Source: Thermoproteota archaeon (GTDB lineage: Archaea; Korarchaeota; Korarchaeia; Korarchaeales; Korarchaeaceae). From it: a stretch of DNA of 64,000 bases. Position 1 is the stretch's first letter. Every line of letters begins with the position of its first letter. The position numbers were made by a program, and so were the translations under genes. The notes below the pieces were generated by a model. The model was given only the letters and a program-made list of their open reading frames with translations, made no database searches and was not told the DNA's origin. The DNA lies in NCBI GenBank assembly GCA_027492205.1, contig JAOZFN010000007.1, positions 1-64,000 of the forward strand. The letters run 5' to 3'. This document shows positions 1 to 64,000 of the stretch, piece by piece.

Positions 1-81
1 GTGGCCAACCGCATGCGGCGCAAGAAGAGCTTGGAGAGGATCCCGAAGCTGCTGGAGCTCGCCCTCCCCAGGGTGGTGTGA
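1..81 (+). CDS. C-terminal tail of an unidentified protein (partial)
   Basis: Frame 1 is open from the first base to a TGA at 79-81 and gives 26 mostly basic residues ending in ALPRVV. The start lies outside the window. One base separates this stop from the AOR start codon, so the two genes are probably one transcript. Twenty-six residues are too few to name a family. Confidence 0.45.
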   Translation: MANRMRRKKSLERIPKLLELALPRVV

Positions 82-82
82 G

Positions 83-2020
83 ATGGAGGAGGTCGGAGGC
101 TACGCGGGCAGGTACCTGGAGGTCGACCTCACCACGGGGAAGCACAGGGTGAGGGATACTCCCAGGGCGTGGATGAGGGACTACGTCGGGGGCACGGGGT
201 TCGCCGCCAGGTACCTCTGGGATCACCTCACTCCCGGGATAGATCCACTCGGCCCGGAGAACGTGATATTCTTCGGCACCGGCCCGGTGACCGGCACGCT
301 TGGGCACGCGACCGGTCGGCTGGTGGTAGCGTCCAAGGCGCCCCTCACCGGCATATGGGGCGAGTCCCACGTCGGCGGACAGCTGGCCCCCGAGATCAAG
401 TACGCCGGCTACGACTTCATCGCCATCACCGGCAGGGCGGAGAAGCCGGTGTATCTGTGGATAGACGACGATCACGTGGAGATCAGGGACGCCAGCCACA
501 TGTGGGGCAAGACCACGAGGGAGACCTTCAAGCTGATCTGGGAGGACGTGGGGGACGACAGCGTCCAGTCGGCGGTGATAGGTCCCGCTGGGGAGAGGCT
601 GGTGAGGTTCGCCAACGTCATGGTGGACTTCTACGACGCCGCAGGCAGGACGGGTATGGGGGCCGTGATGGGCTCCAAGAACCTGAAGGCCGTGGCGGTG
701 AGGGGGAGCAGGGGCATCAAGGTGGCCAACTTCGAGGAGTTCTACGAGGTCATCCAGCGCATATACGCCAAGGCCACCACCGGAGAGTGGAGGGAGATAG
801 CGAACGACACCATCAGGGGATACGGAACGCCCTACCTCATCGACGTCATGTACAGCATCGGCAGGCTCCCCACGAAGAACCACTGGACCGGAGTCTTCCC
901 GGAGGCGGAGAAGATAAACGGCGAGGCGCTTAAGGCCGTCAGGATAAGCCACAAGTCGTGCTTCTCCTGCTTCCTTCAGTGCAAGTACGTCCACCACGTC
1001 GACTCCGGCAGGTTCGCGTGCACGCTCACCGGCGGGCCCGAGTACGAGGCCCTGGTGTCTCTGGGGACCAACGTCATGATCAGCGACCTGGGGGCCATAA
1101 TACACGCGAACAACCTCTGCAACGAGTACGGCATGGACGTGATAACGGCCGGGAAGATCATCTCTTGGCTCATGGAGGTATACGAGAGGGGGCTCGTGAC
1201 GGAGGAGGACATCGGCGGCCTGAGGCCCAGGTGGGGGGACATCGACCTGGTCATCGACCTCCTCCACAAGATGGCCAGGAGGGAGGGTATAGGAGACCTC
1301 CTCGCCGAGGGCGCGCTCAGGGCGGCCAGGAAGATCGGGAAGGGCACTGAGAGGTACGTGATACACGTTAAGGGGCTGGAGGCGTCGGCGCAGGACGGCA
1401 GGAGCCACAAGTCCATAGGCCTCGCCCACGCCGTCAACGTGAGGGGCGCAGACCACCTCAGGGGTCTCTGCACCTACGACGAGCTGCCTTGGGCCGTGAA
1501 GTACGCCTATGAGAGGTTCGGCGAGGAGGAGGCTAAGAGGATGGTGATAGACGACAGGCTGGACCCGACGGGCAAGGGATACCTCACCTGGCTGACCGAG
1601 AACTTCTACTCCATCGTGGACTCGATGATCACCTGCAAGTACGGCGCCATGTGGCCGATGATCTACTACTACGACGACTTCGCCCCATGGCTGAAGGCCC
1701 TGACGGGGATAGAGGAGCTTGGAAGCGAGAGGAGGCTCGCCCGGGCAGGGGAGAGGATCTACATGCTCAGGAGGGCCTTCAACGCCAGGGAGGGGGTGGG
1801 CAAGGAGGCGGACACCCTCAACCCGAGGTTCACGGAGGAGCCCATGCCCGAGGGTCCGGGGAAAGGACAGGTGGTGGAACTGGACGTGATGCTCAGGGAG
1901 TACTACGAGTACCGGGGGCTCGACTGGGAGACCGGCTGGCCGAAGCGAAGCAAGTTGGAACAGCTGGGTCTGACCGACGTGGCTGAGGAGCTGGCCAGCC
2001 TGGGGAGGCTGGGGGAGTAG
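83..2020 (+). CDS. aor: Tungsten-dependent aldehyde:ferredoxin oxidoreductase (AOR family)
   Basis: The 645-residue length and sequence fit the AOR/FOR/GOR/WOR family. These enzymes oxidise aldehydes to acids with ferredoxin, using a bis-tungstopterin and one 4Fe-4S cluster. The N-terminal tungstopterin domain is recognisable (VGGTGFAARYLWD; GPVTGTLGHATGRL). The cluster ligands are Cys293-x2-Cys296-x3-Cys300, and Cys518 sits where the fourth ligand is expected. The start ATG is one base after the upstream stop. The substrate cannot be told from sequence; family members act on amino-acid-derived or sugar-derived aldehydes. The protein is expected in the cytoplasm, supplying reduced ferredoxin that the complex I in this window could use. 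The family assignment is firm. Confidence 0.95.
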   Translation: MEEVGGYAGRYLEVDLTTGKHRVRDTPRAWMRDYVGGTGFAARYLWDHLTPGIDPLGPENVIFFGTGPVTGTLGHATGRLVVASKAPLTGIWGESHVGGQLAPEIKYAGYDFIAITGRAEKPVYLWIDDDHVEIRDASHMWGKTTRETFKLIWEDVGDDSVQSAVIGPAGERLVRFANVMVDFYDAAGRTGMGAVMGSKNLKAVAVRGSRGIKVANFEEFYEVIQRIYAKATTGEWREIANDTIRGYGTPYLIDVMYSIGRLPTKNHWTGVFPEAEKINGEALKAVRISHKSCFSCFLQCKYVHHVDSGRFACTLTGGPEYEALVSLGTNVMISDLGAIIHANNLCNEYGMDVITAGKIISWLMEVYERGLVTEEDIGGLRPRWGDIDLVIDLLHKMARREGIGDLLAEGALRAARKIGKGTERYVIHVKGLEASAQDGRSHKSIGLAHAVNVRGADHLRGLCTYDELPWAVKYAYERFGEEEAKRMVIDDRLDPTGKGYLTWLTENFYSIVDSMITCKYGAMWPMIYYYDDFAPWLKALTGIEELGSERRLARAGERIYMLRRAFNAREGVGKEADTLNPRFTEEPMPEGPGKGQVVELDVMLREYYEYRGLDWETGWPKRSKLEQLGLTDVAEELASLGRLGE

Positions 2021-2949
2021 GCTTAACCTTCCCCCTTTGTTCTGTTTGTGGGCAGGGGGCTGAGTGGGTTTTTGGAACGCGGGGCCGCCTCACAGGCAGG
2101 CTGAACGGTCAGGATCTCCCGTCTTCGATCGGCCTGAGCCTCGGCTCCACTTCAGCTATTGCCTCGAAGTCCCTGTCACCCGTGACCACCTCCAAGCCCC
2201 GCCTGACGGCGACGCTCGCTCCTCAACTGGGGGAGGCGTTGAAAGTCCTTTAGCGATCTCCCGTATCACGAGGACATTTAGGGATTTAGTGGATGTAGGA
2301 CGCTACATGGAGAGAAAGAGGATGAGCTACTGCTCATGGGGGGTAGCCTGGATGCTAGTATGCCGAGCGCCGTCGCTCCCTCGACTTTACAGCGCTCCCG
2401 CGCAGTGACGCCTGTGACTCCACCTTGCCGCGCAGCAGTAGGGGTTCTCGACATCCCCACACCCGTACTGGTGCTCCCCTTAGCAGCAGAACCGAATCCA
2501 ACGCGCGCGAGACGTTACTCTCCTCAATTTCCCCCTCTCTCCACTGAAGGGGTCACCGGTGAGAATAATGGCGTCGGTAGCTCCATCCTCCCGAATGCAG
2601 CAACAGGAACAGGAGCCGATACCTCTCGCGCACCTTATTGTCTCATCATAGGAATTTTCGTATAAGTCTGCTGTTAATGCACGATGTATATCATTATATC
2701 TGCCAGATCAAGCGATTGATTGCTTTCCGGAGCTTATATGGGTAAACATGGATGGTTCAGTGCTAAGTAAGTTATACCGGTGGTCTCGGGCCTCGCTCCG
2801 ACGATAGCGGTCCCAAGACACCCCCGCGACCGATGACATCTCTTAGAGGCGCCATCTTGGGAGGCGCACTTTGCTGAGCCATGACCTATGGGAGGGTTGG
2901 AGATCCCCTCCGACCAACGTTATTAGGGGTGAAGGGATAGGAGGCATGG
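2021..2949. other. Accessory gap without an intact gene
   Basis: About 930 bases separate AOR from the MNT/HEPN pair. The stretch is more AT-rich than its surroundings from about 2,500 to 2,800. Apart from the VapC remnant on the minus strand at 2109-2286, I see only short out-of-character frames. Several TATA-like strings (for example near 2735) have no convincing gene behind them. It reads as decayed accessory DNA. Confidence 0.5.
2109..2286 (-). pseudogene. Remnant of a VapC-type PIN-domain toxin gene
   Basis: On the minus strand the final segment translates to RRGLEVVTGDRDFEAIAE and then EPRLRPIEDGRS before TGA at 2109-2111. This matches the last PIN-domain strand, where the motif TGDRDF carries the final acidic metal ligand. 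The same frame is closed upstream by a TGA. The preceding coherent piece (VLVIREIAKGLS) lies in another frame, so at least one frameshift is needed to join them. The N-terminal strand with the first catalytic Asp is missing. PIN toxins are about 130 residues, and under half is left. Confidence 0.6.
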
Positions 2950-3267
2950 ATGCTCTCGCTAAGGTTGGGAGGCGTTCTGAAGAAGCTCAGAGAGGAGCTA
3001 TCAAAGATCCCGGGGGCCAGGGCGGTGATCTTGTTCGGCTCCGTTGCAAGGGGCGACTACCGGCCTGACAGCGACGTGGACATACTATTAGTGGTTGAGG
3101 ATGTGGAGCGGGCCAGGCCCATGGCGCGAAGGATCTCCTCGAACCTGTTTTCAGAGACGGGCGTGCCCGTTACGGTGATCGTCGCGTCCGTCGATGACTA
3201 CTCGTCAGGCAGGACCGCCCTCATCAGGAGGGCGAGGAGGGAGGGCAAGGTGCTTTGGAGGGCTTGA
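2950..3267 (+). CDS. mntA: MNT-type nucleotidyltransferase (antitoxin of a HEPN/MNT pair)
   Basis: A 105-residue protein of the minimal nucleotidyltransferase family. Residues about 29-45 read FGSVARGDYRPDSDVDIL, the GSxARG...SDxD signature that binds nucleotide and two metal ions. In characterised pairs the MNT partner neutralises a HEPN ribonuclease by adding AMP groups to it. The ATG at 2950 follows a GGAGG box ending six bases upstream. The HEPN gene starts inside its last 13 bases, which indicates tight coupling. Confidence 0.88.
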   Translation: MLSLRLGGVLKKLREELSKIPGARAVILFGSVARGDYRPDSDVDILLVVEDVERARPMARRISSNLFSETGVPVTVIVASVDDYSSGRTALIRRARREGKVLWRA

Positions 3268-3668
3268 GGGAGGCTGAGGCCCTGCTCAGGAAGGCCAGGG
3301 CCAAGCTCAGGTCGGCCAAGCTGCTGCTTGAGGCCGGAGAGCTGGAGGACGCCGTGAGTAGGGCCTATTATGCGGCGTTCAGCGCCGCGCGGGCGGTCCT
3401 CCTCCTCGTCGGAGAGGAGCCGACCACGCACTCGGGGGTCGCCTTCAGGCTCTGGTTCAGATTTGTGGAGGGGGGTCTGCTCGAGAGGGAGTACGCAAGG
3501 GTGCTCAACGTCTTGAGAGAGGCAAGAGAGGAGGGAGATTACGCGTCGGCCTTCACGCTGTCAGAGGAGGAGGTTGAGGAACTCATAGAGGACTCGGAGA
3601 GGTTCGTCAGGAGGATGGAAAAACTCTGGAGGGAGATCAAGGGGACCTCAGAGAGATCCCTGCCCTGA
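3255..3668 (+). CDS. HEPN-domain protein (toxin of a HEPN/MNT pair)
   Basis: A helical protein of 137 residues with the HEPN hallmark AVSRAYYAAFSAARAVLL around residues 34-51 and a second conserved helix near LREAREEGDYASAF. HEPN proteins of this type are ribonucleases or inactive partners of MNT enzymes. The start is TTG at 3255, overlapping the MNT gene by 13 bases. A complete RxxxxHxY ribonuclease motif is not obvious, the nearest string being REEGDY, so toxicity is assumed from the pairing. Confidence 0.85.
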   Translation: MEGLREAEALLRKARAKLRSAKLLLEAGELEDAVSRAYYAAFSAARAVLLLVGEEPTTHSGVAFRLWFRFVEGGLLEREYARVLNVLREAREEGDYASAFTLSEEEVEELIEDSERFVRRMEKLWREIKGTSERSLP

Positions 3669-4023
3669 ATCCCCCAAGGATCCTCCACGGTGATCTTAGA
3701 GGTACGCGAGTTCTTCGACCAAGGCCGGGGATTCGGGCCTCCAGGGACCCCCTCGCTGACGCGACGAGGGGCTGGCCGACCATCGGGGCTTTGTGGGGAG
3801 GGTTTCGACCAGGCGGCAACCCTGACCTGGCCCCCCTTGCTGGCGAGTCCATGGGCGGTGAAAGTGAGCCTCGACATTAAGCGGCCCGACCTGCACTATA
3901 ACCTCGCCACCGAGGGCATCACCGGCCTCAGAAGGGCAGCCGCAGGCTCGAAAGCTACACGGCTCAAAATTAGGGTCGGGATGCGGACCCGCCACCTGGG
4001 TTCAGGAGATCCGCCCCCTCACG
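3669..4023. other. Gap with no recognisable gene
   Basis: There are 355 bases between the HEPN gene and the truncated methyltransferase. Frames on both strands are open for up to about 140 codons, but their composition is that of chance frames in GC-rich DNA and I recognise no motif. No tRNA, repeat array or clear promoter is visible. Confidence 0.4.
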
Positions 4024-4470
4024 CTAGACCCAAAAAGCCGTCCCTCGGGATCCTGGAGAGAGCGGCCCACGCTTGTAGACGCCCACGGAGGCCTCCGGGT
4101 GGTCGATCCTCCTGAGCCCCCTAGATAGCTCATCCGGCAAGAGATCTCCAACCCACTCCATCCCTAGCGCCTCTAAGACGTCCCTGTACGTGTAGAAGAT
4201 GACCTTGCCCCCGTCCCTGCAGGCCCTGATGATCTTCTCGACCACAGGGGGGATGTCGCCAGGGTGAACGTCGTATGGGTCGAAGAATATGAAGCCGAAG
4301 GAGCTTGGCTCGAGCTCCACGTCAACTATGTTCGAGATGCTGAAGTTATCCGCGAACTGAGGCAGGACGACCTCCCTGGCCTGTCTTATGGACTCCTCGA
4401 TGAAGTCAACCCCGTGGGGCTCCAGCTCGAACTCGGAGTTCTCAACCAGGTGGCGGATCGTGAGTCCGTC
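4024..4470 (-). pseudogene. N-terminally truncated class I SAM-dependent methyltransferase
   Basis: The minus frame after a TAA at 4471-4473 is open for about 148 codons and continues past the first ATG (4320) in recognisable protein sequence. It opens with DGLTIRHLVENSEFELE, the end of a Rossmann motif I. It continues with the acidic residue after strand 2 (HGVDF), then the motif IV-like FGFIFFDPYD and a following GGKVIFYTYRDVLEAL strand. The first strand and most of the glycine loop are missing, so SAM binding should be lost. The remainder upstream (4471-4860) does not supply it in any frame I can read. Confidence 0.6.
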
Positions 4471-4473
4471 TTA

Positions 4474-4862
4474 TCGGGCAGGACAGGCAGGGTTCCCTAA
4501 GCCTGGGCTGAGAGACCTTCGCGATAGGGGGTAGGAGTCGGCCTCCCTCCAGGCCTCAGCCAGGCCCCCCTAACCGAGGAGAACCTGGAGTCTAGAACGT
4601 CGCGCAGCAGAGCGTTGCCAGAGGGTCCAGGTCCATTATGTCGGGCCTCTTGCAGGACCCAGGAGTCCACGGGCAGGACCCCAGGCGCGAAGGGAGTGCA
4701 CCAGAAGCTCACCCCACCCAGGAGAGCGTAGAACTCGATCGCCGGTGATGCGGCGCGCACTGCTGGAACGGATTCCAGCTCTCCTGGGGAACCAACGTGG
4801 CCTCCAGCAGCGTCCCGTGCCTGGGTCCTAGAAGAGCTACACTGAGGTGGGGCGGCTGCCTC
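4474..4862. other. Gap of probable gene debris
   Basis: Between the truncated methyltransferase and vapC there are about 390 bases. The minus strand carries an open frame at 4497-4760 beginning AIEFYALLGGVSFW, which has protein-like composition but no recognisable family. It may be debris of the same or a neighbouring gene. Confidence 0.3.
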
Positions 4863-5360
4863 TCAGGAGTCGGTGGATTCGCTGAGGCGCAGGCTCCCGA
4901 CCCTGACGATGTCAAGCTTCAGGTTCAACCCCGAGGCGGCCTCAGCGAGCGCGTCGAAGTGCGCATCCCCGTCGAGCGCCAGGGCGGGGGATCCAGAGTG
5001 GATGGCCGCCGCCGCGCTGGATATGTCCCCCCACGGAACGTTCAGATCGCTCTCGGAAACCTTCGCTCTGAGCCTCCCCATAAGCACCGCATAGCCGACG
5101 TCGTCGACGATGTCGAGCCACCTCGCGACGAGTCTGGCGTACTCTAGGGCGACATCTTCCTCATAGCCGAGTTTGCGAGTCGCGTGAAGCAGCTCCGCTA
5201 GGTTGAAGAGCCCCACGAGCAGCCGGACCCGCCGATTCTCCACGAGGCGGATCAGCCGCCTTACATCCCTCCAGCCAGGCTCCCTGGTCAGCGGCAGCAG
5301 GAGTGGTCCGGTGTCTACCACGAACGTATCCGGCAATCTCCTCAATTCTATCCCTCTCAC
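4863..5360 (-). CDS. vapC: VapC-family PIN-domain ribonuclease toxin
   Basis: A PIN-domain protein of up to 165 residues. The acidic metal-binding residues are in place: Asp16 (TFVVDTGPLL), Glu56 (FNLAELLHA), an Asp in VPWGDISSAAAA and another in LALDGDAHFDAL. VapC toxins cleave tRNA or rRNA. The partner antitoxin gene lies immediately upstream and overlaps it. If the ATG at 5360 is used the two reading frames overlap by 200 bases. Later starts (for example the GTG inside FVVDTG) would shorten this but not remove it. Confidence 0.85.
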   Translation of the reverse strand: MRGIELRRLPDTFVVDTGPLLLPLTREPGWRDVRRLIRLVENRRVRLLVGLFNLAELLHATRKLGYEEDVALEYARLVARWLDIVDDVGYAVLMGRLRAKVSESDLNVPWGDISSAAAAIHSGSPALALDGDAHFDALAEAASGLNLKLDIVRVGSLRLSESTDS

Positions 5361-5580
5361 TCTCTTCCCCTAACTCCCTGTCCTCTAAGAAGTCCCTAAC
5401 GGAACCCAGGGGATTCAAGGAGTCCAGGAAGTCGGTCAGGCGCCTGGGTTTCCTCAACACTATCCGGTCTCCCTCGACCTCCAACTCTAGCTCATCCCCC
5501 TCCCTTATGCCGAGCCTCTCCCTGATCCCTTTGGGGATCACCACGGCGAAGCGCTTTCCCACTCTCACGGTCACTCCCAT
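5161..5580 (-). CDS. vapB: AbrB/VapB-family antitoxin
   Basis: The N-terminal 45 residues are a swapped-hairpin AbrB DNA-binding domain: MGVTVRVGKRFAVVIPKG, then IREGDELELEVEGDRIVLRK. I chose the ATG at 5580 because GGAGGAGG sits just upstream. An ATG seven codons earlier is in frame but has no such box. After residue about 85 the sequence becomes low in recognisable structure and runs on to 5161, deep inside vapC. VapB proteins are normally 70-90 residues, so the tail is probably read-through of a lost stop. The protein should bind VapC and repress its own promoter. Confidence 0.75.
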   Translation of the reverse strand: MGVTVRVGKRFAVVIPKGIRERLGIREGDELELEVEGDRIVLRKPRRLTDFLDSLNPLGSVRDFLEDRELGEESERDRIEEIAGYVRGRHRTTPAAADQGAWLEGCKAADPPRGESAGPAARGALQPSGAASRDSQTRL

Positions 5581-5678
5581 GCTCCTCCTCCGGAGGGGCA
5601 ATCCCCCCTAATAATGGTATCTGATTGTCTGACAGATCGATCCGAAGCTTGCCGACTATAATCGGTTGATATGGATCT

Positions 5679-5992
5679 CTAACTCGAATGGGCGCGCGAG
5701 CTATTAGCGCGAACCCTCACTATCACTCTGGAGCCTTCTCTCTTTGCAGATGCAATCAGCTCAATCCTCTGGCCGCCTCTCAGGGCATCCTCGATGTCTT
5801 CCCTCGTCACTCCCGTTATTCCCCCCTCTTAACATCCCCGAGAGTGATGTTAGCCCCCACGAGCACACTGGCCAAGATAACCAGTTTTACCCCAGTTTTT
5901 ACCTCGGCATCCCATACCTCAACGTCGGCTGTGGGATCAGGCTCTGCGTATCCAAGCCTCTGAGCCTCGCGAAGCGCATCCTCGTAGCTCAT
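5679..5992 (-). pseudogene. hom: Frameshifted internal fragment of homoserine dehydrogenase
   Basis: The minus strand encodes SYEDALREAQRLGYAEPDPT and then DVEVWDAEVK..KLVILASVLVGANITLGDVKR. These are the middle signatures of homoserine dehydrogenase, where the aligned Glu and Asp residues lie near the substrate. A TAA interrupts at the poly-G run (5821-5826). Adding one G restores GGITGVTREDIEDALRGGQR and IELIASAKREG, which continues the same family. The NAD-binding N-terminus and the C-terminus are absent: about 105 residues remain of about 330. A TATA-like element and GGAGGAGG precede the first ATG (5992), so a short peptide could still be made. Confidence 0.82.
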
Positions 5993-6003
5993 GCCTCCTC
6001 CAT

Positions 6004-6014
6004 CTATATATATG
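6004..6014 (-). promoter_or_regulatory. TATA-like element before the hom fragment
   Basis: An alternating TATATATA run lies 12-22 bases upstream of the first ATG of the homoserine dehydrogenase fragment. In the intact family these bases would be coding (a segment before SYEDAL), so this may be chance. Confidence 0.25.
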
Positions 6015-6026
6015 ACAAAATGGGAA

Positions 6027-6054
6027 TTTCAAGTTAACATTTTCAAGTTAACAT
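6027..6054 (+). repeat. Perfect 14-bp tandem duplication
   Basis: The string TTTCAAGTTAACAT occurs twice head to tail (6027-6040 and 6041-6054), just past the stop codon of the 6048-6677 gene and overlapping its last bases. It looks like a small slippage or insertion scar at the edge of the decayed patch. Confidence 0.8.
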
Positions 6055-6677
6055 AATTGCCTCATGGGCACTCCAACACCAAAAACCAACCCTAACTTCA
6101 ACCTGCCCATGGCCTCCTCGCCGTTGTCGTAGATCTCCTCTATCCCGAACAGGTAGGCCGGGGTCCTGCCCCAGTCCCTCCTCGCCCTCGGCCTGTGGAA
6201 GACGTCGTGGACCGCGTTGACGAACTCCCAAACCGGGCCACTTTGGTGGATTTCCACCGAGCGTCTGACCTCGTAAGACGTGACGGGCGGCGTGAAGAAG
6301 AGTATCGTCGCCTTGGGGTTGACCCTGACGTTCTCACAGGTGTGCCCCTTGGCGATCTCGAGGGTCGTGAGCCTGCTGAAGTCTACCAGGTCCTCCAGGT
6401 AGATCTCTTCGAGCAGGAATCTGGCCGCCCGCCTGACATCGTAAGGTCTCTTCAGCTCCTCCCTGAGCTTGTCCAGAGTGCCCTGGAGGTACCCAGGCTT
6501 GTGGATGAACCCAATGCCCTTGATGGAGCCGTTGGGGCCGGCCAGCCCGCACGTGATGATCGCGGGATTGTGCCTGGTGAACCCTATCAGCGCAGACTGG
6601 CCCAGCCCACCCTCGAGCATGGATCTCAGGGCGGCCACCCTCTCCCTGAACGCGTACTCTATGAAGATCCTCGGCAT
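6048..6677 (-). CDS. Conserved-looking protein of unknown function
   Basis: A 209-residue protein with no signal peptide or membrane segment. The sequence is well formed, with an NPAIITCG strand, a GFIHKPGYLQGTLDKL segment and a conserved-looking end (AYLFGIEEIYDNGEEA). The piece LEIAKGHTCENVRVNPKA is weakly reminiscent of FMN-binding split-barrel proteins, which carry an N-x-R-x-N-P-x-A stretch, but the rest does not confirm this. The stop falls in the 14-bp duplication, so the last two or three residues may be altered. I do not assign a function. Confidence 0.65.
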   Translation of the reverse strand: MPRIFIEYAFRERVAALRSMLEGGLGQSALIGFTRHNPAIITCGLAGPNGSIKGIGFIHKPGYLQGTLDKLREELKRPYDVRRAARFLLEEIYLEDLVDFSRLTTLEIAKGHTCENVRVNPKATILFFTPPVTSYEVRRSVEIHQSGPVWEFVNAVHDVFHRPRARRDWGRTPAYLFGIEEIYDNGEEAMGRLKLGLVFGVGVPMRQLC

Positions 6678-6739
6678 CTCGGGCGTCTGAGACCCCGGAG
6701 GGTTCAGCCGTCGAGGCTTTTTCAGCTCAGCGGCGCTGC

Positions 6740-7075
6740 TCAGTACTCCAGCCTGGTCTTCTCCTCGAGATCCAGCTCTATTCCTCCAACCGCCTTGGCC
6801 GCGAGGTTGTACAGGATGGCCCCTATGGCTCCGCCGATGCCAGCGACGATCCCGTAGATGATCCCGAGCAGTATCCCGCCCACCAGGCCACCCAAGGGCA
6901 GCAGGCCCGTAGGGTATCCGCTCGGTCGAACCCCGGGGGCGGTGGGCGCCATCGAGAGGATCGGGACCAGGAGGAGTCCCAGGATGATCCCGAGAATCAC
7001 GCCCAGGATCAGGTAGATCTTGAAGACGGAGGCGACCCCAACCCTCTTAACCTCGACCTTTGTCACTCGCGTCAC
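6740..7075 (-). CDS. Small integral membrane protein
   Basis: A 111-residue protein with two strongly hydrophobic, glycine-rich blocks. The first covers residues about 17-43 (VFKIYLILGVILGIILGLLL). The second, residues about 58-93, is long enough for two passes. A charged end follows (AVGGIELDLEEKTRLEY). The arrangement resembles small archaeal DUF3566-type transmembrane proteins with a variable Pro/Gly loop between the helices. A TATA-like TTTATCTC on the complementary strand near 7098-7108 could be its promoter. The function is unknown. Confidence 0.7.
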   Translation of the reverse strand: MTRVTKVEVKRVGVASVFKIYLILGVILGIILGLLLVPILSMAPTAPGVRPSGYPTGLLPLGGLVGGILLGIIYGIVAGIGGAIGAILYNLAAKAVGGIELDLEEKTRLEY

Positions 7076-7199
7076 CTGACGATGTGACTCCCTGGTTCCA
7101 TTTATCTCTTTTCTGTGAAGTGGGGTTGCCGCAGAAAAATTAATTCTGTTTACTCACCAGAGGGGGCGCGCCCGTTATACACAAGCGACCCCCGCAGCC

Positions 7200-7829
7200 G
7201 TGATGCGTGCAGCCGCCCAAGAGCTGATCAGGCTCGCGCGGGAGATAGACCTGATGAGGATGGAGGTCGGGGAGGAGTTTGAATCGGGCTTCTGGGAGTT
7301 CGAGGTCCTGGATCGCAGGATAGGTAAGGGAGAAGCCTGTTTAATCTTCGCCCTAAGGCCGTCCTACGCGGGGGAGGGTAGGTTCTGGATCCTCTCAGAT
7401 GGATCCGTGTCTAGGGCGGTCGTCGAGGGGGAGGAGGTGTTGTCTCCCAAGAGGGCGGCCTCCCTCCTGGAGAACTACCTGGGGCCGTTCGTCGCCTATC
7501 ACGACGTGACTACCAAGGAATACTACAGGAAGAGGGAGGGGCTCGACCGGTCGGCCGGTCGCGTGAGGAGGCTCGGCAAGAAGAAGTTCAAGTTCGGAGA
7601 CTTCAAGCTCAAGGCGGAGGGCTACAGGTACTTCCCGGCCTCCAGCATATCTGCGCCCCACCCAATCAGGCAGATAGAATTCTGGGTCTCCAGGGTGGGG
7701 GATGAGGAGATCCTGCTCAAATACAGGGCCGAAATGTGGGTGAAGCCTCGGCTCTTCTGGATCGAGGTTCGGGACCTGACCCTCAGGCGGGCGACACCCG
7801 CCCGCTCGGCCGACCGCCGACCCGTGTGA
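7200..7829 (+). CDS. Protein of unknown function
   Basis: A 209-residue soluble protein starting at GTG 7200 or the adjoining ATG 7203. A GTTATAC element at about 7174-7180 lies at the right distance for a nearly leaderless mRNA. The first 110 residues have regular alternating hydrophobic and charged strands (FWILSDGSVSRAVVEGEE). A basic middle (RVRRLGKKKFKFGDFKLK) and a strand-rich end follow. I recognise no family. It converges on the complex I operon, whose last gene ends 27 bases downstream. Confidence 0.6.
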   Translation: MMRAAAQELIRLAREIDLMRMEVGEEFESGFWEFEVLDRRIGKGEACLIFALRPSYAGEGRFWILSDGSVSRAVVEGEEVLSPKRAASLLENYLGPFVAYHDVTTKEYYRKREGLDRSAGRVRRLGKKKFKFGDFKLKAEGYRYFPASSISAPHPIRQIEFWVSRVGDEEILLKYRAEMWVKPRLFWIEVRDLTLRRATPARSADRRPV

Positions 7830-7855
7830 AGCGATCCAAAAAGGTGAGGGGAGGT

Positions 7856-9310
7856 TCAGGGCCCAAAGGCCTCTGCTATGGGCTGAGCAAGGCCAAGGCC
7901 GAGCACCACGCTGAGGATCGCGGTCAGAACCACCACTGCGACCTCCGGATCAGAGGCCCTCTCGGCCGGCGCCTCCCCTCCGCCCTCCTTGAAGAACATG
8001 TACCGGATAACCTGGGCGTAGTAGCCGACGGATATCCCGCTGTTGAGGATGGCTATCAAGGTCAACCACGGGGCCGTGTCAACGACCGACAGGAACAGGT
8101 AGGTGAACTTGCTCCAGAATCCCAAGAGCGGCGGCATCCCCATGAGGCTCAGGAGCAGCACGGCGATCCCCAGGGACAGGGCTGGCATCCTCCTTCCTAT
8201 GCCCCTCATATCCTCCAGCGTCGTGCCGAGGCCTCTCCGTATCAGGTAGGCGAGCCCTACGAAGACTCCGACCTTCGCGAGGACGTAGGTCGTGAGGTGG
8301 AGGACCACCCCCTGAAGTCCGGTGACCCTGCTGAGGGGATCTGCCACGGCCGCGAAGCCCACGAGCAGGTAGCCCGCGTGAGCTATGCTGCTGTAGGCCA
8401 TCATCCTCTGCACGTTCTTCTGCACGAGGGCGACCATGTTCCCGTAAGTCATCGTCAGCACGGCCAGCAGGCCCAGCACGTGAAGCCAGTTCTGGGGTCC
8501 CGTCGAGGCCACCAGCGGTAGCACCATCCTCAGGATGCCAGCTATTGCAGCCATCTTGACGACGCCAGCTATGTAGGAGACGAGCAGCGGGTGAACGCCC
8601 CCGTAGACATCGGGCAGCCACGCGTGGAACGGGAATATCCCCAGCTTGAAGCCGAAGGAGGCGACGAGCACTATCAAGGTCACGAGTATCAGGCTCATCT
8701 GAAACCCGGAGATCCTGATGGACTCCGGCAGGAAACTCGTGCCCGTGAGGCCCACGAGGACCGCGATGCCCAGGACCATCAGCGAGGAGGAGGCGGCGCC
8801 CATCAGTCCGTACTTGGCCGCGCCCTCCAGAGACCTCGGGTCGTCCTTCTTCAGGCCCACCACGACGTAGGAGGCCACCGCCACGAGGGTCCAGGCGGAC
8901 AGCAGGGTCGCCATGTCTGAGACGAACAGCATCGCCAGCACTCCCGCCAGCGTGAGCAGAATGAGCGAGTAGAAGCTCGGGGCAGTGGACCAGCCCTTGA
9001 CTTCAGGGATGGAGGCCACGGCGACCAGGAGGGTTCCGAGAGAGACCAGCACCCCTAGGTAAGCGGAGTACCTGTCGAATAGCAGGGTATCCTCGAAGGC
9101 GAAGACCCTCTGGCCTAAAGAGGACAGCTCCAATGCCAAGGTAAGGGTGAGGATAAGCGCCGCCACTAGGACTGCAACGCCTAGGTATCCGAGGAAGCCG
9201 TACCCGCCGGACCTCTCTTCTCTCATTCCCCTATCGACGAGCGGTATCAGGAGCCCGGGAGTGACCAGGAGGAACATTAGGGCTTCGAAGATCTCGATTG
9301 GACCCAGCAT
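7856..9310 (-). CDS. nuoN: Complex I antiporter-like subunit N
   Basis: A 484-residue polytopic membrane protein of the NuoL/M/N (Mrp antiporter-like) family, about 13-14 helices. The conserved central block FPFHAWLPDVYGGVHPLLV carries the proton-path residues, and KNVQRMMAYSSIAHAGYLLVG and MPPLLGFWSKFTYL are also present. It is the last gene of the operon, starting three bases after nuoL. It forms one of the three proton-pumping modules of the membrane arm. Confidence 0.95.
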   Translation of the reverse strand: MLGPIEIFEALMFLLVTPGLLIPLVDRGMREERSGGYGFLGYLGVAVLVAALILTLTLALELSSLGQRVFAFEDTLLFDRYSAYLGVLVSLGTLLVAVASIPEVKGWSTAPSFYSLILLTLAGVLAMLFVSDMATLLSAWTLVAVASYVVVGLKKDDPRSLEGAAKYGLMGAASSSLMVLGIAVLVGLTGTSFLPESIRISGFQMSLILVTLIVLVASFGFKLGIFPFHAWLPDVYGGVHPLLVSYIAGVVKMAAIAGILRMVLPLVASTGPQNWLHVLGLLAVLTMTYGNMVALVQKNVQRMMAYSSIAHAGYLLVGFAAVADPLSRVTGLQGVVLHLTTYVLAKVGVFVGLAYLIRRGLGTTLEDMRGIGRRMPALSLGIAVLLLSLMGMPPLLGFWSKFTYLFLSVVDTAPWLTLIAILNSGISVGYYAQVIRYMFFKEGGGEAPAERASDPEVAVVVLTAILSVVLGLGLAQPIAEAFGP

Positions 9311-9313
9311 GCC

Positions 9314-11437
9314 TCACACCACCCACACCAGGAACGCCAGGATCAGCGCGGCCAGCCCCGCGAAGAACATCAGCAGGTAGTGGTTGATCAGACCGGTCTG
9401 AGACCTTCTCAACGTGCGGCCAACTCCTAACACGGCTGAAACGAGCCTCTCGTGATATCCGCGGTCTACAACCCCCTTCTCAAACCTCCACCCGATCGCG
9501 CTGGCCTCCCAGGTGGACTGAGGTAGTAGCCTGTGGTAGAACCCGTCGATGACGAGGCTGTCGAACCACCTGAAGCCGTTTCTGGACAGCCAGGCGAATC
9601 CGCCGACTATCACCCTGTAGTAGATGCTGTTGATGTACCACCTGTCGTAGAGGAAGTCCTGAATGGCCGAGAGCGGTTCAGACTGCCTTATCGCCACGAG
9701 CAGCCTCCTTCCTGAGGAGGTTTGGTAGGCGAACCACCCGATCCCTATCCCTCCGAAGACCAGCGGCAGGCTGACGCCCAGGAGGAACGGGTTCAGGTGG
9801 ACTTCCACGTGCGGGGCCTCTTCCAGGGCGAGCACGTTGCTTGCCACCTTGCTGAGGATCTCCGGGCCAACCGCGGGCCACGTCAGGCCCAGCAGGAGGG
9901 TCGCGACTGCCAGGAGGAAGTAGGGGGCGAGCATCAGCGGGTGCGCCTCGTGGAGCCTGTGCTCGGCCTCGAGGTGCCTCACGTTCTCTGACCCCTCGTA
10001 GAAGAACGTCCTGAGCACGAGCCTGGTCGAGTAGAAGGCCGTCAGGCCAGCGGTGACGACGCCCAGCGCGAAGGCCAGGCCCACCCCAGACTCGTACGCC
10101 GCCTCTACCACGGAGTCCTTGCTCCAGAATCCCATCAGCGGGGGGACTCCCGCAAGGCTGAGCGCGGTCACAAGCATGGCCGCGAAGGTGTACCTCATGT
10201 GCCCGGCGAGGCCGCCCATGTCGTCCACGTACTTGGAGTGGACGGCGTGGATTATCGCGCCAGCGCCCAGGAACAGGGCCGCCTTGAATATCGCGTGGCT
10301 CATGAAGTGGGAGAAGCCAGCCAGTATCCCATTGGCCAGCTCCTCCATCAGGCCCGCGCTGCCCAGGGCCATGAACATGTAGCCGAGCTGCGAGGCGGTG
10401 GAGAAGGCCAGAATGAGCTTCAGCTCCCTGGCCACGAGGGCCTGGGTCGCCATGAAGAAGGCCGTGAAGGCCCCTATCAGCGTGATGAAGGTGAAGTAGG
10501 CGTGTATCGCCTCCGCGCCGGCCGGCAGGGTGTGCATCAGCTGATGCTCCGCCAGCTTGAATATCGGCGCGAACCTGAGCAGGAAGTACACTCCCGCCTT
10601 GACCATGGTGGCGGCGTGGATCAGAGCGCTGACTGAAGTGGGACCGGTCATGGCCGTCACGAGCCACTCGTGGAACGGGAATTGGGCGCTCTTGGCCATC
10701 GCCCCCAAGGAGAAGGCGAGGAGGAACGGCAGTAGAAGGCCCCTGGCGGCGAGCCAGGCGGCCCAGGTTCCGGAGGAGTGGGCTATCTCGGGGATGCTGA
10801 AGGTACCCGTGAGGGAGTAGAGCACACCTATCCCGAGCAGGAATCCGACGTCTCCGAGCCTGGTGAAGGTGAGGGCCCTCAGGCCGCTGTGGCTGGGCGG
10901 GAACCACATCGGGACGCCCAGAGCCGTCCGGCCGGGGTCGCCGACCCACCTCCCCTGCTCGTCAGTGTACCAGTGGCCTATCAAGGCGTAGGATGCGAGA
11001 CCCGTCCCCTCCCAGCCGAGGAACATGATCAGCAGGTTGTCCGCCATGACGAGGAGGAGCATGCTTCCGACGAAGAAGTCGAAGAAGAACCAGTACCTGG
11101 TCCTGCCCGGGTCGTGGGCCATGTACTCGAGGCTGTAGACTCCTATGAGGAAGCAGAGCCACGCTATTATGAGGGCCATCGCCCCGGAGAGGGTGTCGAC
11201 GTACACTCCAAGGCTCACGCCCATGCCGGGTACCCAGTCGACCGACCAGGTGACCAGACCGCCGTGCCCCGAGAACACCTCCCTTGCGAGGAGCGTGGCG
11301 GAGATGGCCGAGAGGCCAAGCGTGGAAGCTGCGATGTAGTCCCTAACCCTCCCCAGCTTCGAGAGGGCCAGCGACAGCAGAGCGCCTAGGTACGGCAGTG
11401 CCCAAGCGACGACGGCCGTCGTCTGCGCGAACTCCAT
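9314..11437 (-). CDS. nuoL: Complex I antiporter-like subunit L
   Basis: At 707 residues this is the longest of the three antiporter-like subunits and the distal one in the membrane arm. Landmarks are FLGWEGTGLASYALIGHWY, FPFHEWLVTAMTGPTSVSAL, ELKLILAFSTASQLGYMFMA and PPLMGFWSKDSVV. The C-terminal extension after about residue 500 (YDRWYINSIYYRVIVGG and a last helix) corresponds to the lateral helix and its anchor that brace the arm. It ends three bases before nuoN starts. Confidence 0.95.
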   Translation of the reverse strand: MEFAQTTAVVAWALPYLGALLSLALSKLGRVRDYIAASTLGLSAISATLLAREVFSGHGGLVTWSVDWVPGMGVSLGVYVDTLSGAMALIIAWLCFLIGVYSLEYMAHDPGRTRYWFFFDFFVGSMLLLVMADNLLIMFLGWEGTGLASYALIGHWYTDEQGRWVGDPGRTALGVPMWFPPSHSGLRALTFTRLGDVGFLLGIGVLYSLTGTFSIPEIAHSSGTWAAWLAARGLLLPFLLAFSLGAMAKSAQFPFHEWLVTAMTGPTSVSALIHAATMVKAGVYFLLRFAPIFKLAEHQLMHTLPAGAEAIHAYFTFITLIGAFTAFFMATQALVARELKLILAFSTASQLGYMFMALGSAGLMEELANGILAGFSHFMSHAIFKAALFLGAGAIIHAVHSKYVDDMGGLAGHMRYTFAAMLVTALSLAGVPPLMGFWSKDSVVEAAYESGVGLAFALGVVTAGLTAFYSTRLVLRTFFYEGSENVRHLEAEHRLHEAHPLMLAPYFLLAVATLLLGLTWPAVGPEILSKVASNVLALEEAPHVEVHLNPFLLGVSLPLVFGGIGIGWFAYQTSSGRRLLVAIRQSEPLSAIQDFLYDRWYINSIYYRVIVGGFAWLSRNGFRWFDSLVIDGFYHRLLPQSTWEASAIGWRFEKGVVDRGYHERLVSAVLGVGRTLRRSQTGLINHYLLMFFAGLAALILAFLVWVV

Positions 11438-11451
11438 TCTGCGAGCTCACC

Positions 11452-12990
11452 TCACCCGAGGAGGATCCTCAGTGACGCCAACAGCGGGTCGATGAGGAGT
11501 CTGGGCCAGATGAAGAGGGCGATGCCGACGGCGGCTATCACCATCATCGGTCCCAGCAGGCCCATCCCCGCCTCCTTCGCCTTCTCGGCGGCCTCTGACG
11601 GCTGTCCGAAGAATATCCTCTTCATGGTCAGGAACGCGTAGGCGGTTGAGAGCCCGATCCCTATGAGGAGCGCGGCCAGGAGGGCCACGAAGTACAGGGT
11701 CGACCTGCCGGTGGTGGTGCTCGAGATTCCCATTACTATCAGGATCTCGCTCCACAGGCCGAGCGACGGCGGAATTCCCGTGATGTGCATGAACCCTATC
11801 AGGGCCAGCGAGGCCGTGATGGGCATCTTGGGGGCGAGGCCACCCATCTTGCTGATGCTCCTGAGACCGTGGAGCTGCGCTATGAGGACGCCCGCGGTGG
11901 CGAACAGGAGAGCCTTTCCGACGGCGTGCGCGGCGTAGTGCACCATGGCGCCGGCGACTCCGGCAGCGGTTAGCGTGGAGACGCCGGCCAGCAGGTATCC
12001 CATCTGGGAGACGCTGGAGTACGCCAGCAGCCTCTTGAAGTCGTCCTGCGCCAGGGCCATCAGGCCGCCGTAGATTATGGTGAACAGGGCCAGCGGAAGC
12101 GTGTAGGGCGTCAGACTAGCGAACTCAAACGGGAAGAGCACGTACACTATCCTCACGAGCGCGTAGGCGGCTATCCCGATCAGGTTGGGCGAGAGCAGGG
12201 CGGACACGGGAGTCGGCGCCTCGGCGTGGGCGTAGGGCAGCCAGATGTGAACGCCGAATATGGCCAGCTTCACGAAGAGCCCTATGCAGAGCGCCACGAC
12301 GGTGAGCATCCTGAGGCTCGTCGGCACGAGCTGGCCGAGGCCCATCATTGGAGTCAGAGCGGCGGGGTCGTAGTAGTCGAAGGTCCCAGCGTGGAGGCCG
12401 ACTATCAGCGCCCCGACCAGAAAGACTAGGGCACCGACGTGCGTCCAGATCAGGTAGAGCAGGGCTATCTTCTCCCTGTTTCCGTACCCATAGAACGCTA
12501 TCAGGAGGAAGCTCGGCAGGAGGGAGACCTCCAAGAACAGATAGAACTCCACGAGGTTTGTAGAGAGCACGGTGCCCATCATCGCGGCCGCGAACATGAC
12601 GAACAGCATGTAGTAGACTCCCCAGCCGGGCGGAGTCTCCCCCTCGGCCTCGAACTCCTCGAACCTGTGCTGCATGTACCTCCATGAGTACACGGAGATC
12701 AGCGTGGTGACGAGGCCTATGGATATGGCCAGGGGAGCGCTGAGGGAGTCGAGCAGCATGCTGAAAGAGCCTATCGAGTCGGCCTGGAAGAACACCGGGT
12801 CGGCAATTGGCTCGTCAACGCCCGCCGCCAACGCGAGGTGCGCGGTGAGTGCCGCGGGAATGGCCAGCAGCATCGTCGCGAGCGCGGCTATCCCCTTTCC
12901 ACCCAGCGCGTCCTCGAGGAGGGGCAGGATCAGAGATCCCAGAATCGGGATCAGGACGGCATAGAACATGTACGGTTGTTCCAGAACCAC
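11452..12990 (-). CDS. nuoM: Complex I antiporter-like subunit M
   Basis: A 512-residue membrane protein. NuoM signatures are EFYLFLEVSLLPSFLLIAFYG with the helix-5 Glu, FGVHIWLPYAHAEAPTPVSA, LLAYSSVSQMGYLLAG and IPPSLGLWSEILIV. It sits between nuoK and nuoL. In this operon M precedes L, the reverse of the Escherichia coli order. Confidence 0.95.
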   Translation of the reverse strand: MVLEQPYMFYAVLIPILGSLILPLLEDALGGKGIAALATMLLAIPAALTAHLALAAGVDEPIADPVFFQADSIGSFSMLLDSLSAPLAISIGLVTTLISVYSWRYMQHRFEEFEAEGETPPGWGVYYMLFVMFAAAMMGTVLSTNLVEFYLFLEVSLLPSFLLIAFYGYGNREKIALLYLIWTHVGALVFLVGALIVGLHAGTFDYYDPAALTPMMGLGQLVPTSLRMLTVVALCIGLFVKLAIFGVHIWLPYAHAEAPTPVSALLSPNLIGIAAYALVRIVYVLFPFEFASLTPYTLPLALFTIIYGGLMALAQDDFKRLLAYSSVSQMGYLLAGVSTLTAAGVAGAMVHYAAHAVGKALLFATAGVLIAQLHGLRSISKMGGLAPKMPITASLALIGFMHITGIPPSLGLWSEILIVMGISSTTTGRSTLYFVALLAALLIGIGLSTAYAFLTMKRIFFGQPSEAAEKAKEAGMGLLGPMMVIAAVGIALFIWPRLLIDPLLASLRILLG

Positions 12991-12996
12991 CTAAAC

Positions 12997-13305
12997 TCAC
13001 CCCCTAGACTCGGTCAGCTCGAAAACGTCCAGGCTCCTCTTGACGCGGAACATGAGGATCGCTATGGAGACAACAACTCCGACCTCCGCAGCGGCGAGAG
13101 ATATTGCAAGGAGGGCCAACACTACTCCGGTGGGTTTAGACGCCGCTGAAGTGGAGGAGAAGCTTAAGAGTGCGAGAAGGGCTCCGTTAAACACGAGTTC
13201 AACTGAGATAAGCATTCTAATCAGGTTTCTTTTCGCTACAAGGCCGTACAGGCCGATTGCGGCTAAGACGAACGACACAGAGAGATACCAATAGACCGTC
13301 GGCAT
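12997..13305 (-). CDS. nuoK: Complex I subunit K
   Basis: A 102-residue protein with three transmembrane helices, the usual size for NuoK. The helix-2 segment reads RMLISVELVFNGALLALLSF and contains the conserved membrane Glu of the E-channel. A second acidic residue occurs in helix 3 (ISLAAAEVGVVVSIAIL). Start and stop lie three and six bases from its neighbours. Confidence 0.93.
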   Translation of the reverse strand: MPTVYWYLSVSFVLAAIGLYGLVAKRNLIRMLISVELVFNGALLALLSFSSTSAASKPTGVVLALLAISLAAAEVGVVVSIAILMFRVKRSLDVFELTESRG

Positions 13306-13308
13306 ACC

Positions 13309-13797
13309 TCACACCTCCCTCCTAGCCAGAGTTATCGCCTCGATGAGGGTCGTGGCCATAGAGAGAATCGATAGCAGGAGAGCAAACCAGTACTTGTCGA
13401 CGACCAGCCTCGTGAGTTCCTCCATCTCGACTGCCTGCGTCTGCGGGAAGATGCCTGAGAAGCTGTGGAACGTTACCAAGAGTGCGGCCGCAATCAGCGC
13501 TATCGTGACCGCAGCGAATTCCTTAAGCGGTACCGGCGGCTCTGGTACATCTTTGAACATGACTACCGAGAAGAGGATAAATGTCACGGCAGAGCCGACG
13601 TAGACGGTTAGCTGAAACACAGCTACGAGCGGATATCCGAGGAGAGCAAAGAAGACCGCATTCGCGGTGCCTAAGACATCCAAGAAGAAGGCTGCGTACA
13701 CAAGAGACCTGTGGCTGACCACCAGGATGGCCGAGGCGACGGCCAGCGCGGACGTCGCGAAGAACACGAGAGAGGTCAGGTCAATCGGCAGGCTCAT
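13309..13797 (-). CDS. nuoJ: Complex I subunit J
   Basis: A 162-residue protein with about five hydrophobic helices. The conserved helix-3 region reads GYPLVAVFQLTVYVGSAVTFILF, where a pi-bulge and Tyr are important for coupling. Its ATG at 13797 overlaps the end of nuoI by 17 bases. Confidence 0.92.
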   Translation of the reverse strand: MSLPIDLTSLVFFATSALAVASAILVVSHRSLVYAAFFLDVLGTANAVFFALLGYPLVAVFQLTVYVGSAVTFILFSVVMFKDVPEPPVPLKEFAAVTIALIAAALLVTFHSFSGIFPQTQAVEMEELTRLVVDKYWFALLLSILSMATTLIEAITLARREV

Positions 13798-14308
13798 AGG
13801 CTATCCCCCTCCTCTCGTCCATCGTGGGCCTGAGCCGCCTGGGCGGCGTATCGAACTCCGGCTTTGGCGGGCCCGCAGCGAACTCCCCCGGCGGGTAGAT
13901 CATGGAGTTGAAGTCCTCGTAGGCGACGTCGTGGGTTTCCACGTGCTCGAGCGCCCCGGTGGGACACACGTCGACGCAGAACCCGCAGAAGATGCACCTG
14001 GTATAGTTTATCCCGGGGTACCTCTTCGGCTTGACCTCCTCCGCCGGCGCCTCCTCGCCCGGCTCCGCCGCGCGCTCAACGTACATCTTCATGGCGTTCG
14101 CAGGGCACACGGTCGCGCAGAGTCCGCAGCTTATGCAGATGTCCTTCTTGTATTCGATGAATCCCCTGTATCCCTCAGGAAGCTCTATGACCTCCTCCGG
14201 ATATCTGACGGTCGCCCTCGGCGTGATGAGGTACTTGGCGCCGGTGAGTATGGCGTCCAGATGTCCCTTGAGCCTGAATACCGGTGAACTCCACCTCCTG
14301 TCGGTCAT
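13781..14308 (-). CDS. nuoI: Complex I iron-sulfur subunit I (two 4Fe-4S clusters)
   Basis: A 175-residue 8Fe ferredoxin-type subunit that carries clusters N6a and N6b and passes electrons to NuoB. Cluster motifs are Cys58-x2-Cys61-x2-Cys64-x3-Cys68-Pro and Cys105-x2-Cys108-x2-Cys111-x3-Cys115-Pro. The frame is open further upstream, but the ATG at 14308 forms a four-base ATGA overlap with the nuoH stop and gives a normal NuoI N-terminus. An acidic insertion (about residues 80-93) lies between the two cluster motifs. Confidence 0.94.
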   Translation of the reverse strand: MTDRRWSSPVFRLKGHLDAILTGAKYLITPRATVRYPEEVIELPEGYRGFIEYKKDICISCGLCATVCPANAMKMYVERAAEPGEEAPAEEVKPKRYPGINYTRCIFCGFCVDVCPTGALEHVETHDVAYEDFNSMIYPPGEFAAGPPKPEFDTPPRRLRPTMDERRGIAYEPAD

Positions 14309-15330
14309 ATCGACCACCCCGAGAGGACCAAGAGCGAGAGGAACACCGAGAGGATGGACGCCGGGAAGAGGTAGTGCCACGCCAGCCTCAGGGCCTGATC
14401 GATCCTGTAGCGTGGGTAGACGGCTCTCATGAAGACGGAGAGGCACATTATCACCAGCGCCTTGAGGAACAGCACCGCGCCCGGCAGGATGAGCCAGCTC
14501 CCCGGGAACTCGAGGGGCGGCAGCGGCTCCCACCCGCCGAGGAAGAGTATCGCGAAGAGGAGGCTCAGCACGTAGAGCTTGACGTATGAGGCGCCCATCG
14601 TAAGGCCGTACAGTATCCCGCTGTACTCGGTGAACGGACCCATGACGATCTCGCTTTCAGCCTCCACTATCTCGAAGGGGAACCTGGAGGTCGAGAGCAG
14701 CATCAGCACGAAGAACGTCACCGCGGCCAGCGGGTTCAGCGCGATCCCCCAGAGCCACTCTGACTGCAGCTCGACCATCCTGACGAGGTCCATGGTCCCG
14801 TACAGGACGGCCATGGCCAGGGCTGAGACGAACATGGGTATCTCGTCGGCGGTGATCAGGAAGCCCTCTCTCAGGCCGCCTATCAGGCCGAACTTGTTGT
14901 TGCTTCCCCACCCTATCACCAGGTTGAACGCCGGCGCTAGGGTGTTGAGCCCCAAGACCACGAGGAGGGATATCTCGCTCCTGAACGCGTAGAAGTCGTA
15001 GCTTATCGGTATGGCGATGGCAGCTATGTAAGAGGAGGCGAACAGGAGGATGGGGCCGAAGATGAATGCCAGCCTGTCGGCCTGATCTGGAACGATGGGC
15101 TCGGCGAACAGGTACCTCAGGAGGTCGGCCACCAGCTGAATGGCCCCTCCAAGCCGCTTCAGCACGTACAGCGGCCCGTACCTGAGCTGAACCTTGGCGG
15201 CAAGCTTCCTCTCGAACCATATGATGAAGAGAAGCACGGCGAACGCTGAGATGAGTCCGGGGTAGATCAGGGGAACGAACAGCCAGGGAGAGAGCAGGAG
15301 GTCCAGAATCCACTCCAGCAGGCCCATCAT
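14305..15330 (-). CDS. nuoH: Complex I membrane subunit H
   Basis: A 341-residue protein with eight or nine helices. It forms the roof of the quinone chamber and links the peripheral and membrane arms. Conserved pieces are AAKVQLRYGPLYVLK, EPIVPDQADRLAF, RFPFEIVEAESEIVMG with its acidic residues, and the closing helix near RIDQALRLAWHYLFP. It has ATGA overlaps with both nuoD and nuoI. Confidence 0.95.
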   Translation of the reverse strand: MMGLLEWILDLLLSPWLFVPLIYPGLISAFAVLLFIIWFERKLAAKVQLRYGPLYVLKRLGGAIQLVADLLRYLFAEPIVPDQADRLAFIFGPILLFASSYIAAIAIPISYDFYAFRSEISLLVVLGLNTLAPAFNLVIGWGSNNKFGLIGGLREGFLITADEIPMFVSALAMAVLYGTMDLVRMVELQSEWLWGIALNPLAAVTFFVLMLLSTSRFPFEIVEAESEIVMGPFTEYSGILYGLTMGASYVKLYVLSLLFAILFLGGWEPLPPLEFPGSWLILPGAVLFLKALVIMCLSVFMRAVYPRYRIDQALRLAWHYLFPASILSVFLSLLVLSGWSI

Positions 15331-16496
15331 CGATCAGCCTCCGGCGGGAAGTAATCCAGACTCCCGTAGATGGCGGGAATGTCGGCCACCCTGCAGTTCC
15401 TGATGAGGTGCTCGAACAGGACGACGTTCCTTATGGAGGGAGACACGACCCTGAACCTGTACGGCTTCGGAGACCCGTCGCTCACGATGTAGTAGACGGC
15501 CTCCCCCCTCGCGGCCTCCACCCTGGCGACTGCCTCGCCCTTTGGGGGTCTCAGGGATATAAGGGCCGCGGGGAGCTTTATCCTGCGGTGCTGGGCCATC
15601 CATTCCTTCCACTTCGGCGGTATCATCTTCAGGTATCTCTCCTCCAGGATCGGCCCGTCGGGCATCTTCTTCAGGATCTGCCTGATCATGTTGATGCTCT
15701 CCCTGATCTCCCCGACCCTGACCATCATCCTGGCGAGCGAGTCCCCCTCCTCGCGGGTGACCACGTTGAAGTCCAGCTCGGGGTACGCGCAGTAGGGATC
15801 GACCTTCCTAACGTCGTACGGGACGCCCGACGCCCTCAGGTTCGGGCCAACTATCCCCAGCCTGATGGCGTCCTCCCTCCTCAGGACCCCGACCCCCTCC
15901 AGCCTGGCCCTGGTGACGGGGTTGTCGAAGAAGATCTTGTGGTAGTCCGGGATCCTCCTCTCGAGGTAGCGAAGGGCCTTATCCATCTCATCCTCGAAGC
16001 CCGGCGGCAGGTCTCTCCTGACGCCCCCGGGTATCATGTAGGAGTACGTGAGCCTGGCCCCGGTGAGCCTCTGGGCCAGCTCGATCATGATTTCCCTGTC
16101 CCAGAAGGCCCACATGAAGGCGGTGGAGGAGCCCAGCATTATCCCGTGGATTCCGAGCCCGTAGAAGTGGCTGTGGATCCTCGTCATCTCCGCCAGGAGC
16201 GTCCTCAGCCACTGGGCCCTGGGCGGGGCCTCGATCCCCAGGAGCCTCTCGAGGGCGAGGACGTATCCCAGGTTGTGGTTGGCCGTGTCCGCCAGGGGAG
16301 GCCTCTCGATCAGGGGGATGATCTGTATGTAGTTCTTCGTCTCGGCCAGCTTCTCCACCGTCCTGTGGACGTACCCTATGTCCGGCCTGAGGCTCACCAC
16401 CACGTCCCCGTCGACCTTCGCCACGAGCCTCATGTGGCCGGACGCCGGGTGCTGGGGCCCTATCAGGAGTTCCAGAACGTGTTCCTCCTCGCTCAT
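15327..16496 (-). CDS. nuoD: Complex I 49-kDa-type subunit D
   Basis: 389 residues from the ATG at 16496, which forms an ATGA overlap with the nuoC stop. The longer open frame upstream is non-coding. The quinone-site His is in LLIGPQHPASGH. The paired cysteine motifs of NiFe-hydrogenase large subunits are absent: the positions read IERPPLADTANHN and SLDYFPPEADR. This is therefore a true complex I subunit and not a membrane-bound hydrogenase. Separate nuoC and nuoD genes are usual in archaea. Confidence 0.95.
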   Translation of the reverse strand: MSEEEHVLELLIGPQHPASGHMRLVAKVDGDVVVSLRPDIGYVHRTVEKLAETKNYIQIIPLIERPPLADTANHNLGYVLALERLLGIEAPPRAQWLRTLLAEMTRIHSHFYGLGIHGIMLGSSTAFMWAFWDREIMIELAQRLTGARLTYSYMIPGGVRRDLPPGFEDEMDKALRYLERRIPDYHKIFFDNPVTRARLEGVGVLRREDAIRLGIVGPNLRASGVPYDVRKVDPYCAYPELDFNVVTREEGDSLARMMVRVGEIRESINMIRQILKKMPDGPILEERYLKMIPPKWKEWMAQHRRIKLPAALISLRPPKGEAVARVEAARGEAVYYIVSDGSPKPYRFRVVSPSIRNVVLFEHLIRNCRVADIPAIYGSLDYFPPEADR

Positions 16497-17020
16497 GCGT
16501 TGATCCCCTCCACCTTCACCTTGAAGTCCTTCCTGAGCGGCGGGACGCCCTCGTAGCTCTCGGGCAGGAGCAGGCTCCTCGGGTCGGGGTGCCCCGAGAA
16601 GTGAATGCCGAGCATCTCCCTCTGCTCCATCTCGTGGTACTTCACGCTGGGCCACACGTCATACAGGGAGGGCGTCTCCGGATTGTCCCGCGGGAGGGTG
16701 GTCCTTAGGGCGACGATCCACTTTGACAGCCTCGGATCGAGGTAGGATGACACGTGGTAGACGAGCTCAATCTCGCCCGAGTCCGGGCGGTCTATGCCCG
16801 TGACCGCCTTGACGTGATCGAAGCCCGCGGCCTTCAGCCTCTCCGCGGCCTCCTTGAGGCGGTCAGGAGGGACCTTGACCGACACCGCGCCCCTCGCAGA
16901 GGATATCTCGGGTGACAGCCCCTCCAGCACCTCGCCGAGGAGGGTCTCTATCTCCCCGGGGGGCGCGGCCTCGGCCTTCCCCTGAACCTGAGACTCAGAC
17001 TTTGAGGCCAATGGCCTCAC
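16493..17020 (-). CDS. nuoC: Complex I 30-kDa-type subunit C
   Basis: A 175-residue protein ending in the family signature EMEQREMLGIHFSGHPD and LLLPESYEGVPPLRKDF. The N-terminal half (residues 1-80) is more variable and has a Pro/Glu-rich leader. It packs against NuoD and NuoB and binds no cofactor. Its start overlaps the end of nuoB by 26 bases. Confidence 0.93.
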   Translation of the reverse strand: MRPLASKSESQVQGKAEAAPPGEIETLLGEVLEGLSPEISSARGAVSVKVPPDRLKEAAERLKAAGFDHVKAVTGIDRPDSGEIELVYHVSSYLDPRLSKWIVALRTTLPRDNPETPSLYDVWPSVKYHEMEQREMLGIHFSGHPDPRSLLLPESYEGVPPLRKDFKVKVEGINA

Positions 17021-17519
17021 CCCTCCTGATCCTCTTCTGGAGCTTGATCACCGCCCTCGCCACTGCCTCCGGCCTCGGGGGGCATCCGGGGATGAACACC
17101 TCGACCGGGAGGATGTCCTTCGGCCGGACTATGTTGTAGCTGTTCCAGAAGATTCCGCCGTCGATCGCACAAGCCCCCATGGCGATGACGAACTTGGGTT
17201 CCGGCATCTGCTCGTAGACCCAGATGGCCGCGTCGGCCATCTTCTTGGTGAGGGTTCCCTCGATCAGCATGAGGTTGCACTGCCTGGGGGCCACGAAGGG
17301 CAGGAATCCGAACCGCTCCGCGTCGAACCTGGGCGCAGAGGCGGCGGCGAACTCGGCCCCGCAGCATGCGGTGGTGAAGTGGACGGGCCACAGAGAGAAT
17401 GCGATCCCCCAGTCCCGAAGTGAGCGGATGGGCGTCCTCTCCACGAGCCACCTGGCCGCCTTCCTGGCGGTCCTCTCGAGGTCTCCCAACCACATGGACC
17501 CGCTTATTCCACAGACCAT
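16995..17519 (-). CDS. nuoB: Complex I PSST-type subunit B (cluster N2)
   Basis: A 174-residue protein holding the terminal 4Fe-4S cluster N2, which reduces quinone. The ligands are the adjacent cysteines of TTACCGAEFAAASAP plus single cysteines in AMGACAIDGG and FIPGCPPRPEA. The N-terminus (MVCGISGSMWLGDLERTARK) places an amphipathic segment on the membrane. It overlaps nuoA by 16 bases. Confidence 0.95.
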   Translation of the reverse strand: MVCGISGSMWLGDLERTARKAARWLVERTPIRSLRDWGIAFSLWPVHFTTACCGAEFAAASAPRFDAERFGFLPFVAPRQCNLMLIEGTLTKKMADAAIWVYEQMPEPKFVIAMGACAIDGGIFWNSYNIVRPKDILPVEVFIPGCPPRPEAVARAVIKLQKRIRRGEAIGLKV

Positions 17520-17890
17520 AGCTCAATCCTCCCGGCAAGCCTCAGACCGAATATCAGGGGCGGGATTAGCATCAGGACTATGGCGCCCAAGATTCCGGCC
17601 ACAGCCACGGTGCGGGTGTGGGCCGCCAGGGCCACCAAGAAGCCGTAGATGGCCACCGGCTCCACCGTCAGGAAGACTATGAGGTACGGGTAGTACTGCA
17701 TGGTGAATATGCCCCTTGCCCTTCCCTTGGGCGGGTTTCCGCACTCGTATCTCAGCCTCTTCTTGGGGAGTTCCCTCGTGGGAGCCAGCAGCTTTCCGAG
17801 GATGTACCCGATGACACCTATACCTACCCCAACAAGGAGAGCCACTATGAACGTCAAGATGGCGCTTGAGCCAATCGGTATCGGAGGCAT
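17504..17890 (-). CDS. nuoA: Complex I membrane subunit A
   Basis: First gene of the operon. It encodes 128 residues from the ATG at 17890 and has three helices. The conserved loop KKRLRYECGNPPKGRARG matches the YECG motif of NuoA, and the middle of the protein reads IFTMQYYPYLIVFLTVEP. An ATG at 17944 is in frame, but the TATA box at 17921-17930 would start transcription downstream of it, so 17890 is preferred. Confidence 0.93.
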   Translation of the reverse strand: MPPIPIGSSAILTFIVALLVGVGIGVIGYILGKLLAPTRELPKKRLRYECGNPPKGRARGIFTMQYYPYLIVFLTVEPVAIYGFLVALAAHTRTVAVAGILGAIVLMLIPPLIFGLRLAGRIELWSVE

Positions 17891-17920
17891 GGCCTGCCCC
17901 GGCTCCCGCCGTGGGTCAAC

Positions 17921-17930
17921 TATAAAACAT
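17921..17930 (-). promoter_or_regulatory. TATA box of the complex I operon
   Basis: On the minus strand the string ATGTTTTATA lies 31-40 bases before the nuoA ATG. This predicts a very short leader. No other good promoter interrupts the tightly overlapping genes down to nuoN, so about 10 kb is probably one transcript. Confidence 0.6.
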
Positions 17931-18130
17931 TTTAACAGGAGCATCGAAAGGCTTGCCTGCAGTCCTGTTTTCTAGATGTGAGTAGAGAGATGTGGAGTTT
18001 CGGCGATTGACCTGGATTTAACCTCTGCTGGTTAAAATGTGCTCAGGAGAAATCCCAATAGATGCCAAACAGCGCCTTTAGAAGCTACCAGCTGATACGG
18101 GATCCAAAAAGGAGGGTTGAGTGGGCGCGA

Positions 18131-18961
18131 TCACAGCTCTGTGACCTTGAGCAGGGCCCACCCTCCGCCCGGATACTCCGTCTTGGCGTAGACCACTACC
18201 CAGAGGCCCCCTCCGAGGTCCCCCACATCGACCGTCACCTTTGAGACCCTGCTGTAGTCTTGGTTGCCGGGAAGCGGAACCGCCACGAACCTCCAGATGT
18301 GCATGCTCCTACCGCCCACGCTCTTGGTGCCCAGATCGCTCCAGGAGACCTGCCACCCTGCCCGCTCGGCAGACACCACCTCCGCAGCTATCCCCTCAGT
18401 GGACAGAACGGGGAACAGGGCGGAGCTGAGCAACGCGGTGCCAGCCTGCTCCGCGAGCGGTCCCGTGATGACGGTTCCGTCGGGCATCTGCAGCTGAACG
18501 ATCCTGCAGGCGGCTGTGTCGATCCAGAAGTACCCCGTCTGCTCCTCAACGTCGCTGCCTCGGCCCGTTATCCCGATCTTTGGGGCCTGAACGCCCCCCA
18601 CGTTCTCCCGACCCTCAACCGAGTATGAGACCTCCAGCCAGGTTCCGTTGGAGTCCTCGTACCTCCAGCCCCTCCGCTGGACCACCTCCACGAGGTCGCA
18701 CAGCGTATCCTCGCGGGCCAGTCTGACGTCCGGCCGATGGGCTTCCGGTGGTTGCGTGGTCTCCGGCGGGTTCGTGGTCGGGGCAGCCGTGGTCTCAGGC
18801 GGTTGAGAGGTGGATGGCGGGACCGTGGTGTGCTGTGTGGTTGTTGGCGCCGGAGTGGTTTCCTTGGGGGCCGATCCGTGCTCACCGGTGGGAACCAGCA
18901 GCGCTGCCGCCGCGGCGACGATTACCACCGCAGCGACCACGGCGAGATAAGTCTTTTCCAA
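18131..18961 (-). CDS. Secreted or membrane-anchored protein with a Thr/Pro-rich linker
   Basis: 276 residues from TTG 18961, chosen because GGAGGTG lies just upstream and a TATA box is in place at about 19009-19017. One N-terminal hydrophobic helix (YLAVVAAVVIVAAAAALLV) is followed by about 55 residues rich in Thr, Pro and Gln, a likely O-glycosylated spacer. A globular external domain follows from about residue 85. Its visible pieces (WLEVSYSVEG, GYFWIDTAACRIVQLQMPDG) are strand-rich, and two cysteines may pair. The fold is not recognised. It is probably exposed outside the cell. Confidence 0.7.
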   Translation of the reverse strand: MEKTYLAVVAAVVIVAAAAALLVPTGEHGSAPKETTPAPTTTQHTTVPPSTSQPPETTAAPTTNPPETTQPPEAHRPDVRLAREDTLCDLVEVVQRRGWRYEDSNGTWLEVSYSVEGRENVGGVQAPKIGITGRGSDVEEQTGYFWIDTAACRIVQLQMPDGTVITGPLAEQAGTALLSSALFPVLSTEGIAAEVVSAERAGWQVSWSDLGTKSVGGRSMHIWRFVAVPLPGNQDYSRVSKVTVDVGDLGGGLWVVVYAKTEYPGGGWALLKVTEL

Positions 18962-19008
18962 GAACTTGCACCTCCTAAGGCCAGTGCACCGTCCCGCCGG
19001 GGGGGCGG

Positions 19009-19017
19009 GATAAAAGG
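19009..19017 (-). promoter_or_regulatory. TATA box for the exported protein gene
   Basis: Minus-strand CCTTTTATC lies about 50 bases before the TTG start at 18961, leaving room for a leader with a GGAGGTG box. Confidence 0.5.
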
Positions 19018-19076
19018 AGCCGGGTTCGAATTCCGAACCCAAGAAAGCTGTGGGGGCGGCCCGCCCACCCAGTCGC

Positions 19077-19973
19077 TCAGCCGCCCCTCCTCAGGTGCCT
19101 CGATATGGCCCTCAGGATGTACATCATCTGGCGCAGTGTCTGCCTGGCTCCCTCCTCGTCTCCAGCCTGAACCTGGCTCTTGAACTGCGAGAGAAGCTCC
19201 TGCAGACGCACCCGCACCTGGGCTACTCGCGCGGCAGCGTCCGTCCTGTTGGCCTGGATGAGCCTCTGCTCGACCTCCTCGAGCTTCGATATGGTCCTCT
19301 CAACCAACTCCACGATCTTATCGGCTCTCTCGGTCACGTTCACGTCACCGGTCTGCCTGACAATTTCCCTGATCTTCTCGACGACCCTGACGAGTATCTT
19401 GTGGGCCCCGGCCAGCTTCTGGGCGGCCGCGACCGGGTGGCCCTCCTCCAGCAGGGACTGAGCCTCGCCCAGGAGGGAGGAGGCGGTTGCCAGCGCGCCC
19501 CTGAGATCTGTCACGTCCACCCCGAACTTCTCCAACCTGCTGACCGCGATCGACAGCCTTCGAAGCAGCCTCCTGTTCCTCTCTATTCCGGCGGCCACCC
19601 TCCTGGCTATGGGAACGCTGGGAGCCTCGCCCACCCCCCTGAGGGCCTCCATTATGGTGTTGAAGGCGTCCCTCACCCTCTCCCCCGCCAGACCGAGGTT
19701 GCCGGACTGGTAGGCCTCGCGCGCCTCCTGGATTAGTGAGTCGGCCTCCTGAACCGCCGACTCTACGGCCTGGGCCTCCTCGACCCTTCCCTCCTCGCGG
19801 AGCTCCTCCGCGCGGTTGAGGGCGTAGGACCTGAGTCTGGAGTACTCCTTCAGTATCTTTGGGATCACCCTGCCAGATGCGGAGGGGTCGGCCGAGGCGA
19901 GGGTCATGAAGGTCCCGCCGGCCGCGAGCACCACTAGGGCGAGCGCCATGGCGGCCTTCGTGGTCACGATCAT
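19077..19973 (-). CDS. Exported coiled-coil protein
   Basis: 298 residues from ATG 19973, just upstream of which is a GGTGGTG sequence. The first 27 residues are a typical signal peptide (ALALVVLAAGGTFMTLASA). The rest is almost all helical and highly charged, with long heptad-like runs (LNRAEELREEGRVEEAQAVE; VVEKIREIVRQTGDVN; LEEVEQRLIQANRTDAAARV). Several segments resemble TPR-like or coiled-coil repeats of archaeal surface proteins. No enzyme motif is present. It lies between the exported protein and ahcY on the same strand but with its own spacing. Confidence 0.7.
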   Translation of the reverse strand: MIVTTKAAMALALVVLAAGGTFMTLASADPSASGRVIPKILKEYSRLRSYALNRAEELREEGRVEEAQAVESAVQEADSLIQEAREAYQSGNLGLAGERVRDAFNTIMEALRGVGEAPSVPIARRVAAGIERNRRLLRRLSIAVSRLEKFGVDVTDLRGALATASSLLGEAQSLLEEGHPVAAAQKLAGAHKILVRVVEKIREIVRQTGDVNVTERADKIVELVERTISKLEEVEQRLIQANRTDAAARVAQVRVRLQELLSQFKSQVQAGDEEGARQTLRQMMYILRAISRHLRRGG

Positions 19974-20064
19974 CACACCACCACCCGGCTCACTGGGCCG
20001 ACGGTGAGGACATAACGAACTCGCCTGAAACGGGTTGGAACGGCGCGGAACGGGTAGGGAAGGA

Positions 20065-21318
20065 TCACAGCTTCCAGCTCTCAATGTATCTCCTCTGTTC
20101 CTCGGTCAACTCATCTATCCGAATGCCCATTGACTCCAGCTTGATCCTGGCAACTCTCTCGTCAATCTCCCTCGGCAGGAGGTGCACGCCGGGGTTCAGA
20201 TCTCTCCCCCTCCTGGCGAGGTACTCGACCGCGAGGGCCTGGAGTGAGAAGCTCATGTCCATTATCTCCGCCGGGTGCCCGTCCGCGCACACCAGGTTGA
20301 CGAGCCTCCCCTCCCCCAGAAGGTAGAGCCTCCTGCCGTCTGACATCTCGTACTCCGTCACGCACGGCCTGACCCGCCTCTTCCGAGCCGCGGCGGACTC
20401 CAGGTCCTCGACCGACACCTCCACGTTGAAGTGCCCAGCGTTCGCCAGGATTGCGCCGTCCTTCATGACCCTGAAGTGCTCCGCCGTGATCACGTCCACG
20501 TCCCCCGTGGCCGTCACGAAGATGTCGCCCACCCTGGCGGCCTCGGACATGGGCATGACCTCGAACCCGTCCATGGCGGCCTCCAAGGCCCTTATCGGAT
20601 CCACCTCCGTGACAATCACCCTGGCGCCGAGGCCGCGGGCCCTCATCGCGATTCCCCTGCCCACCCATCCGTAGCCGGCCACGACCACGCTCTTGCCCGC
20701 TATCAGGAGGTTGGTGGCCCTCATGATGCCGTCCCAGGTCGACTGCCCCGTCCCGTACCTGTTGTCGAAGAGGTACTTGCAGAGGGCGTCGTTCACAGCC
20801 ACGACCGGGATCCTGAGCGCCCCCTCCCTCTCCATCGCCCTGAGCCTGATCACCCCTGTGGTGGTCTCTTCGGTGGCGCCCACCACCCCGTCGAGGAGCT
20901 CGGTCCTGTGAGAGTGCAGACGGGCTATCATGTCGGCTCCGTCGTCTATCACCAGGTCGGGCCGCACGTCGAGGGCCCTGTCTATGTTCTCGAAGTACTC
21001 CTCATCCGTCTCACCCCTCCAGGCGAACACCCTCACCCCCTCCTCGGCCAGGGCGGCGGCGACGTCGTCCTGGGTCGTGAGCGGGTTGCTCGCGGCCAGG
21101 CTCACCTCGGCGCCCGCCTGCTGCAGGGTTAAGGCCAGAAAGGCCGTCTTCATCTCCACGTGGAGGCACGCGGCCACCTTCAGGCCCTCGAGCGGCCTCT
21201 CCTCCCTGAACCTCTCGCCGATCCTGCGCAGGACGGGCATGAACCTGGAGACCCAATTGATCTTCTCCGCGCCCGAGGGGGCGAGAGAGATGTCCCGGAC
21301 CCTATAGCCGGTGTCCAT
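20065..21318 (-). CDS. ahcY: S-adenosylhomocysteine hydrolase
   Basis: A 417-residue cytoplasmic enzyme that splits S-adenosylhomocysteine to adenosine and homocysteine with tightly bound NAD. Visible signatures are the substrate-site Asp in [25 protein letters not shown], the catalytic Lys/Asp region [18 protein letters not shown], and the NAD fold [21 protein letters not shown]. The protein lacks the long C-terminal tail of bacterial and eukaryotic enzymes, as is usual in archaea. It removes the inhibitor produced by the many SAM methyltransferases and connects with the SAH/MTA deaminase at 52769. Confidence 0.96.
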
Positions 21319-21374
21319 CGGTATTCGCTTCGCGGCGGATCGATTACTACTTTTCCGCGCGGGGCCGAGAACCC

Positions 21375-21380
21375 TTTATC
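21375..21380 (+). promoter_or_regulatory. TATA element for the 21406 gene pair
   Basis: TTTATC lies about 26-31 bases before the GTG at 21406, which would give a leaderless mRNA covering the small protein and the permease. Confidence 0.4.
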
Positions 21381-21405
21381 ACGTTCGTCGTCCACGCGGA
21401 CCCGG

Positions 21406-21666
21406 GTGGTTTCGGCGGACGGGCCGAAGTCCGAGGAGAGGGACCTGGGCAGGAAGCCAGTGAAGAGGGCGAGCGAGGTTGCGATGGACGAGTACGCCAG
21501 GATAAGGGATCAGGTGGACTACGCGGTCAGGCCCTTCATCAAGATAAGGGTCTACATGCCGGAGGGGATCTCCGAGGATGAGTTTAAGTCCTTGGAGGGC
21601 GACGAGGAGTTCGAGAAGAGGGTCGAGAGGCTCGCCCTCGAGTATCTCCTGTCCAGGAGGAAGTAG
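21406..21666 (+). CDS. Small acidic/basic protein of unknown function
   Basis: 86 residues if the GTG at 21406 is used. The frame is open further upstream but that part is antisense to ahcY. A predicted helix (VAMDEYARIRDQVDYAV) is followed by a strand (FIKIRVYMPEGISEDEF) and a charged helical end. It stops three bases before the permease gene and is probably cotranscribed with it. It could be a small cytoplasmic partner of the permease; no family is recognised. Confidence 0.55.
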   Translation: MVSADGPKSEERDLGRKPVKRASEVAMDEYARIRDQVDYAVRPFIKIRVYMPEGISEDEFKSLEGDEEFEKRVERLALEYLLSRRK

Positions 21667-21669
21667 GAC

Positions 21670-22962
21670 ATGCTGGAGGCCTCCCAGGGGCAGACAGTGA
21701 TGATGTTGGTCTTCGCCTTCACCGTGGCCGCACTCGTGACGGAGAAGTACCACCGCGTGGTGTCGGCCCTCCTGGGCGCCTCCCTGGCTGTCTACTTCGG
21801 GGGTTTCGTCTACCACATCTTCAGCCCAGAGGAGGCCGTCTCGACCTTCATCGACGGGCCGACGATGAGGCTCATCCTGGGCGTCCTCTTGCTCATGGAG
21901 GGCCTCGCCAGGTCCGGCCTGTTCCAGTTCATCGGGCTCTGGATTGTCAGGCTGGTCAGGGGGAACGTTAGGCTCCTCTTCACCGCCTTCATGTTCATGT
22001 CGACGGGACTGACCCTCGTGATCCCGAACCTGCCGGCCATGCTGATCATCGGGGCGATCACCGCCTCGGTGGCCAGGCGGGCTCCCATCAGGCTGAGGAA
22101 GTGGATCCTCTACGAGGCGGTGGCCTGCAACGCGGGCTCCATCGGCCTGATGATCAGCTCGATCCCCAACCTCATAGTGGCGGCGGAGTTCGGCTTCACG
22201 TTCGCGGACTTCGTCTCCATCACGGCTCCACTCGCCCTCCTGCTCGCCGCCGTGACCACGGCCGTCGGACTTCGGACCGGCGGCCTCGCGCGAGGCGAGG
22301 GATGTCGAATAGAGGTTGACGTCGATCCCTGGAAGGCGGTCAAGGGAGTCTGGTCGCTTGCCCGATCCGGAGCCATATTCGTAGCCTTCGTGGCCCTCCT
22401 CGCCCTCTCCGACAGGACGGGCGTGCCGATGGACATAGTCGCGCTGATGGGCGGCGTGGCCATGCTGTGGCTGGGCGCGGCCGAGCCGGAGGACATCCTC
22501 AGGTCGCTGGACTGGGGGACCTTCTTCTTCCTGGCCGGCTTCTACGTGCTCGTTGGGGCAGAGGAGAGGGCTGGAGTCCTCGACCTCCTGGCCAAGCAGG
22601 TGGCCCCGATCTACGGCCTTCCCTGGCCGCTGAGCTCCTCCATCACGCTCTGGATCGCCGGGCTGGCCAGCGGGATCGTGGACAACATCCCGATAACCCT
22701 GACCCTCATTCCCATCGTCGAGAAGGCCGCGGCCGCGGGAGGCTCGGCCCCCAACCTGATGGCCTGGGCGCTGGCCATAGGGGCGAACCTCGGCGGGAGC
22801 CTCACCTACTTCGCCTCCCCGCCTTCCCTCATTGCTGTGAGCATCCTTGAGCGGGAGGAGCCCGGGTTCACTCCGTGGGAGTTCGTCAAGGTCGGGGCCC
22901 CCATGACGCTCCTCCACCTGGCCGTTGCGGATGCCTACATGCTGCTGAGGCTGGGGCTGTGA
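21670..22962 (+). CDS. ArsB/NhaD-type (IT superfamily) membrane transporter
   Basis: A 430-residue protein with about 11 helices. It belongs to the ion transporter superfamily that includes ArsB, CitM and NhaD. The two pseudo-repeats each carry a re-entrant loop-like segment: TLVIPNLPAMLIIGAITASV in the first and ASGIVDNIPITLTLIP in the second. The second loop contains the DN-x-P motif typical of the family. The substrate could be arsenite, a carboxylate or sodium/proton, and the sequence does not decide between these. No arsenic genes lie nearby. Confidence 0.85.
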   Translation: MLEASQGQTVMMLVFAFTVAALVTEKYHRVVSALLGASLAVYFGGFVYHIFSPEEAVSTFIDGPTMRLILGVLLLMEGLARSGLFQFIGLWIVRLVRGNVRLLFTAFMFMSTGLTLVIPNLPAMLIIGAITASVARRAPIRLRKWILYEAVACNAGSIGLMISSIPNLIVAAEFGFTFADFVSITAPLALLLAAVTTAVGLRTGGLARGEGCRIEVDVDPWKAVKGVWSLARSGAIFVAFVALLALSDRTGVPMDIVALMGGVAMLWLGAAEPEDILRSLDWGTFFFLAGFYVLVGAEERAGVLDLLAKQVAPIYGLPWPLSSSITLWIAGLASGIVDNIPITLTLIPIVEKAAAAGGSAPNLMAWALAIGANLGGSLTYFASPPSLIAVSILEREEPGFTPWEFVKVGAPMTLLHLAVADAYMLLRLGL

Positions 22963-22977
22963 GGTCAACGCCTCTCC

Positions 22978-23601
22978 TCAGCCCTCCCGACTGGCCCCTC
23001 CCTCTGGTCGCGCAGAATCCCCTTCCTCCTGCTCTAAGAGGCCCCGGGCCAGGAACTCGGTGAGACCGTCCAGGAGAACCTCAAACTTCTCCTTGAAAAG
23101 TCTGTAGACACTCTTTGCGAGGTCGTAGAACAGGAGGACTCCGACCGCGAGGAACGCGAGCGAGGGCACGAGCCTCGCCGCCCCGGGGGGGATGGAGCTC
23201 ACTAGCGGGGACACGGCGTACCAGGCGAGGGCTAGCCCCATCAGGTAGATCACGTCCTGCCCGACCCTCCTGATTCCACGTACCTCCGCAAGCCCGAGCA
23301 GCTTGGACAGCCTCTTGGCAGAGACGTCGAGCAGCCAGAGGAGTTCTGATAGCATGCTGTAGCCGAAGTAGACGACCGCGGCCAGCCGGAGCACGCCCAC
23401 GACCTCGAACCCGCTTATCGTTATGCCGAAGAGGTCTATCGACGCTCCGTCCAAGACCCTGCCGAGGATGAACAGGAGGCCCAGGGCGATCGCGAGTTCA
23501 ATTAAGCTCGTCAGGAGACGGCTAAGCCTAGTTCTGAGTTCCTCGACCGAGACCCTCGATCGCTGGGGGCGGGCGGCGGATTCGGGGCTCGACAATCTCA
23601 A
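22978..23601 (-). CDS. Integral membrane protein of unknown function
   Basis: 207 residues with about four to five hydrophobic helices (LIELAIALGLLFILGRVL; VLRLAAVVYFGYSMLSELLWLL, given here in part; DVIYLMGLALAWYAV; LVPSLAFLAVGVLLF). Both ends are charged, and the C-terminus is rich in Glu and Gly. Its start overlaps the stop of the upstream MFS gene by four bases, so the pair is translationally coupled. It may assist the transporter, but nothing in it shows a reaction. Confidence 0.65.
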   Translation of the reverse strand: MRLSSPESAARPQRSRVSVEELRTRLSRLLTSLIELAIALGLLFILGRVLDGASIDLFGITISGFEVVGVLRLAAVVYFGYSMLSELLWLLDVSAKRLSKLLGLAEVRGIRRVGQDVIYLMGLALAWYAVSPLVSSIPPGAARLVPSLAFLAVGVLLFYDLAKSVYRLFKEKFEVLLDGLTEFLARGLLEQEEGDSARPEGGASREG

Positions 23602-24851
23602 TCGAGCCCGTCGCCTGCGGGCGCCCTATAAACTTCCGGGGCGCGAGCCGCGCCTCCCCCACTCGACAGGCCCCTCAAACCGAGCAGGATGGCGACCGCC
23701 ACGGCGTCGATGACCGGGGCGATTGCGCCCCCGAGAAATGCCGCCCGGTACCCCAGGGTCCACGCGAGGGCTCCGGCCACAATTGGGCCGGAGGCGTGGC
23801 CCACGTCCTTAATGGACTCCAGAGCCCCAAGACCTGACCCGACCGCCGATCGTGGGGCTATCTCCGATATCAGGGGGGATGTCGCCGACGTGGCCGAAGC
23901 GGTGCCCACCCCGTGGGCGACGAGGCAGAGCCCGATAGTCAGAGGGTCCCTCGCCAGGGCCAGGGCGGCCGACCCCGCGGCGGAAACCGCCAGGCCGGCC
24001 AAGATGAACCTGACCCTGCCGAGCCTGTCTGAGAGCGCCCCCGTCGCAGGCTTGACCAGCGCTACGGTGAGCACCTCCAAGCCCATCAGGGCCCCGGTGA
24101 CCCACCTCTCCATTCCCACCAGGTCGGCGTACAGCGGGAGGAAGGCCTCAACTCCGCCGAGGCTGAAGTAGGACGCCGCCTCCGCCGAGCTGACAAGGAG
24201 AACCCTGTGGTCGCGGAGGACGGAGGAGATCCCCCTCAGCGCGTCTCGGGGACTCATCCCCCTGTCCTCAGGGCCGGATCCCACGTCCAGCCTTAGAGCC
24301 AGCGCCAGGCTGATGGAACCCATGACCCCACACACCAGGTAGGCCAGGCGAAATGGGCCGAGCAGCTGCACCGAGACCAGCGCGCCGGAGGCGGCCGGGG
24401 CGACCAGCCTTCCCACCATCGTGGCCGAGGAGAATGTCCCCATAGTCTTCCCCCTGCTCTCCGGGGGGAACATGTCGGCAATGGCCGCCATGGACACCGG
24501 CGTGAACACGGCCGTGGCGACCCCGTGGTAGACCCTCAGGAGGCCCAGCTGCCAGGGCGTCCTCACCAGGAGGTAGAGGAAGGGGGCGGAGGCGAAAATG
24601 AAGGCGGACGTGAGGAGGAGCTTCCTCCTCCCGTAGACGTCCGACAGGGCGCCGGCCGAGACGTTCACGACAACACCCGTGACGGTGCTGGCGGACGCTA
24701 TGAGCCCTATCTCAAACTCGGTGGCCCCCAGATACCCTGCAAACCAGGAGAGGAGCGGTGACTTGGAAGCTGTGGAGCTGAAGATGGCGAACGCCCCCAT
24801 CAGGCACAGAAGTGCGAATTCCGTCGATCTAATCCTCCCCCCGGAGGGCAA
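23598..24851 (-). CDS. Major facilitator superfamily exporter
   Basis: 417 residues in 12 helices. The loop 2-3 motif A reads SDVYGRRKLLLTSAF and its repeat in the second half reads SDRLGRVRFILAG. The N-terminal half (FEIGLIASASTVTGVVVN) and GTASATSATSPLISEIAP fit drug/H+ antiporters of the DHA type. The substrate is unknown. It is followed by a coupled membrane protein and lies divergent from the ChrB-domain gene. Confidence 0.88.
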   Translation of the reverse strand: MPSGGRIRSTEFALLCLMGAFAIFSSTASKSPLLSWFAGYLGATEFEIGLIASASTVTGVVVNVSAGALSDVYGRRKLLLTSAFIFASAPFLYLLVRTPWQLGLLRVYHGVATAVFTPVSMAAIADMFPPESRGKTMGTFSSATMVGRLVAPAASGALVSVQLLGPFRLAYLVCGVMGSISLALALRLDVGSGPEDRGMSPRDALRGISSVLRDHRVLLVSSAEAASYFSLGGVEAFLPLYADLVGMERWVTGALMGLEVLTVALVKPATGALSDRLGRVRFILAGLAVSAAGSAALALARDPLTIGLCLVAHGVGTASATSATSPLISEIAPRSAVGSGLGALESIKDVGHASGPIVAGALAWTLGYRAAFLGGAIAPVIDAVAVAILLGLRGLSSGGGAARAPEVYRAPAGDGLD

Positions 24852-24882
24852 GCCGACCCTGCCCCTTGGCTCGCCCCCCCTT

Positions 24883-24891
24883 TTTTACGGT
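24883..24891 (+). promoter_or_regulatory. TATA-like T-rich element before the ChrB-domain gene
   Basis: CTTTTTTAC lies about 25-33 bases before TTG 24915, fitting a leaderless transcript. Confidence 0.4.
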
Positions 24892-24914
24892 ATCGACAGA
24901 CTTTTCCGGGGTGG

Positions 24915-25436
24915 TTGCGGCTGAGGTGGGTGACCCGGGCGCGGGTTCACGTGGACAGGGTCGCCTGTCCCTGGCTCATCAAACGGTTCATCGACCCGGA
25001 GGCGGAGTTCAAGTTCGTCCCGTGGCCGGGAACCGAGCTCAAGCCTGAAGATGGAGTCCCATTCGACATACCGGGAGTGGAGCTTGGGCACCACAACGGC
25101 AAGTGCAGCTTCGAGGCGATCATCGAGAAGTACGGGCTGGACGACCCAGCCCTCCTCGAGCTGGCCAAGATAGTGCACGCCGCGGACATCAAGAAGGACA
25201 GGCACCTGGCCCCGGAGGCCGCCGGGCTGGAGGCCATCGCGAGGGGCGCCATGTTCCTGGTGGAGGACGACTATGAGGCGCTCGAGAGGCAATTCTTCCT
25301 CTACGACGCCCTCTACGTCTACTGCCAGCTCAAGCTCCTGGAGGAGGAGTACAAGGGCGTGTTGGAGGGCATGGGGAAGGAGGAGAGGTTCCAGTTCCTC
25401 AAGTCGAAGATCAGGCTCCCGTGGAGGGGGGAGTAG
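24915..25436 (+). CDS. ChrB C-terminal-domain protein (chromate resistance family)
   Basis: 173 residues that match only the C-terminal domain of ChrB. Signatures are WVTRARVHVDRVACPWLIKR, FIDPEAEFKFVP, PFDIPGVELGHHNGKCSFE and the His/Asp pair in KIVHAADIKKDRHLAPEAAGL. ChrB is a chromate-responsive regulator that also aids reduction of Cr(VI). Its N-terminal DNA-binding part is missing here, as is ChrA. The stand-alone domain, also seen as chromate-resistance exported proteins, may have a redox or metal-handling role. The start is TTG. Confidence 0.85.
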   Translation: MRLRWVTRARVHVDRVACPWLIKRFIDPEAEFKFVPWPGTELKPEDGVPFDIPGVELGHHNGKCSFEAIIEKYGLDDPALLELAKIVHAADIKKDRHLAPEAAGLEAIARGAMFLVEDDYEALERQFFLYDALYVYCQLKLLEEEYKGVLEGMGKEERFQFLKSKIRLPWRGE

Positions 25437-25474
25437 GAGGAGAGCCTAGCTGACCGGGCTCCCCTGGGCGGCGG

Positions 25475-26752
25475 TCAGATCACCCTCTTGACCAGGTTCT
25501 TGACCTTCAGTCCCTCAAGCACAGACTGCAGTATCCTCGGCGGGTAGTCTCCCAGCCCAACGATCGCAGCCTTTGATCTGGGCCAGACCACATCGGACTC
25601 CAGGGCTATCTCGTAGTGGATGGAGCATGTCTCGGGAACTCCCCTGGCCTCGACCGAGTCGCCGGGGAACAGGACCCTCCCGACGGAGACCTCCTTGTCG
25701 CCGAACGTGACCTTCTCCACCTTGATTGGCCTCCTCCACGAGTTCTTGATCTCTAGGACACCGTTGCTCCCCCTGGAGAGCTCGAAGTGCCTCTCTCCGG
25801 CGACGTCCAGCCTCTCCCCGAAGAACCGCGCGACCGGGACGACCCTCCGAACCTCCGTCCCGGAGACCTCCGCCGTGAGCTGGAGCCTGTAGTCCACATC
25901 CAGGACGTAGATGTACCTGTCGGAGTACTCCCCCAGCACACCTTGGTAATACTTCCTCTCCCCGTCGACGTCGTCGACCCTGACTGTGACGAGCCTGCCT
26001 ATGCTGTTCTCGAGCAGCGGATCGTAGGATTGACCCACGGCCGCTCCGAGGGCCTTCGCCTGGGCCTCCTCGACGGCCTTCCTCAGATCGGCGGGCAGGC
26101 TGGACATCAGCATGCCGGTGGACGAGGACAGCGCCGCCGCGACCTTGTCCTTCACGTAGCTGAGAGAGTTGTAGATCCTCCTCTTCGCGCTCTTCAGGAG
26201 CGGCTTGCTGTAGAGGTCTGAGAGCTCCTTCCACCTCCTGAGCTTCTCTTCTTTAGTCATCTCGTCCACGAAGCTGATTATCATCCAGAGGTCGCCTAGC
26301 TCGTTGGAGTACACCTTCCGGGACACCCGGCTTGGCGGGGCCCAAGAGTCGATCTTCACATCCTCTATCGTGACCTTCGGGTCGATCATGCCCCTGTCCT
26401 TCAGGTACTGGAGGAGGATCTCAGCCTTCTCCAGGAACCTCTCGTTCCCGGTCTCGTGGTAGTTCTCGACGAGGAACGCCACAAGCGACAGCGGGTTCTC
26501 TATTCCTGAGTCGGTGTAGAAGACCTCAAAGCCGCCCTTGCTCCTCGGCGGTGTCTCCAGCCTACCGTAGTGCGCCTCCCTCCCGAGGAAGACGAAGACC
26601 CTCCTCCCCCTCACGAGCTTCAGGACCCTGTCGATTGAGAACATGTCTACGATGGAGAAGAGGATGGAAGCGACGATCCCCAGCGCCATGAGGTAGATCA
26701 GGGGCATTATGGACTGTAGGGCCTGGTTGACCGAGGTGAGGTTCCCCTGCAT
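25475..26752 (-). CDS. Membrane-anchored protein of unknown function
   Basis: 425 residues. One N-terminal transmembrane helix (PLIYLMALGIVASILFSIVD) follows 15 polar residues, so most of the protein is cytoplasmic or external and tethered. A basic linker (RVLKLVRGRRVFVFLGRE) leads to helical segments with long charged runs. From about residue 245 the protein is beta-rich (RLVTVRVDDVDGERKYYQGV; YIYVLDVDYRLQLTAEVSG), which suggests two small barrels. No enzyme motif is recognised. It stands alone between convergent and same-strand genes. Confidence 0.65.
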   Translation of the reverse strand: MQGNLTSVNQALQSIMPLIYLMALGIVASILFSIVDMFSIDRVLKLVRGRRVFVFLGREAHYGRLETPPRSKGGFEVFYTDSGIENPLSLVAFLVENYHETGNERFLEKAEILLQYLKDRGMIDPKVTIEDVKIDSWAPPSRVSRKVYSNELGDLWMIISFVDEMTKEEKLRRWKELSDLYSKPLLKSAKRRIYNSLSYVKDKVAAALSSSTGMLMSSLPADLRKAVEEAQAKALGAAVGQSYDPLLENSIGRLVTVRVDDVDGERKYYQGVLGEYSDRYIYVLDVDYRLQLTAEVSGTEVRRVVPVARFFGERLDVAGERHFELSRGSNGVLEIKNSWRRPIKVEKVTFGDKEVSVGRVLFPGDSVEARGVPETCSIHYEIALESDVVWPRSKAAIVGLGDYPPRILQSVLEGLKVKNLVKRVI

Positions 26753-26869
26753 TTCGTGTCACCCTCCCCCGCCCGCCCAGCCGCATCAATTAACTTAAGT
26801 CGACGTCAACCACGAGGTCGGGTGTGGTGGGGGGACGCCTGCCGTGAATCACAGTTCGCGGTCGACCGT

Positions 26870-27535
26870 TCAGCAGTCTTCCTGAGACGCGAGGGGGTCG
26901 AGGACCCTCTGAACGTCCTCCCAGACTTGGTGGATCTCCTTGCACCCGTCGATCTCCACCAGGAGGCCCCTTTCTCCGTAGTATTTTATGAGGGGCTCGG
27001 TCTGCTCGTGATACACCCTCAACCGCTCCCTGATGACCTCTTCCCGGTCATCGTCCCTCTGAATCAGCCTTCCCCCGCACCGATCGCAGACTCCGGGCCT
27101 CTTCGGTGGGTTGTAGTCTAGGTGATAGATGGCCCCGCAACTCTCGCACACCCTCCTCCTCGAGAGCCTGCGCACGACGGCCTCCTCAGAGACTCTGAGG
27201 TAGAGCACCGCGTTGAGCTCCTTGCCCGCGCTCTCAAGCATCCTATCGAGCGCCTCGGCCTGGGCGACCGTTCTGGGGAACCCGTCCAGGATGAACCCCC
27301 TCTCGCAGTCGGGCCTGCAGATCCGATCTCGGACCATCTCGACGACCAGCTCGTCGGGTACGAGTTCCCCCGATTCGACGTACTTTCTTATTCGGTTGGC
27401 GAGGCCATCGCTCCTCTTGAGGATCTCCCTGAACATGTCTCCGGTGGACACGTGCGGTATCCCATACTTAGACGAGATCAGGGCGGATTGAGTCCCCTTA
27501 CCCGCGCCCGGAGGCCCCATGATGACGAGCCTCAA
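26870..27535 (-). CDS. adk: Adenylate kinase with zinc-binding lid
   Basis: A 221-residue enzyme converting ATP and AMP to two ADP. The P-loop is GPPGAGKGT at 7-15, the NMP region HVSTGDMFRE, and the core helix motif FILDGFPRTVAQAE at 81-94. The lid carries Cys130-x2-Cys133 and Cys150-x2-Cys153, a structural zinc site found in many thermophile and Gram-positive enzymes. This is the bacterial/eukaryotic-type Adk, not the distinct archaeal AdkA. It starts six bases after the CARF-like regulator gene, so both are probably on one mRNA. Confidence 0.95.
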   Translation of the reverse strand: MRLVIMGPPGAGKGTQSALISSKYGIPHVSTGDMFREILKRSDGLANRIRKYVESGELVPDELVVEMVRDRICRPDCERGFILDGFPRTVAQAEALDRMLESAGKELNAVLYLRVSEEAVVRRLSRRRVCESCGAIYHLDYNPPKRPGVCDRCGGRLIQRDDDREEVIRERLRVYHEQTEPLIKYYGERGLLVEIDGCKEIHQVWEDVQRVLDPLASQEDC

Positions 27536-27541
27536 GGGGGA

Positions 27542-28198
27542 TCACCCTATCGAGGCGGCGACGAGTCTGCCGAGGGGAGTAAGCTCGACGGCCGTCCTCC
27601 GTCCGATGCGGGTCACCTTCACGAAGCCCATGGCCTCCAGCCCCGGCGTCCTCTCGGACCCCCTTATGTGGTAGCTTAAGAGGGCTCGACTCATCGCGGT
27701 CTTCCTCGAGAGGTTGTCGAGCCCCTCCACCCTCCCACCCTCCGACCACAGGGCCGCGAGTATGCCCAGCTTCTCCTCACTCAGCCCGACCCTGAGCCCG
27801 TTGGGCGGCGTGGGCAGGCAGATGATCTTTCCGTCGACGACGTCGAAGCAGGGGAGACCGTGGGCCATTGCCGCCAGGAGGCCGGCCACGGCCTGGCTCT
27901 TGTCGGCCGCGCCGACGTTGACCTCGATGGAGGTGTATTCCCCACAAAGCTGGTTCATGACCTCCCTTATTATTGCGGCCATCTCTTCCGGACTCTTGGA
28001 GTCCTGGTAAGGGACTAGCTTTATCGGGAGGCCCAGTAGGGAGCTGAGGACATCTGATTGTGCTGTTACGGCATCCATCTCCTCTCTCCTGAATATCAGA
28101 ACCAGTCCGTGGACCTGGCGCTCTCTCAGCGCGGCCGTTAGAGCTTCTGTGAAACTGCCTGAAACCAGTGCAAGCTGGCAGACCCTCTCCTCCCCCAA
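27542..28198 (-). CDS. CARF-like domain/winged-helix transcription regulator
   Basis: The first 125 residues form a Rossmann-like unit. A first strand (CQLALVSGSFTEAL) is followed by an I-F-R-R turn, and later by EVNVGAADKSQAVAGLLAAM, which corresponds to the conserved loop and helix of CARF domains (EVNVTGGTK-type). The last 80 residues are a winged helix (EEKLGILAALWSEGGRV...MSRALLSYHIRG). This layout is that of Csa3 and HFX_2341-type regulators, which bind cyclic oligoadenylates. No CRISPR array or cas gene is present here. The TATA box at 28225-28235 predicts a start near the TTG at 28198, although a GTG at 28216 is in frame. Confidence 0.72.
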   Translation of the reverse strand: MGEERVCQLALVSGSFTEALTAALRERQVHGLVLIFRREEMDAVTAQSDVLSSLLGLPIKLVPYQDSKSPEEMAAIIREVMNQLCGEYTSIEVNVGAADKSQAVAGLLAAMAHGLPCFDVVDGKIICLPTPPNGLRVGLSEEKLGILAALWSEGGRVEGLDNLSRKTAMSRALLSYHIRGSERTPGLEAMGFVKVTRIGRRTAVELTPLGRLVAASIG

Positions 28199-28224
28199 AG
28201 GAATCCCTGTAGGCACGCTAAGAC

Positions 28225-28235
28225 AATTTATAAGC
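28225..28235 (-). promoter_or_regulatory. TATA box for the CARF-like regulator/adk pair
   Basis: Minus-strand GCTTATAAATT is centred about 30 bases before the TTG at 28198 and only about 14 before the alternative GTG at 28216. This is why the later start is preferred. Confidence 0.55.
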
Positions 28236-28328
28236 TCTCCGCACGACAGTCAAGCACAATCCTGCAGGGGCCTCGCGTTCGGGAAGGGGTAAATAGACGG
28301 GTACCCTACACTCACCCGGTGCTGAGAC

Positions 28329-28769
28329 TTGGGTGAGATCGAGGCTAGAGGCGAATTGGTCTTCAAGGAGCTAGCACCCCTGGAGTCCCTCTTGAAGAAG
28401 CTCCAGGGAGGCGACTCGGCGTCGCAGTGGCTCGAGGCCCTCAAGATGGAGGGGGTCGCGGGGCGGCTGGGACTTCAATCTGTGACGCTGGAGGAGGCGC
28501 GGGTGGATGAGTCGGGCATGATTCACGTCAAGTTCGCTGGCAGGGAGGACTGGCCGGCTCCGGCAGCGCCAGCGGACGTGAACCCGGTGGACTGGATTCG
28601 CTCTCTGACCGTGTCGGGCGTGTGGGAATCGGAGATATCGAAGTCAATCGACAGCTGGGGAGATCCGGCGACGCTTTCCTTCTACGACGAGGGCTACATC
28701 GAGAAGAGGAGGAAAGAGCTGCTGAACTGGTGGATGGATGCCCTTGGAGACGTGATGGGAGGCCTCTGA
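28329..28769 (+). CDS. Protein of unknown function upstream of the Lon-like protease
   Basis: 146 residues from a TTG. The sequence is acidic and helical at both ends (LESLLKKLQGGDSASQWLEAL; KRRKELLNWWMDALGDVMGG, each given in part). A middle strand region (MIHVKFAGREDW) is followed by a Pro/Ala-rich linker. There is no signal peptide or membrane helix. One base separates its stop from the TTG of the protease gene, so the two are one operon and this protein may act with it. No family is recognised. Confidence 0.6.
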   Translation: MGEIEARGELVFKELAPLESLLKKLQGGDSASQWLEALKMEGVAGRLGLQSVTLEEARVDESGMIHVKFAGREDWPAPAAPADVNPVDWIRSLTVSGVWESEISKSIDSWGDPATLSFYDEGYIEKRRKELLNWWMDALGDVMGGL

Positions 28770-28770
28770 G

Positions 28771-30714
28771 TTGTTAGAGAGGGGGGCTCGGCTATCAGGG
28801 TCCCTCCTTCTAGCCATGCTCGTCGTCTCCCTCCCCCCCATCTCTGGCGTCGGTGACGCGTGGGCCCAGTCGGCTGGCGGTGGAGAGGCGACGCTCATCG
28901 TGCCCGCCGTCAGCACGAGCGGGGAGGGGGTCCTGGGAAGGCTCACCATCAGGGTTGAAGGGGGCTCTGGCCGGGTGTACTTTTCGGCCGACCCGCTCAC
29001 CCAACTTGACACTCAGTCTGCCGCCAGGACCGCAGCGCTGGTGGCTTGCTCGCTCCTGGGCGTCGACCCTTCAAAGTACGACTTCTACGTCAGCATGGAG
29101 TCCGACAGCATGGTCGTCGGGGGGCCCAGCGCCGGGGCCGCCATGGCGGTCGGGATGGTGGCGGCCCTCGCGAACCTGAGCCTGAGGTCGGACGTGATCG
29201 TCACCGGCATGGTCAACCCCGACGGCACGATTGGTCCGGTGGGGGGCATTCCTGACAAGCTCCGAGCCGCGGCCGCCGGCGGGGCCCGCCTCTTCCTGAT
29301 CCCAGCTGGCCAGGAGGTGGTTATCGAGAGCAAGGTCGTGGAGGAGAGAGGTCCATTTTGGGTCACCAGAAGGCTCGTCAGTGAGCGGGTGAACGTAACG
29401 CAGCTCGGCCGGGAACTCGGGGTGGAGGTCAGGGAGGTTATGACCGTCAGGGAGGCGCTCGAGATCTTCACAGGGTGGAGGATAGAGAGGGAAGCCGCCG
29501 GGGACGTATCGCTGCCCGAGAACGTGAGGTCTGAGATCGCCTCGTGGATAGACTCCTACATGGAGTCCTACAGGTCCGCAAGTGCGGAGGCAAAGTCGCT
29601 GCTCGCCGGGATTCCGAGCCGATCCCTGGGTGAGTACGTCTCACAGGCCCTCTCGTTAGCGGACAGAGAGGCCAGGGGGTCTGAAGATCTCCTCGCTGAG
29701 GGAAGGGTTTACTCGGCCGTGAGCTCAGCCTTCAGGGCGGCCATAGAGGCTGACAGGGCGAGACTAGTCGCCCGAATGGCTACTGCCGATTCGCCGGAAG
29801 AAGAGCTGCTCTCCTACGCCTCTGAGGCGAACGGGTCGCTGTCGTCGGCCGAGGCCGCGCTGTCGTCCCTCGAGCCAAACTCGCTGACCGAGCTGGAGGT
29901 CTTGGTAGGGGCGTGGGAGAGGCTCTACGACGCCAAGCAAGCTATGGCCCAGGCAGAGTCGTCGTACAAGGAGGGGAACTTGATATCTGCGGCAGAGTGG
30001 CTTTGCTACGCAAACTGGAGGGCTAAGACGGCTGAGAACTGGGCGTCCCTCAGGGTCTCCGGAGGGCCGCCCCCATCCCGGGCTGGCGTCTACAGGGTCG
30101 CCTCCACGATGGTGTACGAGGCTGATAGCGTCGTTGGGTACGCAGCCACCCTGCTGGAGGAGATCGGCGCGCAGAGCGGATTCCTAGACAGGGCCCTGTC
30201 TAGCCTGAGCATGGCGAAGATGGCCGAAGATGACGGCCGGGCGTATGCCGCACTCGGCCTGGCCGCCGAAGCCATCTCTTACGCCACGCTTAGCATTCAC
30301 GGCGCATTCGCCACGGCGGACCCGGGCTCCCTCGCAGGGGCGGTTTCGGAGGAGTCAAGGTGGCTCATATCGAGAGTGATGAAGACGGGCGCAGTCCCGG
30401 TGCTGGCCTTGAGCTACCTCGAGCACGCGGAGGTATCCGAGTCTCAGGGAGACCTCACTACGGCTCTCCTGTTCTACGAACTCGCCGCCACCTACGCCAA
30501 CCTCGACTCTCTGATGGCCGAGCTCAAACCCCCCCTCGAGGGCCCGCCGCTGGTCTCTCCGGCTCCAACCGAGGCTCCGCCCTCTCAGGGGCCGACAAAG
30601 AGGCCACAGCCGGCGGAATTTGACAGGGCGGGCCTGGTGGCCATGGGGCTGCTCGGATTTTTCGCCGGGGCGGCGGTGACCCTGGCGATCACCAGGTCCA
30701 GGAGAGGGCTCTGA
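28771..30714 (+). CDS. Secreted, membrane-anchored Lon-like (S16) serine protease
   Basis: 647 residues. The signal peptide (SLLLAMLVVSLPPISGVGDA) is followed by an S16 peptidase domain at about residues 40-230 with the catalytic dyad Ser120 (VVGGPSAGAAM) and Lys163 (GGIPDKLRAA). The 43-residue spacing equals that of Lon Ser/Lys. There is no AAA+ ATPase, so this is not ordinary Lon. About 350 Ser/Ala/Glu-rich helical residues follow, with repeated A-x-x-x-A-E segments. After a Pro-rich spacer a C-terminal anchor (GLVAMGLLGFFAGAAVTLAI) ends in a basic stop-transfer. It is likely outside the cell, cleaving surface or misfolded proteins without ATP. Confidence 0.87.
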   Translation: MLERGARLSGSLLLAMLVVSLPPISGVGDAWAQSAGGGEATLIVPAVSTSGEGVLGRLTIRVEGGSGRVYFSADPLTQLDTQSAARTAALVACSLLGVDPSKYDFYVSMESDSMVVGGPSAGAAMAVGMVAALANLSLRSDVIVTGMVNPDGTIGPVGGIPDKLRAAAAGGARLFLIPAGQEVVIESKVVEERGPFWVTRRLVSERVNVTQLGRELGVEVREVMTVREALEIFTGWRIEREAAGDVSLPENVRSEIASWIDSYMESYRSASAEAKSLLAGIPSRSLGEYVSQALSLADREARGSEDLLAEGRVYSAVSSAFRAAIEADRARLVARMATADSPEEELLSYASEANGSLSSAEAALSSLEPNSLTELEVLVGAWERLYDAKQAMAQAESSYKEGNLISAAEWLCYANWRAKTAENWASLRVSGGPPPSRAGVYRVASTMVYEADSVVGYAATLLEEIGAQSGFLDRALSSLSMAKMAEDDGRAYAALGLAAEAISYATLSIHGAFATADPGSLAGAVSEESRWLISRVMKTGAVPVLALSYLEHAEVSESQGDLTTALLFYELAATYANLDSLMAELKPPLEGPPLVSPAPTEAPPSQGPTKRPQPAEFDRAGLVAMGLLGFFAGAAVTLAITRSRRGL

Positions 30715-30744
30715 CGCTCCGAACCGGCCCTCCCCGTAGGGGGC

Positions 30745-31380
30745 TCAGTACCACAACCGGGCCCCCCTCTCGGGCCTTCCCAAGAAGGCCCAGCCCATGG
30801 CCGCCCCGACCGCGAGCCCCAGCACGTGGGCTATCACGTCAACCCCCTGAAGGAAACCCCCTCCAACGGCTAGCACGGCCACGATGATTGTGCTGGATGA
30901 GACTCTCCCGAATCTGACCCACTCGAGAATGATGGCAACGCCAAACAGGCCCAGTATCCCACCCGAGGCCCCGACGGACACGGCCCAGGGGGTGAGGATC
31001 GCGGACCCGAGGCCCCCCACCAGGGCCGCCGCGAAGAAAGTCGCCAGCATGCGGGCGGGGCCCAACACCTGCTCCGTCAGCGTTCCCAGGACGTAGAGCG
31101 CGTACGAGTTGAAAGCCAAGTGGAGGAGGCCGGCGTGGAGGAAAATGGACGTTACGAGGGTGTACGCCCTTCCCGACAAAATGGCGTCAAGGGAGGACCC
31201 CCAGGCGTACAGGATGGCCCTCGACGGGACGAGAAATCCCCCGAGAGAGGCCGCATAGCCCGCCATGACGGCAGCCAGAAGGGCAGAGGTGGCCTTGGGA
31301 ACCCTAGAGTGCCTCTGAAGAATGAGAAAGGTGAGCAAGCCAATCAGGGAGAAGATTAACGGTCTCAAGAGGACGGGCAA
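30745..31380 (-). CDS. Rhomboid-family intramembrane serine protease
   Basis: 211 residues with six or seven helices. Conserved features are His82 and His87 with Asn91 (FLHAGLLHLAFNSYAL), the nucleophile Ser139 in GASGGILGL and the catalytic His185 in VIAHVLGLAVGA. The enzyme cuts transmembrane helices of other proteins in the membrane. Its gene ends a minus-strand run and converges on the Lon-like protease gene. Confidence 0.92.
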   Translation of the reverse strand: MPVLLRPLIFSLIGLLTFLILQRHSRVPKATSALLAAVMAGYAASLGGFLVPSRAILYAWGSSLDAILSGRAYTLVTSIFLHAGLLHLAFNSYALYVLGTLTEQVLGPARMLATFFAAALVGGLGSAILTPWAVSVGASGGILGLFGVAIILEWVRFGRVSSSTIIVAVLAVGGGFLQGVDVIAHVLGLAVGAAMGWAFLGRPERGARLWY

Positions 31381-31387
31381 GACTCAA

Positions 31388-32551
31388 TCACCACCCCACG
31401 AGTTCGGTTATCAGCCTGGCGACCGCCGAAGCGGCGGCTGTGGGAGATATCGCGACCAGGCTGGCCGCCACCGCCGGGCTCAAAAGCTTGGCTGCCGCCC
31501 CTCCCTGCAGGTCGACGTGAAAGCTCTCTCTGAGGATCTCCTCTCTGCCCTTCAAGAGCTGGAACAACTTTTCGATTCCCCTCGGACTCAGTCGCTCTAG
31601 ATAGGAGCGGGCAGAGAGGGAGAGGGCCACTTCTCTCTTGAACTTCCCCCACCAGCGTCTCTGGTAGGCCATCACGGACCCGCGGCCATCCAGCTCGTCT
31701 AGAATGGCTTCAGCGGCCATTCTGGCAGCAGAGACCCCCCAGTAAATCCCGCCCCGGCTCAGCGGCTTGACCTGGCCGGCCGCGTCCCCGACCAGGACGA
31801 CCCAAGAGTCGCCAAACCTGACCACGAGTCTCCTGAGCGGCCTTCTCGGGATGAGCCCTCCCCTGACCTCTCCTCGGGGACACCTCGCGTGCGATTTGGC
31901 CCAGTCCACCACGGGATCTCCCAGGCGACCGAGGGCCCCGGCCATGAGGCCGCCCGGCCCGGGGTGTATCCACGAGAACCTGGACCCTCCCCTCAGGCGA
32001 ACCTCGTATCCGTCCATGTCCCCGTCAGAGCACCTGACGTTGACTCCCAGCTCGATCCCCGGATTGCTGAGCCCCAGGATGCCCCTTACCGTGGAGTTCG
32101 CTCCATCGGCGGAGATCAGGTAGTCGAAGCGAACTTCTAACCTCGCACCACCCCTCTTGGCGACGGCAAGTCCCGGAGACAACCCAATCAACTTCGAGCC
32201 GGTCAGCAGGACAGCCCCCGCATCCTCGGCCCTCCGAGCCAGATCCCGGTTCAGCGCCTCCCTGTCCACCACCCTGGCGAGGCCCCGGCCCTCCACTTCC
32301 AGCCGTGAGCCCAGGGGCGAGATGAATCGCGCCCACTCTATGCGGCCCACGACCCAGTCCTGACGCCTGATGGGGAGGACCTCCCATGCTAGCGGGCCTA
32401 GAATGCCCGAGCACGCCGTCTTAAGGCCCGGTAGAGACTTGGCCTCCAGAGTGATCACGTCAACGCCTGCCTCCGCCAACACGCCCGCGGCGGAGGAGCC
32501 CGCCGGGCCCGCCCCCACGATCAGGACGCTAGTCCTCAGCCTGCTCGACAA
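31388..32551 (-). CDS. Geranylgeranyl reductase family flavoprotein
   Basis: 387 residues. The FAD-binding start is VLIVGAGPAGSSAAGVLAEA, and the second FAD motif is VVLVGDAAGQVKPLSRGGIY. The family motif with its Cys (GLKTACSGIL) is present. Archaeal members hydrogenate the isoprenoid chains of membrane lipids, and some saturate menaquinone side chains. The 23-base overlap with the downstream end of the thioredoxin-fold gene suggests coupling. The substrate cannot be read from sequence. Confidence 0.9.
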   Translation of the reverse strand: MSSRLRTSVLIVGAGPAGSSAAGVLAEAGVDVITLEAKSLPGLKTACSGILGPLAWEVLPIRRQDWVVGRIEWARFISPLGSRLEVEGRGLARVVDREALNRDLARRAEDAGAVLLTGSKLIGLSPGLAVAKRGGARLEVRFDYLISADGANSTVRGILGLSNPGIELGVNVRCSDGDMDGYEVRLRGGSRFSWIHPGPGGLMAGALGRLGDPVVDWAKSHARCPRGEVRGGLIPRRPLRRLVVRFGDSWVVLVGDAAGQVKPLSRGGIYWGVSAARMAAEAILDELDGRGSVMAYQRRWWGKFKREVALSLSARSYLERLSPRGIEKLFQLLKGREEILRESFHVDLQGGAAAKLLSPAVAASLVAISPTAAASAVARLITELVGW

Positions 32552-32780
32552 TTCTCCGCAGCGCCTCCTCGGAGATGGGCCCCTGGTGGACGAGCTTACC
32601 GTCGATCAGGAGGGCGGGAAGGAGCTTCACTCCCGCCCGCAGGGCCATCCTCTGACCCTCCATCGTCCTCACCGAGACCTCCTCGTACTCCAGCCCCCTC
32701 TCCAGGCAGAATCTGCTGACGAACCTGGCGGCCTCGAGCGAGGAGTCGCACAGCGGGGAGACCAGGAGGGTTACCTTCAA
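32529..32780 (-). CDS. Small thioredoxin/glutaredoxin-fold protein
   Basis: 83 residues. The sequence opens with a strand and active-site loop (VTLLVSPLCDSSLEAARFV), in which CDSS replaces the usual CxxC, so only one redox cysteine is at the active site. The cis-Pro loop is KLLPALLIDGKLVHQG. It is similar to archaeal monothiol glutaredoxin-like proteins. It overlaps the reductase gene by 23 bases and may supply or buffer reducing power. Confidence 0.75.
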   Translation of the reverse strand: MKVTLLVSPLCDSSLEAARFVSRFCLERGLEYEEVSVRTMEGQRMALRAGVKLLPALLIDGKLVHQGPISEEALRRIVEQAED

Positions 32781-32809
32781 AACGGGTCACCGGCCCCCTT
32801 GGGGTAACG

Positions 32810-33478
32810 CTACTGGCTCCAAGGTGCCCTGACGAACTTGTACCTTATCGGGCGACCCTCTATTCTCTTCACATATCCCTGGGCCTCCAGCCTCTTCAGG
32901 TAATCCCTCGCAGTCGGGTCCGCAACGCCCAAGAAGCTGGCCACCTCCACGCTGGTCTTTGGACCCTGAACCTCCAGGAACCTCAGAGCCCTCAGCCCCT
33001 TGTCCCTCTTCGTCAATTCGTTTATCAGCTTCTGCACGATCTCAGACTCGACCTCGGCGCCCACCCTCTTTCTGGCCTCGAGTTCGGAGGCCATCTCGAT
33101 GAGTTCCTCCATCCTGCTGACCAGCTCCTCCACGACCTCCCCGCCGGTCCACCTGAACATGCCCTCGACCAGCTCGGGTATCAGCTTCACGAGGTCCGTG
33201 AGCATCGTGCTGTAGGTGTCGTCAAACACGGCCGCAAGGTCCTCACCGCGCTCATCTCCGCAGCCGTCCAGCGTCAGCCTCAGCCCGTTCAGAAAGATCT
33301 CCCTATAGTGCTCCTTCTTGAGGTTCATGTGTTCGATGACCTTCCTCGAGAGGACCCCACTCAGCTCAGAGGCAAACTCCTTCCTCAGCCTGTCTAGGTC
33401 GCCTAGGTACCTCTGCCTAAACTCCCTTTCAACCTCTTCCTTGATCTCCCTGAAGGAGTCCTCTCCCGGGCGTTCCAT
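32810..33478 (-). CDS. Winged-helix transcription regulator with long helical N-domain
   Basis: 222 residues. Residues 1-145 are helical and charged with no enzyme motif (KEEVEREFRQRYLGDLDRL; VEELVSRMEELIEMASELE). The last 70 are a winged helix (KGLRALRFLEVQGPKTSVEV and then LGVADPTARDYLKRLEAQG). It is a likely dimer through the N-terminal helices. It precedes the thioredoxin-fold/reductase pair on the same strand and could control them. Confidence 0.7.
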   Translation of the reverse strand: MERPGEDSFREIKEEVEREFRQRYLGDLDRLRKEFASELSGVLSRKVIEHMNLKKEHYREIFLNGLRLTLDGCGDERGEDLAAVFDDTYSTMLTDLVKLIPELVEGMFRWTGGEVVEELVSRMEELIEMASELEARKRVGAEVESEIVQKLINELTKRDKGLRALRFLEVQGPKTSVEVASFLGVADPTARDYLKRLEAQGYVKRIEGRPIRYKFVRAPWSQ

Positions 33479-33547
33479 ACCCTATCCTCCTCTCTTTTTG
33501 GCGTGAATAGGCCGGAAGGGCCCAAAATACCCAGGCGGGTCCGATTA

Positions 33548-34441
33548 CTATAAACTTGGGTTGCCGCCGCCACGCCGCTTCGGTCTAACCTCAACGTCGA
33601 TCCTGAACTTCCACTTCCGGGGGGAGTAGCTGCCGACCCTCCTCCACCCCAGAACCCTCGCCTTCAGGCCAATCCGACTCGCGGCCCCCTCGATAAGCGC
33701 GGCGGCCCTCTCCGGAGCGTCCTCCCCGCCCCAGTAGTAGAAGTGGATCACCCCTCCCTCGGGTCGGAGGCACCTTAGGGCCAGGTCGAGGAACATGTAC
33801 GCCCCCTTGGGGAGCGGCATGACCACCCTGTCAAACTCCCCAAACATGGAGGGACAAACCTCTCTGACGTCCCCGAGAATCGCTCGAACTTTCCCCTCCA
33901 GCCTGTTGAGCCTGATGTTCTCCTCGAAGTACCTGACGGCGTCCGGGTTTATCTCGACGCCCACCACCTCCCTGACCCTCGGCTGGGCCCTCGCTATGGC
34001 CACCGCGTAGGGGCCCACGCCCGCGAACATGACCAGCACCCGCTCGCCGGGCCTCACCATCGAGGCGACCTCCATCCTGTCGGTGGCCTCTCTTGGAGAG
34101 AAATACACCCTCCTGGGGTCCAGCCTGAGCCGGTACCCGTGCTCCTTGTGGATCACCTCTGTGTTCTCATCCCCCCAGACCAGCTCGTACTGCCTCAGCC
34201 TTTCCTCTCCCTCCCTGGGTCCTCGCTTAATCAGAACCGACTTGACGTGCCTGTGTCTCGAGGAGACTTCCCTCGCGGCCCCGGCCGGGTCCATCCCCTC
34301 GGGGACCTCGATAATCGCGACGGCCCCAGTCTCTCTAGAACCAATCAGGTCATAGGCTATTCGCTCCAAACCCCTTCTCTCTCCACGCTTCGTGCCGGCG
34401 TCGGGCGTGGAGGGCCCCCCGACAGAGTCCACCCGCCCCAC
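33548..34441 (-). CDS. trm5: tRNA (guanine-37-N1)-methyltransferase, Trm5 family
   Basis: 297 residues. The Rossmann fold reads ERVLVMFAGVGPYAVAIA with VVGVEINPDAVRYFEENIR after strand 2. The catalytic motif is the Trm5-type RVVMPLPKGAYMFLDLAL, followed by GGVIHFYYW. A preceding conserved strand ends RVYFSPREATDR. The enzyme adds m1G37 next to the anticodon, which keeps the reading frame. About 40 N-terminal residues are Gly/Arg-rich and may be overpredicted. Confidence 0.92.
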   Translation of the reverse strand: MGRVDSVGGPSTPDAGTKRGERRGLERIAYDLIGSRETGAVAIIEVPEGMDPAGAAREVSSRHRHVKSVLIKRGPREGEERLRQYELVWGDENTEVIHKEHGYRLRLDPRRVYFSPREATDRMEVASMVRPGERVLVMFAGVGPYAVAIARAQPRVREVVGVEINPDAVRYFEENIRLNRLEGKVRAILGDVREVCPSMFGEFDRVVMPLPKGAYMFLDLALRCLRPEGGVIHFYYWGGEDAPERAAALIEGAASRIGLKARVLGWRRVGSYSPRKWKFRIDVEVRPKRRGGGNPSL

Positions 34442-34452
34442 TCCCCATGGAC

Positions 34453-35220
34453 CTACCTCAGGCCGTATACCTCCATGGCGTTCGTGGTCGTTACTTCAGC
34501 GAGCTCTGCTGGCTTCATACCCTTCAGCTTGGCCAGGAACTTCGCCGACTTAACCAGGTTTGCCGGCTCGTTTCTCCCCCTGGAGTCTGGGCTCAGAACC
34601 GGAGAGTCGCTCTCTAGGACCATGTACTCAATGGGCGTAGCCTCGGCTACCCTCTGCACGTTGGCGCTCCTTGTTACGTTGGTGGCTATGCTCACATACC
34701 ACCCCCTCTCTACCGCCGTTCTCACGTCCCTCTGAGATCCACCGAAGGCGTGGAGTACAACCCTCGTGGCGCCCTCGTCCTCTAGGACCCTCAAGACCGG
34801 CCTCTGGGCCCACAGGCTGTGCACGACGATGGGCTTGTCTATCTCCTCCGCGAGCCTGATGAACCTCCTGAACACCTCCTCTTGCCTCTTCCTGACGGAC
34901 TCCTGCTTGGCTATCCTGTAGTCCATCCCCACCTCTCCCACCGCAACGATGTCCTTCTCGTTCTCCAGGATGAGCCTCTCAACGGCTTTAATCTCGGTCT
35001 CGTCGTCCACGTCCCTGGGGTCGAGGCCCAGAGAGATGTGGACGACGTTGGTTGGGAGGAAGAGCCTAAGGGCCTTCTCCGCATCCGAGCTGTCCAGCGA
35101 GGACGAGACCATTCCGATCACGCCGGCCTTGACGGCCCTGTCGATGACCTCCCACCTGTCGTCGTCGAAGGAGGGGTCCTCCAAGTGGCAGTGCGCGTCG
35201 AACAGCCTCAGCGACGGCAT
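34453..35220 (-). CDS. TatD-family metal-dependent hydrolase
   Basis: 255 residues from ATG 35220; an in-frame GTG at 35235 also exists, but a TATA-like ATATTTA at about 35245-35251 favours 35220. Metal ligands are in LFDAHCHLEDPSF (HxH), VGEVGMDYR, IVVHSLWAQ and LESDSPVLSP. TatD proteins are TIM-barrel 3'-5' DNases or D-Tyr-tRNA-like hydrolases. It is followed at 12 bases by trm5. Confidence 0.88.
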   Translation of the reverse strand: MPSLRLFDAHCHLEDPSFDDDRWEVIDRAVKAGVIGMVSSSLDSSDAEKALRLFLPTNVVHISLGLDPRDVDDETEIKAVERLILENEKDIVAVGEVGMDYRIAKQESVRKRQEEVFRRFIRLAEEIDKPIVVHSLWAQRPVLRVLEDEGATRVVLHAFGGSQRDVRTAVERGWYVSIATNVTRSANVQRVAEATPIEYMVLESDSPVLSPDSRGRNEPANLVKSAKFLAKLKGMKPAELAEVTTTNAMEVYGLR

Positions 35221-35287
35221 CTCGATTTCGCGCACGCGAGGGGTAAATATGTTGCTACCACTCCATCGTCAAGCGGACGGCTTAAAC

Positions 35288-36337
35288 TCAGCGAGGTCGG
35301 AGGCCCCGGGTCGGGAGAGGGACGACCTCCGACCCCCTACGGATCACCAGGTGCGTCACCTTAGACTCGTGGCAGTCCACGACGGCAAGTCCCGAGTCGC
35401 CTGGCCAGCCCACCAGCGACAACTTCCTCCATCCTCCGGGGGCGCCGGAGGTCCAGAGCGCAACTGGATCCTCTAACTCATCTAATGAGGCCTCTCTCAG
35501 GATGCGGGTCTTGCCGCCGTGGGCCTCGACCATGAAGGCCCCGCCCCCGGAGACGAGCCAGATTTCCCACCCGGGCGGAGTGGCTACGGCGGCGGAAATG
35601 CCGGAGGGGAATGCCTTCGACGCGTCGTGAACGAAATCCGGCAGTCTGGCCAGCCTGTGCTTCACGAGCTTCACCGCGTGGGATATCGGGGCGAGGAGGG
35701 CCCCGCTCATCCTGGGCATCTTGAGCGCCACCACCTGGCCGCCATCGCCGATCAGAACCGCCGACCTCCCAACCTCAAGCGCCAGGTGACCGTCGCTGCC
35801 GCCCGTCCAGGGGAGGCCGAGCTCGGCGGCCAGCCTCTGAGCTCGCCTATTAGACTCCATCGGGGATCTAGAGTTGGACGCCTCCAGGGCGTGTATCCTG
35901 TGGGATATCTCCCTAACCGTGGCCGCGCTCATGGCGTTCTTCCTAGTCCAGTCCCCCGGGTGCGGGACGGTGATGAGACCTCCGTGCTCCACGATCTCGT
36001 CGGCGGTTTCGAGGGGATCCATGTTCTGCCTCACCCAGTCCGAGAGGTTGAGCCCGATGATTTCCCCCCTCGAAGTCTTGATCTCCTCCCCGGGGATCAC
36101 CGCTAGTCCGAACCTCTCGGCAGCCCTCCGCACGTCTCCGTAGCCAAGGGTCTCTCCGTGGTCGGTCACGGCCAGGCCCGCGAGGCCCCTCCTCTTGGCC
36201 CACTTCACGATGGACGCGGGTCTTGAGGGAGAGTCCCTCGACCACCTCGTGTGCACGTGGAGGTCGTACCACCCAGGGGGGACCTTGAGGCCCAGCCTCA
36301 TCGACCCGGGCGCCTCGATCAAGGGCAGGGTTACCAC
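35288..36337 (-). CDS. PHP-domain metal-dependent hydrolase
   Basis: 349 residues. PHP motif I is WYDLHVHTRWSRDS (His27, His29), motif II LAVTDHGETLGYG, motif III GEEIKTSRGEIIGL with HPGDW later, and motif IV TGGSDGHLALEVG. The first 215 residues make the PHP barrel; the C-terminal 130 are an unknown strand-rich appendage. PHP enzymes hydrolyse phosphate esters such as histidinol phosphate, nucleoside phosphates or DNA ends. It overlaps the LysW-like gene by seven bases, so a joint role is worth considering. Confidence 0.85.
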   Translation of the reverse strand: MVTLPLIEAPGSMRLGLKVPPGWYDLHVHTRWSRDSPSRPASIVKWAKRRGLAGLAVTDHGETLGYGDVRRAAERFGLAVIPGEEIKTSRGEIIGLNLSDWVRQNMDPLETADEIVEHGGLITVPHPGDWTRKNAMSAATVREISHRIHALEASNSRSPMESNRRAQRLAAELGLPWTGGSDGHLALEVGRSAVLIGDGGQVVALKMPRMSGALLAPISHAVKLVKHRLARLPDFVHDASKAFPSGISAAVATPPGWEIWLVSGGGAFMVEAHGGKTRILREASLDELEDPVALWTSGAPGGWRKLSLVGWPGDSGLAVVDCHESKVTHLVIRRGSEVVPLPTRGLRPR

Positions 36338-36645
36338 CCCACTCCGACCCGGTCAGAAGCCCCCAACCCTTCATCCAGCTCCTCGAGGTCCTCCAGGTCG
36401 ACATCCTCCAGCTCGAGGTCATCCTCAAGCTCCAGTCCCCCTACCTCGGCCTCAAGTTCCGGGAGCTCAAGCTCTTCCTCTTCAAACTCGAGTTCCTCCT
36501 CTCGGAGTTCAATCAGCCGAACAGAGCCCCCTTCAATAACGACAAAGAGCCGCGCTCCGCAGTCAGGGCACTCCACCTCGCCCTGAAAGTCGGGGGACCC
36601 AACCGGGATCCCGGCCCCGCAGATGGGACACTCGACCTCACGCAT
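36331..36645 (-). CDS. LysW-like zinc-ribbon protein with a long acidic tail
   Basis: 104 residues. The N-terminal 43 look like the amino-group carrier LysW: zinc ligands Cys6-x2-Cys9 and Cys26-x2-Cys29, followed by ARLFVVIEGGSVRLIEL. LysW is about 54 residues and ends in EDWGE, whose last Glu carries the substrate. Here about 50 residues of Glu, Asp and Leu follow instead (ELEFEEEELELPELE; LELEDDLELEDVDLEDLEEL, part), and the protein ends GVGW. No lysX, lysZ or argininosuccinate genes are nearby. It could be a carrier for another pathway, an RNA-polymerase-type zinc ribbon or an acidic chaperone-like protein. Confidence 0.75.
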   Translation of the reverse strand: MREVECPICGAGIPVGSPDFQGEVECPDCGARLFVVIEGGSVRLIELREEELEFEEEELELPELEAEVGGLELEDDLELEDVDLEDLEELDEGLGASDRVGVGW

Positions 36646-36676
36646 TTCCGGACCCGCGTCCGATGGTGGTATAAAA

Positions 36677-37618
36677 TTAACCCCCCGACTCGCCGCCGAC
36701 CAGCCTGCTCGGGACCCTGCCCCCCAGCTTCTCTACCAGCCTGCAGAACGAGCACACCTCCGTTCTGCTCGGGTAGCCGCACCTTGAGCACTCTCTGAAT
36801 CCCTCCATCTTCTCCCCCAGCAGGCCAGCCATTCTCGCCAGCTCCCTCATCGAGTCGACGAAGTTCACGATGCTGGTGGGCCAGAGCGAGCGGAGATCGT
36901 TGAGGAGGGGCTTTACGAGAGCCTGCTTGTCCTGGCCCTCGTGTGGGCACTTAGTGGAGCACCTCGGGGCTCCGGTGATCCTCACGTACGTCTCGGCGTC
37001 GGCGTCGCTGAGCCAGAAGAGGGGCCTCACCCTCCCGACCAGCTTGAGCTCGGGGATGGGCGGCGTGACCGAGTCGAGGGATCGAAGGTAGGCAAGGTTG
37101 TGGGTGATCATGTTGTTGAGGGCGAAGTAGGCCATGTCGTCCAGGTTGTGTCCCGTCGCGACGTAGTCGTAGCCCGCCTCGTGGGCCACCCTGTTAAGGA
37201 CGTACCTCGTAACCGTCCCGCAGACCACGCAGGCGAATGAGGGGTCGTCCGGCACCCTGATGGCGAGGTCGTCCCTCAGCGAGACGAGGTGCCTGCTGGC
37301 CCCGACTTCCGAGACCGCCCTCTCGAACACCTCGACGCACGCCTCGTTGCCCGGCACGCCCACATCTATCATTAGGGCCCCTATCTCCAGGGAGAACTCG
37401 TCGGCCATCTCCGCAAGCGCGTAGAGGGCTGCCACAGAGTCCTTCCCGCCGGAGACACCGACGAGCACCCTCTTGCCCTTGCCCACCCTCCTGAGGACCC
37501 TCCTCACCCTCTTCCTGAAGTACCTCAGGAAGTGCTCGGTGCAGACCCTACCGCCGAGGTTCGGGACGAAGTGCTCCCCGGGTCTCTCGCAGTACAAGCA
37601 GCGCTCGGTCGCCATCAT
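36677..37618 (-). CDS. ttuA: TtuA/Ctu1-type tRNA 2-thiolation enzyme
   Basis: 313 residues. The N-terminal zinc site has Cys7-x2-Cys10 and Cys26 with His29. The ATP-pyrophosphatase loop is LVGVSGGKDSVAALYAL. The catalytic cysteines are in ACVVCGTVTRY and RCSTKCPHEGQ. A C-terminal zinc site reads CSRCGYPSRTEVCSFC. The enzyme activates a tRNA uridine with ATP and replaces its oxygen by sulfur from a ubiquitin-like carrier. Targets are U54 in thermophiles or U34. It fits the tRNA-modification theme of this stretch with trm5. Confidence 0.93.
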   Translation of the reverse strand: MMATERCLYCERPGEHFVPNLGGRVCTEHFLRYFRKRVRRVLRRVGKGKRVLVGVSGGKDSVAALYALAEMADEFSLEIGALMIDVGVPGNEACVEVFERAVSEVGASRHLVSLRDDLAIRVPDDPSFACVVCGTVTRYVLNRVAHEAGYDYVATGHNLDDMAYFALNNMITHNLAYLRSLDSVTPPIPELKLVGRVRPLFWLSDADAETYVRITGAPRCSTKCPHEGQDKQALVKPLLNDLRSLWPTSIVNFVDSMRELARMAGLLGEKMEGFRECSRCGYPSRTEVCSFCRLVEKLGGRVPSRLVGGESGG

Positions 37619-37666
37619 GGGCGGCCGCTGCCACCTCTAATTAACTGAGGTCGTCCCGCTCGGCGA

Positions 37667-38581
37667 CTAAGCCAGCCTCAGGAGCTTTGCGATCAGCGTC
37701 TTTAGGGCCCCTACGATAATGACCCGGGCCACCTTCCCGCTGGGGGCTATCCAATCCTCGGAACTGGCATCTTCGTCCATCTCAACGTTTAGCCCCTTGA
37801 ACAGCACGACGGGTATGCCCTCGTCGGCCTGCCCCATGAGCAGGGCCGCCGCGGCCGCGAGCTCGTCGGCCACGGAGTCGTCTCCCCCGAACTTTGGCCT
37901 TCCAAAGTAGTCCCTGGCCCCAAACCTCCTGCGGATCGGAAAGACGTTGGCGACCCCCACCGCCACGTCGATGGAGCCGATCTTCATGGGCTGGAACTCC
38001 GTGTCGGAGATCACGATCCCCACCCTGGCGCCCGTGAGTTCCCTTATGCGGTCGGCTATCTCTCGGGCCTCCTCATCCGGATCTGGCGGCAGCAGGCAGA
38101 CGTGGCCCTCGGGGCAGTTGGAGTAGTCCATCCCAGCGTCGATGAGGGTCAGCCCCCTGGCTCTCATGAGCAGGACGTCCCCGGCAGACTCCACCATCTT
38201 CCTGGCTTCTTCGGGGTCAACCGCGAACCTCTCCGGGAAGCCCGTCCCCCTGGCGGCCTTGGAGAAGGGCATGATGAACGCGAGGCTTCCCCTCTCCCTG
38301 ATCAGCTCGACCTCCCAGGGCTCTCGGCCTGTCAGCCACGCCAACAGCTTGCTCCTGATACTCGGCTTGACCTCCCCCGGCATCGCGACGTATCCCTTGG
38401 CGCGAGAGATCACCTTGCTCGCCACCACGAGCACATCTCCGTCCTCGAGTCTCTCTCCAACCTCACCTGCGGCCTGGACGATGAGCTCGGCCAGGTCATC
38501 TCCCTGCAAAACCCGAGGGAGTCTGAGCCCGATCATCCTGACATCCGCGGGGTGGGGATCCTCCTTGGAGGGAGATCTCAT
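37667..38581 (-). CDS. cofE: Coenzyme F420-0:L-glutamate ligase, copy 1
   Basis: 304 residues of the CofE/FbiB-N family, which add gamma-linked glutamates to F420-0 using GTP. Signatures are VLVVASKVISRAKGYVAM, VDPEEARKMVE, the metal-site string LIDAGMDYSNCPEGHVCLLP, RVGIVISDTEF and FGRPKFGGDDSVADELAAAA. A second copy lies at 55677. Each copy is divergent from a related membrane protein gene. It implies F420-dependent redox enzymes in this cell, although none is in the window. Confidence 0.92.
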   Translation of the reverse strand: MRSPSKEDPHPADVRMIGLRLPRVLQGDDLAELIVQAAGEVGERLEDGDVLVVASKVISRAKGYVAMPGEVKPSIRSKLLAWLTGREPWEVELIRERGSLAFIMPFSKAARGTGFPERFAVDPEEARKMVESAGDVLLMRARGLTLIDAGMDYSNCPEGHVCLLPPDPDEEAREIADRIRELTGARVGIVISDTEFQPMKIGSIDVAVGVANVFPIRRRFGARDYFGRPKFGGDDSVADELAAAAALLMGQADEGIPVVLFKGLNVEMDEDASSEDWIAPSGKVARVIIVGALKTLIAKLLRLA

Positions 38582-38686
38582 TAGGCGACGCGCTCTCGGC
38601 TCGGAATTTAATCTGACCGCGGCGTTTTTCCGGACAGGAGGGGTGAACGTAACAGCGGCCGGGTTCGAAAGCCTAACCGACCTATC

Positions 38687-38696
38687 ACTTTTATGG
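38687..38696 (+). promoter_or_regulatory. TATA box of the membrane protein copy 1
   Basis: ACTTTTATGG lies about 46-55 bases before GTG 38742, in the divergent intergenic region shared with cofE copy 1. Confidence 0.45.
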
Positions 38697-38741
38697 GGGG
38701 GCCTCGGGTGCCCGCAAAAGAAACCGTAGACGGGTGTTTAG

Positions 38742-40163
38742 GTGTTGAACGAGGAGGGTAGGGGCCTGCGGCTCTCAGTTCAGGAGGCCCTCGCTGCCAT
38801 CTGGATAGCCCTGGGGGCCATCGTCGTCGCCGCCACATCTCGCCAGTGGAGCTTCCGCCCCCTCACCCAGGCGGAGTTCCTCCTGAGGTTCATCGGCCTC
38901 CTAGGGGCAATGGCCTTCACTTCGCTCCTCTACACGGCCTGGAAGTCGAAGGTCGAGGCGCTACTGTCGGGGCACTGGAGGGGGGTCCTGGCGGGCCTGA
39001 GCGTGATGGTGATGTTCGGCTGGCTCGACGTGATAGAGACGGTCTTCGAGGTCCCGCCCATCTTGCACTTCTACAAGCTCGGGTGCACGGTGCTGGCAAC
39101 GTTCGTGGCTGGCTGGAGCCTCACGAGCTACCTGACCGACCTAACGAGTGGGCTCACAGCCAAGAGGGCGATCCCGCGGGTGGACCCCCTGCTGGTGCTC
39201 GTCGGCTGGCTCGCACTCTTGACCGCAGTGGTTATCGCCCAGAGGCCGTGGGAGTGGCCGACGATGCCCGAACCCAAGCTGGGGGAGGTCCCGTTCGACA
39301 TAATCAACCTGGCGTTTGACGCCGTCCTGGGCACGAGGCTCCTGCTGGAGTCGAGGAGGTCCGGCTATCCGGCCAGGTGGCTCCTGAGGTGCGGCTCCGC
39401 CGCCCTGTACCTGGGGGCCGCCGCCAGCGTCTTCACCACGCTGGACGACACGCTGATCATCCCCCGCATCGTGAGAATCGTCGGGGTGAGCGGGAGCGCC
39501 GCCGTGGCCCTGGGATTTGCGCTGGCCCTGGTCGCCTACTACCTGTACGGCACGACGGCCCTCAGGCCCACGCTCCCCGGAGTTGCCGGGCACTTAGGCC
39601 TGCCGGAGGTGGGGCCAATCAGGTCCAGGCGACCGGACGAGTGGAGCCGCCTGGGGACGTTCTCCGGGAGGGTCATCCTGTTCGAGGTCTCCACGATGAG
39701 GGGCTACGCCGATGCGCTCGAGGACCTGGCCTCCCACCTGAAGTCTAAGGGATACAGGATCGTGCTGATAGGGAGGAGGTCGTCCCCCGCGGCCCCCAAG
39801 ATTGCCAAGCACGCCTCTCTCACCCTCTACGTCTCCGCCGGCAGGATGGGACCGCCCAAGCAGGTCGGGGTGGGGGAATTCGAGATAGGGGCGGATCCGG
39901 CCGTAATCCTGGGGATGATATCCAGGGCCAGGGAGGAGGGCGACAGGCTGGCAGCGATCGTCGAGGACACCACCGGTCTGCTGGTTCTCCTGGGCGGAGA
40001 AAGCACATACCGGCTCCTCAGGGCGATGATCGACCAGCTGGCCGCTCACGATTCCGTGGTGGTGATGGTCCTGCCGCCGGAGGCCCACGACCCGAAGCTT
40101 GTCAACCTGCTGAGGAGCCTCGCCACGAACATAATCGACCTGACCGAGGGGGTGGAGGCGTGA
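38742..40163 (+). CDS. Polytopic membrane protein with cytoplasmic DUF835-like domain, copy 1
   Basis: 473 residues. About seven or eight hydrophobic helices cover residues 8-280. The soluble C-terminal domain (about 305-470) begins RVILFEVSTMRGYADALEDL. It contains GYRIVLIGRRSSPAAPKIAK, a V-S-A-G-R-M-G-P-P-K string and LAAIVEDTTGLLVLLGGEST, and ends in strands. This recalls the KaiC/RecA-like DUF835 domain of archaeal membrane sensors, though I give that only as a tentative match. The homologue at 54131-55549 shares the same layout and key strings (SPGRMAAPKE). It is divergent from cofE copy 1. Confidence 0.7.
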   Translation: MLNEEGRGLRLSVQEALAAIWIALGAIVVAATSRQWSFRPLTQAEFLLRFIGLLGAMAFTSLLYTAWKSKVEALLSGHWRGVLAGLSVMVMFGWLDVIETVFEVPPILHFYKLGCTVLATFVAGWSLTSYLTDLTSGLTAKRAIPRVDPLLVLVGWLALLTAVVIAQRPWEWPTMPEPKLGEVPFDIINLAFDAVLGTRLLLESRRSGYPARWLLRCGSAALYLGAAASVFTTLDDTLIIPRIVRIVGVSGSAAVALGFALALVAYYLYGTTALRPTLPGVAGHLGLPEVGPIRSRRPDEWSRLGTFSGRVILFEVSTMRGYADALEDLASHLKSKGYRIVLIGRRSSPAAPKIAKHASLTLYVSAGRMGPPKQVGVGEFEIGADPAVILGMISRAREEGDRLAAIVEDTTGLLVLLGGESTYRLLRAMIDQLAAHDSVVVMVLPPEAHDPKLVNLLRSLATNIIDLTEGVEA

Positions 40164-40189
40164 TCGCCCCGGGGGCGAAGGCCTCTATC

Positions 40190-40446
40190 CAGTCCGGCTC
40201 GCCTGGCCATTCGATCGTTGGGTAGGCCCTAAGCGTGACCTCAGCGTAGTTTTAGGGACTTTCCTCACGCTGACTCTATCGGCGGCCTTCCTGGCGATGA
40301 TGGTCGTCTGAGAAGTCTTCAACCCGGCTGAGAGCCTCAGGGTTGCCGAGATGCTTGCTGGAGACCTCGCTCCGGGGCTCGTTGCCCTTAGGTCGGCGTG
40401 CCTGTCGCATCTAATCGCCCGGAGAATGGCCCAAGCGAGAAGATAA
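40190..40446 (+). pseudogene. Possible gene remnant with an in-frame TGA
   Basis: One plus frame reads through WPFDRWVGPKRDLSVVLGTF and a hydrophobic helix (LTLTLSAAFLAMMVV). A TGA at 40308-40310 interrupts it, and it then continues EVFNPAESLRVAEMLAGDL and LVALRSACLSHLIARRMAQA to TAA at 40444. Both halves look like protein and no start codon is obvious. It may be a decayed membrane protein gene or a chance frame. Confidence 0.3.
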
Positions 40447-40519
40447 GAAAGAAGAGAGCCCGAAAACGGGCAGAAAAGCGTGGTGGGGCCGGTGGGATTT
40501 GAACCCACGTCCTACGGGT

Positions 40520-40541
40520 CTCCCCCTCAGTGCTCCACCGA
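40520..40541 (-). other. tRNA-Trp intron 2 (position 37/38, 22 nt)
   Basis: The splice sites lie in AG|T and AG|A bulges separated by a four-pair helix of CTCC with GGGG, the standard archaeal splicing motif. A short internal helix CGGTG/CACTG closes the intron. Confidence 0.8.
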
Positions 40542-40560
40542 CTGGAGCCCGCCGCCCTGA

Positions 40561-40599
40561 CCTGTCCAGGGCGACCTCGGCCTTATCATCGGGAGGCCA
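40561..40599 (-). other. tRNA-Trp intron 1 (D-loop, 39 nt)
   Basis: The intron follows the G18-G19 pair of the D-loop. CCAGG in the 5' exon pairs with CCTGG inside the intron, and GCCC/GGGC of the D-stem forms the outer helix. The exact cut is ambiguous by a few bases because AGG-T occurs at both ends. An internal GGCC...GGCC hairpin carries GATGATAA in its loop. Confidence 0.7.
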
Positions 40600-40645
40600 C
40601 CTGGCTGGGCCACGGCCCCACCGCACGCCCTCTGGGGCCAGACAG

Positions 40646-40653
40646 TATATAAC
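40646..40653 (-). promoter_or_regulatory. TATA box of tRNA-Trp
   Basis: Minus-strand GTTATATA is centred about 30 bases upstream of the first base of the tRNA, the expected spacing for an archaeal tRNA promoter. Confidence 0.75.
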
Positions 40654-40776
40654 GGTTGCGAGGACCTCCCAGATCTAGCCGGAGGTCGAGGGTCCTCTCC
40701 GCCGGACGCTCCGCGGGTGGGCTCTCCCGCCCCACTCCAGGCGGGCCGGTCGAGCTGAGCTTGCGTCGGCGGTCGC

Positions 40777-42234
40777 TCACGCGACGCGGACCTTCTCCGC
40801 CCTTGCCCTCGCGACCAGGAGGCAACCCGGGTCGGGCGCCTGTGGGTCTCCCAGGTAGCCGTACGCCCTCGCCCTGCACCCCCCGCAGACGTACCTGAAC
40901 GGGCAGGTCCCGCAGGGCTCCCTCAGGGAGTCCTTGTCCCTGAGCCTCCACAGGAACTCGTCGGTGCGCCACCACTCCTCGAATCCGTCGCCCAGCTCGA
41001 GCACGTTGGCCAGGGTCTTTGGGAAGAACACGCACGGCCTCACGTCCCCGTTGGGCGAGAGCCCGATGTAGAACCTGCCGGCCCCGCAGCCGCCTATGAA
41101 GTCGGCCAGGCTCCTGAGCCTCCCGCCCAGCTCGGCGTCGTAGAAGTGGGTCGGCAGCACCAGCTTGCCACGCCCGCCCTCTCTCGCCTCCGCCTGCAGG
41201 GACACCCTGGCGAACTGGGGGGCCGTTGTCAGCACCTTCGGGCTTCCTCCTTCCCTCAGCTTATCCCAGAGCCACCTGAGCAGCTCCTCCCTCTCCTCTG
41301 GCGAGAGGTCGAACCGGTCGATGAACACGCCCCTGCCGGTGGGCACAAAGTTGTACACCATGAACCACTGGGCCCCGAGCTCCCGCACGAGATCCACGAT
41401 CCGGGGAATCTCTCGGTAGTTAAGCTTCGTCGCCGTGGTCGCCACGTTGACGAAGAAGCCCCTCTTGACCGCGACCTTTATCCCCCTCACGGTCTTCTCC
41501 CAGGCGCCGGGGACGCCCCTGAACCCGTCGTGGGTCTCCGGCGAGGCCCCATCGAGGCTTATCTGGAGAAACCTCACACCTGAGTCCCAGAGCCTGTCAG
41601 CCGTCTCCTCGTCTATGAGCGTGCCGTTCGTCGCCATGGCCACGTAGAATCCCTTCTGATGGGCGTACCTGCTCAGCTCGTATATGTCGGGCCTCACCAG
41701 GGGCTCTCCCCCGGACCAGGCTATCGCCACGACCCCGGCCCTGTGCAGGATGTCGATGACCCTCTTCGCCTCCTGAGTGGTCAGCTCGTCCTCCAGAGGA
41801 ACGCCCGCGTTGGCGTAGCAGTGCCTGCACCGGAGGTTGCAGGCGTACGTGACGTCCCAGACCACCAGGAAGGGGGCCCCGGGCACGAAGGGCCTGCGCA
41901 CGCCGAAGGCCTCCAGCCCCCTCATGACGCTGACGAGCGCCCTCCTCCAGTGCTCTTCGCCCATCCTGCTCTTCAGCTCCGAGAAGTCGGCCCCGAACGC
42001 CTTGGCGCCCATTCTGAGCACGAGCTCGGTCAGCCTGGCGGCCGTCCGGCAGGACATCGGCAGGCGCTCCCGGCCTCTGACCCCCGCGATGAACTCCAGG
42101 GCCACCTCAAGTCTGCTCTTTCCCGTCCCACGGCACTCCCTCAGGAGCCTCCTAAGCAGCATCCTCGATGCCGGGCTCTCGATTATTCTCTTGAAGGACC
42201 CTACGGATCCGGCCAGGTCACTCAAGCCGCTCAC
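40777..42234 (-). CDS. Radical SAM enzyme with SPASM domain
   Basis: 485 residues. The radical SAM cluster is Cys132-x3-Cys136-x2-Cys139 (YACNLRCRHCYANAG), with the GGE motif in IAWSGGEPLVRPDI. The C-terminal SPASM region carries GGCGAGRFYIGLSPNGDVRP and CGTCPFRYVCGGCRARAYG, giving ligands for one or two extra clusters. About 120 helical residues precede the core. Relatives modify peptides, make heme or quinone cofactors, or act as the maturase linked to tungsten oxidoreductases. An AOR gene is in this window but 39 kb away, so that role is only a possibility. It is coupled to the regulator upstream by a 17-base overlap. Confidence 0.88.
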   Translation of the reverse strand: MSGLSDLAGSVGSFKRIIESPASRMLLRRLLRECRGTGKSRLEVALEFIAGVRGRERLPMSCRTAARLTELVLRMGAKAFGADFSELKSRMGEEHWRRALVSVMRGLEAFGVRRPFVPGAPFLVVWDVTYACNLRCRHCYANAGVPLEDELTTQEAKRVIDILHRAGVVAIAWSGGEPLVRPDIYELSRYAHQKGFYVAMATNGTLIDEETADRLWDSGVRFLQISLDGASPETHDGFRGVPGAWEKTVRGIKVAVKRGFFVNVATTATKLNYREIPRIVDLVRELGAQWFMVYNFVPTGRGVFIDRFDLSPEEREELLRWLWDKLREGGSPKVLTTAPQFARVSLQAEAREGGRGKLVLPTHFYDAELGGRLRSLADFIGGCGAGRFYIGLSPNGDVRPCVFFPKTLANVLELGDGFEEWWRTDEFLWRLRDKDSLREPCGTCPFRYVCGGCRARAYGYLGDPQAPDPGCLLVARARAEKVRVA

Positions 42235-42547
42235 CTCCCTCGAGCAGGCGCTCCAGCTCCCGGATCCTCTCCCTCAGGTGATCCGCGGCCGCCTGGATCA
42301 TCTCCGAGGGGGGCGGCAGGAAGTAGGCGTAGGACAGCCTCCCTCCCCTCTCCACCGGTCTCCGCCTGATCAGCCTCCTGGACAGGAGGCTGTGGAGCCA
42401 GTCGTGGGCGGCCCTCCGCGAGATGCTGAGCGCCCTGGCCACCTCGGATATGGTGAGCTCGCCCTCCTTTGCCAGGAGGTGGAGGATCTCCGCGGCCCTG
42501 GGCCTCAGTCCGAGGGTGCGAACTACCGTGTCGATTATTCCTTCCAT
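42218..42547 (-). CDS. Winged-helix regulator (TrmB/ArsR-like) of the radical SAM operon
   Basis: 109 residues. The helix-turn-helix reads AAEILHLLAKEGELTISEVA and ISRRAAHDWLHSLLSRRLIR. A short wing (GGRLSYAYFLPP) and a C-terminal dimer helix (ADHLRERIRELERLLEGGE) follow. A perfect palindrome sits between its own TATA box and its ATG, so autoregulation is likely. It is the first gene of the operon with the radical SAM enzyme. Confidence 0.82.
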   Translation of the reverse strand: MEGIIDTVVRTLGLRPRAAEILHLLAKEGELTISEVARALSISRRAAHDWLHSLLSRRLIRRRPVERGGRLSYAYFLPPPSEMIQAAADHLRERIRELERLLEGGERLE

Positions 42548-42551
42548 CGTG

Positions 42552-42568
42552 TGAAGAAAAATTCTTCA
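42552..42568. promoter_or_regulatory. Palindromic operator TGAAGAA-AAA-TTCTTCA
   Basis: A perfect 7-3-7 inverted repeat lies directly between the TATA box (42571-42580) and the regulator start codon (42547). A bound dimer would cover the predicted transcription start. Confidence 0.65.
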
Positions 42569-42570
42569 TG

Positions 42571-42580
42571 TTATATAAAA
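42571..42580 (-). promoter_or_regulatory. TATA box of the regulator/radical SAM operon
   Basis: Minus-strand TTTTATATAA lies 24-33 bases before the ATG at 42547, so the mRNA should be leaderless. Confidence 0.7.
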
Positions 42581-42807
42581 GAATGACCTTCGCAGTGGGA
42601 ACTCCCCCCCATGATGGCGGACCTGGCCTCACACACCAGTCCTCCCCCGCGATCTCGGGCCGCCCGATCGCCAAGAAGGGGTCTACGCAGTTCCTGCGCT
42701 CTAAGAAGCCTCCTCTGGCCGCTTCCCGGAAAGACGTGGCGGTAGACGCCGGAGGCGAGTTCTGGAGGCCCCTCGATCCTCAAGACGGCCCGCCTGACCG
42801 CCGAGGA

Positions 42808-43059
42808 TCACCCCTCCTCCCAGACCTCCTCTAGGTACTTCAGCGGGGCTCCGGCCCCCTTCCTCCTCCTCCAGGCCCTGACGGCGGCCGCCAGGGCGGC
42901 GGCGGTCAGGGTAGCGTAGATGATCGCCGAGGCCCTCGACCCCCGAAGAGCGCTGACGGCGGCCCCGACGGATCCGAGGACGCAGGCCAGCGTTGCCAGG
43001 GTGAGCGCCAGCCCGTACCGCCTGTAGCTCTCCCTCAGCCTCTCCAGGGCCCCCAGGAC
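42808..43059 (-). CDS. Small two-helix membrane protein, start codon unclear
   Basis: The minus frame ending in TGA at 42808-42810 encodes about 83 residues. A basic amphipathic start (ALERLRESYRRYG) leads to helix 1 (LALTLATLACVLGSVGAAVSAL) and helix 2 (ASAIIYATLTAAALAAAVRAW, part). A basic and then acidic end follows (RRRKGAG...LEEVWEEG). No ATG, GTG or TTG occurs at the right place. The frame opens beside the stop of the phosphorylase gene (43061), so translation may restart there at a non-standard codon. Confidence 0.45.
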   Translation of the reverse strand, partial: VLGALERLRESYRRYGLALTLATLACVLGSVGAAVSALRGSRASAIIYATLTAAALAAAVRAWRRRKGAGAPLKYLEEVWEEG

Positions 43060-43060
43060 C

Positions 43061-43825
43061 CTACCCTCCCCTCTCCCTCTCGAGGATGACGGCGGCCTCC
43101 AGTGCTGTCTTGATTGCCCTGTCTATGGCCTCGGCCCGCCTGGGGTCGTCCTGATCGACCAGACCACCCTCGCCCGTGCTGAGATTCGCAACGACGCCGT
43201 TGACTGTGCCCGCCTCCAGCCCGCGCAGGTGACTCACGACGAATATGGCGGAACTCTCCATGTCTAGGCTGATCACCCCTAGCTCTCTGAGCCCCTCTAG
43301 GTACTCGGGCGTCTCGGCGTAGAATGCGTCGTCCGAGCTGATAATGCCAATGTGGTGTTTGTATCCAAGCGACTCCGCCGCCCTCCTGAGGGCCAGGAGC
43401 ACCCTGAGGCTGGGAACAGCCGGGAATCCCTCGGGCACGTAGAAGTACGACGTCCCCTCGTTCCTCACGGCCCCGTTGGGTATGATCAGGTCGGCTATTC
43501 TCACGTGAGGCTGGAGCGCCGCGGAGGTGCCTACGCGGATGAACACCTCGGCCCCCACGTTCGCGAGTTCCTCCACGGCTATCGAGGCGGAGGGGCACCC
43601 TATCCCCGTGGAGGTGGCGGAGATCCTGACCCCCCTGTAGGTCCCCGTGACGGTCAGGAACTCCCTGTTGTGGGCCACTTCCTCGGCCTCGTCCATGTGC
43701 TCGGCTATCCTCCTGACCCTGCCCGGATCCCCGGGTAGGAGGACGTACCGGGCCACGTCGCCCGGCCTAACCTTGAGATGGTACTGCAGCCTCCCCTTGG
43801 AGACCTCCCTCTTGTCAACGGCCAA
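43061..43825 (-). CDS. Nucleoside phosphorylase (uridine phosphorylase-like), copy 1
   Basis: 254 residues from TTG 43825, which lies at the right distance from a TATA box; the longer open frame upstream is spurious. The phosphate-binding start reads ARYVLLPGDPGRVRRIAEHM. The catalytic core is SATSTGIGCPSASIAVEEL and FIRVGTSAALQPHVRIADLI. The ribose-binding end is ISLDMESSAIFVVSHLRGL. The enzyme cleaves nucleosides with phosphate to the base and ribose 1-phosphate. A divergent paralogue is at 56616. Confidence 0.88.
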   Translation of the reverse strand: MAVDKREVSKGRLQYHLKVRPGDVARYVLLPGDPGRVRRIAEHMDEAEEVAHNREFLTVTGTYRGVRISATSTGIGCPSASIAVEELANVGAEVFIRVGTSAALQPHVRIADLIIPNGAVRNEGTSYFYVPEGFPAVPSLRVLLALRRAAESLGYKHHIGIISSDDAFYAETPEYLEGLRELGVISLDMESSAIFVVSHLRGLEAGTVNGVVANLSTGEGGLVDQDDPRRAEAIDRAIKTALEAAVILERERGG

Positions 43826-43857
43826 CCCAGGATCACCGAGGGCGGGAACCACCGGCA

Positions 43858-43867
43858 AGTTATAACG
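43858..43867 (-). promoter_or_regulatory. TATA box of the phosphorylase gene
   Basis: Minus-strand CCGTTATAAC is centred about 37 bases before TTG 43825. It falls within the KaiC-like gene's downstream spacer. Confidence 0.55.
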
Positions 43868-43884
43868 GCGGGAGTGGTTTCCCT

Positions 43885-44268
43885 TCAGAGAGTCTCCCAC
43901 CTCGCCATCTCCGTGGCGGGGTACATGAACGCCCTGACGACCCCGTAGGCCTCGAGCGCGTCCTTCGCCCGGGACCTCAGGGTCGTCGGACTCGCCCTCA
44001 CCGACCCCGGAATCAGGTGGGCGACGTCGCCCATCTCGGGACCCGTGAACTCTGCCTCTACATCCAGCGGTCCGGTTGGGGGCCTGACCATCACGCGCCC
44101 CTCCGCGATCCTCCTCACCGCCCGGAACGCGTCCTCCATCTCTCTCAGAACTACACGCCGGGGCGGCCTGCCCAGTATCAGGACGTTGTATCCGAGAGGC
44201 AGGCCGCCGAGGGTGTAATCGATGGGTTCGATCCCGGTCCTCAGTCTGTCGGTTGGGATGGCCGTCAA
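43885..44268 (-). CDS. KaiC-like N-terminal fragment without Walker A
   Basis: 127 residues from TTG 44268; earlier in-frame starts lie before the probable TATA element near 44313-44322. Residues 10-32 read RTGIEPIDYTLGGLPLGYNV and LILG, the start of KaiC/RadA-type ATPase domains (TGI..LD..LGGLP.G). Where the P-loop should be, the sequence is GRPPRRVV. The rest is helical and short (EMEDAFRAVRRIAEGRVMV; GSVRASPTTLRSRAKDALEA) with no Walker B. It may be a regulatory or decayed relative. The assignment rests on one motif. Confidence 0.5.
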   Translation of the reverse strand: MTAIPTDRLRTGIEPIDYTLGGLPLGYNVLILGRPPRRVVLREMEDAFRAVRRIAEGRVMVRPPTGPLDVEAEFTGPEMGDVAHLIPGSVRASPTTLRSRAKDALEAYGVVRAFMYPATEMARWETL

Positions 44269-44364
44269 TCTGGACCACCCGCCGGGAGCCTCTCCAGGCG
44301 GCGTGAACGGGCGAGGTAAAAAATCAACTGCGAACTGCAGCCAATTCAATGCCCTCCACATCAT

Positions 44365-44711
44365 GAGACGAGTTTCTTTACATCTGCACGGTTACCCTAC
44401 CCAAAGGGATAAGCGCAACTCAAAGGAGGGAGCACCGTCCGTCCCCCCAGGGGGCTGGCGAGGCCCCCTCCCAACCGGCTGGGGAGATTCGGCCAAGTGG
44501 GGCGCCTCTGGGGTACAACCACCCTCAAATAAGGGTCAATCGCGTTGGCCATCGGGCGGAGAGCGGGGTCGAGTTCGTTGAGTGGACGGGGGTCGGCAAG
44601 CCGACCGTCGGCCACGGCACGGGGCCCCGCGAGTCGGCTTCGTCATCCCCAGCCTACCAGCGCACCCACCCACCTATATTATATTCCAGTCGCGGGGCCG
44701 CCTGACCCGCC
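44365..44711. other. Intergenic region, possible untranslated RNA
   Basis: 347 bases between the KaiC-like gene and the Tsr3 cluster. No convincing protein frame is present. GC-rich inverted repeats occur (for example GGTCGGC/GCCGACC near 44591-44607). The AT-rich block at 44674-44685 can be read as a TATA box on either strand. I see no tRNA or rRNA structure. Confidence 0.35.
44674..44685 (+). promoter_or_regulatory. TATA box of the Tsr3 cluster
   Basis: CTATATTATATT lies 27-38 bases before ATG 44712, giving a leaderless mRNA. Its reverse complement is also TATA-like. Confidence 0.6.
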
Positions 44712-44951
44712 ATGCCGGTGGAGGCCTACACGGCGGTGAAAGTCAAGCCCCCGAAAGCTCCCAAGTTCAAGGAGGTCTTCCCCACCCTCAACAACGTGGT
44801 CGAGGTCCTCTACGTCACCGGACCATTCGACTTCCTCCTGAGGATAGTCGCCGACAACACCTTCGAACTCTCGAAGGTGCTTGAGGACATCAGGTCCGAC
44901 GAGGATGTAGTGGAGACCGTGACATTCATAGTCCTGGAGAGGCTGAAGTGA
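44712..44951 (+). CDS. Stand-alone Lrp/AsnC ligand-binding (RAM) domain protein
   Basis: 79 residues with only the effector-binding half of Lrp/AsnC proteins: AYTAVKVKPPKAPKFKEV, then VEVLYVTGPFDFLLRIVAD and VVETVTFIVLERLK. There is no helix-turn-helix. Such SraA/TrpR-like domains form dimers or decamers and bind amino acids. It overlaps the tsr3 gene by four bases (GTGA). Confidence 0.85.
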   Translation: MPVEAYTAVKVKPPKAPKFKEVFPTLNNVVEVLYVTGPFDFLLRIVADNTFELSKVLEDIRSDEDVVETVTFIVLERLK

Positions 44952-45460
44952 AGGAAATCAGGCTGTTCGTAGTCAGGCTCGAGCACGACGACCCGAGGAA
45001 GGCCACAGGGATCAGGCTGATTAGGCGGGGCCTTGCCGTGAGGACTCACAGACCCCCTCGGGGGGCCGTAATCTTGGACCCAACCTCTCACGTTTACCTG
45101 AGCCCTGCAGACCGCGAATCGGCGGAATCCAGGGGTCTCGTGGCGGTCGACGCCTCCTGGCGCAGGATCGACGAGGTTAGGTGGCCCCGAGGGAGGAGGA
45201 GGGTGCTCCCGCTACTCGTTGCGGCCAATCCGATAAACTACGGCAGGCCCTTCAGGCTCTCAACCGCAGAGGCCCTCGCCGCGGCTCTGTTCATCTTGGG
45301 CCGCAGAGATCAGGCCGAGAGGGTGCTCGCAGAGTTCAAGTGGGGCCCCGAGTTCATCAGGATCAACGAAGACTGGCTCGAGGCGTACTCGGAGGCTGAA
45401 GGTCCAGAGGAGGTCGGAAAACTCAGCGAGAGGTTTTACGGTGAGCTGGCGGGGGGGTGA
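44948..45460 (+). CDS. tsr3: rRNA aminocarboxypropyltransferase Tsr3
   Basis: 170 residues, start GTG 44948. Signatures are LEHDDPRKATGIRLIRRGLA, VILDPTSHVYLSPAD, LVAVDASWRRIDEV and LPLLVAANPINYGRPFRLST, followed by EALAAALFILG and FKWGPEFIRINEDWLEAYSE. Tsr3 transfers the aminocarboxypropyl group of SAM to N1-methylpseudouridine in the small-subunit rRNA. The length matches archaeal Tsr3. Confidence 0.93.
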   Translation: MKEIRLFVVRLEHDDPRKATGIRLIRRGLAVRTHRPPRGAVILDPTSHVYLSPADRESAESRGLVAVDASWRRIDEVRWPRGRRRVLPLLVAANPINYGRPFRLSTAEALAAALFILGRRDQAERVLAEFKWGPEFIRINEDWLEAYSEAEGPEEVGKLSERFYGELAGG

Positions 45461-45463
45461 TCC

Positions 45464-45895
45464 TTGGGCGCCTACGAGCCAGATTGGATTCGCCGCCTGC
45501 GGTCTTCCCTCGGTGACAGCGCCACAGTCACGGTCGTGGGCCGGAGGGTGCTCATTCAGGTGAGGTACGACCCGGCACTCGACCTCAGGCTTAGGCTGAG
45601 GCGGGCCCTTTCCCGCCTGAACTCCCCTCCACGCGGCCGGCCCACGGGCCTGGACAGGAGGACCTCTAGAGACCTGGAGAACCAGCTCAGGGGGTTGATA
45701 AAGCGGGCCAGGGACGTCGCTGTAGCTTGGAACGTCTCCCTCCCGCTGCACCCGTCCGACGGGACGGTGGAGAGGACGCTCTCCCGGATACTGGAGGACA
45801 TAGAGAGGGCGACTAGAGAGGCTGAGTACCTCCAATCGGTCGCTAGAAAGGTTCTCGCATACGTGAACGAATTTCTCAGAGTCTCTGGCAGGTGA
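45464..45895 (+). CDS. Helical protein of unknown function in the Tsr3 cluster
   Basis: 143 residues from TTG 45464, four bases after tsr3. A small N-terminal strand pair (VTVVGRRVLIQVRYDPAL) leads to long basic helices (ENQLRGLIKRARDVAVAWNV; TLSRILEDIERATREAEYLQ). The charge suggests RNA or ribosome contact, but no family is recognised. Confidence 0.6.
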   Translation: MGAYEPDWIRRLRSSLGDSATVTVVGRRVLIQVRYDPALDLRLRLRRALSRLNSPPRGRPTGLDRRTSRDLENQLRGLIKRARDVAVAWNVSLPLHPSDGTVERTLSRILEDIERATREAEYLQSVARKVLAYVNEFLRVSGR

Positions 45896-45913
45896 GCAGC
45901 GGGTCGAGTTGGG

Positions 45914-45921
45914 GTTATATC
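45914..45921 (+). promoter_or_regulatory. Internal TATA box in the Tsr3 cluster
   Basis: GTTATATC lies 31-38 bases before ATG 45952, suggesting that the next gene can also be transcribed separately. Confidence 0.45.
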
Positions 45922-45951
45922 GGTCGCCCGCCGCGGGGGATCGGTAGGTGC

Positions 45952-46221
45952 ATGGGACAATACAGGGGGGATAATCCCGTTCTGAACGGTCTGCTCGGCT
46001 ATCTCTCAAAGCTGGGGAGCATAGAGAGTGTGGCCGAGTCAGACGCCTACCTCCCCGACGGAACGAGGACGATATCTTACGAGGTGCTCGTAAGGTCTAA
46101 CGGCCCGATAGACCTGGTGGAGCTTGAGAGCTCGATAAGCGAGATGGGGTTCGTCGCCACCACGTCCCAGAAGCCGCGCTCCAGGGTGATCAGAATATGC
46201 CTTTGGCAGGTGGAGCCCTGA
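45952..46221 (+). CDS. Small protein of unknown function
   Basis: 89 residues from ATG 45952; a GTG at 45892 is in frame but precedes the TATA box. A helix (NPVLNGLLGYLSKLGSIESV) is followed by strand-like segments (TISYEVLVRSNGPIDLVELE; SRVIRICLWQVEP). The shape suggests a small alpha/beta fold such as an ACT-like or ferredoxin-like domain, without a diagnostic motif. Confidence 0.55.
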   Translation: MGQYRGDNPVLNGLLGYLSKLGSIESVAESDAYLPDGTRTISYEVLVRSNGPIDLVELESSISEMGFVATTSQKPRSRVIRICLWQVEP

Positions 46222-46247
46222 TCCCCGGCGGGGGGGTTCGCTCTCGA

Positions 46248-46982
46248 ATGAGGGTAATATTCGACGGCCTCACGACCATCCTGCAGGACTCCGGCAACCT
46301 CCCAACCTGCTACCTGGCGGCACTTCGGAGCCTCGGCTTGGACTTACGTGAGGCTAAGCGGATGGCCAAGGATCTAACGCTCCTCGAGTCCCTCCGGCGA
46401 TCTTCCGGTCGCGTGAATCGCGTGGAGCTGCTCAGGGAGTACCTCTCGGAGAGGGGCGTTCGACCAACGCTGGGCGACATCCAGAGGGCGGTGAACGCCT
46501 TCAACGAGGTCTGGATCTCCACCGTCACGCCAGTTCCCGGATCTAAGAGCCTATTGGAGTATCTGAAGGGCATAGGCGCCTCCATCGGGGTTCTATTCAT
46601 AGGCGTCGAGTCGGGAGAGACGGCGCCGACCGAGGTGCTGAGATCCGCTGGCCTATCTGGGCTGGTGGACGTTTCCCTGTACTCGGGCCCGGAGGGTTGG
46701 TTGGAGTCGCTGAAGAGGCTCCTCTCCGAACTGCAGGGAGATCCACCCGACATCTTTGTCACCGGGGTGGCCGAGAGAGCCCTCGCGAGTTCACAGCTCG
46801 ACCTCAGGCCGATCTTCCTTGGGCACAGGGAGTCCGTTAGGAGAGTCTCACGCGCCTCCGGGTTCGGAGAGCTCCTCGGGATGCTGCGCGACCTGTCGCG
46901 AGGAACCGTACTGGGGGGAGGAGACCTCCCTAATCAGCCCGGCCAGCGGGATCGCGGCCGCGAGCGCGAGCGCGCACGATAG
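46248..46982 (+). CDS. HAD-like protein lacking the second catalytic Asp
   Basis: 244 residues from ATG 46248. The opening strand reads MRVIFDGLTTILQDSG, where HAD phosphatases have DxDGT. Only the first Asp is kept. A helical cap follows (RVNRVELLREYLSERGV) and then the motif II strand (ASIGVLFIGVESGE). The later GLVDVSLYSGPEGWLESLKR and DIFVTGVAERAL segments fit motifs III and IV. The last 45 residues overlap the convergent MFS gene by 135 bases and look unstructured, so the true end may be earlier. It may be an inactive relative. Confidence 0.6.
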   Translation: MRVIFDGLTTILQDSGNLPTCYLAALRSLGLDLREAKRMAKDLTLLESLRRSSGRVNRVELLREYLSERGVRPTLGDIQRAVNAFNEVWISTVTPVPGSKSLLEYLKGIGASIGVLFIGVESGETAPTEVLRSAGLSGLVDVSLYSGPEGWLESLKRLLSELQGDPPDIFVTGVAERALASSQLDLRPIFLGHRESVRRVSRASGFGELLGMLRDLSRGTVLGGGDLPNQPGQRDRGRERERAR

Positions 46983-48092
46983 GCCAAAGGCTGCCCTGGC
47001 CCCCCACGCGTCGTAGACGAATCCGAAGGCGAGGTTACCCGGCATGGTTGCGATCCCCTTCGTGGCGTGGAACGCGCCGTACGCGGTTCCCCTGAGGTCC
47101 TCCGGCACCAGCGAGGGGAGCGCGGCCCTCTCGAGGGTGTCCACGAGTGCCATGTAGGTCCCGAATGCAACCACGGCCGCCGGGCCGGTCCACCTGCTCT
47201 CCGTGGAGGCCACGACGGCGGTGAGGGCCAGGCTCAGGTAACCCAGAAGCAGCGCCCTGAGGTTTCCGACCCTGTCTCCGAGCGCCCCGACGGGTATGGC
47301 CGCAGAGCTGTACACGAGGTTTGCTGCCACGTACAGGGCTATCGCGCTTTTCACGCTCCAACCGAGCTCCACCAGCCTCGTGAGGAGGAAGGCGTAGCTG
47401 AACTGTCCCGCACTGAAGATGGCCACCGAGGCCAAGTAGAGCTTGAACTGGGGTGTCAGCGCGCCCCTCGCGGGAGGGGCACCCGCCCTCCTCCCCGGCC
47501 TCACCTCGACCACGAGGGCGGCGAGCACGAGCACCCCCAGCAGGCCGGGGACGGCCGACGCGGCGAAGGTGCCCCTGTAGCCCACCCTGGGTATGAGCGC
47601 CATGGCGAGGAGCGGGCCCACCACGGCTCCGGCCGTGTCCATGGCCCTGTGGAGGCCGAACGCCCTCCCCCTGAACTCCTCACCGACGCTGTCGGCTATC
47701 AGGGCGTCCCTGGGCGAGGTCCTCACGCCCTTCCCCACCCTGTCTCCCACTCTGACGGCTAGGGCGTGCCACCAGCTGGTGGCGAGCGCAAGCATGGGCT
47801 TTAGAACGGCGGAAATCGCGTATCCAAGCACGGCCAACGGCTTCCTTCGTCCCATTACGTCGCTGAGCCTCCCGGATACTGCCTTCAGGAGGCTCGCCGT
47901 CAGCTCTGCCGAGCCCTCTATGGCCCCCAGGGCGGTCATCCCCCCTCCCAGCTCCTGAGTGAGGAAGAACGGGAGTCCGGCAAGCACCATCTCCGTGCTC
48001 ACGTCGGTCAGGAGGCTGGTGAGCCCCATGGCCAGGACGTTTCTCTTTCCGACGGTCTCGCTGTCGCCCACGTGGTCGCACGTGTGGGCCAA
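46848..48092 (-). CDS. Major facilitator superfamily transporter
   Basis: 414 residues, 12 helices. The loop 2-3 motif reads SGRLSDVMGRRKPLAVLGYA. The signature VRVGDRVGKGVRTSPRDALI places it among the MFS branch with the R-x-G-K-G-x-R-x-x-P-R-D motif, often annotated as putative multidrug or lipid-type transporters. The C-terminal 20 residues after IREV (YGSSRQVAQHPEELSEPGG) look like an extension into the HAD-like gene. Confidence 0.87.
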   Translation of the reverse strand: MAHTCDHVGDSETVGKRNVLAMGLTSLLTDVSTEMVLAGLPFFLTQELGGGMTALGAIEGSAELTASLLKAVSGRLSDVMGRRKPLAVLGYAISAVLKPMLALATSWWHALAVRVGDRVGKGVRTSPRDALIADSVGEEFRGRAFGLHRAMDTAGAVVGPLLAMALIPRVGYRGTFAASAVPGLLGVLVLAALVVEVRPGRRAGAPPARGALTPQFKLYLASVAIFSAGQFSYAFLLTRLVELGWSVKSAIALYVAANLVYSSAAIPVGALGDRVGNLRALLLGYLSLALTAVVASTESRWTGPAAVVAFGTYMALVDTLERAALPSLVPEDLRGTAYGAFHATKGIATMPGNLAFGFVYDAWGARAAFGLSCALALAAAIPLAGLIREVSSPQYGSSRQVAQHPEELSEPGGA

Positions 48093-48163
48093 TCGAATTA
48101 AGCGCTCCCCTCCCGACGTCGGCTAAGGTTAATTTCCGCCCCTCTCACTGCCCCAACCGATCG

Positions 48164-48985
48164 ATGTTGCTGCGAGAGAGGCTCCGCCCCTACGTTGAGA
48201 GGGCCGACAGGGCTCTGTCCAGGCTTCTGTCCGAACACGCGTCCTCTCCATTCGCACATCCCCTAATGGAATTCGTTTCGGGCGGTAAGAGGGTCAGACC
48301 GGTCCTCCTATACCTGAGCCACGAGGCGTGCGGGGGCGGAGCCGAGCCCGACCCTGACCCCGCCGCAGCGGCCGTAGAACTCATTCACACCGCGTCCCTG
48401 ATCCACGACGATCTGATAGACGGGGACCGAGTCCGAAGGGGGAGGCTGGCCTTTCACGTGAGGTTCGGCACGGACCTCGCCGTACTTATCTCCGACTTCG
48501 TACTGTCCCTCGTGCTGGATGTGGCCGCCGGCTATGCAGATCCAAGGATCGCCCGGGCCCTGGCGCGGACTACGAGGGTCATGAGCGAGGGCGAGGCAGA
48601 GGAGGCGAGGATCAGGGCGAGGGGAGAGCAGATATCCTTCAAGACCTACCTCCGAATACTTGAGAGGAAGACCGCCTCCCTGTTCAGCGCATCCGCCGAG
48701 CTCGGGGCGATCATCGCCAGGGCAGAGGACAGGGTGGTGAGCGGGATGGCCGAGTTTGGCAGGCTGGTCGGCATGGCGTACCAGCTGAGGGACGACCTGC
48801 TCGACTTCGGAAAGCCCGGCGAGATAAGCGCGCTCGTCGAGGCGAAGCCCGTCGGCCCGATAGGCGCGGCCTCGGAGGACTTCGCCAGCAGGGCAGTCGG
48901 CCTTCTGGAGTCTCTGGTTTTGCCGTCTGAAGCTAGGGACCTGCTGCGAGAGCTGGCCCTCTACGCGACGAGGTGGGAGGGGTGA
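48164..48985 (+). CDS. idsA: Isoprenyl diphosphate synthase (FPP/GGPP type)
   Basis: 273 residues. The first Asp-rich motif is Asp82-Asp83-x2-Asp86 (LIHDDLIDGDRVRRG) and the second Asp210-Asp211-x2-Asp214 (LRDDLLDFGKPGE). The substrate loop GGKRVRPVLLYLSHEA is intact. The protein is shorter than the usual 320 residues, mainly near the N-terminus and after the second motif. Product length cannot be read reliably. It provides prenyl chains for ether lipids or menaquinone and overlaps the UbiE-type gene by four bases. Confidence 0.92.
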   Translation: MLLRERLRPYVERADRALSRLLSEHASSPFAHPLMEFVSGGKRVRPVLLYLSHEACGGGAEPDPDPAAAAVELIHTASLIHDDLIDGDRVRRGRLAFHVRFGTDLAVLISDFVLSLVLDVAAGYADPRIARALARTTRVMSEGEAEEARIRARGEQISFKTYLRILERKTASLFSASAELGAIIARAEDRVVSGMAEFGRLVGMAYQLRDDLLDFGKPGEISALVEAKPVGPIGAASEDFASRAVGLLESLVLPSEARDLLRELALYATRWEG

Positions 48986-49707
48986 GCGGCGGCCTCCCGA
49001 GCGACCGCTGGATCAGGGTGGAGGCCGCGCTGAGTGAGCTCGGCGGGGCGTATGAGAGGGCCAACGCCGCCATGTCTCTCGGGCTGGCCGGTAGGCTGAG
49101 ATCGAGGCTCGTGGCCGACCTCCAGCCCAGGCCGGGAGAGGTGGCGCTGGACGCCGGCTGCGGTCCGGGTCAATCCTCAGAGCTGCTCGCGATGGCCATC
49201 TCGCCGGGCGGAACCCTGATACTCATGGACCCACTCGCCGAGATGCTGGTCGCGGCCCGGGAGAGGGCCTCCCGCGCGGGGAGGTGCCTCGGGGTGCTCA
49301 CCGTCAGGGCGAAGTTCGAAGACATCCCGCTGGCGGACGAGTCCGTGGATCTGGCCCTGGCCTCATACTCTCTCCGCGACGCCGTGGACAGGGGGGAGGC
49401 GCTGAGGGAGCTGAGGCGAGTCTTGAAGGTGGGCGGAAGGCTGGGGGTCCTGGACCTCACCAGGCCCGACGGGGGGGCGGTTGACGCCCTGGCCCGGGCC
49501 TACGTCAGGTGGGTGGCCCCGGCCTTGGCGGGTCTGGCGACCCTGAGGCTCGACGTCTCCCCGTGGAGGGAGATCTATCCCACTTACGAGGCGATGTGGA
49601 CCTCGTCGGAGCTCGTCAGGGAGGTAAGGAGGATCTTTGAGGTGAGGAAGGCGTTCAGGTCCGCGCTGGGCGTCTTCACAGGTGTGGTGGCCGAGAGGTT
49701 GAGGTGA
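48982..49707 (+). CDS. UbiE/MenG-type C-methyltransferase
   Basis: 241 residues from GTG 48982, chosen for its GTGA overlap with the prenyl synthase stop. The SAM motif is VALDAGCGPGQSSELLAMAI, then LILMDPLAEMLVAARERA, the UbiE-like DLALASYSLRDAVDRGEALR and LRRVLKVGGRLGVLDLTRP. UbiE/MenG methylates demethylmenaquinone. Pairing with a prenyl diphosphate synthase supports a quinone role, which suits the complex I operon. Confidence 0.87.
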   Translation: MSGGLPSDRWIRVEAALSELGGAYERANAAMSLGLAGRLRSRLVADLQPRPGEVALDAGCGPGQSSELLAMAISPGGTLILMDPLAEMLVAARERASRAGRCLGVLTVRAKFEDIPLADESVDLALASYSLRDAVDRGEALRELRRVLKVGGRLGVLDLTRPDGGAVDALARAYVRWVAPALAGLATLRLDVSPWREIYPTYEAMWTSSELVREVRRIFEVRKAFRSALGVFTGVVAERLR

Positions 49708-49722
49708 AATTTTTTCCTTTTA
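49708..49722 (+). terminator. T-rich stretch after the UbiE-type gene
   Basis: AAATTTTTTCCTTTT starts directly after the stop codon, as in archaeal oligo-T terminators. It could also act as a weak promoter element for the next gene, which begins at 49742. Confidence 0.4.
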
Positions 49723-49741
49723 GGGAGGGCAACAACCTGAG

Positions 49742-51469
49742 ATGCCCAAATACGATCTCGCCCTGTTTCACGCCCCCAGCGTCTATGACTTCAGGAACAG
49801 ACCGATGTTCAAGTGCCTGACGAGCGAGGTGGTGCCTTCTTTTCAGGTATTCGACATGTACCCCTACGGGTTCCTCACCCTCTCCACCTGGCTCTCCCGC
49901 CGCGGGAGGGGGGTCGGCATCTTCAACCTCGCCTCGAAGATGATCATCGACCCTGACTACGACCCGATGAGGACGATTCGATCCGTAGACTCCCTCGTCT
50001 ACGGCGTGGATCTCCACTGGCTCGTCCATGCCCAGGGGTCCCTAGAGGTCGCCAGGCTGATCAAGCGGGAGCACCCCGACTCGCTCGTGCTGCTCGGGGG
50101 GATCTCGGCGACGTACTTCTGGAGGGAGATCTTGGAGGGGCACCCGTACGTCGACGCGGTCGCGCTCGGGGATACGACGGAGGAGACGGTCGAAGAGATA
50201 GTGGAGAGGGTTGATCGCGGGAGGGGGCTGGACGGAATCCCCGGGGTTGCCTGGAGGGACGCCGACGGGAGGATCAGGATCCAGCCCCCTCGAGACCCTC
50301 CCGAGTCCCTGGACCCCTACGAGGTTGACCACGGTATCCTTGTGAAGATGACGCTCAAGGAGAGGGACCTGGCACTCGTGGCGCCCTGCGCCTCCTTCAT
50401 CAGCACCCCCATAGCCGCCGTCCTGACCGTCAAGGGCTGCACGTACAACTGCGTCACCTGCGGCGGCTCCAGGAGCGCCCAGGAGAGGATCTTCGGAAGG
50501 AGGGGGGTTGCCCTCAAGAGCCCGGAGGCCATAGCGAGGGAGGCCGAGTCTGTCTCTTCCATGTCAAAGATGACGATATTCTTCATCGGGGACCTGAGGC
50601 TGGGCAGGGGGGAGGAAGGGGCCTTGGAGGTGGTGGAGACTCTCAAGAGGGCCGATCTGGACAACCCGCTGATGTTCGAGTTCTTCTATCCCGCCGGCAG
50701 GAGACTCTTAGGGTCGCTGAGATCCCTTGGAGACGAGGTTTACATACAGATCTCACCCGAAAGTCAGGATGAGTCCGTGAGGCGGGCCTTCGGGAGGATC
50801 TACGGCAACGAGGAGCTGGAGAAGATGGTGAGGGTCTCGGGGGAGTTAGGCTTCAGGAGGCTCGACCTGTATTTCATGACGGGGCTCCCGCGGCAGACCC
50901 CCGAGGTAGCGGCCGGGGTCGCCGACTACGTGGACAGGCTCATCGAGCTGCACGGAGAGGGGCGGATGGACGCCTTCACGGCCCCCCTCGCCCCCTTCGT
51001 CGACCCCGGGAGCCCGGCCTTCGAGCATCCGGAGACCTACGGGTATGAGATACTGTTCAGGAACCTCGAGTCCCACCGCAGGGCCCTCGAGGAGCCTCAC
51101 TGGGGCTTCACCCTCAACTACAGGACGGTGTGGATGAACCGACCGGACATAGTCGAGGCCAGCCTGAGCGCCTCCCTCAACCTGGCGAGGGTCAAGAGGG
51201 ACAGGGGAATGATAGGAGAGGACCTCTACGAGATCATCAGCGAGAGGGTGGCGCTGGACAGAGAGATATTCTCCAGGCTTCAGAGGGGCCCGCTCACGCC
51301 GGAGGAGGAGTCCGAGTTCCTGGAGAGAGCCAGAGAGCTGGTCACGAACAAGGAGGTGGCCATAAACAGGGAACTCTACCCGTCCACACCGCTCAGCGAG
51401 TCCCTGAGGCTCCCGCCCCCCCTGAACCTCCTCGTCTCCAGGGTGATAGGGCGGATCAAGCCGGCTTGA
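49742..51469 (+). CDS. B12-binding-domain radical SAM protein
   Basis: 575 residues. An N-terminal cobalamin-binding-like Rossmann domain (YGFLTLSTWLSRRGRGVGIF; DSLVLLGGISATYFWREIL) precedes the radical SAM core with Cys233-x3-Cys237-x2-Cys240 (GCTYNCVTCGG). A helical C-terminal region follows. It fits archaeal TIGR04190-like B12/radical SAM proteins of unknown substrate. The classic D-x-H-x-x-G cobalamin ligand is not obvious in the first domain, so cobalamin may not be bound. Confidence 0.85.
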   Translation: MPKYDLALFHAPSVYDFRNRPMFKCLTSEVVPSFQVFDMYPYGFLTLSTWLSRRGRGVGIFNLASKMIIDPDYDPMRTIRSVDSLVYGVDLHWLVHAQGSLEVARLIKREHPDSLVLLGGISATYFWREILEGHPYVDAVALGDTTEETVEEIVERVDRGRGLDGIPGVAWRDADGRIRIQPPRDPPESLDPYEVDHGILVKMTLKERDLALVAPCASFISTPIAAVLTVKGCTYNCVTCGGSRSAQERIFGRRGVALKSPEAIAREAESVSSMSKMTIFFIGDLRLGRGEEGALEVVETLKRADLDNPLMFEFFYPAGRRLLGSLRSLGDEVYIQISPESQDESVRRAFGRIYGNEELEKMVRVSGELGFRRLDLYFMTGLPRQTPEVAAGVADYVDRLIELHGEGRMDAFTAPLAPFVDPGSPAFEHPETYGYEILFRNLESHRRALEEPHWGFTLNYRTVWMNRPDIVEASLSASLNLARVKRDRGMIGEDLYEIISERVALDREIFSRLQRGPLTPEEESEFLERARELVTNKEVAINRELYPSTPLSESLRLPPPLNLLVSRVIGRIKPA

Positions 51470-51474
51470 TTGGT

Positions 51475-52704
51475 TCAAGTTCGCACGGGAATGGTGGTGG
51501 TCCCCTCCGGCATCACCACGACCTTGGGATTTGAGAGCCCCCTCAGGGCCGCGTCGACCCCCTCCTGGAGGGAGGAGACCGGCTCCATCTTGTAGAGCCC
51601 CCTCACCTCTGCGGGATCCATAGAGGTCAGGAACAGGATCCTGTTCCTCTCCACGGCTCTAAGGTGATAGTAGGCCTTGTGACCCCCCAACTCGAACGTC
51701 CGCTTGAGGGCAGCCTCGACCTCGTCTGAGGAGGAGTACTTCCTCATGTACTCGACAAACTTCCTATTCCCCGCCCCGTCCCTGCACTCCGCGACGAACA
51801 CCACCGCCCCCCCTGGCTTTACGACCCTGAGGGCCATGTGAAGAGCCTTGTAGGCCTGGTAAAGGTCTACGTCGTGCGGGTATCCGTTGGCAGCAACGAT
51901 CACCACATCCGCTGGCTCCCCCTCGTACCTCACCTTGTACATGCGATCCACGACCCTCGCGCCGGCCCTGAGCACGTCCCTGTGGTGCCCGCCGTGCGCA
52001 GAGACTATCTCGTGCTCGGCGTTCTGCACCACGTTGAGCGTGAACTCTGCCCCGGCCATGTCAGCGGCCTCCTCCATGTCCTCGCTGACTGGGTTCCCGT
52101 CGAGGACGCCCACCTCGGCTCCCGGGAGGAACATCATCTTGTGGTTGGCCTGTATGGTCTCGTAGGAACTCACTCCCGGGAGTACGCTCTTCCTACCGCC
52201 GCCGTACCCGGCGAAGTAATGAGGTTCGACGTCGCCCAGGAGAATGCGGTAGTCCGCGGTCTGGTAGAGCTCGTCCACCGCGACGGGGGTGCCCCTGCCG
52301 GTCTCCCCGAGGTAGACGTGGGCCCCCCTGCAGTCGTGGCTGACCGCCTCGACGGTTCCGTGGTGCTTTCCCAGGATCTCCTTCGCCTCATCCGGGGAAA
52401 CGGGCCTGTGGGTGCCGGTTGCGAAGATCACCTTTATCCGGCCCCTGGGGACCCTCAGCCTCCCCAGCACGTGGTCCAGCATGACCTCGGTCGGGCAGGG
52501 CCTAGTGTGGTCGTCGACCACTATCACGACCCTGCCGGAGGGCTCCTCCTCCAGGCCCGGGCTCGCGGACTCCAGCGCCTCGGAGACGATCTCCCCTGCC
52601 TGGGCGTCAGGTTTGAGGGGCCTGGGGCGCAGCACGGTCACGTCCGCGGTCTCTGGTATCTCGGCGGAGACGAAGCCCCGCCCGTAGGGGAGTTCTATCC
52701 TCAT
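51475..52704 (-). CDS. larA: LarA-like nickel-pincer racemase family protein
   Basis: 409 residues from ATG 52704; the longer frame upstream is antisense to the deaminase gene. Signatures are VVIVVDDHTRPCPTEVMLDH, IFATGTHRPVSPDEAKEILG and, for the pincer-cofactor site, HYFAGYGGGRKSVLPGVSS with NHKMMFLPGAEVG. LarA racemises lactate with a nickel-pincer nucleotide; relatives act on malate, phenyllactate and other 2-hydroxy acids. No larB/C/E cofactor genes are in the window. Its promoter region is shared with the divergent deaminase. Confidence 0.9.
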   Translation of the reverse strand: MRIELPYGRGFVSAEIPETADVTVLRPRPLKPDAQAGEIVSEALESASPGLEEEPSGRVVIVVDDHTRPCPTEVMLDHVLGRLRVPRGRIKVIFATGTHRPVSPDEAKEILGKHHGTVEAVSHDCRGAHVYLGETGRGTPVAVDELYQTADYRILLGDVEPHYFAGYGGGRKSVLPGVSSYETIQANHKMMFLPGAEVGVLDGNPVSEDMEEAADMAGAEFTLNVVQNAEHEIVSAHGGHHRDVLRAGARVVDRMYKVRYEGEPADVVIVAANGYPHDVDLYQAYKALHMALRVVKPGGAVVFVAECRDGAGNRKFVEYMRKYSSSDEVEAALKRTFELGGHKAYYHLRAVERNRILFLTSMDPAEVRGLYKMEPVSSLQEGVDAALRGLSNPKVVVMPEGTTTIPVRT

Positions 52705-52726
52705 CGCGTTCCGCGTGTCGGTCGGT

Positions 52727-52736
52727 GGATAAAACG
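52727..52736 (-). promoter_or_regulatory. TATA box of the larA-like gene
   Basis: Minus-strand CGTTTTATCC lies 23-32 bases before ATG 52704. Confidence 0.55.
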
Positions 52737-52768
52737 TTTTGACGGACCGAGGTCCGCCTCGGCTGAAG

Positions 52769-54094
52769 ATGACCAGGCTGAACGTGGACCTCCTGGTGCT
52801 GGCCTCCGCAGTGATCCCCGTCGACCCGCCAGGGCTCGTGATCCGAGATGGGTACGTGGCCGTCGAGGGAGGTAGGATTGTCTCAATCGGCAGGAGGTCA
52901 TCCATGCCGCCCGTCTCCGCAGGGGAGGTCGTCGAGGGGAGGGGCATGGTCGCCCTACCCGGCCTGGTAAACGCCCACACTCACGTGGCCATGACCCTGC
53001 TGAGGGGGCTCGCCTCCGACAGGCCGCTGGACGAGTGGCTCAGGGAGATATGGAGGGTAGAGGCCAAGATGGGTCCAGAGGAGGTGCTAGACGGCGCGAG
53101 GCTGGGGATATTGGAGATGCTCCTCTCAGGAACAACCACCTTCTCAGACATGTACTTCCACGAGGACTCGGTGGCCAGGGCCGCTCTGGAGTCCGGGGTG
53201 AGGGCAGTCCTTTCCTACGGGATGATAGACGCCCCGGGCTGGGAGAGGGATCCGGACAGGACCGTTAAGGAGCTCAGGGAGGCCGAGAGGTTCATAGAGG
53301 ATTGGCACATGGCTGGCGCCGGCAGAATAAGGGCGGCAGTGGGTCCGCACGCCCCGTACACGTGCTCTGAGGAGCTCCTACGCGCCTCCGCCGAGCTCGC
53401 CAGGTCCAGGGGTCTGAGGCTCCACATACACCTCTCCGAGACCAGGAGGGAGGTTGAGGAGCTCAGGGAGATAGCTGGGGAGGGGCCCCCCTCCTACCTG
53501 GACTCCCTCGGGGTGCTGGGACCCAACGTCCTGGCGGCTCACGGGGTCTGGCTCGACCGGGAGGAGATCTCACTCTTGGCCTCCAAGGGGGCGAGCGTGG
53601 TCCACTGCCCGGCCAGCAACCTGAAGCTGGCGTCCGGCATCGCCCCGGTGGCCGACATGCTCAGGGAGGGGGTGAACGTCGCCCTGGGGACCGACGGCCC
53701 GGCCAGTAACGACTCCCTCGACATGTTCAGAGAGATGCGCCTTGCGGCCCTCCTCCAGAGGGGGAGTAGGCTCGACCCGAGGGCGCTGACCTCCTGGGAC
53801 GTGCTCAGGATGGCGACCGTGAACGGGGCGAGGGCGCTGGGACTCGCCGATGAGATCGGAACGCTGGAGGCCGGCAAGCGGGCCGACCTAATCTTGGTGG
53901 ACCTCAGGAAGCCCCACCTCTCCACTCACAGGGACCCGGTACCGGCGCTGGTCTTCTCTGCCACCGGCGACGACGTGGACACGGTGATAATCGAGGGGAG
54001 GGTGATTGTCAGGGCCAGACGGGTAATGACGATGGACGCGGAGGAGGTGGTGGAGCGGGCCTCCCGGGCCGCGACGAGGCTCGCATCCGGCTGA
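52769..54094 (+). CDS. S-adenosylhomocysteine/methylthioadenosine deaminase family amidohydrolase
   Basis: 441 residues from ATG 52769 (an ATG ten codons earlier is less likely). The metal site is His70-x-His72 (LVNAHTHVAM). Further signatures are AVGPHAPYTCSEELL, LHIHLSETRREVEEL, LAAHGVWLDREEI, VVHCPASNLKLASG and ALGTDGPASNDSLDMF. Members deaminate SAH, MTA or 5'-deoxyadenosine to the inosyl form. In archaea this starts nucleoside salvage from SAM reactions, and radical SAM enzymes nearby would produce 5'-deoxyadenosine. Confidence 0.93.
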   Translation: MTRLNVDLLVLASAVIPVDPPGLVIRDGYVAVEGGRIVSIGRRSSMPPVSAGEVVEGRGMVALPGLVNAHTHVAMTLLRGLASDRPLDEWLREIWRVEAKMGPEEVLDGARLGILEMLLSGTTTFSDMYFHEDSVARAALESGVRAVLSYGMIDAPGWERDPDRTVKELREAERFIEDWHMAGAGRIRAAVGPHAPYTCSEELLRASAELARSRGLRLHIHLSETRREVEELREIAGEGPPSYLDSLGVLGPNVLAAHGVWLDREEISLLASKGASVVHCPASNLKLASGIAPVADMLREGVNVALGTDGPASNDSLDMFREMRLAALLQRGSRLDPRALTSWDVLRMATVNGARALGLADEIGTLEAGKRADLILVDLRKPHLSTHRDPVPALVFSATGDDVDTVIIEGRVIVRARRVMTMDAEEVVERASRAATRLASG

Positions 54095-54130
54095 GGACCA
54101 TTTCAACCTTGACCTAGATCCCAGAAAACC

Positions 54131-55549
54131 TCAGGCCAACTTCTTGATCTCGGGTGGGTATCGCGTGGCGTTAATGACCCAAGTGGCGAGGCCCCTTATC
54201 AGGTTCATCTCCCGATCGCCGTGGGCGCCTCGGTTCACTACGAGCACTACCACGGCCCTCTCCGGGATTAGCATGTCTATGAGGGCCCTGATCAGGCGGT
54301 AGGCCCCGTCCAACCCGATGAGAGTGGTCATATCGCTGACGTTCTCCACCACGAGCGACATCCTCTTCTCGGGCGTGATCAACCTGCTCACGATCCCCAG
54401 GATCACGGATGGGCTCAGGCCCACCTCCAGCTCGCCCGGAGACAGCTCCTTAGGCGCGGCCATCCTGCCGGGGCTGACCCGGATAGTCAGGTCAGACTCC
54501 GACGCCACCTCCCTCAGAGGGGTACCCCGCCTAGCGATCACCACGATCTTCATGTCGAGCTCCCTAAGCCACGACACTAGGCTGGCTATCATCTCCGAGG
54601 GAGATGTCAGAGGCTCGAACTCCATCAGAATAACCTCGCCCTCTCCTCCGACGTCCAGGCCAAACTCCCTCCAGTCAATCTCCGGTCCACCCTCCCCCTC
54701 CGTGTGGGGGGGCTCCCTATATGGCGTGGTTCCCAGCAGATAATAGCCGAACCCGGATATGGCCACCCCAAGAGCGATGGCTCCCGTGAGAGTGTAACCG
54801 AAAACGTTCATCGTCTTTGGGGTGAGGAACAGGTCCTCGAACATCACGTAGAGTTCCGCCACCGCGCCAAGTGCCATCGAGGTCATGGAGGCCTCGACTA
54901 GCCACCTGCCAGCCCCTGTGACCGTCCCCAGGGCTTTGGTGAGCCTCCACAGGTTCGCGGCGAGCACGCCCGCGATCGCTATGTCCAAGGTGAGGTCCAG
55001 ATACCTCGGCCGTGGGAGCGGCCCGATGTACCGAAGCGACCACGCGGTGACTGAGATCAGCACAGCTAGCCACGCTGCGAAGATCCAGGTCGGTCGAACC
55101 CTGGGGACCCCCCTCTTGGCGGTCACTAGGGAGGCCAGCCTGGCCATTATCGACGTGAGTGACCAGGAGCATATCCCCACCGAGATTAGGATCGTGAGGA
55201 GTTCCATCACGTGCACGTACTCAGGGAGGACGAAGGCCGAGTCGACGAGTTCGATGAGCAGGAAGTATACCAGGAGTGCCTGCCCCCAGGTGAAGTACTT
55301 CCAGTCCCTCCAGAGAAGGGCCTCCAGCCTCTGCAGCACGATGAAATACAGGATGATGAGGGCCATACCAGCCGCCAGGAGCCCCACGGCCCTGCCGAGG
55401 AAGCTCAGCGGGTCGACATTCTTCGGCACCCAGTCCCCCGTGCTCTCCAGCAGCACGATCGTGGCCAAGATCACCCAGACAAGCGACGCAATCTCTGGTA
55501 TGTTTGTGCTGGAAGCGGAAAGGGCGTGAGACCTCGGGGACATTTTCAA
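54131..55549 (-). CDS. Polytopic membrane protein with cytoplasmic DUF835-like domain, copy 2
   Basis: 472 residues, nearly the same length as copy 1 (473). About eight helices lie in residues 15-275, and a soluble domain follows from about 305. That domain reads EVILMEFEPLTSPSEMIAS, DMKIVVIARRGTPLREVASE, TIRVSPGRMAAPKELSPGEL and MSLVVENVSDMTTLIGLDGA. Copy 1 has matching blocks in the same order. It is divergent from cofE copy 2, mirroring the arrangement at 38 kb. Confidence 0.7.
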   Translation of the reverse strand: MKMSPRSHALSASSTNIPEIASLVWVILATIVLLESTGDWVPKNVDPLSFLGRAVGLLAAGMALIILYFIVLQRLEALLWRDWKYFTWGQALLVYFLLIELVDSAFVLPEYVHVMELLTILISVGICSWSLTSIMARLASLVTAKRGVPRVRPTWIFAAWLAVLISVTAWSLRYIGPLPRPRYLDLTLDIAIAGVLAANLWRLTKALGTVTGAGRWLVEASMTSMALGAVAELYVMFEDLFLTPKTMNVFGYTLTGAIALGVAISGFGYYLLGTTPYREPPHTEGEGGPEIDWREFGLDVGGEGEVILMEFEPLTSPSEMIASLVSWLRELDMKIVVIARRGTPLREVASESDLTIRVSPGRMAAPKELSPGELEVGLSPSVILGIVSRLITPEKRMSLVVENVSDMTTLIGLDGAYRLIRALIDMLIPERAVVVLVVNRGAHGDREMNLIRGLATWVINATRYPPEIKKLA

Positions 55550-55676
55550 CCTCCTCCCGCGCTCCCCTTCGACCCGTCAGGTCCATTCATAGTGAGAACC
55601 GAACACCACGAGCGCTTGTATGTAGAAGGCAAACCGGCTAATAGTCTTGGCGTCTAATCAGGGGGGAGGATATTTC

Positions 55677-56573
55677 ATGTCTAATCCGGGTGGGAGGATT
55701 GAGTTAATTGGGTTGAGGCTCCCGGAACTCAGGCAGGGAGACGATCTCCCGAGTGTGATCCTCTCCGCGATCGATTCCATGGGAATCGAGCTCAGTGACG
55801 GCGACGTGTTGGTGGTAGCCAGCAAGGTGGTCTCCAAGGCGAAGGGCCACTCAGTGCGGATCTCTGATGTGAAGCCTTCCCTCAAGTCCAGGATCTTGGC
55901 CAGGATAGCGGGCAGGCCGGCCTGGCTCGTGGAGCTCGTCAGGAGCGTCGGGAGGATCGTGCTGATACTTCCCTTCTCGGAGGCAAGCAGGGGGACCGGC
56001 TTCCCGGAGGAGTTCTCCCCGGACCCGGAGGCGGCGAGGGCTATGGTCGAGGAGGAGGGGGGGACGATACTGGCCGAGGTGGCCGGAGTCGTGATCACGG
56101 ACGCAGGGATCGACTGGTCCAACTGCCCGGAGGGTGTGGCCGCGCTCCCTCCCCCCGACCCAGACGCCGAGGCCCGGGAGATAGCGGAGCGCATCAGGGA
56201 GCGGACGGGGGCCAGGGTCGGGGTGGTGATCTCGGACACGGACTTCGCGCCGTTCAGGATGGGCTCCGTGGACTGGGCCGTGGGCGTCTCCGGAATCGAT
56301 CCCGTGAGGAGGTCTTTCGGGGAGCCAGACCTCTATGGGAAGCCCAAGTTCGGGGGCGTGGACCTCGTGGCCGACGAGCTCGCGGCAGCGGCCGCCCTCC
56401 TCATGGGGCAGGGGTCCGAGGGAATCCCTGCGGTGCTCGTCAGGGGGGCGCCGGTGACGCTGAGCGACGACGCCAGGTACTCCACGGTTACGGCCCCGGT
56501 CTCCAACATGGGCAGGGCGTTCCTCAAGGGACTCCTGAAGACGGCCCTCGCCAAGATTCTAAGGCTCGTCTGA
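55677..56573 (+). CDS. cofE: Coenzyme F420-0:L-glutamate ligase, copy 2
   Basis: 298 residues from ATG 55677, preceded by GGGGGGAGG. Motifs match copy 1: VLVVASKVVSKAKGHSVRIS, VITDAGIDWSNCPEGVAALP, RVGVVISDTDFAPFRMGSVD, KPKFGGVDLVADELAAAAAL. It also ends like copy 1 (TALAKILRLV versus TLIAKLLRLA). The metal-site Tyr of copy 1 (GMDYSN) is Trp here (GIDWSN). Differences may reflect another acceptor or another number of glutamates added. Confidence 0.9.
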   Translation: MSNPGGRIELIGLRLPELRQGDDLPSVILSAIDSMGIELSDGDVLVVASKVVSKAKGHSVRISDVKPSLKSRILARIAGRPAWLVELVRSVGRIVLILPFSEASRGTGFPEEFSPDPEAARAMVEEEGGTILAEVAGVVITDAGIDWSNCPEGVAALPPPDPDAEAREIAERIRERTGARVGVVISDTDFAPFRMGSVDWAVGVSGIDPVRRSFGEPDLYGKPKFGGVDLVADELAAAAALLMGQGSEGIPAVLVRGAPVTLSDDARYSTVTAPVSNMGRAFLKGLLKTALAKILRLV

Positions 56574-56615
56574 ACACTGAGAGGCCTTAATAGCCCCCCG
56601 ATTAGATCGACGGGT

Positions 56616-57356
56616 GTGCCGGTCCTCGACTTCCTGCCGGCGGAGGGGGACGAGCCCATAATAGACCCATACGAGCTGAGGGTTGACTGGCTGGGGGGAG
56701 GTTCGGCCGTCATCGCCCTGACCCCCAGGATCTTTAGGCTCGCCGCCGAGACCCTCGGGGCGACCCCGGAAGGGTGCCGGGCGGCCGGGTGCTTGGAGAG
56801 GTTCCACTTCGAGGGCATCCCATTTCTGCTGGCCTACTTCGGGGCGCCGGCGGCCGCAATGCTGCTGGAGGTCCTGGCGGCAAGTGGGGCGAAGAGGATC
56901 TTGGTCCTGGGAGAGGCGGGCTCCATATCACCCGATGTTGGGATTGGGGACGTGGTGCTGCCGGAGTGGGCCATCAGGGAGGAGGGAACGAGCTATCACT
57001 ACCTGCCGCCTGAGAGGGTCCCCCTCGCCGACCCAGAGATGATCGAGGCCCTGGAATCCTCGCTCGGAGGGTCGGGCGTAAGGGTGCTGAGGGGCGGGGT
57101 CTGGACCACCGACGCGCCGTTTCGCGAGACCGTCGGAAAGGTTCGAAGGTACTCTCTGCTCGGGGCCCTGGCGGTTGAGATGGAGTGCTCTGCCCTGATG
57201 GCGGTGGCGGAGTTCAGGGGGGTCAGGCTGGCGGCCGGGCTAGCGATTACCGACGAGCTGTTCGAGGGGGTCTGGAGGGCGCGGTTCTCATCGCGCAAGG
57301 TAGACAGGTCTCGGAGGGCGCTCGCGAAGGCCGCGGTCGAAGTGCTCTCGCCTTAA
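56616..57356 (+). CDS. Nucleoside phosphorylase family protein, copy 2
   Basis: 246 residues, start GTG 56616, 42 bases after cofE copy 2. The fold is that of uridine/purine phosphorylases: FLLAYFGAPAAAMLLEVLA, ILVLGEAGSISPDVGIGDVV, AIREEGTSYHYLPPERVPLA and AVEMECSALMAVAEFRGV. The usual phosphate-binding GDP motif near the N-terminus is replaced by ALTPRIFRL, so the substrate or activity may differ from copy 1. Confidence 0.82.
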   Translation: MPVLDFLPAEGDEPIIDPYELRVDWLGGGSAVIALTPRIFRLAAETLGATPEGCRAAGCLERFHFEGIPFLLAYFGAPAAAMLLEVLAASGAKRILVLGEAGSISPDVGIGDVVLPEWAIREEGTSYHYLPPERVPLADPEMIEALESSLGGSGVRVLRGGVWTTDAPFRETVGKVRRYSLLGALAVEMECSALMAVAEFRGVRLAAGLAITDELFEGVWRARFSSRKVDRSRRALAKAAVEVLSP

Positions 57357-57411
57357 CATCCGGCCTCGTTCGACGCTGCTCAAAGGGCGGGTCGGGAAGC
57401 GGCGTGGTAGT

Positions 57412-57939
57412 TCAGCCTCCCACCGACGCGAGCCTCTTGAGCCAGTCATTCAGCCTGACCCTGTATGTGCCCCCCACCCTCTCCCTGACCACAACCCCCC
57501 TCTCCTCCAGAGAGTCCAGCCTCCTTGACGCAGTCACTCTGCTCATCCCGAGTTCCGCCCACACCTCCCGCTGGAGCGCCTCACCTCCCTTCCTAATGAG
57601 GAACCTGACTATCTCCCTGTCCCTGGGGTCAAGCATCCTCAACACTTCCTCCGCACTCGGGCTCCGAGTCGGCCCCCCGAATTCAGGGCCGGCGGAGTTA
57701 CCCCCCCTCCCAGCTAGGAGAAGGGCCAAAGAGAATCCGGCCGCGGCCGACGCGGCAGATATGAGGAGAGTCTCCCTGAGGCTGTACATTAGTGGGCTAG
57801 TCACCACGAGCCTGTCGCCACCGGGCATCAAGATCACGAGGGTCTCCCTCTTTACGAGCAGATTCGTGAGAGCCAGCATAGAGGCGAATAGGACGGCCAG
57901 AGTCAGGCCTTTCCGGGCACTAGGCTTCAACCTACCCAC
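57412..57939 (-). CDS. Membrane-anchored winged-helix regulator
   Basis: 175 residues. Two N-terminal transmembrane helices (LTLAVLFASMLALTNLLV; ETLLISAASAAAGFSLALLL) flank a short external loop (VILMPGGDRLVVTSPL). A cytoplasmic winged helix follows (RDREIVRFLIRKGGEALQRE; LGMSRVTASRRLDSLEERG). It overlaps the exported-protein gene by eight bases. It could sense a signal through that partner and act on DNA at the membrane. Confidence 0.8.
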   Translation of the reverse strand: MGRLKPSARKGLTLAVLFASMLALTNLLVKRETLVILMPGGDRLVVTSPLMYSLRETLLISAASAAAGFSLALLLAGRGGNSAGPEFGGPTRSPSAEEVLRMLDPRDREIVRFLIRKGGEALQREVWAELGMSRVTASRRLDSLEERGVVVRERVGGTYRVRLNDWLKRLASVGG

Positions 57940-59284
57940 CTGATCCAGCAGTCTTCGAGAGGGCTGAGTCCATCGCCTCAGCCAGCGCTAGGAGTTCCGC
58001 ATCGTAAGGCAGGGCGGTCTCCACTGCTCGGTCGACCCGCAACGAGCAGATCCCCCGAGCTGGCGCCTGGGGGCTGAGGTTGAACTCTTCGGAGTACAGG
58101 CTCACGACGACGTTACCCCTCCTGAACACCAGTTCGACGCTCGCCCCGGTCGTCACCACCTCTCCCGTCTCCGGGTCCTTAAAGGTGCTTCTGGGGTCAC
58201 GCAGGATCACGGCCTCACTGCCTAGACCCCTCAGCTCCTCTACGTACTCAGACCCGCGTTGGTGGAGGGAGAGCATCCACCTGGAGGCTCGCCCTTCGTC
58301 GGAGAGTATCCACATCGACGCGAAGACCACGCGAGGCCTGCCCTCCGCCATGGAGATCAGGGTCGCCCTCCACGCCCACGCTGGCCTCGGGTCACCCGTG
58401 AGGCCGACTTGGACATCCCAAAGCATCCCCTCCGACGTCCAACACATCCCCCAACCCAACAGGGCTGCCTGCCTCAGGAACCCGCAACGAGCTGCCTTGC
58501 CCCCCTCTATCCCGATGGGCTCGGGTCTGAAGACGGATCTGGGGTCCTCGCCTGGCGCAACCTCCACGGGCCTAGTCGCCCTGGCCGTGAGGTTGGTGAG
58601 CAGATCTATCACTACAACCACAAGTGTGTAGTTGCCGGGTTGGAGGTCGGGCACCAGGAACCAGCCCCACCTTCGCCAGCTCCACGTTGTGAAGTCGTAC
58701 CCGGGAGAGTAATCCACCCAGGAGCCCTCAAACAAGGGAGGGCGGGCGTCCAACCTCCAGACCTCCCTCCCGTCGCCGTCCGTGAGTCTTAGGGTGTAGC
58801 CGATCTGCCCGACGATCACATCTACACCTCTCCCCAGGGCCCCGACTTCCCCACCGTCCATCAGCTCGTCCTCGGTACGGGGGTGGAGGCGTACGTGAAA
58901 CCTCGCCACCTCGATATCGCGGTCCCCTGGATAGCAGGTCTCAAATCCTCCCCCCGACATTTTGACTACAGCCCTCGAATCCAAGCCGAGGGACTCCCCG
59001 ATCTCTGAGTTGTTCAGCTTTCCCCACAGCTTTACGGAGACGTACGCTGGCCATCCCGTCTTGAACACTTGCGAGAGGGCCAAGTCCTCGATCCTCAGAT
59101 CCACCAGCGCCCCAACGGTGCGGCCGTCGGGCAGCCTGCCGCACAATTTCCCAGCCAAATACCCCTGCACAGGAGCCGTGGGTGGCCCGACGAGCCTCAG
59201 ATCGCCTTGAGACAGAAGGTAGCCCAAAGTCATCGCTAGCAGCATCGCCCCAGCGGCGGCCCTCCAGGGCTCTAGCGCGGCCAT
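57932..59284 (-). CDS. Exported protein of unknown function paired with the membrane regulator
   Basis: 450 residues from ATG 59284. A signal or anchor helix (AAAGAMLLAMTLGYLLSQGD) is followed by a strand-rich body with many Trp and Gly residues (DYSPGYDFTTWSWRRWGWFL; QPGNYTLVVVVIDLLTNLTA) and a few cysteines. Immunoglobulin- or jelly-roll-like domains are plausible. No catalytic motif is visible. The eight-base overlap with the regulator gene points to a sensor/regulator pair. Confidence 0.7.
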   Translation of the reverse strand: MAALEPWRAAAGAMLLAMTLGYLLSQGDLRLVGPPTAPVQGYLAGKLCGRLPDGRTVGALVDLRIEDLALSQVFKTGWPAYVSVKLWGKLNNSEIGESLGLDSRAVVKMSGGGFETCYPGDRDIEVARFHVRLHPRTEDELMDGGEVGALGRGVDVIVGQIGYTLRLTDGDGREVWRLDARPPLFEGSWVDYSPGYDFTTWSWRRWGWFLVPDLQPGNYTLVVVVIDLLTNLTARATRPVEVAPGEDPRSVFRPEPIGIEGGKAARCGFLRQAALLGWGMCWTSEGMLWDVQVGLTGDPRPAWAWRATLISMAEGRPRVVFASMWILSDEGRASRWMLSLHQRGSEYVEELRGLGSEAVILRDPRSTFKDPETGEVVTTGASVELVFRRGNVVVSLYSEEFNLSPQAPARGICSLRVDRAVETALPYDAELLALAEAMDSALSKTAGSGG

Positions 59285-59308
59285 CAAGCCGACGAAATGG
59301 CGAAACGA

Positions 59309-59318
59309 CCTTTATACC
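59309..59318 (-). promoter_or_regulatory. TATA box of the exported protein/regulator pair
   Basis: Minus-strand AGGTATAAAG lies 25-34 bases before ATG 59284. Confidence 0.6.
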
Positions 59319-59488
59319 TCGCTTCACCCTAGCGAAACCGAGGTTTCTTTGGCCTCACCATGCCGAGAGGTCCGAGGACGACGATGACGAGGGACGCGAA
59401 CCAAGCGAGCCTTTTCGAGCGGGTCGTGGGGGCGGTCTATCTGCCTGGTGAAACGTTTTTTGCGGGCGGAAGACCCGCCCGATCAAGG

Positions 59489-59788
59489 ATGCCCGAGTTC
59501 CCCGAAGAAGTGTTGACCGTCTCCAAAAAGGGTAGGGTGGAGGTGAGAGCCCTAGTCAGGAGGGGTAAGTTTGCCCTGATTGAGTATCTGGACCCGGAGA
59601 CCATGGAGAGGACGGAGGACAAGTACAAGCTCGTGCTCATCGGAGACGACGGGGTGGTGGAAGAGTACTTCATTCTCCCCCTGAAGCAAGCCAACAGGCG
59701 CCTAATGGTTATTCCAAGGGAGAAAAAGGGGGATAAGCTCATGGTGTGGAACCGCGAGGCCCAGAGGGCCGAGCCAATGTTCCCATGA
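59489..59788 (+). CDS. Small protein of unknown function
   Basis: 99 residues from ATG 59489; the frame is open to ATG 59360, but a TATA-like CGTTTTTTG at about 59452-59460 favours the shorter form. It is strand-rich with balanced charge (VLTVSKKGRVEVRALVRRGK; FALIEYLDPETMERTEDKYK; EEYFILPLKQANRRLMVIPR). It resembles a small beta-barrel, but I recognise no family. Confidence 0.55.
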   Translation: MPEFPEEVLTVSKKGRVEVRALVRRGKFALIEYLDPETMERTEDKYKLVLIGDDGVVEEYFILPLKQANRRLMVIPREKKGDKLMVWNREAQRAEPMFP

Positions 59789-59876
59789 GATCTTTGGACA
59801 TTGAGGGCAGTCTCTACGCGATTAGTGTGAATGTTTTAAACAAATTGGCGGCGCGCCCATCCCCGGGGGTCTTGGG

Positions 59877-60695
59877 CTGAAGAGGAAGGCTATAGAGATC
59901 TCCACGCTCTCAGTAGTCACCGCCCGACCTGAAGACGCTATTCTGAAGGCAGCCAAGGTGATGACGAGGGGGTGGTTCCGGCGCCTGCCGGTGCTGGAGG
60001 AGGGCCGAGTGATCGGGCTCGTGACGGCCAGAGACGTGTTGAAGGCCATCTCGGAGGCCATCAGACCGGACGCAGGTCGCTCCTGCGTAATAGAGGCCCT
60101 TAGAAAACCCCTAAGGAGCGTCCTCCACGCCCCTCCCGCCGTCGTCGACCCCTATGCCCCGATAAAGGATGTGCTGGAGACCGTGCTGTCGACCGACGCG
60201 GGAGCCGCGCTGGTGGTTGACGAGAGTGGAAGGCTGCTAGGCATAGTTACCGAGAGGGACCTCCTCAACGCCCTAAAAGACTCTGTAGAGGTCCGGGAGA
60301 GCGTCGAAGAGATCATGACCCGGGATGTGAGAACCCTGAAGCCCGGCGACCCGGTTTACATGGCCGTCAGGGGCATGGTCGAGGGCGGGTTCAGGAGGTA
60401 CCCCGTGGTGGACGAGGGCGGCAAACTCCTCGGCATAGTGACGGCGCGGGATCTCGTGGCCCTGGCTTCGGGGTGCGAGGAGGATGTCTCGGCCGCCGAC
60501 TCCTTCTTTGGTCCTGTGGAGAGGGTCATGACCAAGAATCCTCTGACCGTGAGCCCCCAGTTCGGGGTGATGGCCGCCGTCAGGAGGACCACCGAGGCCG
60601 GGGTAGGCGCGCTACCGGTGGTGACGGCGGGGCGGCTCGTCGGCATAGTGACTGAGATGGACCTCCTGAGGGCGATAGCCAAGCACCTCGAGTAG
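59877..60695 (+). CDS. Protein with four CBS domains
   Basis: Four CBS motifs occur in two Bateman pairs. They end in GRVIGLVTARDVLKAI, GRLLGIVTERDLLNAL, GKLLGIVTARDLVALA and GRLVGIVTEMDLLRAI. CBS pairs bind adenosine nucleotides, SAM or NAD and regulate partner proteins. The first standard start is GTG 59958, but that would cut the first strand and helix of CBS1 (STLSVVTARPEDAILKAAKV). I therefore extend to a CTG at 59877, just after a GGGGG sequence. A TATA-like GTTTTAAAC at 59833-59841 supports an upstream start. Confidence 0.8.
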   Translation: MKRKAIEISTLSVVTARPEDAILKAAKVMTRGWFRRLPVLEEGRVIGLVTARDVLKAISEAIRPDAGRSCVIEALRKPLRSVLHAPPAVVDPYAPIKDVLETVLSTDAGAALVVDESGRLLGIVTERDLLNALKDSVEVRESVEEIMTRDVRTLKPGDPVYMAVRGMVEGGFRRYPVVDEGGKLLGIVTARDLVALASGCEEDVSAADSFFGPVERVMTKNPLTVSPQFGVMAAVRRTTEAGVGALPVVTAGRLVGIVTEMDLLRAIAKHLE

Positions 60696-60720
60696 CCTCG
60701 CGCCCCAGCGCGTGGGTCGG

Positions 60721-61878
60721 CTACCCCACCACCGCCGTTTCACCCTCGAACGCGCCTTTCTCAAATCTATCAGGCGAGAACGGCTCCAATGGGAGGTCAA
60801 GGGGTTCCCCTGCTATGAGCTGGGCCACCAGGTGGGCTGTGGCCGGGCCCATCATGAATCCGTGCCCGCTGAAGCCGTTGACCTGTATGAAGCCCTCAAC
60901 GCCCCTCACGGGACCCGTGATCTGACGCGCGTCCGGGGTGACGTCGTACAGACCCGCCCACTGTCTGACGACCCTCACCCCCCTCAGCGGCGGGATGTAC
61001 TTGGCCAGGAGTCTCGCCATGGTGATCAGGAACCTAGGGCTGGACTCGAAGTTGTATCCCGGCTTCTCGTTGGGGTCTCCCCAGCCACCGATTATCCCGC
61101 CCCGGGAGGACTGTCTGAAGTAGACGTTGTCGTGGAAGGAGATCACCATGGGCCTCAGGAAGGGCTTGACTGGTTCGGTGACCAGTATCTCGTGCCTGTA
61201 GGGCCTGTTGGGCAGGCTGACCCCAGCCGTCTCGGCGACCAGCCTTGACCAGGCTCCGGCCGCGTTGACGACCCACTCCGCCCTGACTACTCCCCTGGAG
61301 GTCTTGACGCCCCTAGCCTGGCCGTCCTCCACGATTACCCTCTCCACCTCCGTGAAGGTGAATATCTCGGCCCCCAGCCTCTCGGCGGCCCTCGCATAGC
61401 CGAACGTGACCTTGAAGGGATCCGCGTACCCGTCTGTCGGATTCCAGGCCGCCCCAAGGGCCCCTATACCCTCGACGTCCAGCTCGGGCACTATCTCCCG
61501 AATTTCCCCGGGCTCCAGCCACCTGACGGGGAGGCCGAGTGACCTCTGCATCCTCATGTTCCTCTCGAAGTCCTCGACCTCCCGCTCGGTCTTCGCCAGG
61601 ATCAAGTACCCGCCCTGCCTATATCCGGTCTCAACGCCCAGCTCCTGGTTGAGGTTCTTGTAGATCTCGACGCTCTTCATCGCCAGTCTGACGTGATCCT
61701 CGGTGGACCACTGCTGCCTTATCCCGCCCGGACAGCGGCCCGTCGCCCCCGAGGTTATGTAGGAGCGGTCGAAGACCGCAACGCTCAGTCCCCTGCTGGC
61801 GAGGTAGTAGGCGGTCGCGCAGCCGATTATCCCCGCCCCAATCACGGCGACGTCGTAACTCTCCCTCGGCCGCCTCAC
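60721..61878 (-). CDS. FAD-dependent dehydrogenase, sarcosine oxidase/L-proline dehydrogenase beta-type
   Basis: 385 residues of the DAO (glycine oxidase-like) family. The FAD motif is VAVIGAGIIGCATAYYLASR. YITSGATGRCPGGIRQQWST fits the beta subunit of heteromeric sarcosine oxidase and archaeal dye-linked L-proline dehydrogenase. The flavin-site end is VNGFSGHGFMMGPATAHLVA. It should oxidise a secondary amine such as proline or sarcosine and pass electrons to the iron-sulfur partners encoded upstream. It overlaps the BFD-type gene by four bases. Confidence 0.9.
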   Translation of the reverse strand: MRRPRESYDVAVIGAGIIGCATAYYLASRGLSVAVFDRSYITSGATGRCPGGIRQQWSTEDHVRLAMKSVEIYKNLNQELGVETGYRQGGYLILAKTEREVEDFERNMRMQRSLGLPVRWLEPGEIREIVPELDVEGIGALGAAWNPTDGYADPFKVTFGYARAAERLGAEIFTFTEVERVIVEDGQARGVKTSRGVVRAEWVVNAAGAWSRLVAETAGVSLPNRPYRHEILVTEPVKPFLRPMVISFHDNVYFRQSSRGGIIGGWGDPNEKPGYNFESSPRFLITMARLLAKYIPPLRGVRVVRQWAGLYDVTPDARQITGPVRGVEGFIQVNGFSGHGFMMGPATAHLVAQLIAGEPLDLPLEPFSPDRFEKGAFEGETAVVG

Positions 61879-62216
61879 GGATCACCCCCTCCCTCGGGCT
61901 CGCGCCCTCCGGGCTCAAGCAGGGCCAGGTGTCCAATGGGGACGGGCACTATGGGGGGCCTGACCCTCGGGAGCTCTCGCATGACCTCTGAGGCGGGGAC
62001 CCCCAGCTCCCTCGCCAAGACCCCGGCGGCCAGCCTCAGGCAGGTCCTCCCCTGGCACGGCCCCATCCCGATCCTCAGTATTCGCTTCAGCTCGTCGAGC
62101 GTCCTGGCGCCGTGGACCCTGATCGCCTCCAGGACCTCAGCCATCGTAACATCCTCGCACCTGCATATCGTCACCTCGTCCTCGCCCGCCAACCCACCAT
62201 CACCCCCCCGTCCCAT
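61875..62216 (-). CDS. BFD-like 2Fe-2S subunit
   Basis: 113 residues. A 2Fe-2S site is formed by Cys18-x-Cys20 (VTICRCEDVTMAEV) and Cys54-x4-Cys59 (IGMGPCQGRTCLRL), the bacterioferritin-associated ferredoxin pattern. In sarcosine/proline/opine dehydrogenases this domain is often fused to the alpha subunit; here it is a separate protein. The C-terminal 35 residues are Pro-rich. Confidence 0.87.
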   Translation of the reverse strand: MGRGGDGGLAGEDEVTICRCEDVTMAEVLEAIRVHGARTLDELKRILRIGMGPCQGRTCLRLAAGVLARELGVPASEVMRELPRVRPPIVPVPIGHLALLEPGGREPEGGGDP

Positions 62217-62685
62217 CCTCCGGCGGGAGGATTGCCCGCACGCTGTGGGCCAGCCCCCTGGGTACTCTGATCGTGACCATGGAGGTCCTGTCCTTCGACG
62301 TCACCGCCCTAACCACCTCGGCCGTCGCCACCCTCCTGCCCACCCTGTCCAGAGCCCAGACGACCTCCCCCCTCTTGGGGACAGGGAGGAACTCGTACGG
62401 GACGGACACCTCGGCCCACTCCCCGTCGAGCTTCACCATGAAGATCGCCAGCCCGGGGCAGGCCAGCACGCAGGTCCCGCACCCGATGCACGCGTCCCAG
62501 TCGCACCTCGGCGGAGTCGTGATGGCGGGCTTGATGACCGCCTTGACGGGGCACACCCACCTGCAGGTGTCGCATGGGATCTCCTCGTGGCACTCTATGA
62601 CCGCGACGGCTCTTCCCTCGGCCTTCTCGTCCGGCGGGAGGAGCTCGGCCAGCACATCCTCCGGAATGACGCCGGGCTCGCTCAT
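62200..62685 (-). CDS. 4Fe-4S ferredoxin-type subunit
   Basis: 161 residues from ATG 62685 (ATGA overlap with the gene before it; the longer frame is spurious). Cluster motifs are Cys38-x2-Cys41-x3-Cys45-Pro and Cys66-x2-Cys69-x2-Cys72-x3-Cys76-Pro, with Cys32 and Cys61 as candidates for the fourth ligand of the first cluster. A C-terminal strand region of about 75 residues (GEVVWALDRVGRRVATAEVV) is of unknown fold. It is the likely electron exit of the dehydrogenase. Confidence 0.87.
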   Translation of the reverse strand: MSEPGVIPEDVLAELLPPDEKAEGRAVAVIECHEEIPCDTCRWVCPVKAVIKPAITTPPRCDWDACIGCGTCVLACPGLAIFMVKLDGEWAEVSVPYEFLPVPKRGEVVWALDRVGRRVATAEVVRAVTSKDRTSMVTIRVPRGLAHSVRAILPPEDGTGG

Positions 62686-64000
62686 CCGATCACCTCCCTG
62701 GCCCTCTCCCACACCCTCTGCTTGCCTCTCACGACCTTCGCGCTGAACGGGCCGCTCCTGAACGACTCGAGCTGGCGAAGGGCCTCCTTGATCACCCCCT
62801 CGGCCCTGTCCGGCCTCAGTCCCAGCTCGGCGGCGGCGTGCGCGCCCGCCACCCTCCCCTCCAGCATGGCCGTCGTCGCCTCCTCTATCCCTGAGGAGTC
62901 TCCAGCCACGTACATACCCTCCACGGAGGTTCTGAGGTAAGGGTCGTGTATCGGGACGGGCCCTCCCAGCTCCGGCACGTAGTCCCACGCGGCCCCAGCC
63001 TGCCGGGGTATCTCCGTGGAGGGCGTGAGTCCCACCGCCAGCACGATCATGTCCACGTCGAAACTCTCCTCGGTGCCCTCGATGGGCCTGAAATTCTCGT
63101 CCACCCGGACTATCTCCGCCCCCTCCACCCTCTCCCTCCCGACCGCCCTCCTGAGGGTATGCCTCAGGAGAATGGGGACCCCCATCCTCCTGACCTTGGC
63201 GGCGTGCACCGCGTAGCCCCCGATCTTCGGCATTATCTCCACGATCGCCTTGACGTCAACCCCAGCCTGGAGGAGCTGGTAGGCCAGTATGAGTCCCACG
63301 TTTCCGGCGCCCACGATCAGGGCGCTCTCCCCGGGCACCACCCCGAAGACGTGCATGAGCGTCTGCAGCCCGCCGGCCCCCATCACCCCCGGCAGGTCGT
63401 TGTTCGGGAAGGGGATCATGTTCTCCATGGCCCCGGTGGAGACCACCACTGCGTCCGCCCTGATCCTCCAGGGCCCCTCGGGAGTGCTCACCACGACGTC
63501 GTGCGATCTACCCGAGTAATCGGCGATGACGGTCGCCCGGGTGAGCCATGTGGCGCTTAGCCCGTCTAGCTCCCTGAGGAGGATCCTCGCTATCTCTATT
63601 CCCCTCACGCCGGCGTAGTTCTCCCTCGACCCGAAGAACTTGTGAGTCTGCTTGATCAGCTGCCCGCCGGGCCTCACGTTCTCGTCTGCAATGGCCACCC
63701 TGGCCCCGAGCCTGGACGCCTCTATGGCGGCAGACAGCCCCGCGGGTCCACCGCCTATCACCAGGAGGTCGACGTCCAGCTCGCCAGCCTTGGCCTCGGG
63801 AGGGGGGGCCTCTGGGAGTTCGCCTAGGGGGCGCTGCCTCCAGACCTCCACGCCGTCCCTCACGGGTGTGATGCACGTCCTGACGTTTGGAACGCCATCC
63901 ACGGTCATCAGGCAGGAGGAGCACTTCCCGATTCCGCAGAAGAACCCTCTTGGTCTCCGCCTCTTTGGGCTCCAGCCCAGGGTGAGGACGCCCTCTGCCA
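62682..64000 (-). CDS. Alpha subunit: 2Fe-2S domain fused to an FAD/NAD-type oxidoreductase (partial)
   Basis: The frame runs off the window end; 438 residues are visible. The first 50 contain a ferredoxin motif Cys-x4-Cys-x2-Cys (FFCGIGKCSSCLMTVDG) and a fourth Cys 12 residues later (NVRTC), as in the SoxA/HcnA N-terminal domain. Then come the FAD motif LLVIGGGPAGLSAAIEAS, the NAD-like motif SALIVGAGNVGLILAYQLL and GMYVAGDSSGIEEATTAMLE. The protein accepts electrons from the beta subunit. A reading frame starting at the ATG in CLMTVDG would wrongly omit the 2Fe-2S domain. Confidence 0.9.
   Translation of the reverse strand, partial: AEGVLTLGWSPKRRRPRGFFCGIGKCSSCLMTVDGVPNVRTCITPVRDGVEVWRQRPLGELPEAPPPEAKAGELDVDLLVIGGGPAGLSAAIEASRLGARVAIADENVRPGGQLIKQTHKFFGSRENYAGVRGIEIARILLRELDGLSATWLTRATVIADYSGRSHDVVVSTPEGPWRIRADAVVVSTGAMENMIPFPNNDLPGVMGAGGLQTLMHVFGVVPGESALIVGAGNVGLILAYQLLQAGVDVKAIVEIMPKIGGYAVHAAKVRRMGVPILLRHTLRRAVGRERVEGAEIVRVDENFRPIEGTEESFDVDMIVLAVGLTPSTEIPRQAGAAWDYVPELGGPVPIHDPYLRTSVEGMYVAGDSSGIEEATTAMLEGRVAGAHAAAELGLRPDRAEGVIKEALRQLESFRSGPFSAKVVRGKQRVWERAREVIG

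Follow-up and report, generated by a model that had tools for sequence, protein, structure and literature searches.

The window, a 64,000-nucleotide stretch of korarchaeal DNA, encodes a genuine 104-residue protein whose fold is known but appears here in a novel form, a Cys4 zinc ribbon of the LysW lineage in which the C-terminal EDWGE end is lost and a long acidic tail stands in its place. The enzymes of the LysW carrier system were not found in the genome, acidic and often aromatic-ended tails recur throughout a family of related ribbons, and no stable gene partner accompanies them. The end of the protein and its gene context had been misread in the initial annotation. Our leading but tentative reading makes it a paralogue of the LysW ribbon with no carrier role, which may act as an adaptor or competitive inhibitor that docks via its acidic and hydrophobic tail. 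The gene and its parts are the following:

36331–36645, minus strand: acid-tailed LysW-type zinc ribbon protein, 104 amino acids plus stop (open reading frame, PF21344, same-genus ortholog)
36502–36645, minus strand: zinc ribbon, residues 1–48, with Cys6, Cys9, Cys26 and Cys29 (invariant Cys columns in alignment A1, AF2, Foldseek)
36364–36513, minus strand: acidic tail rich in Glu, Asp and Leu, residues 45–94, net 26 acidic (composition, AF2, sister-genome differences)
36360–36364, minus strand: run of 5 G, of which the sister genome has 6 (DNA alignment with the sister locus L033)
36331–36359, minus strand: shifted extension to GVGW, which overlaps the PHP start by 7 nt (DNA alignment with L033, ORF coordinates)

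Judged by Pfam score, ortholog, codon pattern and tail charge, ORF 36645–36331 is not a chance reading frame. It is 95% identical to its same-genus ortholog, and comparison with the sister genome gave a pN/pS of 0.24 in a small sample (94 codons; 5 synonymous and 4 non-synonymous differences). Tail codons 47–94 are 94% identical with a pN/pS of 0.167 (5 synonymous, 3 non-synonymous), and the 46 codons of the ribbon differ by a single amino-acid change. The last 40 residues hold 16 net acidic residues. The next highest value in the rest of the window is 8 (63 greedy ORF calls of at least 100 amino acids), and none of 451 conserved neighbour ORFs from Korarchaeia loci has 15 or more (maximum 10; L054, L058, L066, L071, and L076 were left out of this set as outside the family). 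The ORF translation bears out the initial annotation in that the Cys6/9/26/29 zinc ribbon is kept and the EDWGE end is absent, and its composition agrees with the acidic tail of about 50 residues described there.

Pfam cut-off, PDB profile search, and comparison of the predicted structure all place the ribbon in the LysW lineage, as had been supposed. PF21344, the Pfam LysW ribbon, matches residues 4–38 with 29.5 bits (cut-off 27), and both NCBIfam LysW models score the protein below their cut-offs (33.9 vs. 75 and 24.7 vs. 53.2 bits). A PDB search with profile A1 put three LysW chains on top (E-values of 1.3e-9, 2.3e-7, and 5.7e-6; next match 0.0023 and weaker), a profile made from 16 acid-tailed relatives that were selected for their tails and with tail columns included, so that acidic tails push up its bit scores. 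The four Cys columns are invariant in the A1 alignment. AF2 predicts a five-stranded ribbon with block mean pLDDT of 80–91 over residues 1–50 (whole model: mean pLDDT 69.8, pTM 0.41), for which Foldseek returned LysW chains at ranks 1–6 (E-values of 0.0055–0.036; next match 0.85). The window protein thus resembles LysW/ArgW (PF21344, TIGR01206, NF041070; PDB 3wwl, 3vpb, 5k2m) in its same-lineage Cys4 ribbon, predicted fold, and overall acidity, but differs in having neither a C-terminal EDWGE nor a terminal Glu, in its tail of about 50 residues, in falling under both NCBIfam cut-offs, and in coming from a genome in which LysX, LysY, and LysZ were not found. The initial annotation had named a variable tail on a generic zinc ribbon as the finding that would speak against its proposal; the tail sequence is indeed variable, yet the LysW kinship of the ribbon stands. 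A passage of PMC7544198 traces the zinc motifs of polymerases to 'RpoP/LysW-like' proteins, and RpoP is among the next best PDB profile matches (E-value of 0.0079), both in line with an RNA polymerase regulator akin to the Rpo12/RpoP zinc ribbon. Such a role is decidedly improbable, because the E-value of LysW is over six orders of magnitude better than that of RpoP and the top Foldseek ranks hold LysW only; the RpoP relation is the weaker one in both searches. The RpoP profile NF001607 gave 17.7 bits with the window protein (cut-off 89).

According to passages of PMC10433800, the terminal Glu of EDWGE is the substrate attachment site in LysW/ArgW, the exchange E54A of this terminal Glu in haloarchaeal ArgW abolished arginine synthesis, and ArgX/LysX recognise the EDWGE motif. 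Genome searches of the window's assembly G000 (1.94 Mb, 96.4% complete) and of G001 gave no TIGR00768 match to a RimK-family ATP-grasp ligase (LysX/ArgX) and no TIGR01850 match to an ArgC-type LysY, and for the LysZ kinase the best TIGR00761 (ArgB-family) matches reached about 30 bits vs. a cut-off of 151.3. We consider LysX likely, though not certainly, absent from these two genomes, at 96% completeness. The 99% complete genome G003 also has acid-tailed ribbons, and searches there gave no RimK-family match, no ArgB/LysZ match over the cut-off, and a single weak ArgC-type match (49 vs. 233.6 bits); three near-complete genomes retain acid-tailed ribbons without LysX, LysY, or LysZ. Relatives with a canonical EDWGE-ended LysW carry it inside a LysX-ArgC-LysZ-LysJ-LysK gene run. 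As an observation on the canonical type, the EDWGE LysW operons of Korarchaeia (L045, L048, L050, L053, L056) contain two RimK-family ligases each, one over and one under the LysX cut-off (331.5 and 257.7 vs. 275.6 in L045), as expected for a LysX and ArgX pair.

With EDWGE missing and LysX, LysY, and LysZ not found, the window protein is, by its sequence and gene complement, not a LysW carrier. This agrees with the initial annotation that it is no ordinary LysW, and goes against the new type of carrier proposed there, given that the genome yielded no RimK-family ATP-grasp ligase and that no terminal Glu is conserved. A carrier with a new loading site was rejected on account of the missing ligase, kinase, and end motif. 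It is scarcely credible that the protein is still an amino-group carrier, loaded by an unrelated ligase, perhaps the adjacent CofE, either on its tail or at a Glu inside the chain. The ribbon has LysW kinship, the gene of this glutamate ligase lies two genes upstream, and natural-product clusters hold LysW-like carriers outside primary metabolism (an excerpt of PMC8346489), but the EDWGE needed for ArgX/LysX recognition (PMC10433800, in part) is absent here, a RimK-family ligase was not found in G000 or G001, the ribbon adjoins a TtuA-like gene in only two of 17 genomes, and a window-type cofE neighbour occurs in none of the other acid-tailed loci examined.

A scan of 394 genomes found acid-tailed ribbons of at least 69 bits in 20 of 24 genomes from the window's Korarchaeia family, and none of that score in G004, G010, G021, and G022, three of which are less than 80% complete. 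Homologues that keep a long acidic tail, for which the initial annotation had suggested a search, are present across the family. The window genome has a second acid-tailed paralogue (G000:C15:19163-19411, an 86-codon frame with a Trp-bearing tail), and the named relatives that matched the family paralogue comprise Methanodesulfokora and Thermoproteota MAGs, Candidatus Korarchaeia in NCBI taxonomy. Tails were measured at 68 loci (67 plus the window), of which L076 (no match) and L067 (a LysW with the EDWGE end that lacks the fourth Cys of the motif) were dropped. Among the 66 measured, the 18 relatives with EDWGE-type ends have short tails (median 7 residues, 3 net acidic), and the other 48 have long ones (median 30 residues, 19 net acidic). 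Ends of the acid-tailed relatives include EEF, EEY, EEW, and others. The last residue is F, W, or Y in nine of 13 Korarchaeia clusters (80% identity) vs. 31 of the 451 conserved neighbour ORFs, an enrichment that is a tendency rather than a probability and no independent test, since the clusters share ancestry; the other four clusters have no aromatic last residue. In alignment A2, the tail residues W57 and W82 are invariant and W64 is conserved to at least 90%. The window tail is without these Trp residues of its relatives (two aromatic residues vs. typically four to six), and its hydrophobic residues are Leu, where most relatives have Trp/Phe.

The combination of zinc ligands with dozens of carboxylates, and a charge that is kept while the tail sequence varies, would suit a tail that serves solubility, metal binding, or zinc storage and has no specific partner. 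We regard this as unlikely, because neither the aromatic last residue of the nine clusters nor the spaced Trp residues of A2 would be needed for solubility or metal binding.

A tree of ribbon cores (ribbon plus up to 18 residues; 63 cores collapsed to 56, with L170, L171, and L172 left out) grouped 22 acid-tailed Korarchaeia tips, the window protein among them, in a single clade (bootstrap 96) separate from a Korarchaeia EDWGE clade (bootstrap 99, 13 tips), and placed the window pair as sister to the widespread paralogue (95) on a long branch. The acid-tailed Korarchaeia ribbons L078 and L167 fall outside the main clade, beside an EDWGE LysW from a different lineage (91), so the acidic tail has originated or persisted on more than one occasion. 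These two represent a third Korarchaeia acid-tailed ribbon, which ends in GDIEES and adjoins a methylene-tetrahydromethanopterin-dehydrogenase-like gene (Pfam scan on L167). No account of acid-tailed LysW-type ribbons was found in the literature searched, which included few subscription journals.

At the end of the tail, window and sister DNA are nearly identical apart from the run of 5 G in place of 6 G. The sister frame stops after GLGGF and does not overlap the PHP gene, and the window frame runs on for nine more codons to the last residues VGVGW. The GVGW end and the 7-nt overlap, both pointed out in the initial annotation, arise because the window has 5 G where its sister has 6, and hang on this single base at 36360–36364, a difference that may be genuine or may stem from faulty sequencing or assembly of either genome. 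We therefore dropped GVGW as a functional end. The last residue is aromatic in either version, W in the window and F in the sister, although in different frames.

The neighbourhood of the gene comprises:

36670–36676, minus strand: TATA-box-like TTTTATA, –31 to –25 from the ATG (read from sequence, identical in the sister genome)
36677–37618, minus strand: TtuA/Ncs6-family tRNA thiolation enzyme (PF01171; NF049949 with 158 bits, cut-off 450)
37667–38581, minus strand: CofE-type F420-0:glutamate ligase (PF01996; TIGR01916 with 201.6 bits, cut-off 180.65)
35288–36337, minus strand: PHP-domain hydrolase (PF02811, PF13263)
34453–35235, minus strand: TatD-type nuclease (PF01026), which follows the TtuA-like gene in other Korarchaeia
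33548–34441, minus strand: Trm5/Taw2-type tRNA methyltransferase family protein (PF02475), which follows TatD in other Korarchaeia

Of the neighbours that the initial annotation had named, CofE is upheld by its score and TtuA only at the level of the family, its 158 bits being under the equivalog cut-off of 450. The TtuA-like gene is present in 17 of the 24 family genomes, directly followed by TatD in 14 of the 17 and then by Trm5 in 13 of these 14, namely in all loci that reach that far. G004, in which no search found a ribbon, has the order TtuA-like, PHP, TatD, Trm5. The ribbon lies between the TtuA-like and PHP genes in two of the 17 genomes only, both from the window's genus, and because 15 of the 17 TtuA-like loci are without it, it looks inserted into an older tRNA-modification run. 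Depending on the genus, the family paralogue is found next to 2-oxoacid:ferredoxin oxidoreductase, DsbB-like, UppS-like, or Nth-like genes, with no constant co-directional partner gene across genera. The constant association with PHP, ttuA, or cofE on which the initial annotation would have relied is thus not seen, and the TtuA/CofE/PHP context of the ribbon looks incidental. A functional link to TtuA, PHP, or CofE was rejected since 15 of 17 genomes have the run but no ribbon within it, and guilt by association was dropped for the family-wide paralogue because its neighbours change by genus. Lying immediately past the end of the TtuA-like coding sequence, the TTTTATA motif suggests a putative promoter of the ribbon gene's own and would fit a leaderless transcript.

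The long branch, the presence at this place in only two genomes of one genus, the one-base difference at the end, and the lost tail Trp residues could also be read as signs of decay: the window copy would then be a remnant duplicate of the family paralogue that has no function of its own, its Glu/Leu-rich tail drifting and its end frameshifted. All four Cys are retained, however, as is the TATA-like box in both genomes, and the sister comparison (tail pN/pS of 0.167 at 94% identity, one change in 46 ribbon codons) likewise speaks against decay, which we would not expect to be the explanation. The window copy would rather be a fast-evolving, genus-confined duplicate that entered an existing tRNA-modification run, probably with its own promoter.

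Acid-tailed ribbons also occur in other archaea (20 further loci read, two of them from the window's Korarchaeia family). Those of f12 (L153–L158) form a separate clade (bootstrap 97) of 80–90 residues with 'LDTNE' and Glu/Tyr-rich ends, and those of small-genome archaea (e.g., G047, G266, G300, G316, G068) another (bootstrap 93). Both resemble the window protein in joining a short ribbon to an acidic tail, in which Tyr/Phe are frequent, but belong to clades apart from it and are unnamed in the libraries used. In the loci L160, L161, L162, L163, and L066 (G266, G316, G068, G300, and G047, respectively), the gene just upstream of the ribbon encodes a small membrane protein with several passes and a Yip1-like look, although Pfam at 1e-4 gave no match for the one such protein scanned. 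Genes nearby at these loci include tRNA synthetases of the Tyr/Trp type and, at some of them, one for Cys. As no Yip1-like gene adjoins the window gene, this neighbour is a lead for the small-genome lineages only. One f12 locus also encodes an RtcB tRNA-splicing ligase with an intein that bears a LAGLIDADG domain (L153:2011-4908, minus strand).

Of the two roles proposed in the initial annotation, the acidic adaptor is our best guess, with the carrier ruled against and a partner gene not found from the context. In the adaptor reading, the small folded ribbon would serve as a platform on which the EDWGE loading end has been replaced by a disordered, strongly acidic tail with hydrophobic residues and usually an aromatic last residue. 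AF2 models the tail at low confidence, with pLDDT block means of 50–57 and neither helix nor strand from residue 51, in keeping with predicted disorder. The tail would dock where a partner exposes a basic, hydrophobic surface, the partner possibly being a nucleic-acid-binding, ribosomal, or polymerase-type protein, and the outcome would be an adaptor or a competitive inhibitor of nucleic acid binding. The C-terminal tip of SSB, the tail of phage T7 gp2.5, and the EEY/EEF end of tubulin are acidic, disordered tails that dock on partners and have an aromatic residue in last position or close to it; the ribbon family's tails appear similar in style, by analogy, on a different folded domain. Several points weigh against an adaptor: no partner was found and the gene neighbours differ between genera, the window copy may be relaxed given its Trp-less tail and one-base end change, four of the 13 clusters, which share ancestry, have no aromatic end, and simple-sequence drift can also yield Glu-rich tails. 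In a bolder version, which we hold to be quite unlikely, Korarchaeia and, independently, other archaea would have made the LysW ribbon into docking adaptors with an EEF/EEY/EEW code for basic sites on core machinery, like the tails of SSB or tubulin, and the window gene would be a genus-specific, Leu-based offshoot.

Pfam-based annotation would name such proteins 'LysW' and so imply carrier-type lysine/arginine synthesis, which these genomes appear not to encode. The family of acid-tailed ribbons is of more interest than the window copy. A clade that most genomes of a single korarchaeal family retain, always with the same style of tail, points to an uncharacterised adaptor, and a tail code, should it prove real, would reveal a route from a metabolic carrier fold to an interaction module.

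Follow-up and report, generated by a model that had tools for sequence, protein, structure and literature searches.

Known Relatives of the Ligase and of the Membrane Protein

The closest described relative of the ligases considered here is CofE of A. fulgidus (PDB 2PHN/7ULD; model TIGR01916), in the structures of which Gly153-Cys155 and, from the partner subunit, Arg234 hold the deazaflavin (PMC10861534). A second member of COG1478, the chlamydial protein CT611 (FolC2; model TIGR04132), complements E. coli folC (PMC1971073); it resembles the present ligases in belonging to this group and in coming from a genome that lacks F420 synthesis. The membrane protein encoded beside the ligases is best compared with iKaiC-type proteins such as P. 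horikoshii PH0250 (PDB 2EKD), which carry DUF835 or DUF7504. DUF835 has been listed as an inactivated KaiC output domain of archaeal signalling proteins (PMC5847659).

The window, i.e., the whole stretch of 64,000 nucleotides that was analysed, is contig C9 of a korarchaeal genome (G000; 1.94 Mb, 96% complete). Two further genomes are used repeatedly for comparison: G001, a sister species of the same genus, and G004, a third species that belongs to another genus of the same family. The G000 genome contains four genes of the CofE family, and two of these lie in the window, each next to a gene for a membrane protein.

Two Mirrored Gene Pairs

All four open reading frames were located where the initial annotation had placed them (Table 1), and its description of two mirrored, divergent pairs proved to be right: in both pairs the genes are arranged head to head, and the two blocks are mirror images within the window. 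The ligases are 57% identical over 290 aa (E 5e-110). The membrane proteins are also homologous, as had been proposed, with 32% identity over 463 aa in a full-length match (E 8e-72). At the DNA level, the repeat between the blocks is still recognisable in just 353 nt of the ligase gene, with 72% complementarity, which indicates that the duplication is old. Both pairs are also present in the sister species, and comparison with it gave dN/dS values of 0.07–0.30 for all four genes, which are thus under purifying selection.

Table 1. Genes and intergenic regions of the two pairs, their immediate neighbours, and the pterin-linked cluster found elsewhere in the family.
Feature	Position	Strand	Description
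TtuA/NcsA-like PP-loop ATPase	36677..37618	-	48 bp behind CofE-L copy 1
CofE-L copy 1	37667..38581	-	304-aa long-form COG1478/PF01996 ligase; CofE according to TIGR01916
Divergent intergenic region, pair 1	38582..38741		160 bp; nearly identical in sister species G001
Membrane partner 1	38742..40163	+	~8 predicted transmembrane helices (residues 13-271)
Membrane partner 1, C-terminal part	residues ~300-470		Putative P-loop-less KaiC-like (DUF835/DUF7504-type) domain
Membrane partner 2	54131..55549	-	Full-length homologue of partner 1 (32%)
Divergent intergenic region, pair 2	55550..55676		
CofE-L copy 2	55677..56573	+	298 aa from ATG 55677; ORF opens at TTG 55647
Nucleoside phosphorylase-superfamily gene (AMN-like)	56616..57356	+	42 bp behind CofE-L copy 2
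MptE-like/CofE-family/DHPS-like cluster	L054:6864-9746, L056:7944-10754, L057:7992-10718, L041, L042, L040, L043, L034		

The second ligase probably starts at the ATG, behind the ribosome-binding-like GGGGGGAGG, and not at the upstream TTG; the likely start of the second membrane protein is the ATG at 55543. A scan for bacterial-type promoters and terminators around pair 1 gave no matches. The genes directly behind the two ligases, the TtuA/NcsA-like ATPase for copy 1 and the phosphorylase for copy 2, are possible operon partners.

It had also been suggested that a nucleoside phosphorylase paralogue, at 43061 and at 56616, follows each block as a shared flank. The two genes occupy non-equivalent positions, the first being on the far side of the membrane gene in copy 1 and the second on the far side of the ligase in copy 2. 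Inclusion of a phosphorylase in the duplicated block was rejected, as the two proteins match at 31% over 129 aa only and fall into different subfamilies.

A Separate Clade of the CofE Fold

Both window ligases score 188–198 bits against PF01996. They also exceed the curated cut-off of the CofE equivalog model TIGR01916 (201.6 and 194.9 versus 180.65 bits), so that an automatic pipeline would call them CofE. They belong, however, to a separate clade of about 300-residue proteins, here termed CofE-L, of which only one of eight other members tested with TIGR01916 lies above the cut-off, with several just below. A profile built from the window-type proteins gives at least 260 bits for CofE-L and at most 212 for other CofE relatives. 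When the same profile was run on 398 genomes of the phylum, the corresponding limits were at least 225 and at most 177 bits, and the scores just below the gap came from broken or contig-edge fragments. In a maximum-likelihood tree of 27 rows, CofE-L forms one clade with a support of 100/99, and its members come from Korarchaeia, Bathyarchaeota, Desulfurococcales, Chloroflexota and Acidobacteriota-group records.

The predicted structure of CofE-L superposes on A. fulgidus CofE (2phn) with a TM of 0.87 and an E of 1.4e-27, which indicates the same fold. The two share Asp109, Ser111, Asn112, Asp150 and Thr151 (A. fulgidus numbering is used throughout). CofE-L differs from the A. fulgidus enzyme in three common traits: about 28 residues inserted into the chain, the block DLYG[RK]PKFGG, and an extended C-terminus, which is modelled as a long helix (residues 281-303). 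The initial annotation had read the difference between GMDYSN in one window ligase and GIDWSN in the other as a change around the metal site. This reading was dropped; the Asp, Ser and Asn of the motif are the same in all of the 49 long CofE-like proteins, and A. fulgidus CofE itself has GIDASN.

CofE-L is a distinct and mostly overlooked group, for which no description was found in a literature search, and the existence of this clade is the stronger result, beyond the point that the window ligases do not serve F420 synthesis. Proteins with the changed pocket described below are carried by approximately 30 of the 398 sampled Thermoproteota genomes, in addition to Chloroflexota and Acidobacteriota. 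Since the standard annotation model calls the window proteins F420 ligases, genomes that are unable to produce F420 are credited with a part of its pathway.

Loss of the F420 Contacts and Absence of CofD and CofH

To compare the binding sites, 49 CofE-L sequences were aligned to A. fulgidus CofE, of which 43 are non-redundant. The catalytic and metal-region residues Asp109, Asp150 and Thr151 were kept in 43/43. The contacts to F420 were not: Gly153 is found in 3/43, Arg154 in 0/43 and Arg234 in 2/41. In 19 other, shorter CofE relatives, these three residues are retained in 17, 18 and 16 sequences, respectively. Intact catalytic residues together with a changed substrate pocket imply an amide-linked metabolite that is as yet undescribed.

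The three genomes with the gene pair also lack CofD and CofH, which would supply a CofE with its substrate. CofD (TIGR01819) was found neither in G000, G001 and G004 nor in any other genome of the family that was searched, including G005, G019 and G023, although the same search returned strong matches in outgroups and controls. No match to CofH (TIGR03551) was obtained in G000, G001 or G004. Across phyla, 48 genomes with CofE-L were inspected; CofD is complete in eight, present as a sub-threshold fragment in one and absent from 39. Most of these are draft assemblies, so the absence of CofD from any single one carries little weight; in four genomes without CofD (G396, G540, G656 and G646), however, the contig that carries the CofE-L gene is as large as a chromosome or nearly so.

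An alternative is that CofE-L is a true CofE that acts on F420-0 obtained from neighbouring organisms or made by an unrecognised CofD. The scores of the window copies above the TIGR01916 cut-off and the intact catalytic residues would fit, and the eight genomes that do contain CofD speak against a function outside F420 synthesis. This explanation is nevertheless highly improbable, as CofD and CofH are absent, the F420 contacts are lost throughout the clade and most CofE-L genomes across phyla have no CofD. The lack of F420 synthesis and the loss of the F420-binding residues suggest that the ligase belongs to a distinct group and probably couples an amino acid to a different molecule. The window "cofE" genes are paralogues within the CofE-L clade, and their products are most likely not F420 ligases. 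The missing CofD and CofH, the lost contact residues and the separate clade give good support to the earlier proposal that the genes serve "not merely F420 synthesis", and indeed to a stronger form of it than had been put forward.

Standard-Sized Relatives and a Pterin-Linked Cluster

The standard-sized CofE relatives of the same family form a clade of their own in the tree. Their genes adjoin those of an MptE-like pterin diphosphokinase (PF01973) and a DHPS-like pterin-binding enzyme (PF00809), and the CofE relative sits between the other two. The cluster was identified by Pfam and BLAST in G000, G004 and G005, and by BLAST alone in G003, G007, G008, G010 and G011. CofD was found in none of these eight genomes, and Gly153, Arg154 and Arg234 are lost in these relatives as well. 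In this family, the fold of CofE thus appears to have been recruited for other substrates. Because of the pterin gene neighbours and the precedent of chlamydial FolC2, the natural reading of the MptE-linked protein is that of a candidate archaeal pterin glutamate ligase, and the korarchaeal cluster offers a direct candidate for such an enzyme in archaea.

This raises the question of whether CofE-L could be a second ligase of the folate/pterin type, similar to FolC2, that adds glutamate to a tetrahydropterin C1 carrier. Such a role has a precedent within COG1478 in the complementation by CT611, and the genes of the sister clade in this family are flanked by MptE-like and DHPS-like genes. However, the existence of that clade lowers the likelihood of a pterin role for CofE-L itself, since the pterin-linked job in G000 is already taken by the copy on contig C7 (L054). 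CofE-L also differs from FolC2 in falling into a different clade and in having no folate or pterin neighbours: no pterin gene was found in any of the CofE-L neighbourhoods inspected. The folate model TIGR04132, moreover, gives the window proteins only 60.0 and 69.6 bits against a cut-off of 350. A FolC2-like function for CofE-L thus appears unlikely.

The fourth CofE-family gene of G000 (L055:8273-9651, contig C6) is very divergent and overlaps a DUF359 gene, which we take to belong to the GTP-dependent dephospho-CoA kinase family.

The Membrane Partner and Its Linkage to the Ligase

The model of the membrane partner, which has a moderate mean pLDDT of 74, shows approximately eight transmembrane helices followed by a putative KaiC/RecA-like domain. 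At this quality of model, the best PDB match is PH0250 (2ekd; E 5.5e-4, TMt 0.57), and KaiC and FlaH are matched as well. The predicted C-terminal domain would resemble those of the iKaiC-type proteins in lacking a P-loop, and no Walker A motif was found in the membrane partner sequences. Unlike those proteins, the partner has about eight transmembrane helices in front of this domain, no response-regulator domain, and Pfam scores that remain below the gathering thresholds (PF05763, 20.4 versus 33.1; PF24336, 22.7 versus 27). A sequence search of the PDB with the membrane family gave no matches.

The initial annotation held that CofE and the DUF835-like protein form a conserved module. The pair was found at 5 of 49 CofE-L loci, which belong to three genomes from two genera of one family; no DUF835-type neighbour was seen at the other 44, some of which are on short contigs. 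Support for a conserved module is thus no more than weak. The pair does recur once outside the genus, in G004, where the ligase and the membrane gene are 8 bp apart, but there they are tail to tail (convergent) and not divergent. The comparison of trees that had been proposed as a check for co-evolution gave discordant topologies. The ligase tree places the G004 protein as sister to both window copies (100/98), whereas the membrane tree joins its partner to another paralogue (93/97). Forcing the paired membrane proteins into one clade was rejected by the AU test (p 0.005 for the full-length set and 0.036 for all sequences), a result to be read with caution in view of the long branches.

The linkage may also be incidental, in which case a local duplication would have copied two unrelated neighbours and the adjacency in G004 would be a coincidence. 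The 44 loci that lack such a neighbour point in this direction, as do the different orientation and membrane paralogue in G004. The estimated chance of the G004 adjacency is only about 1.4% if 8 DUF835-type loci and approximately 1,150 genes are assumed, a figure that was weighed both for a coincidence and for a real linkage. Against this, the pairing has been kept in both copies through deep divergence (57% and 32% identity). Furthermore, among the genomes searched, the three that contain this CofE-L subclade are also the ones with DUF835-type membrane proteins (approximately eight loci each in G000, G001 and G004), and four other family members have none. Coincidence is a real possibility, somewhat on the doubtful side, and a functional link of the ligase to the membrane protein is possible.

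Proposed Mechanism

CofE-L would most likely retain the GTP- and metal-dependent amide-ligase chemistry of A. fulgidus CofE. With GTP and two divalent metals, the carboxylate of the substrate would be activated by conversion to an acyl phosphate, and attack by an amino acid, most likely L-glutamate, would then give an amide; the carboxylate would be one other than that of F420-0. We infer both the amide-ligase activity and glutamate as the co-substrate. Duplication of the gene pair, in its divergent arrangement, took place in the common ancestor of the genus, and both copies were kept. The membrane protein would most plausibly act as a membrane anchor or as a regulator that responds to signals and controls the ligase or its pathway, although a regulatory link is speculative. 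Taken as a whole, an amide ligase outside F420 synthesis with the membrane protein as its anchor or regulator is favoured, with some reserve. A bolder version is that CofE-L produces a new cofactor, lipid or signal molecule that is amide-linked and probably glutamylated, and that the ligase is gated or localised in Korarchaeia by a KaiC-like receptor bound to the membrane. This is rather doubtful; a ligase/receptor pair of this kind, if true, would be without a described precedent.

Gene Neighbourhoods of CofE-L

Assigning a function to CofE-L from its neighbours was abandoned, as no conserved neighbourhood was found across phyla when approximately 45 loci were compared. Genes for radical SAM proteins, amidohydrolases and phosphorylases recur in a few lineages; since these are common families, their excess near CofE-L is weak and may be due to chance. 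The nucleoside phosphorylase gene behind copy 2 has counterparts near CofE-L at L076/L126. A TtuA/NcsA-like ATPase also lies beside CofE-L in a second genus (L050:10715-11599, G005), and is 31% identical to that of the window. A lipid-related cluster (TetR, patatin-like, KAS III) accompanies CofE-L at L082:288-6865 and L086:4483-10596, which are two closely related Acidobacteriota-group records, and was matched in only 1 of 297 genomes of the phylum. Amidohydrolase genes are found near CofE-L in several lineages (window 52739-54094, L076, L126 and L129); the one in the window adjoins a gene for a nickel-pincer racemase-like LarA homologue (51475-52980).
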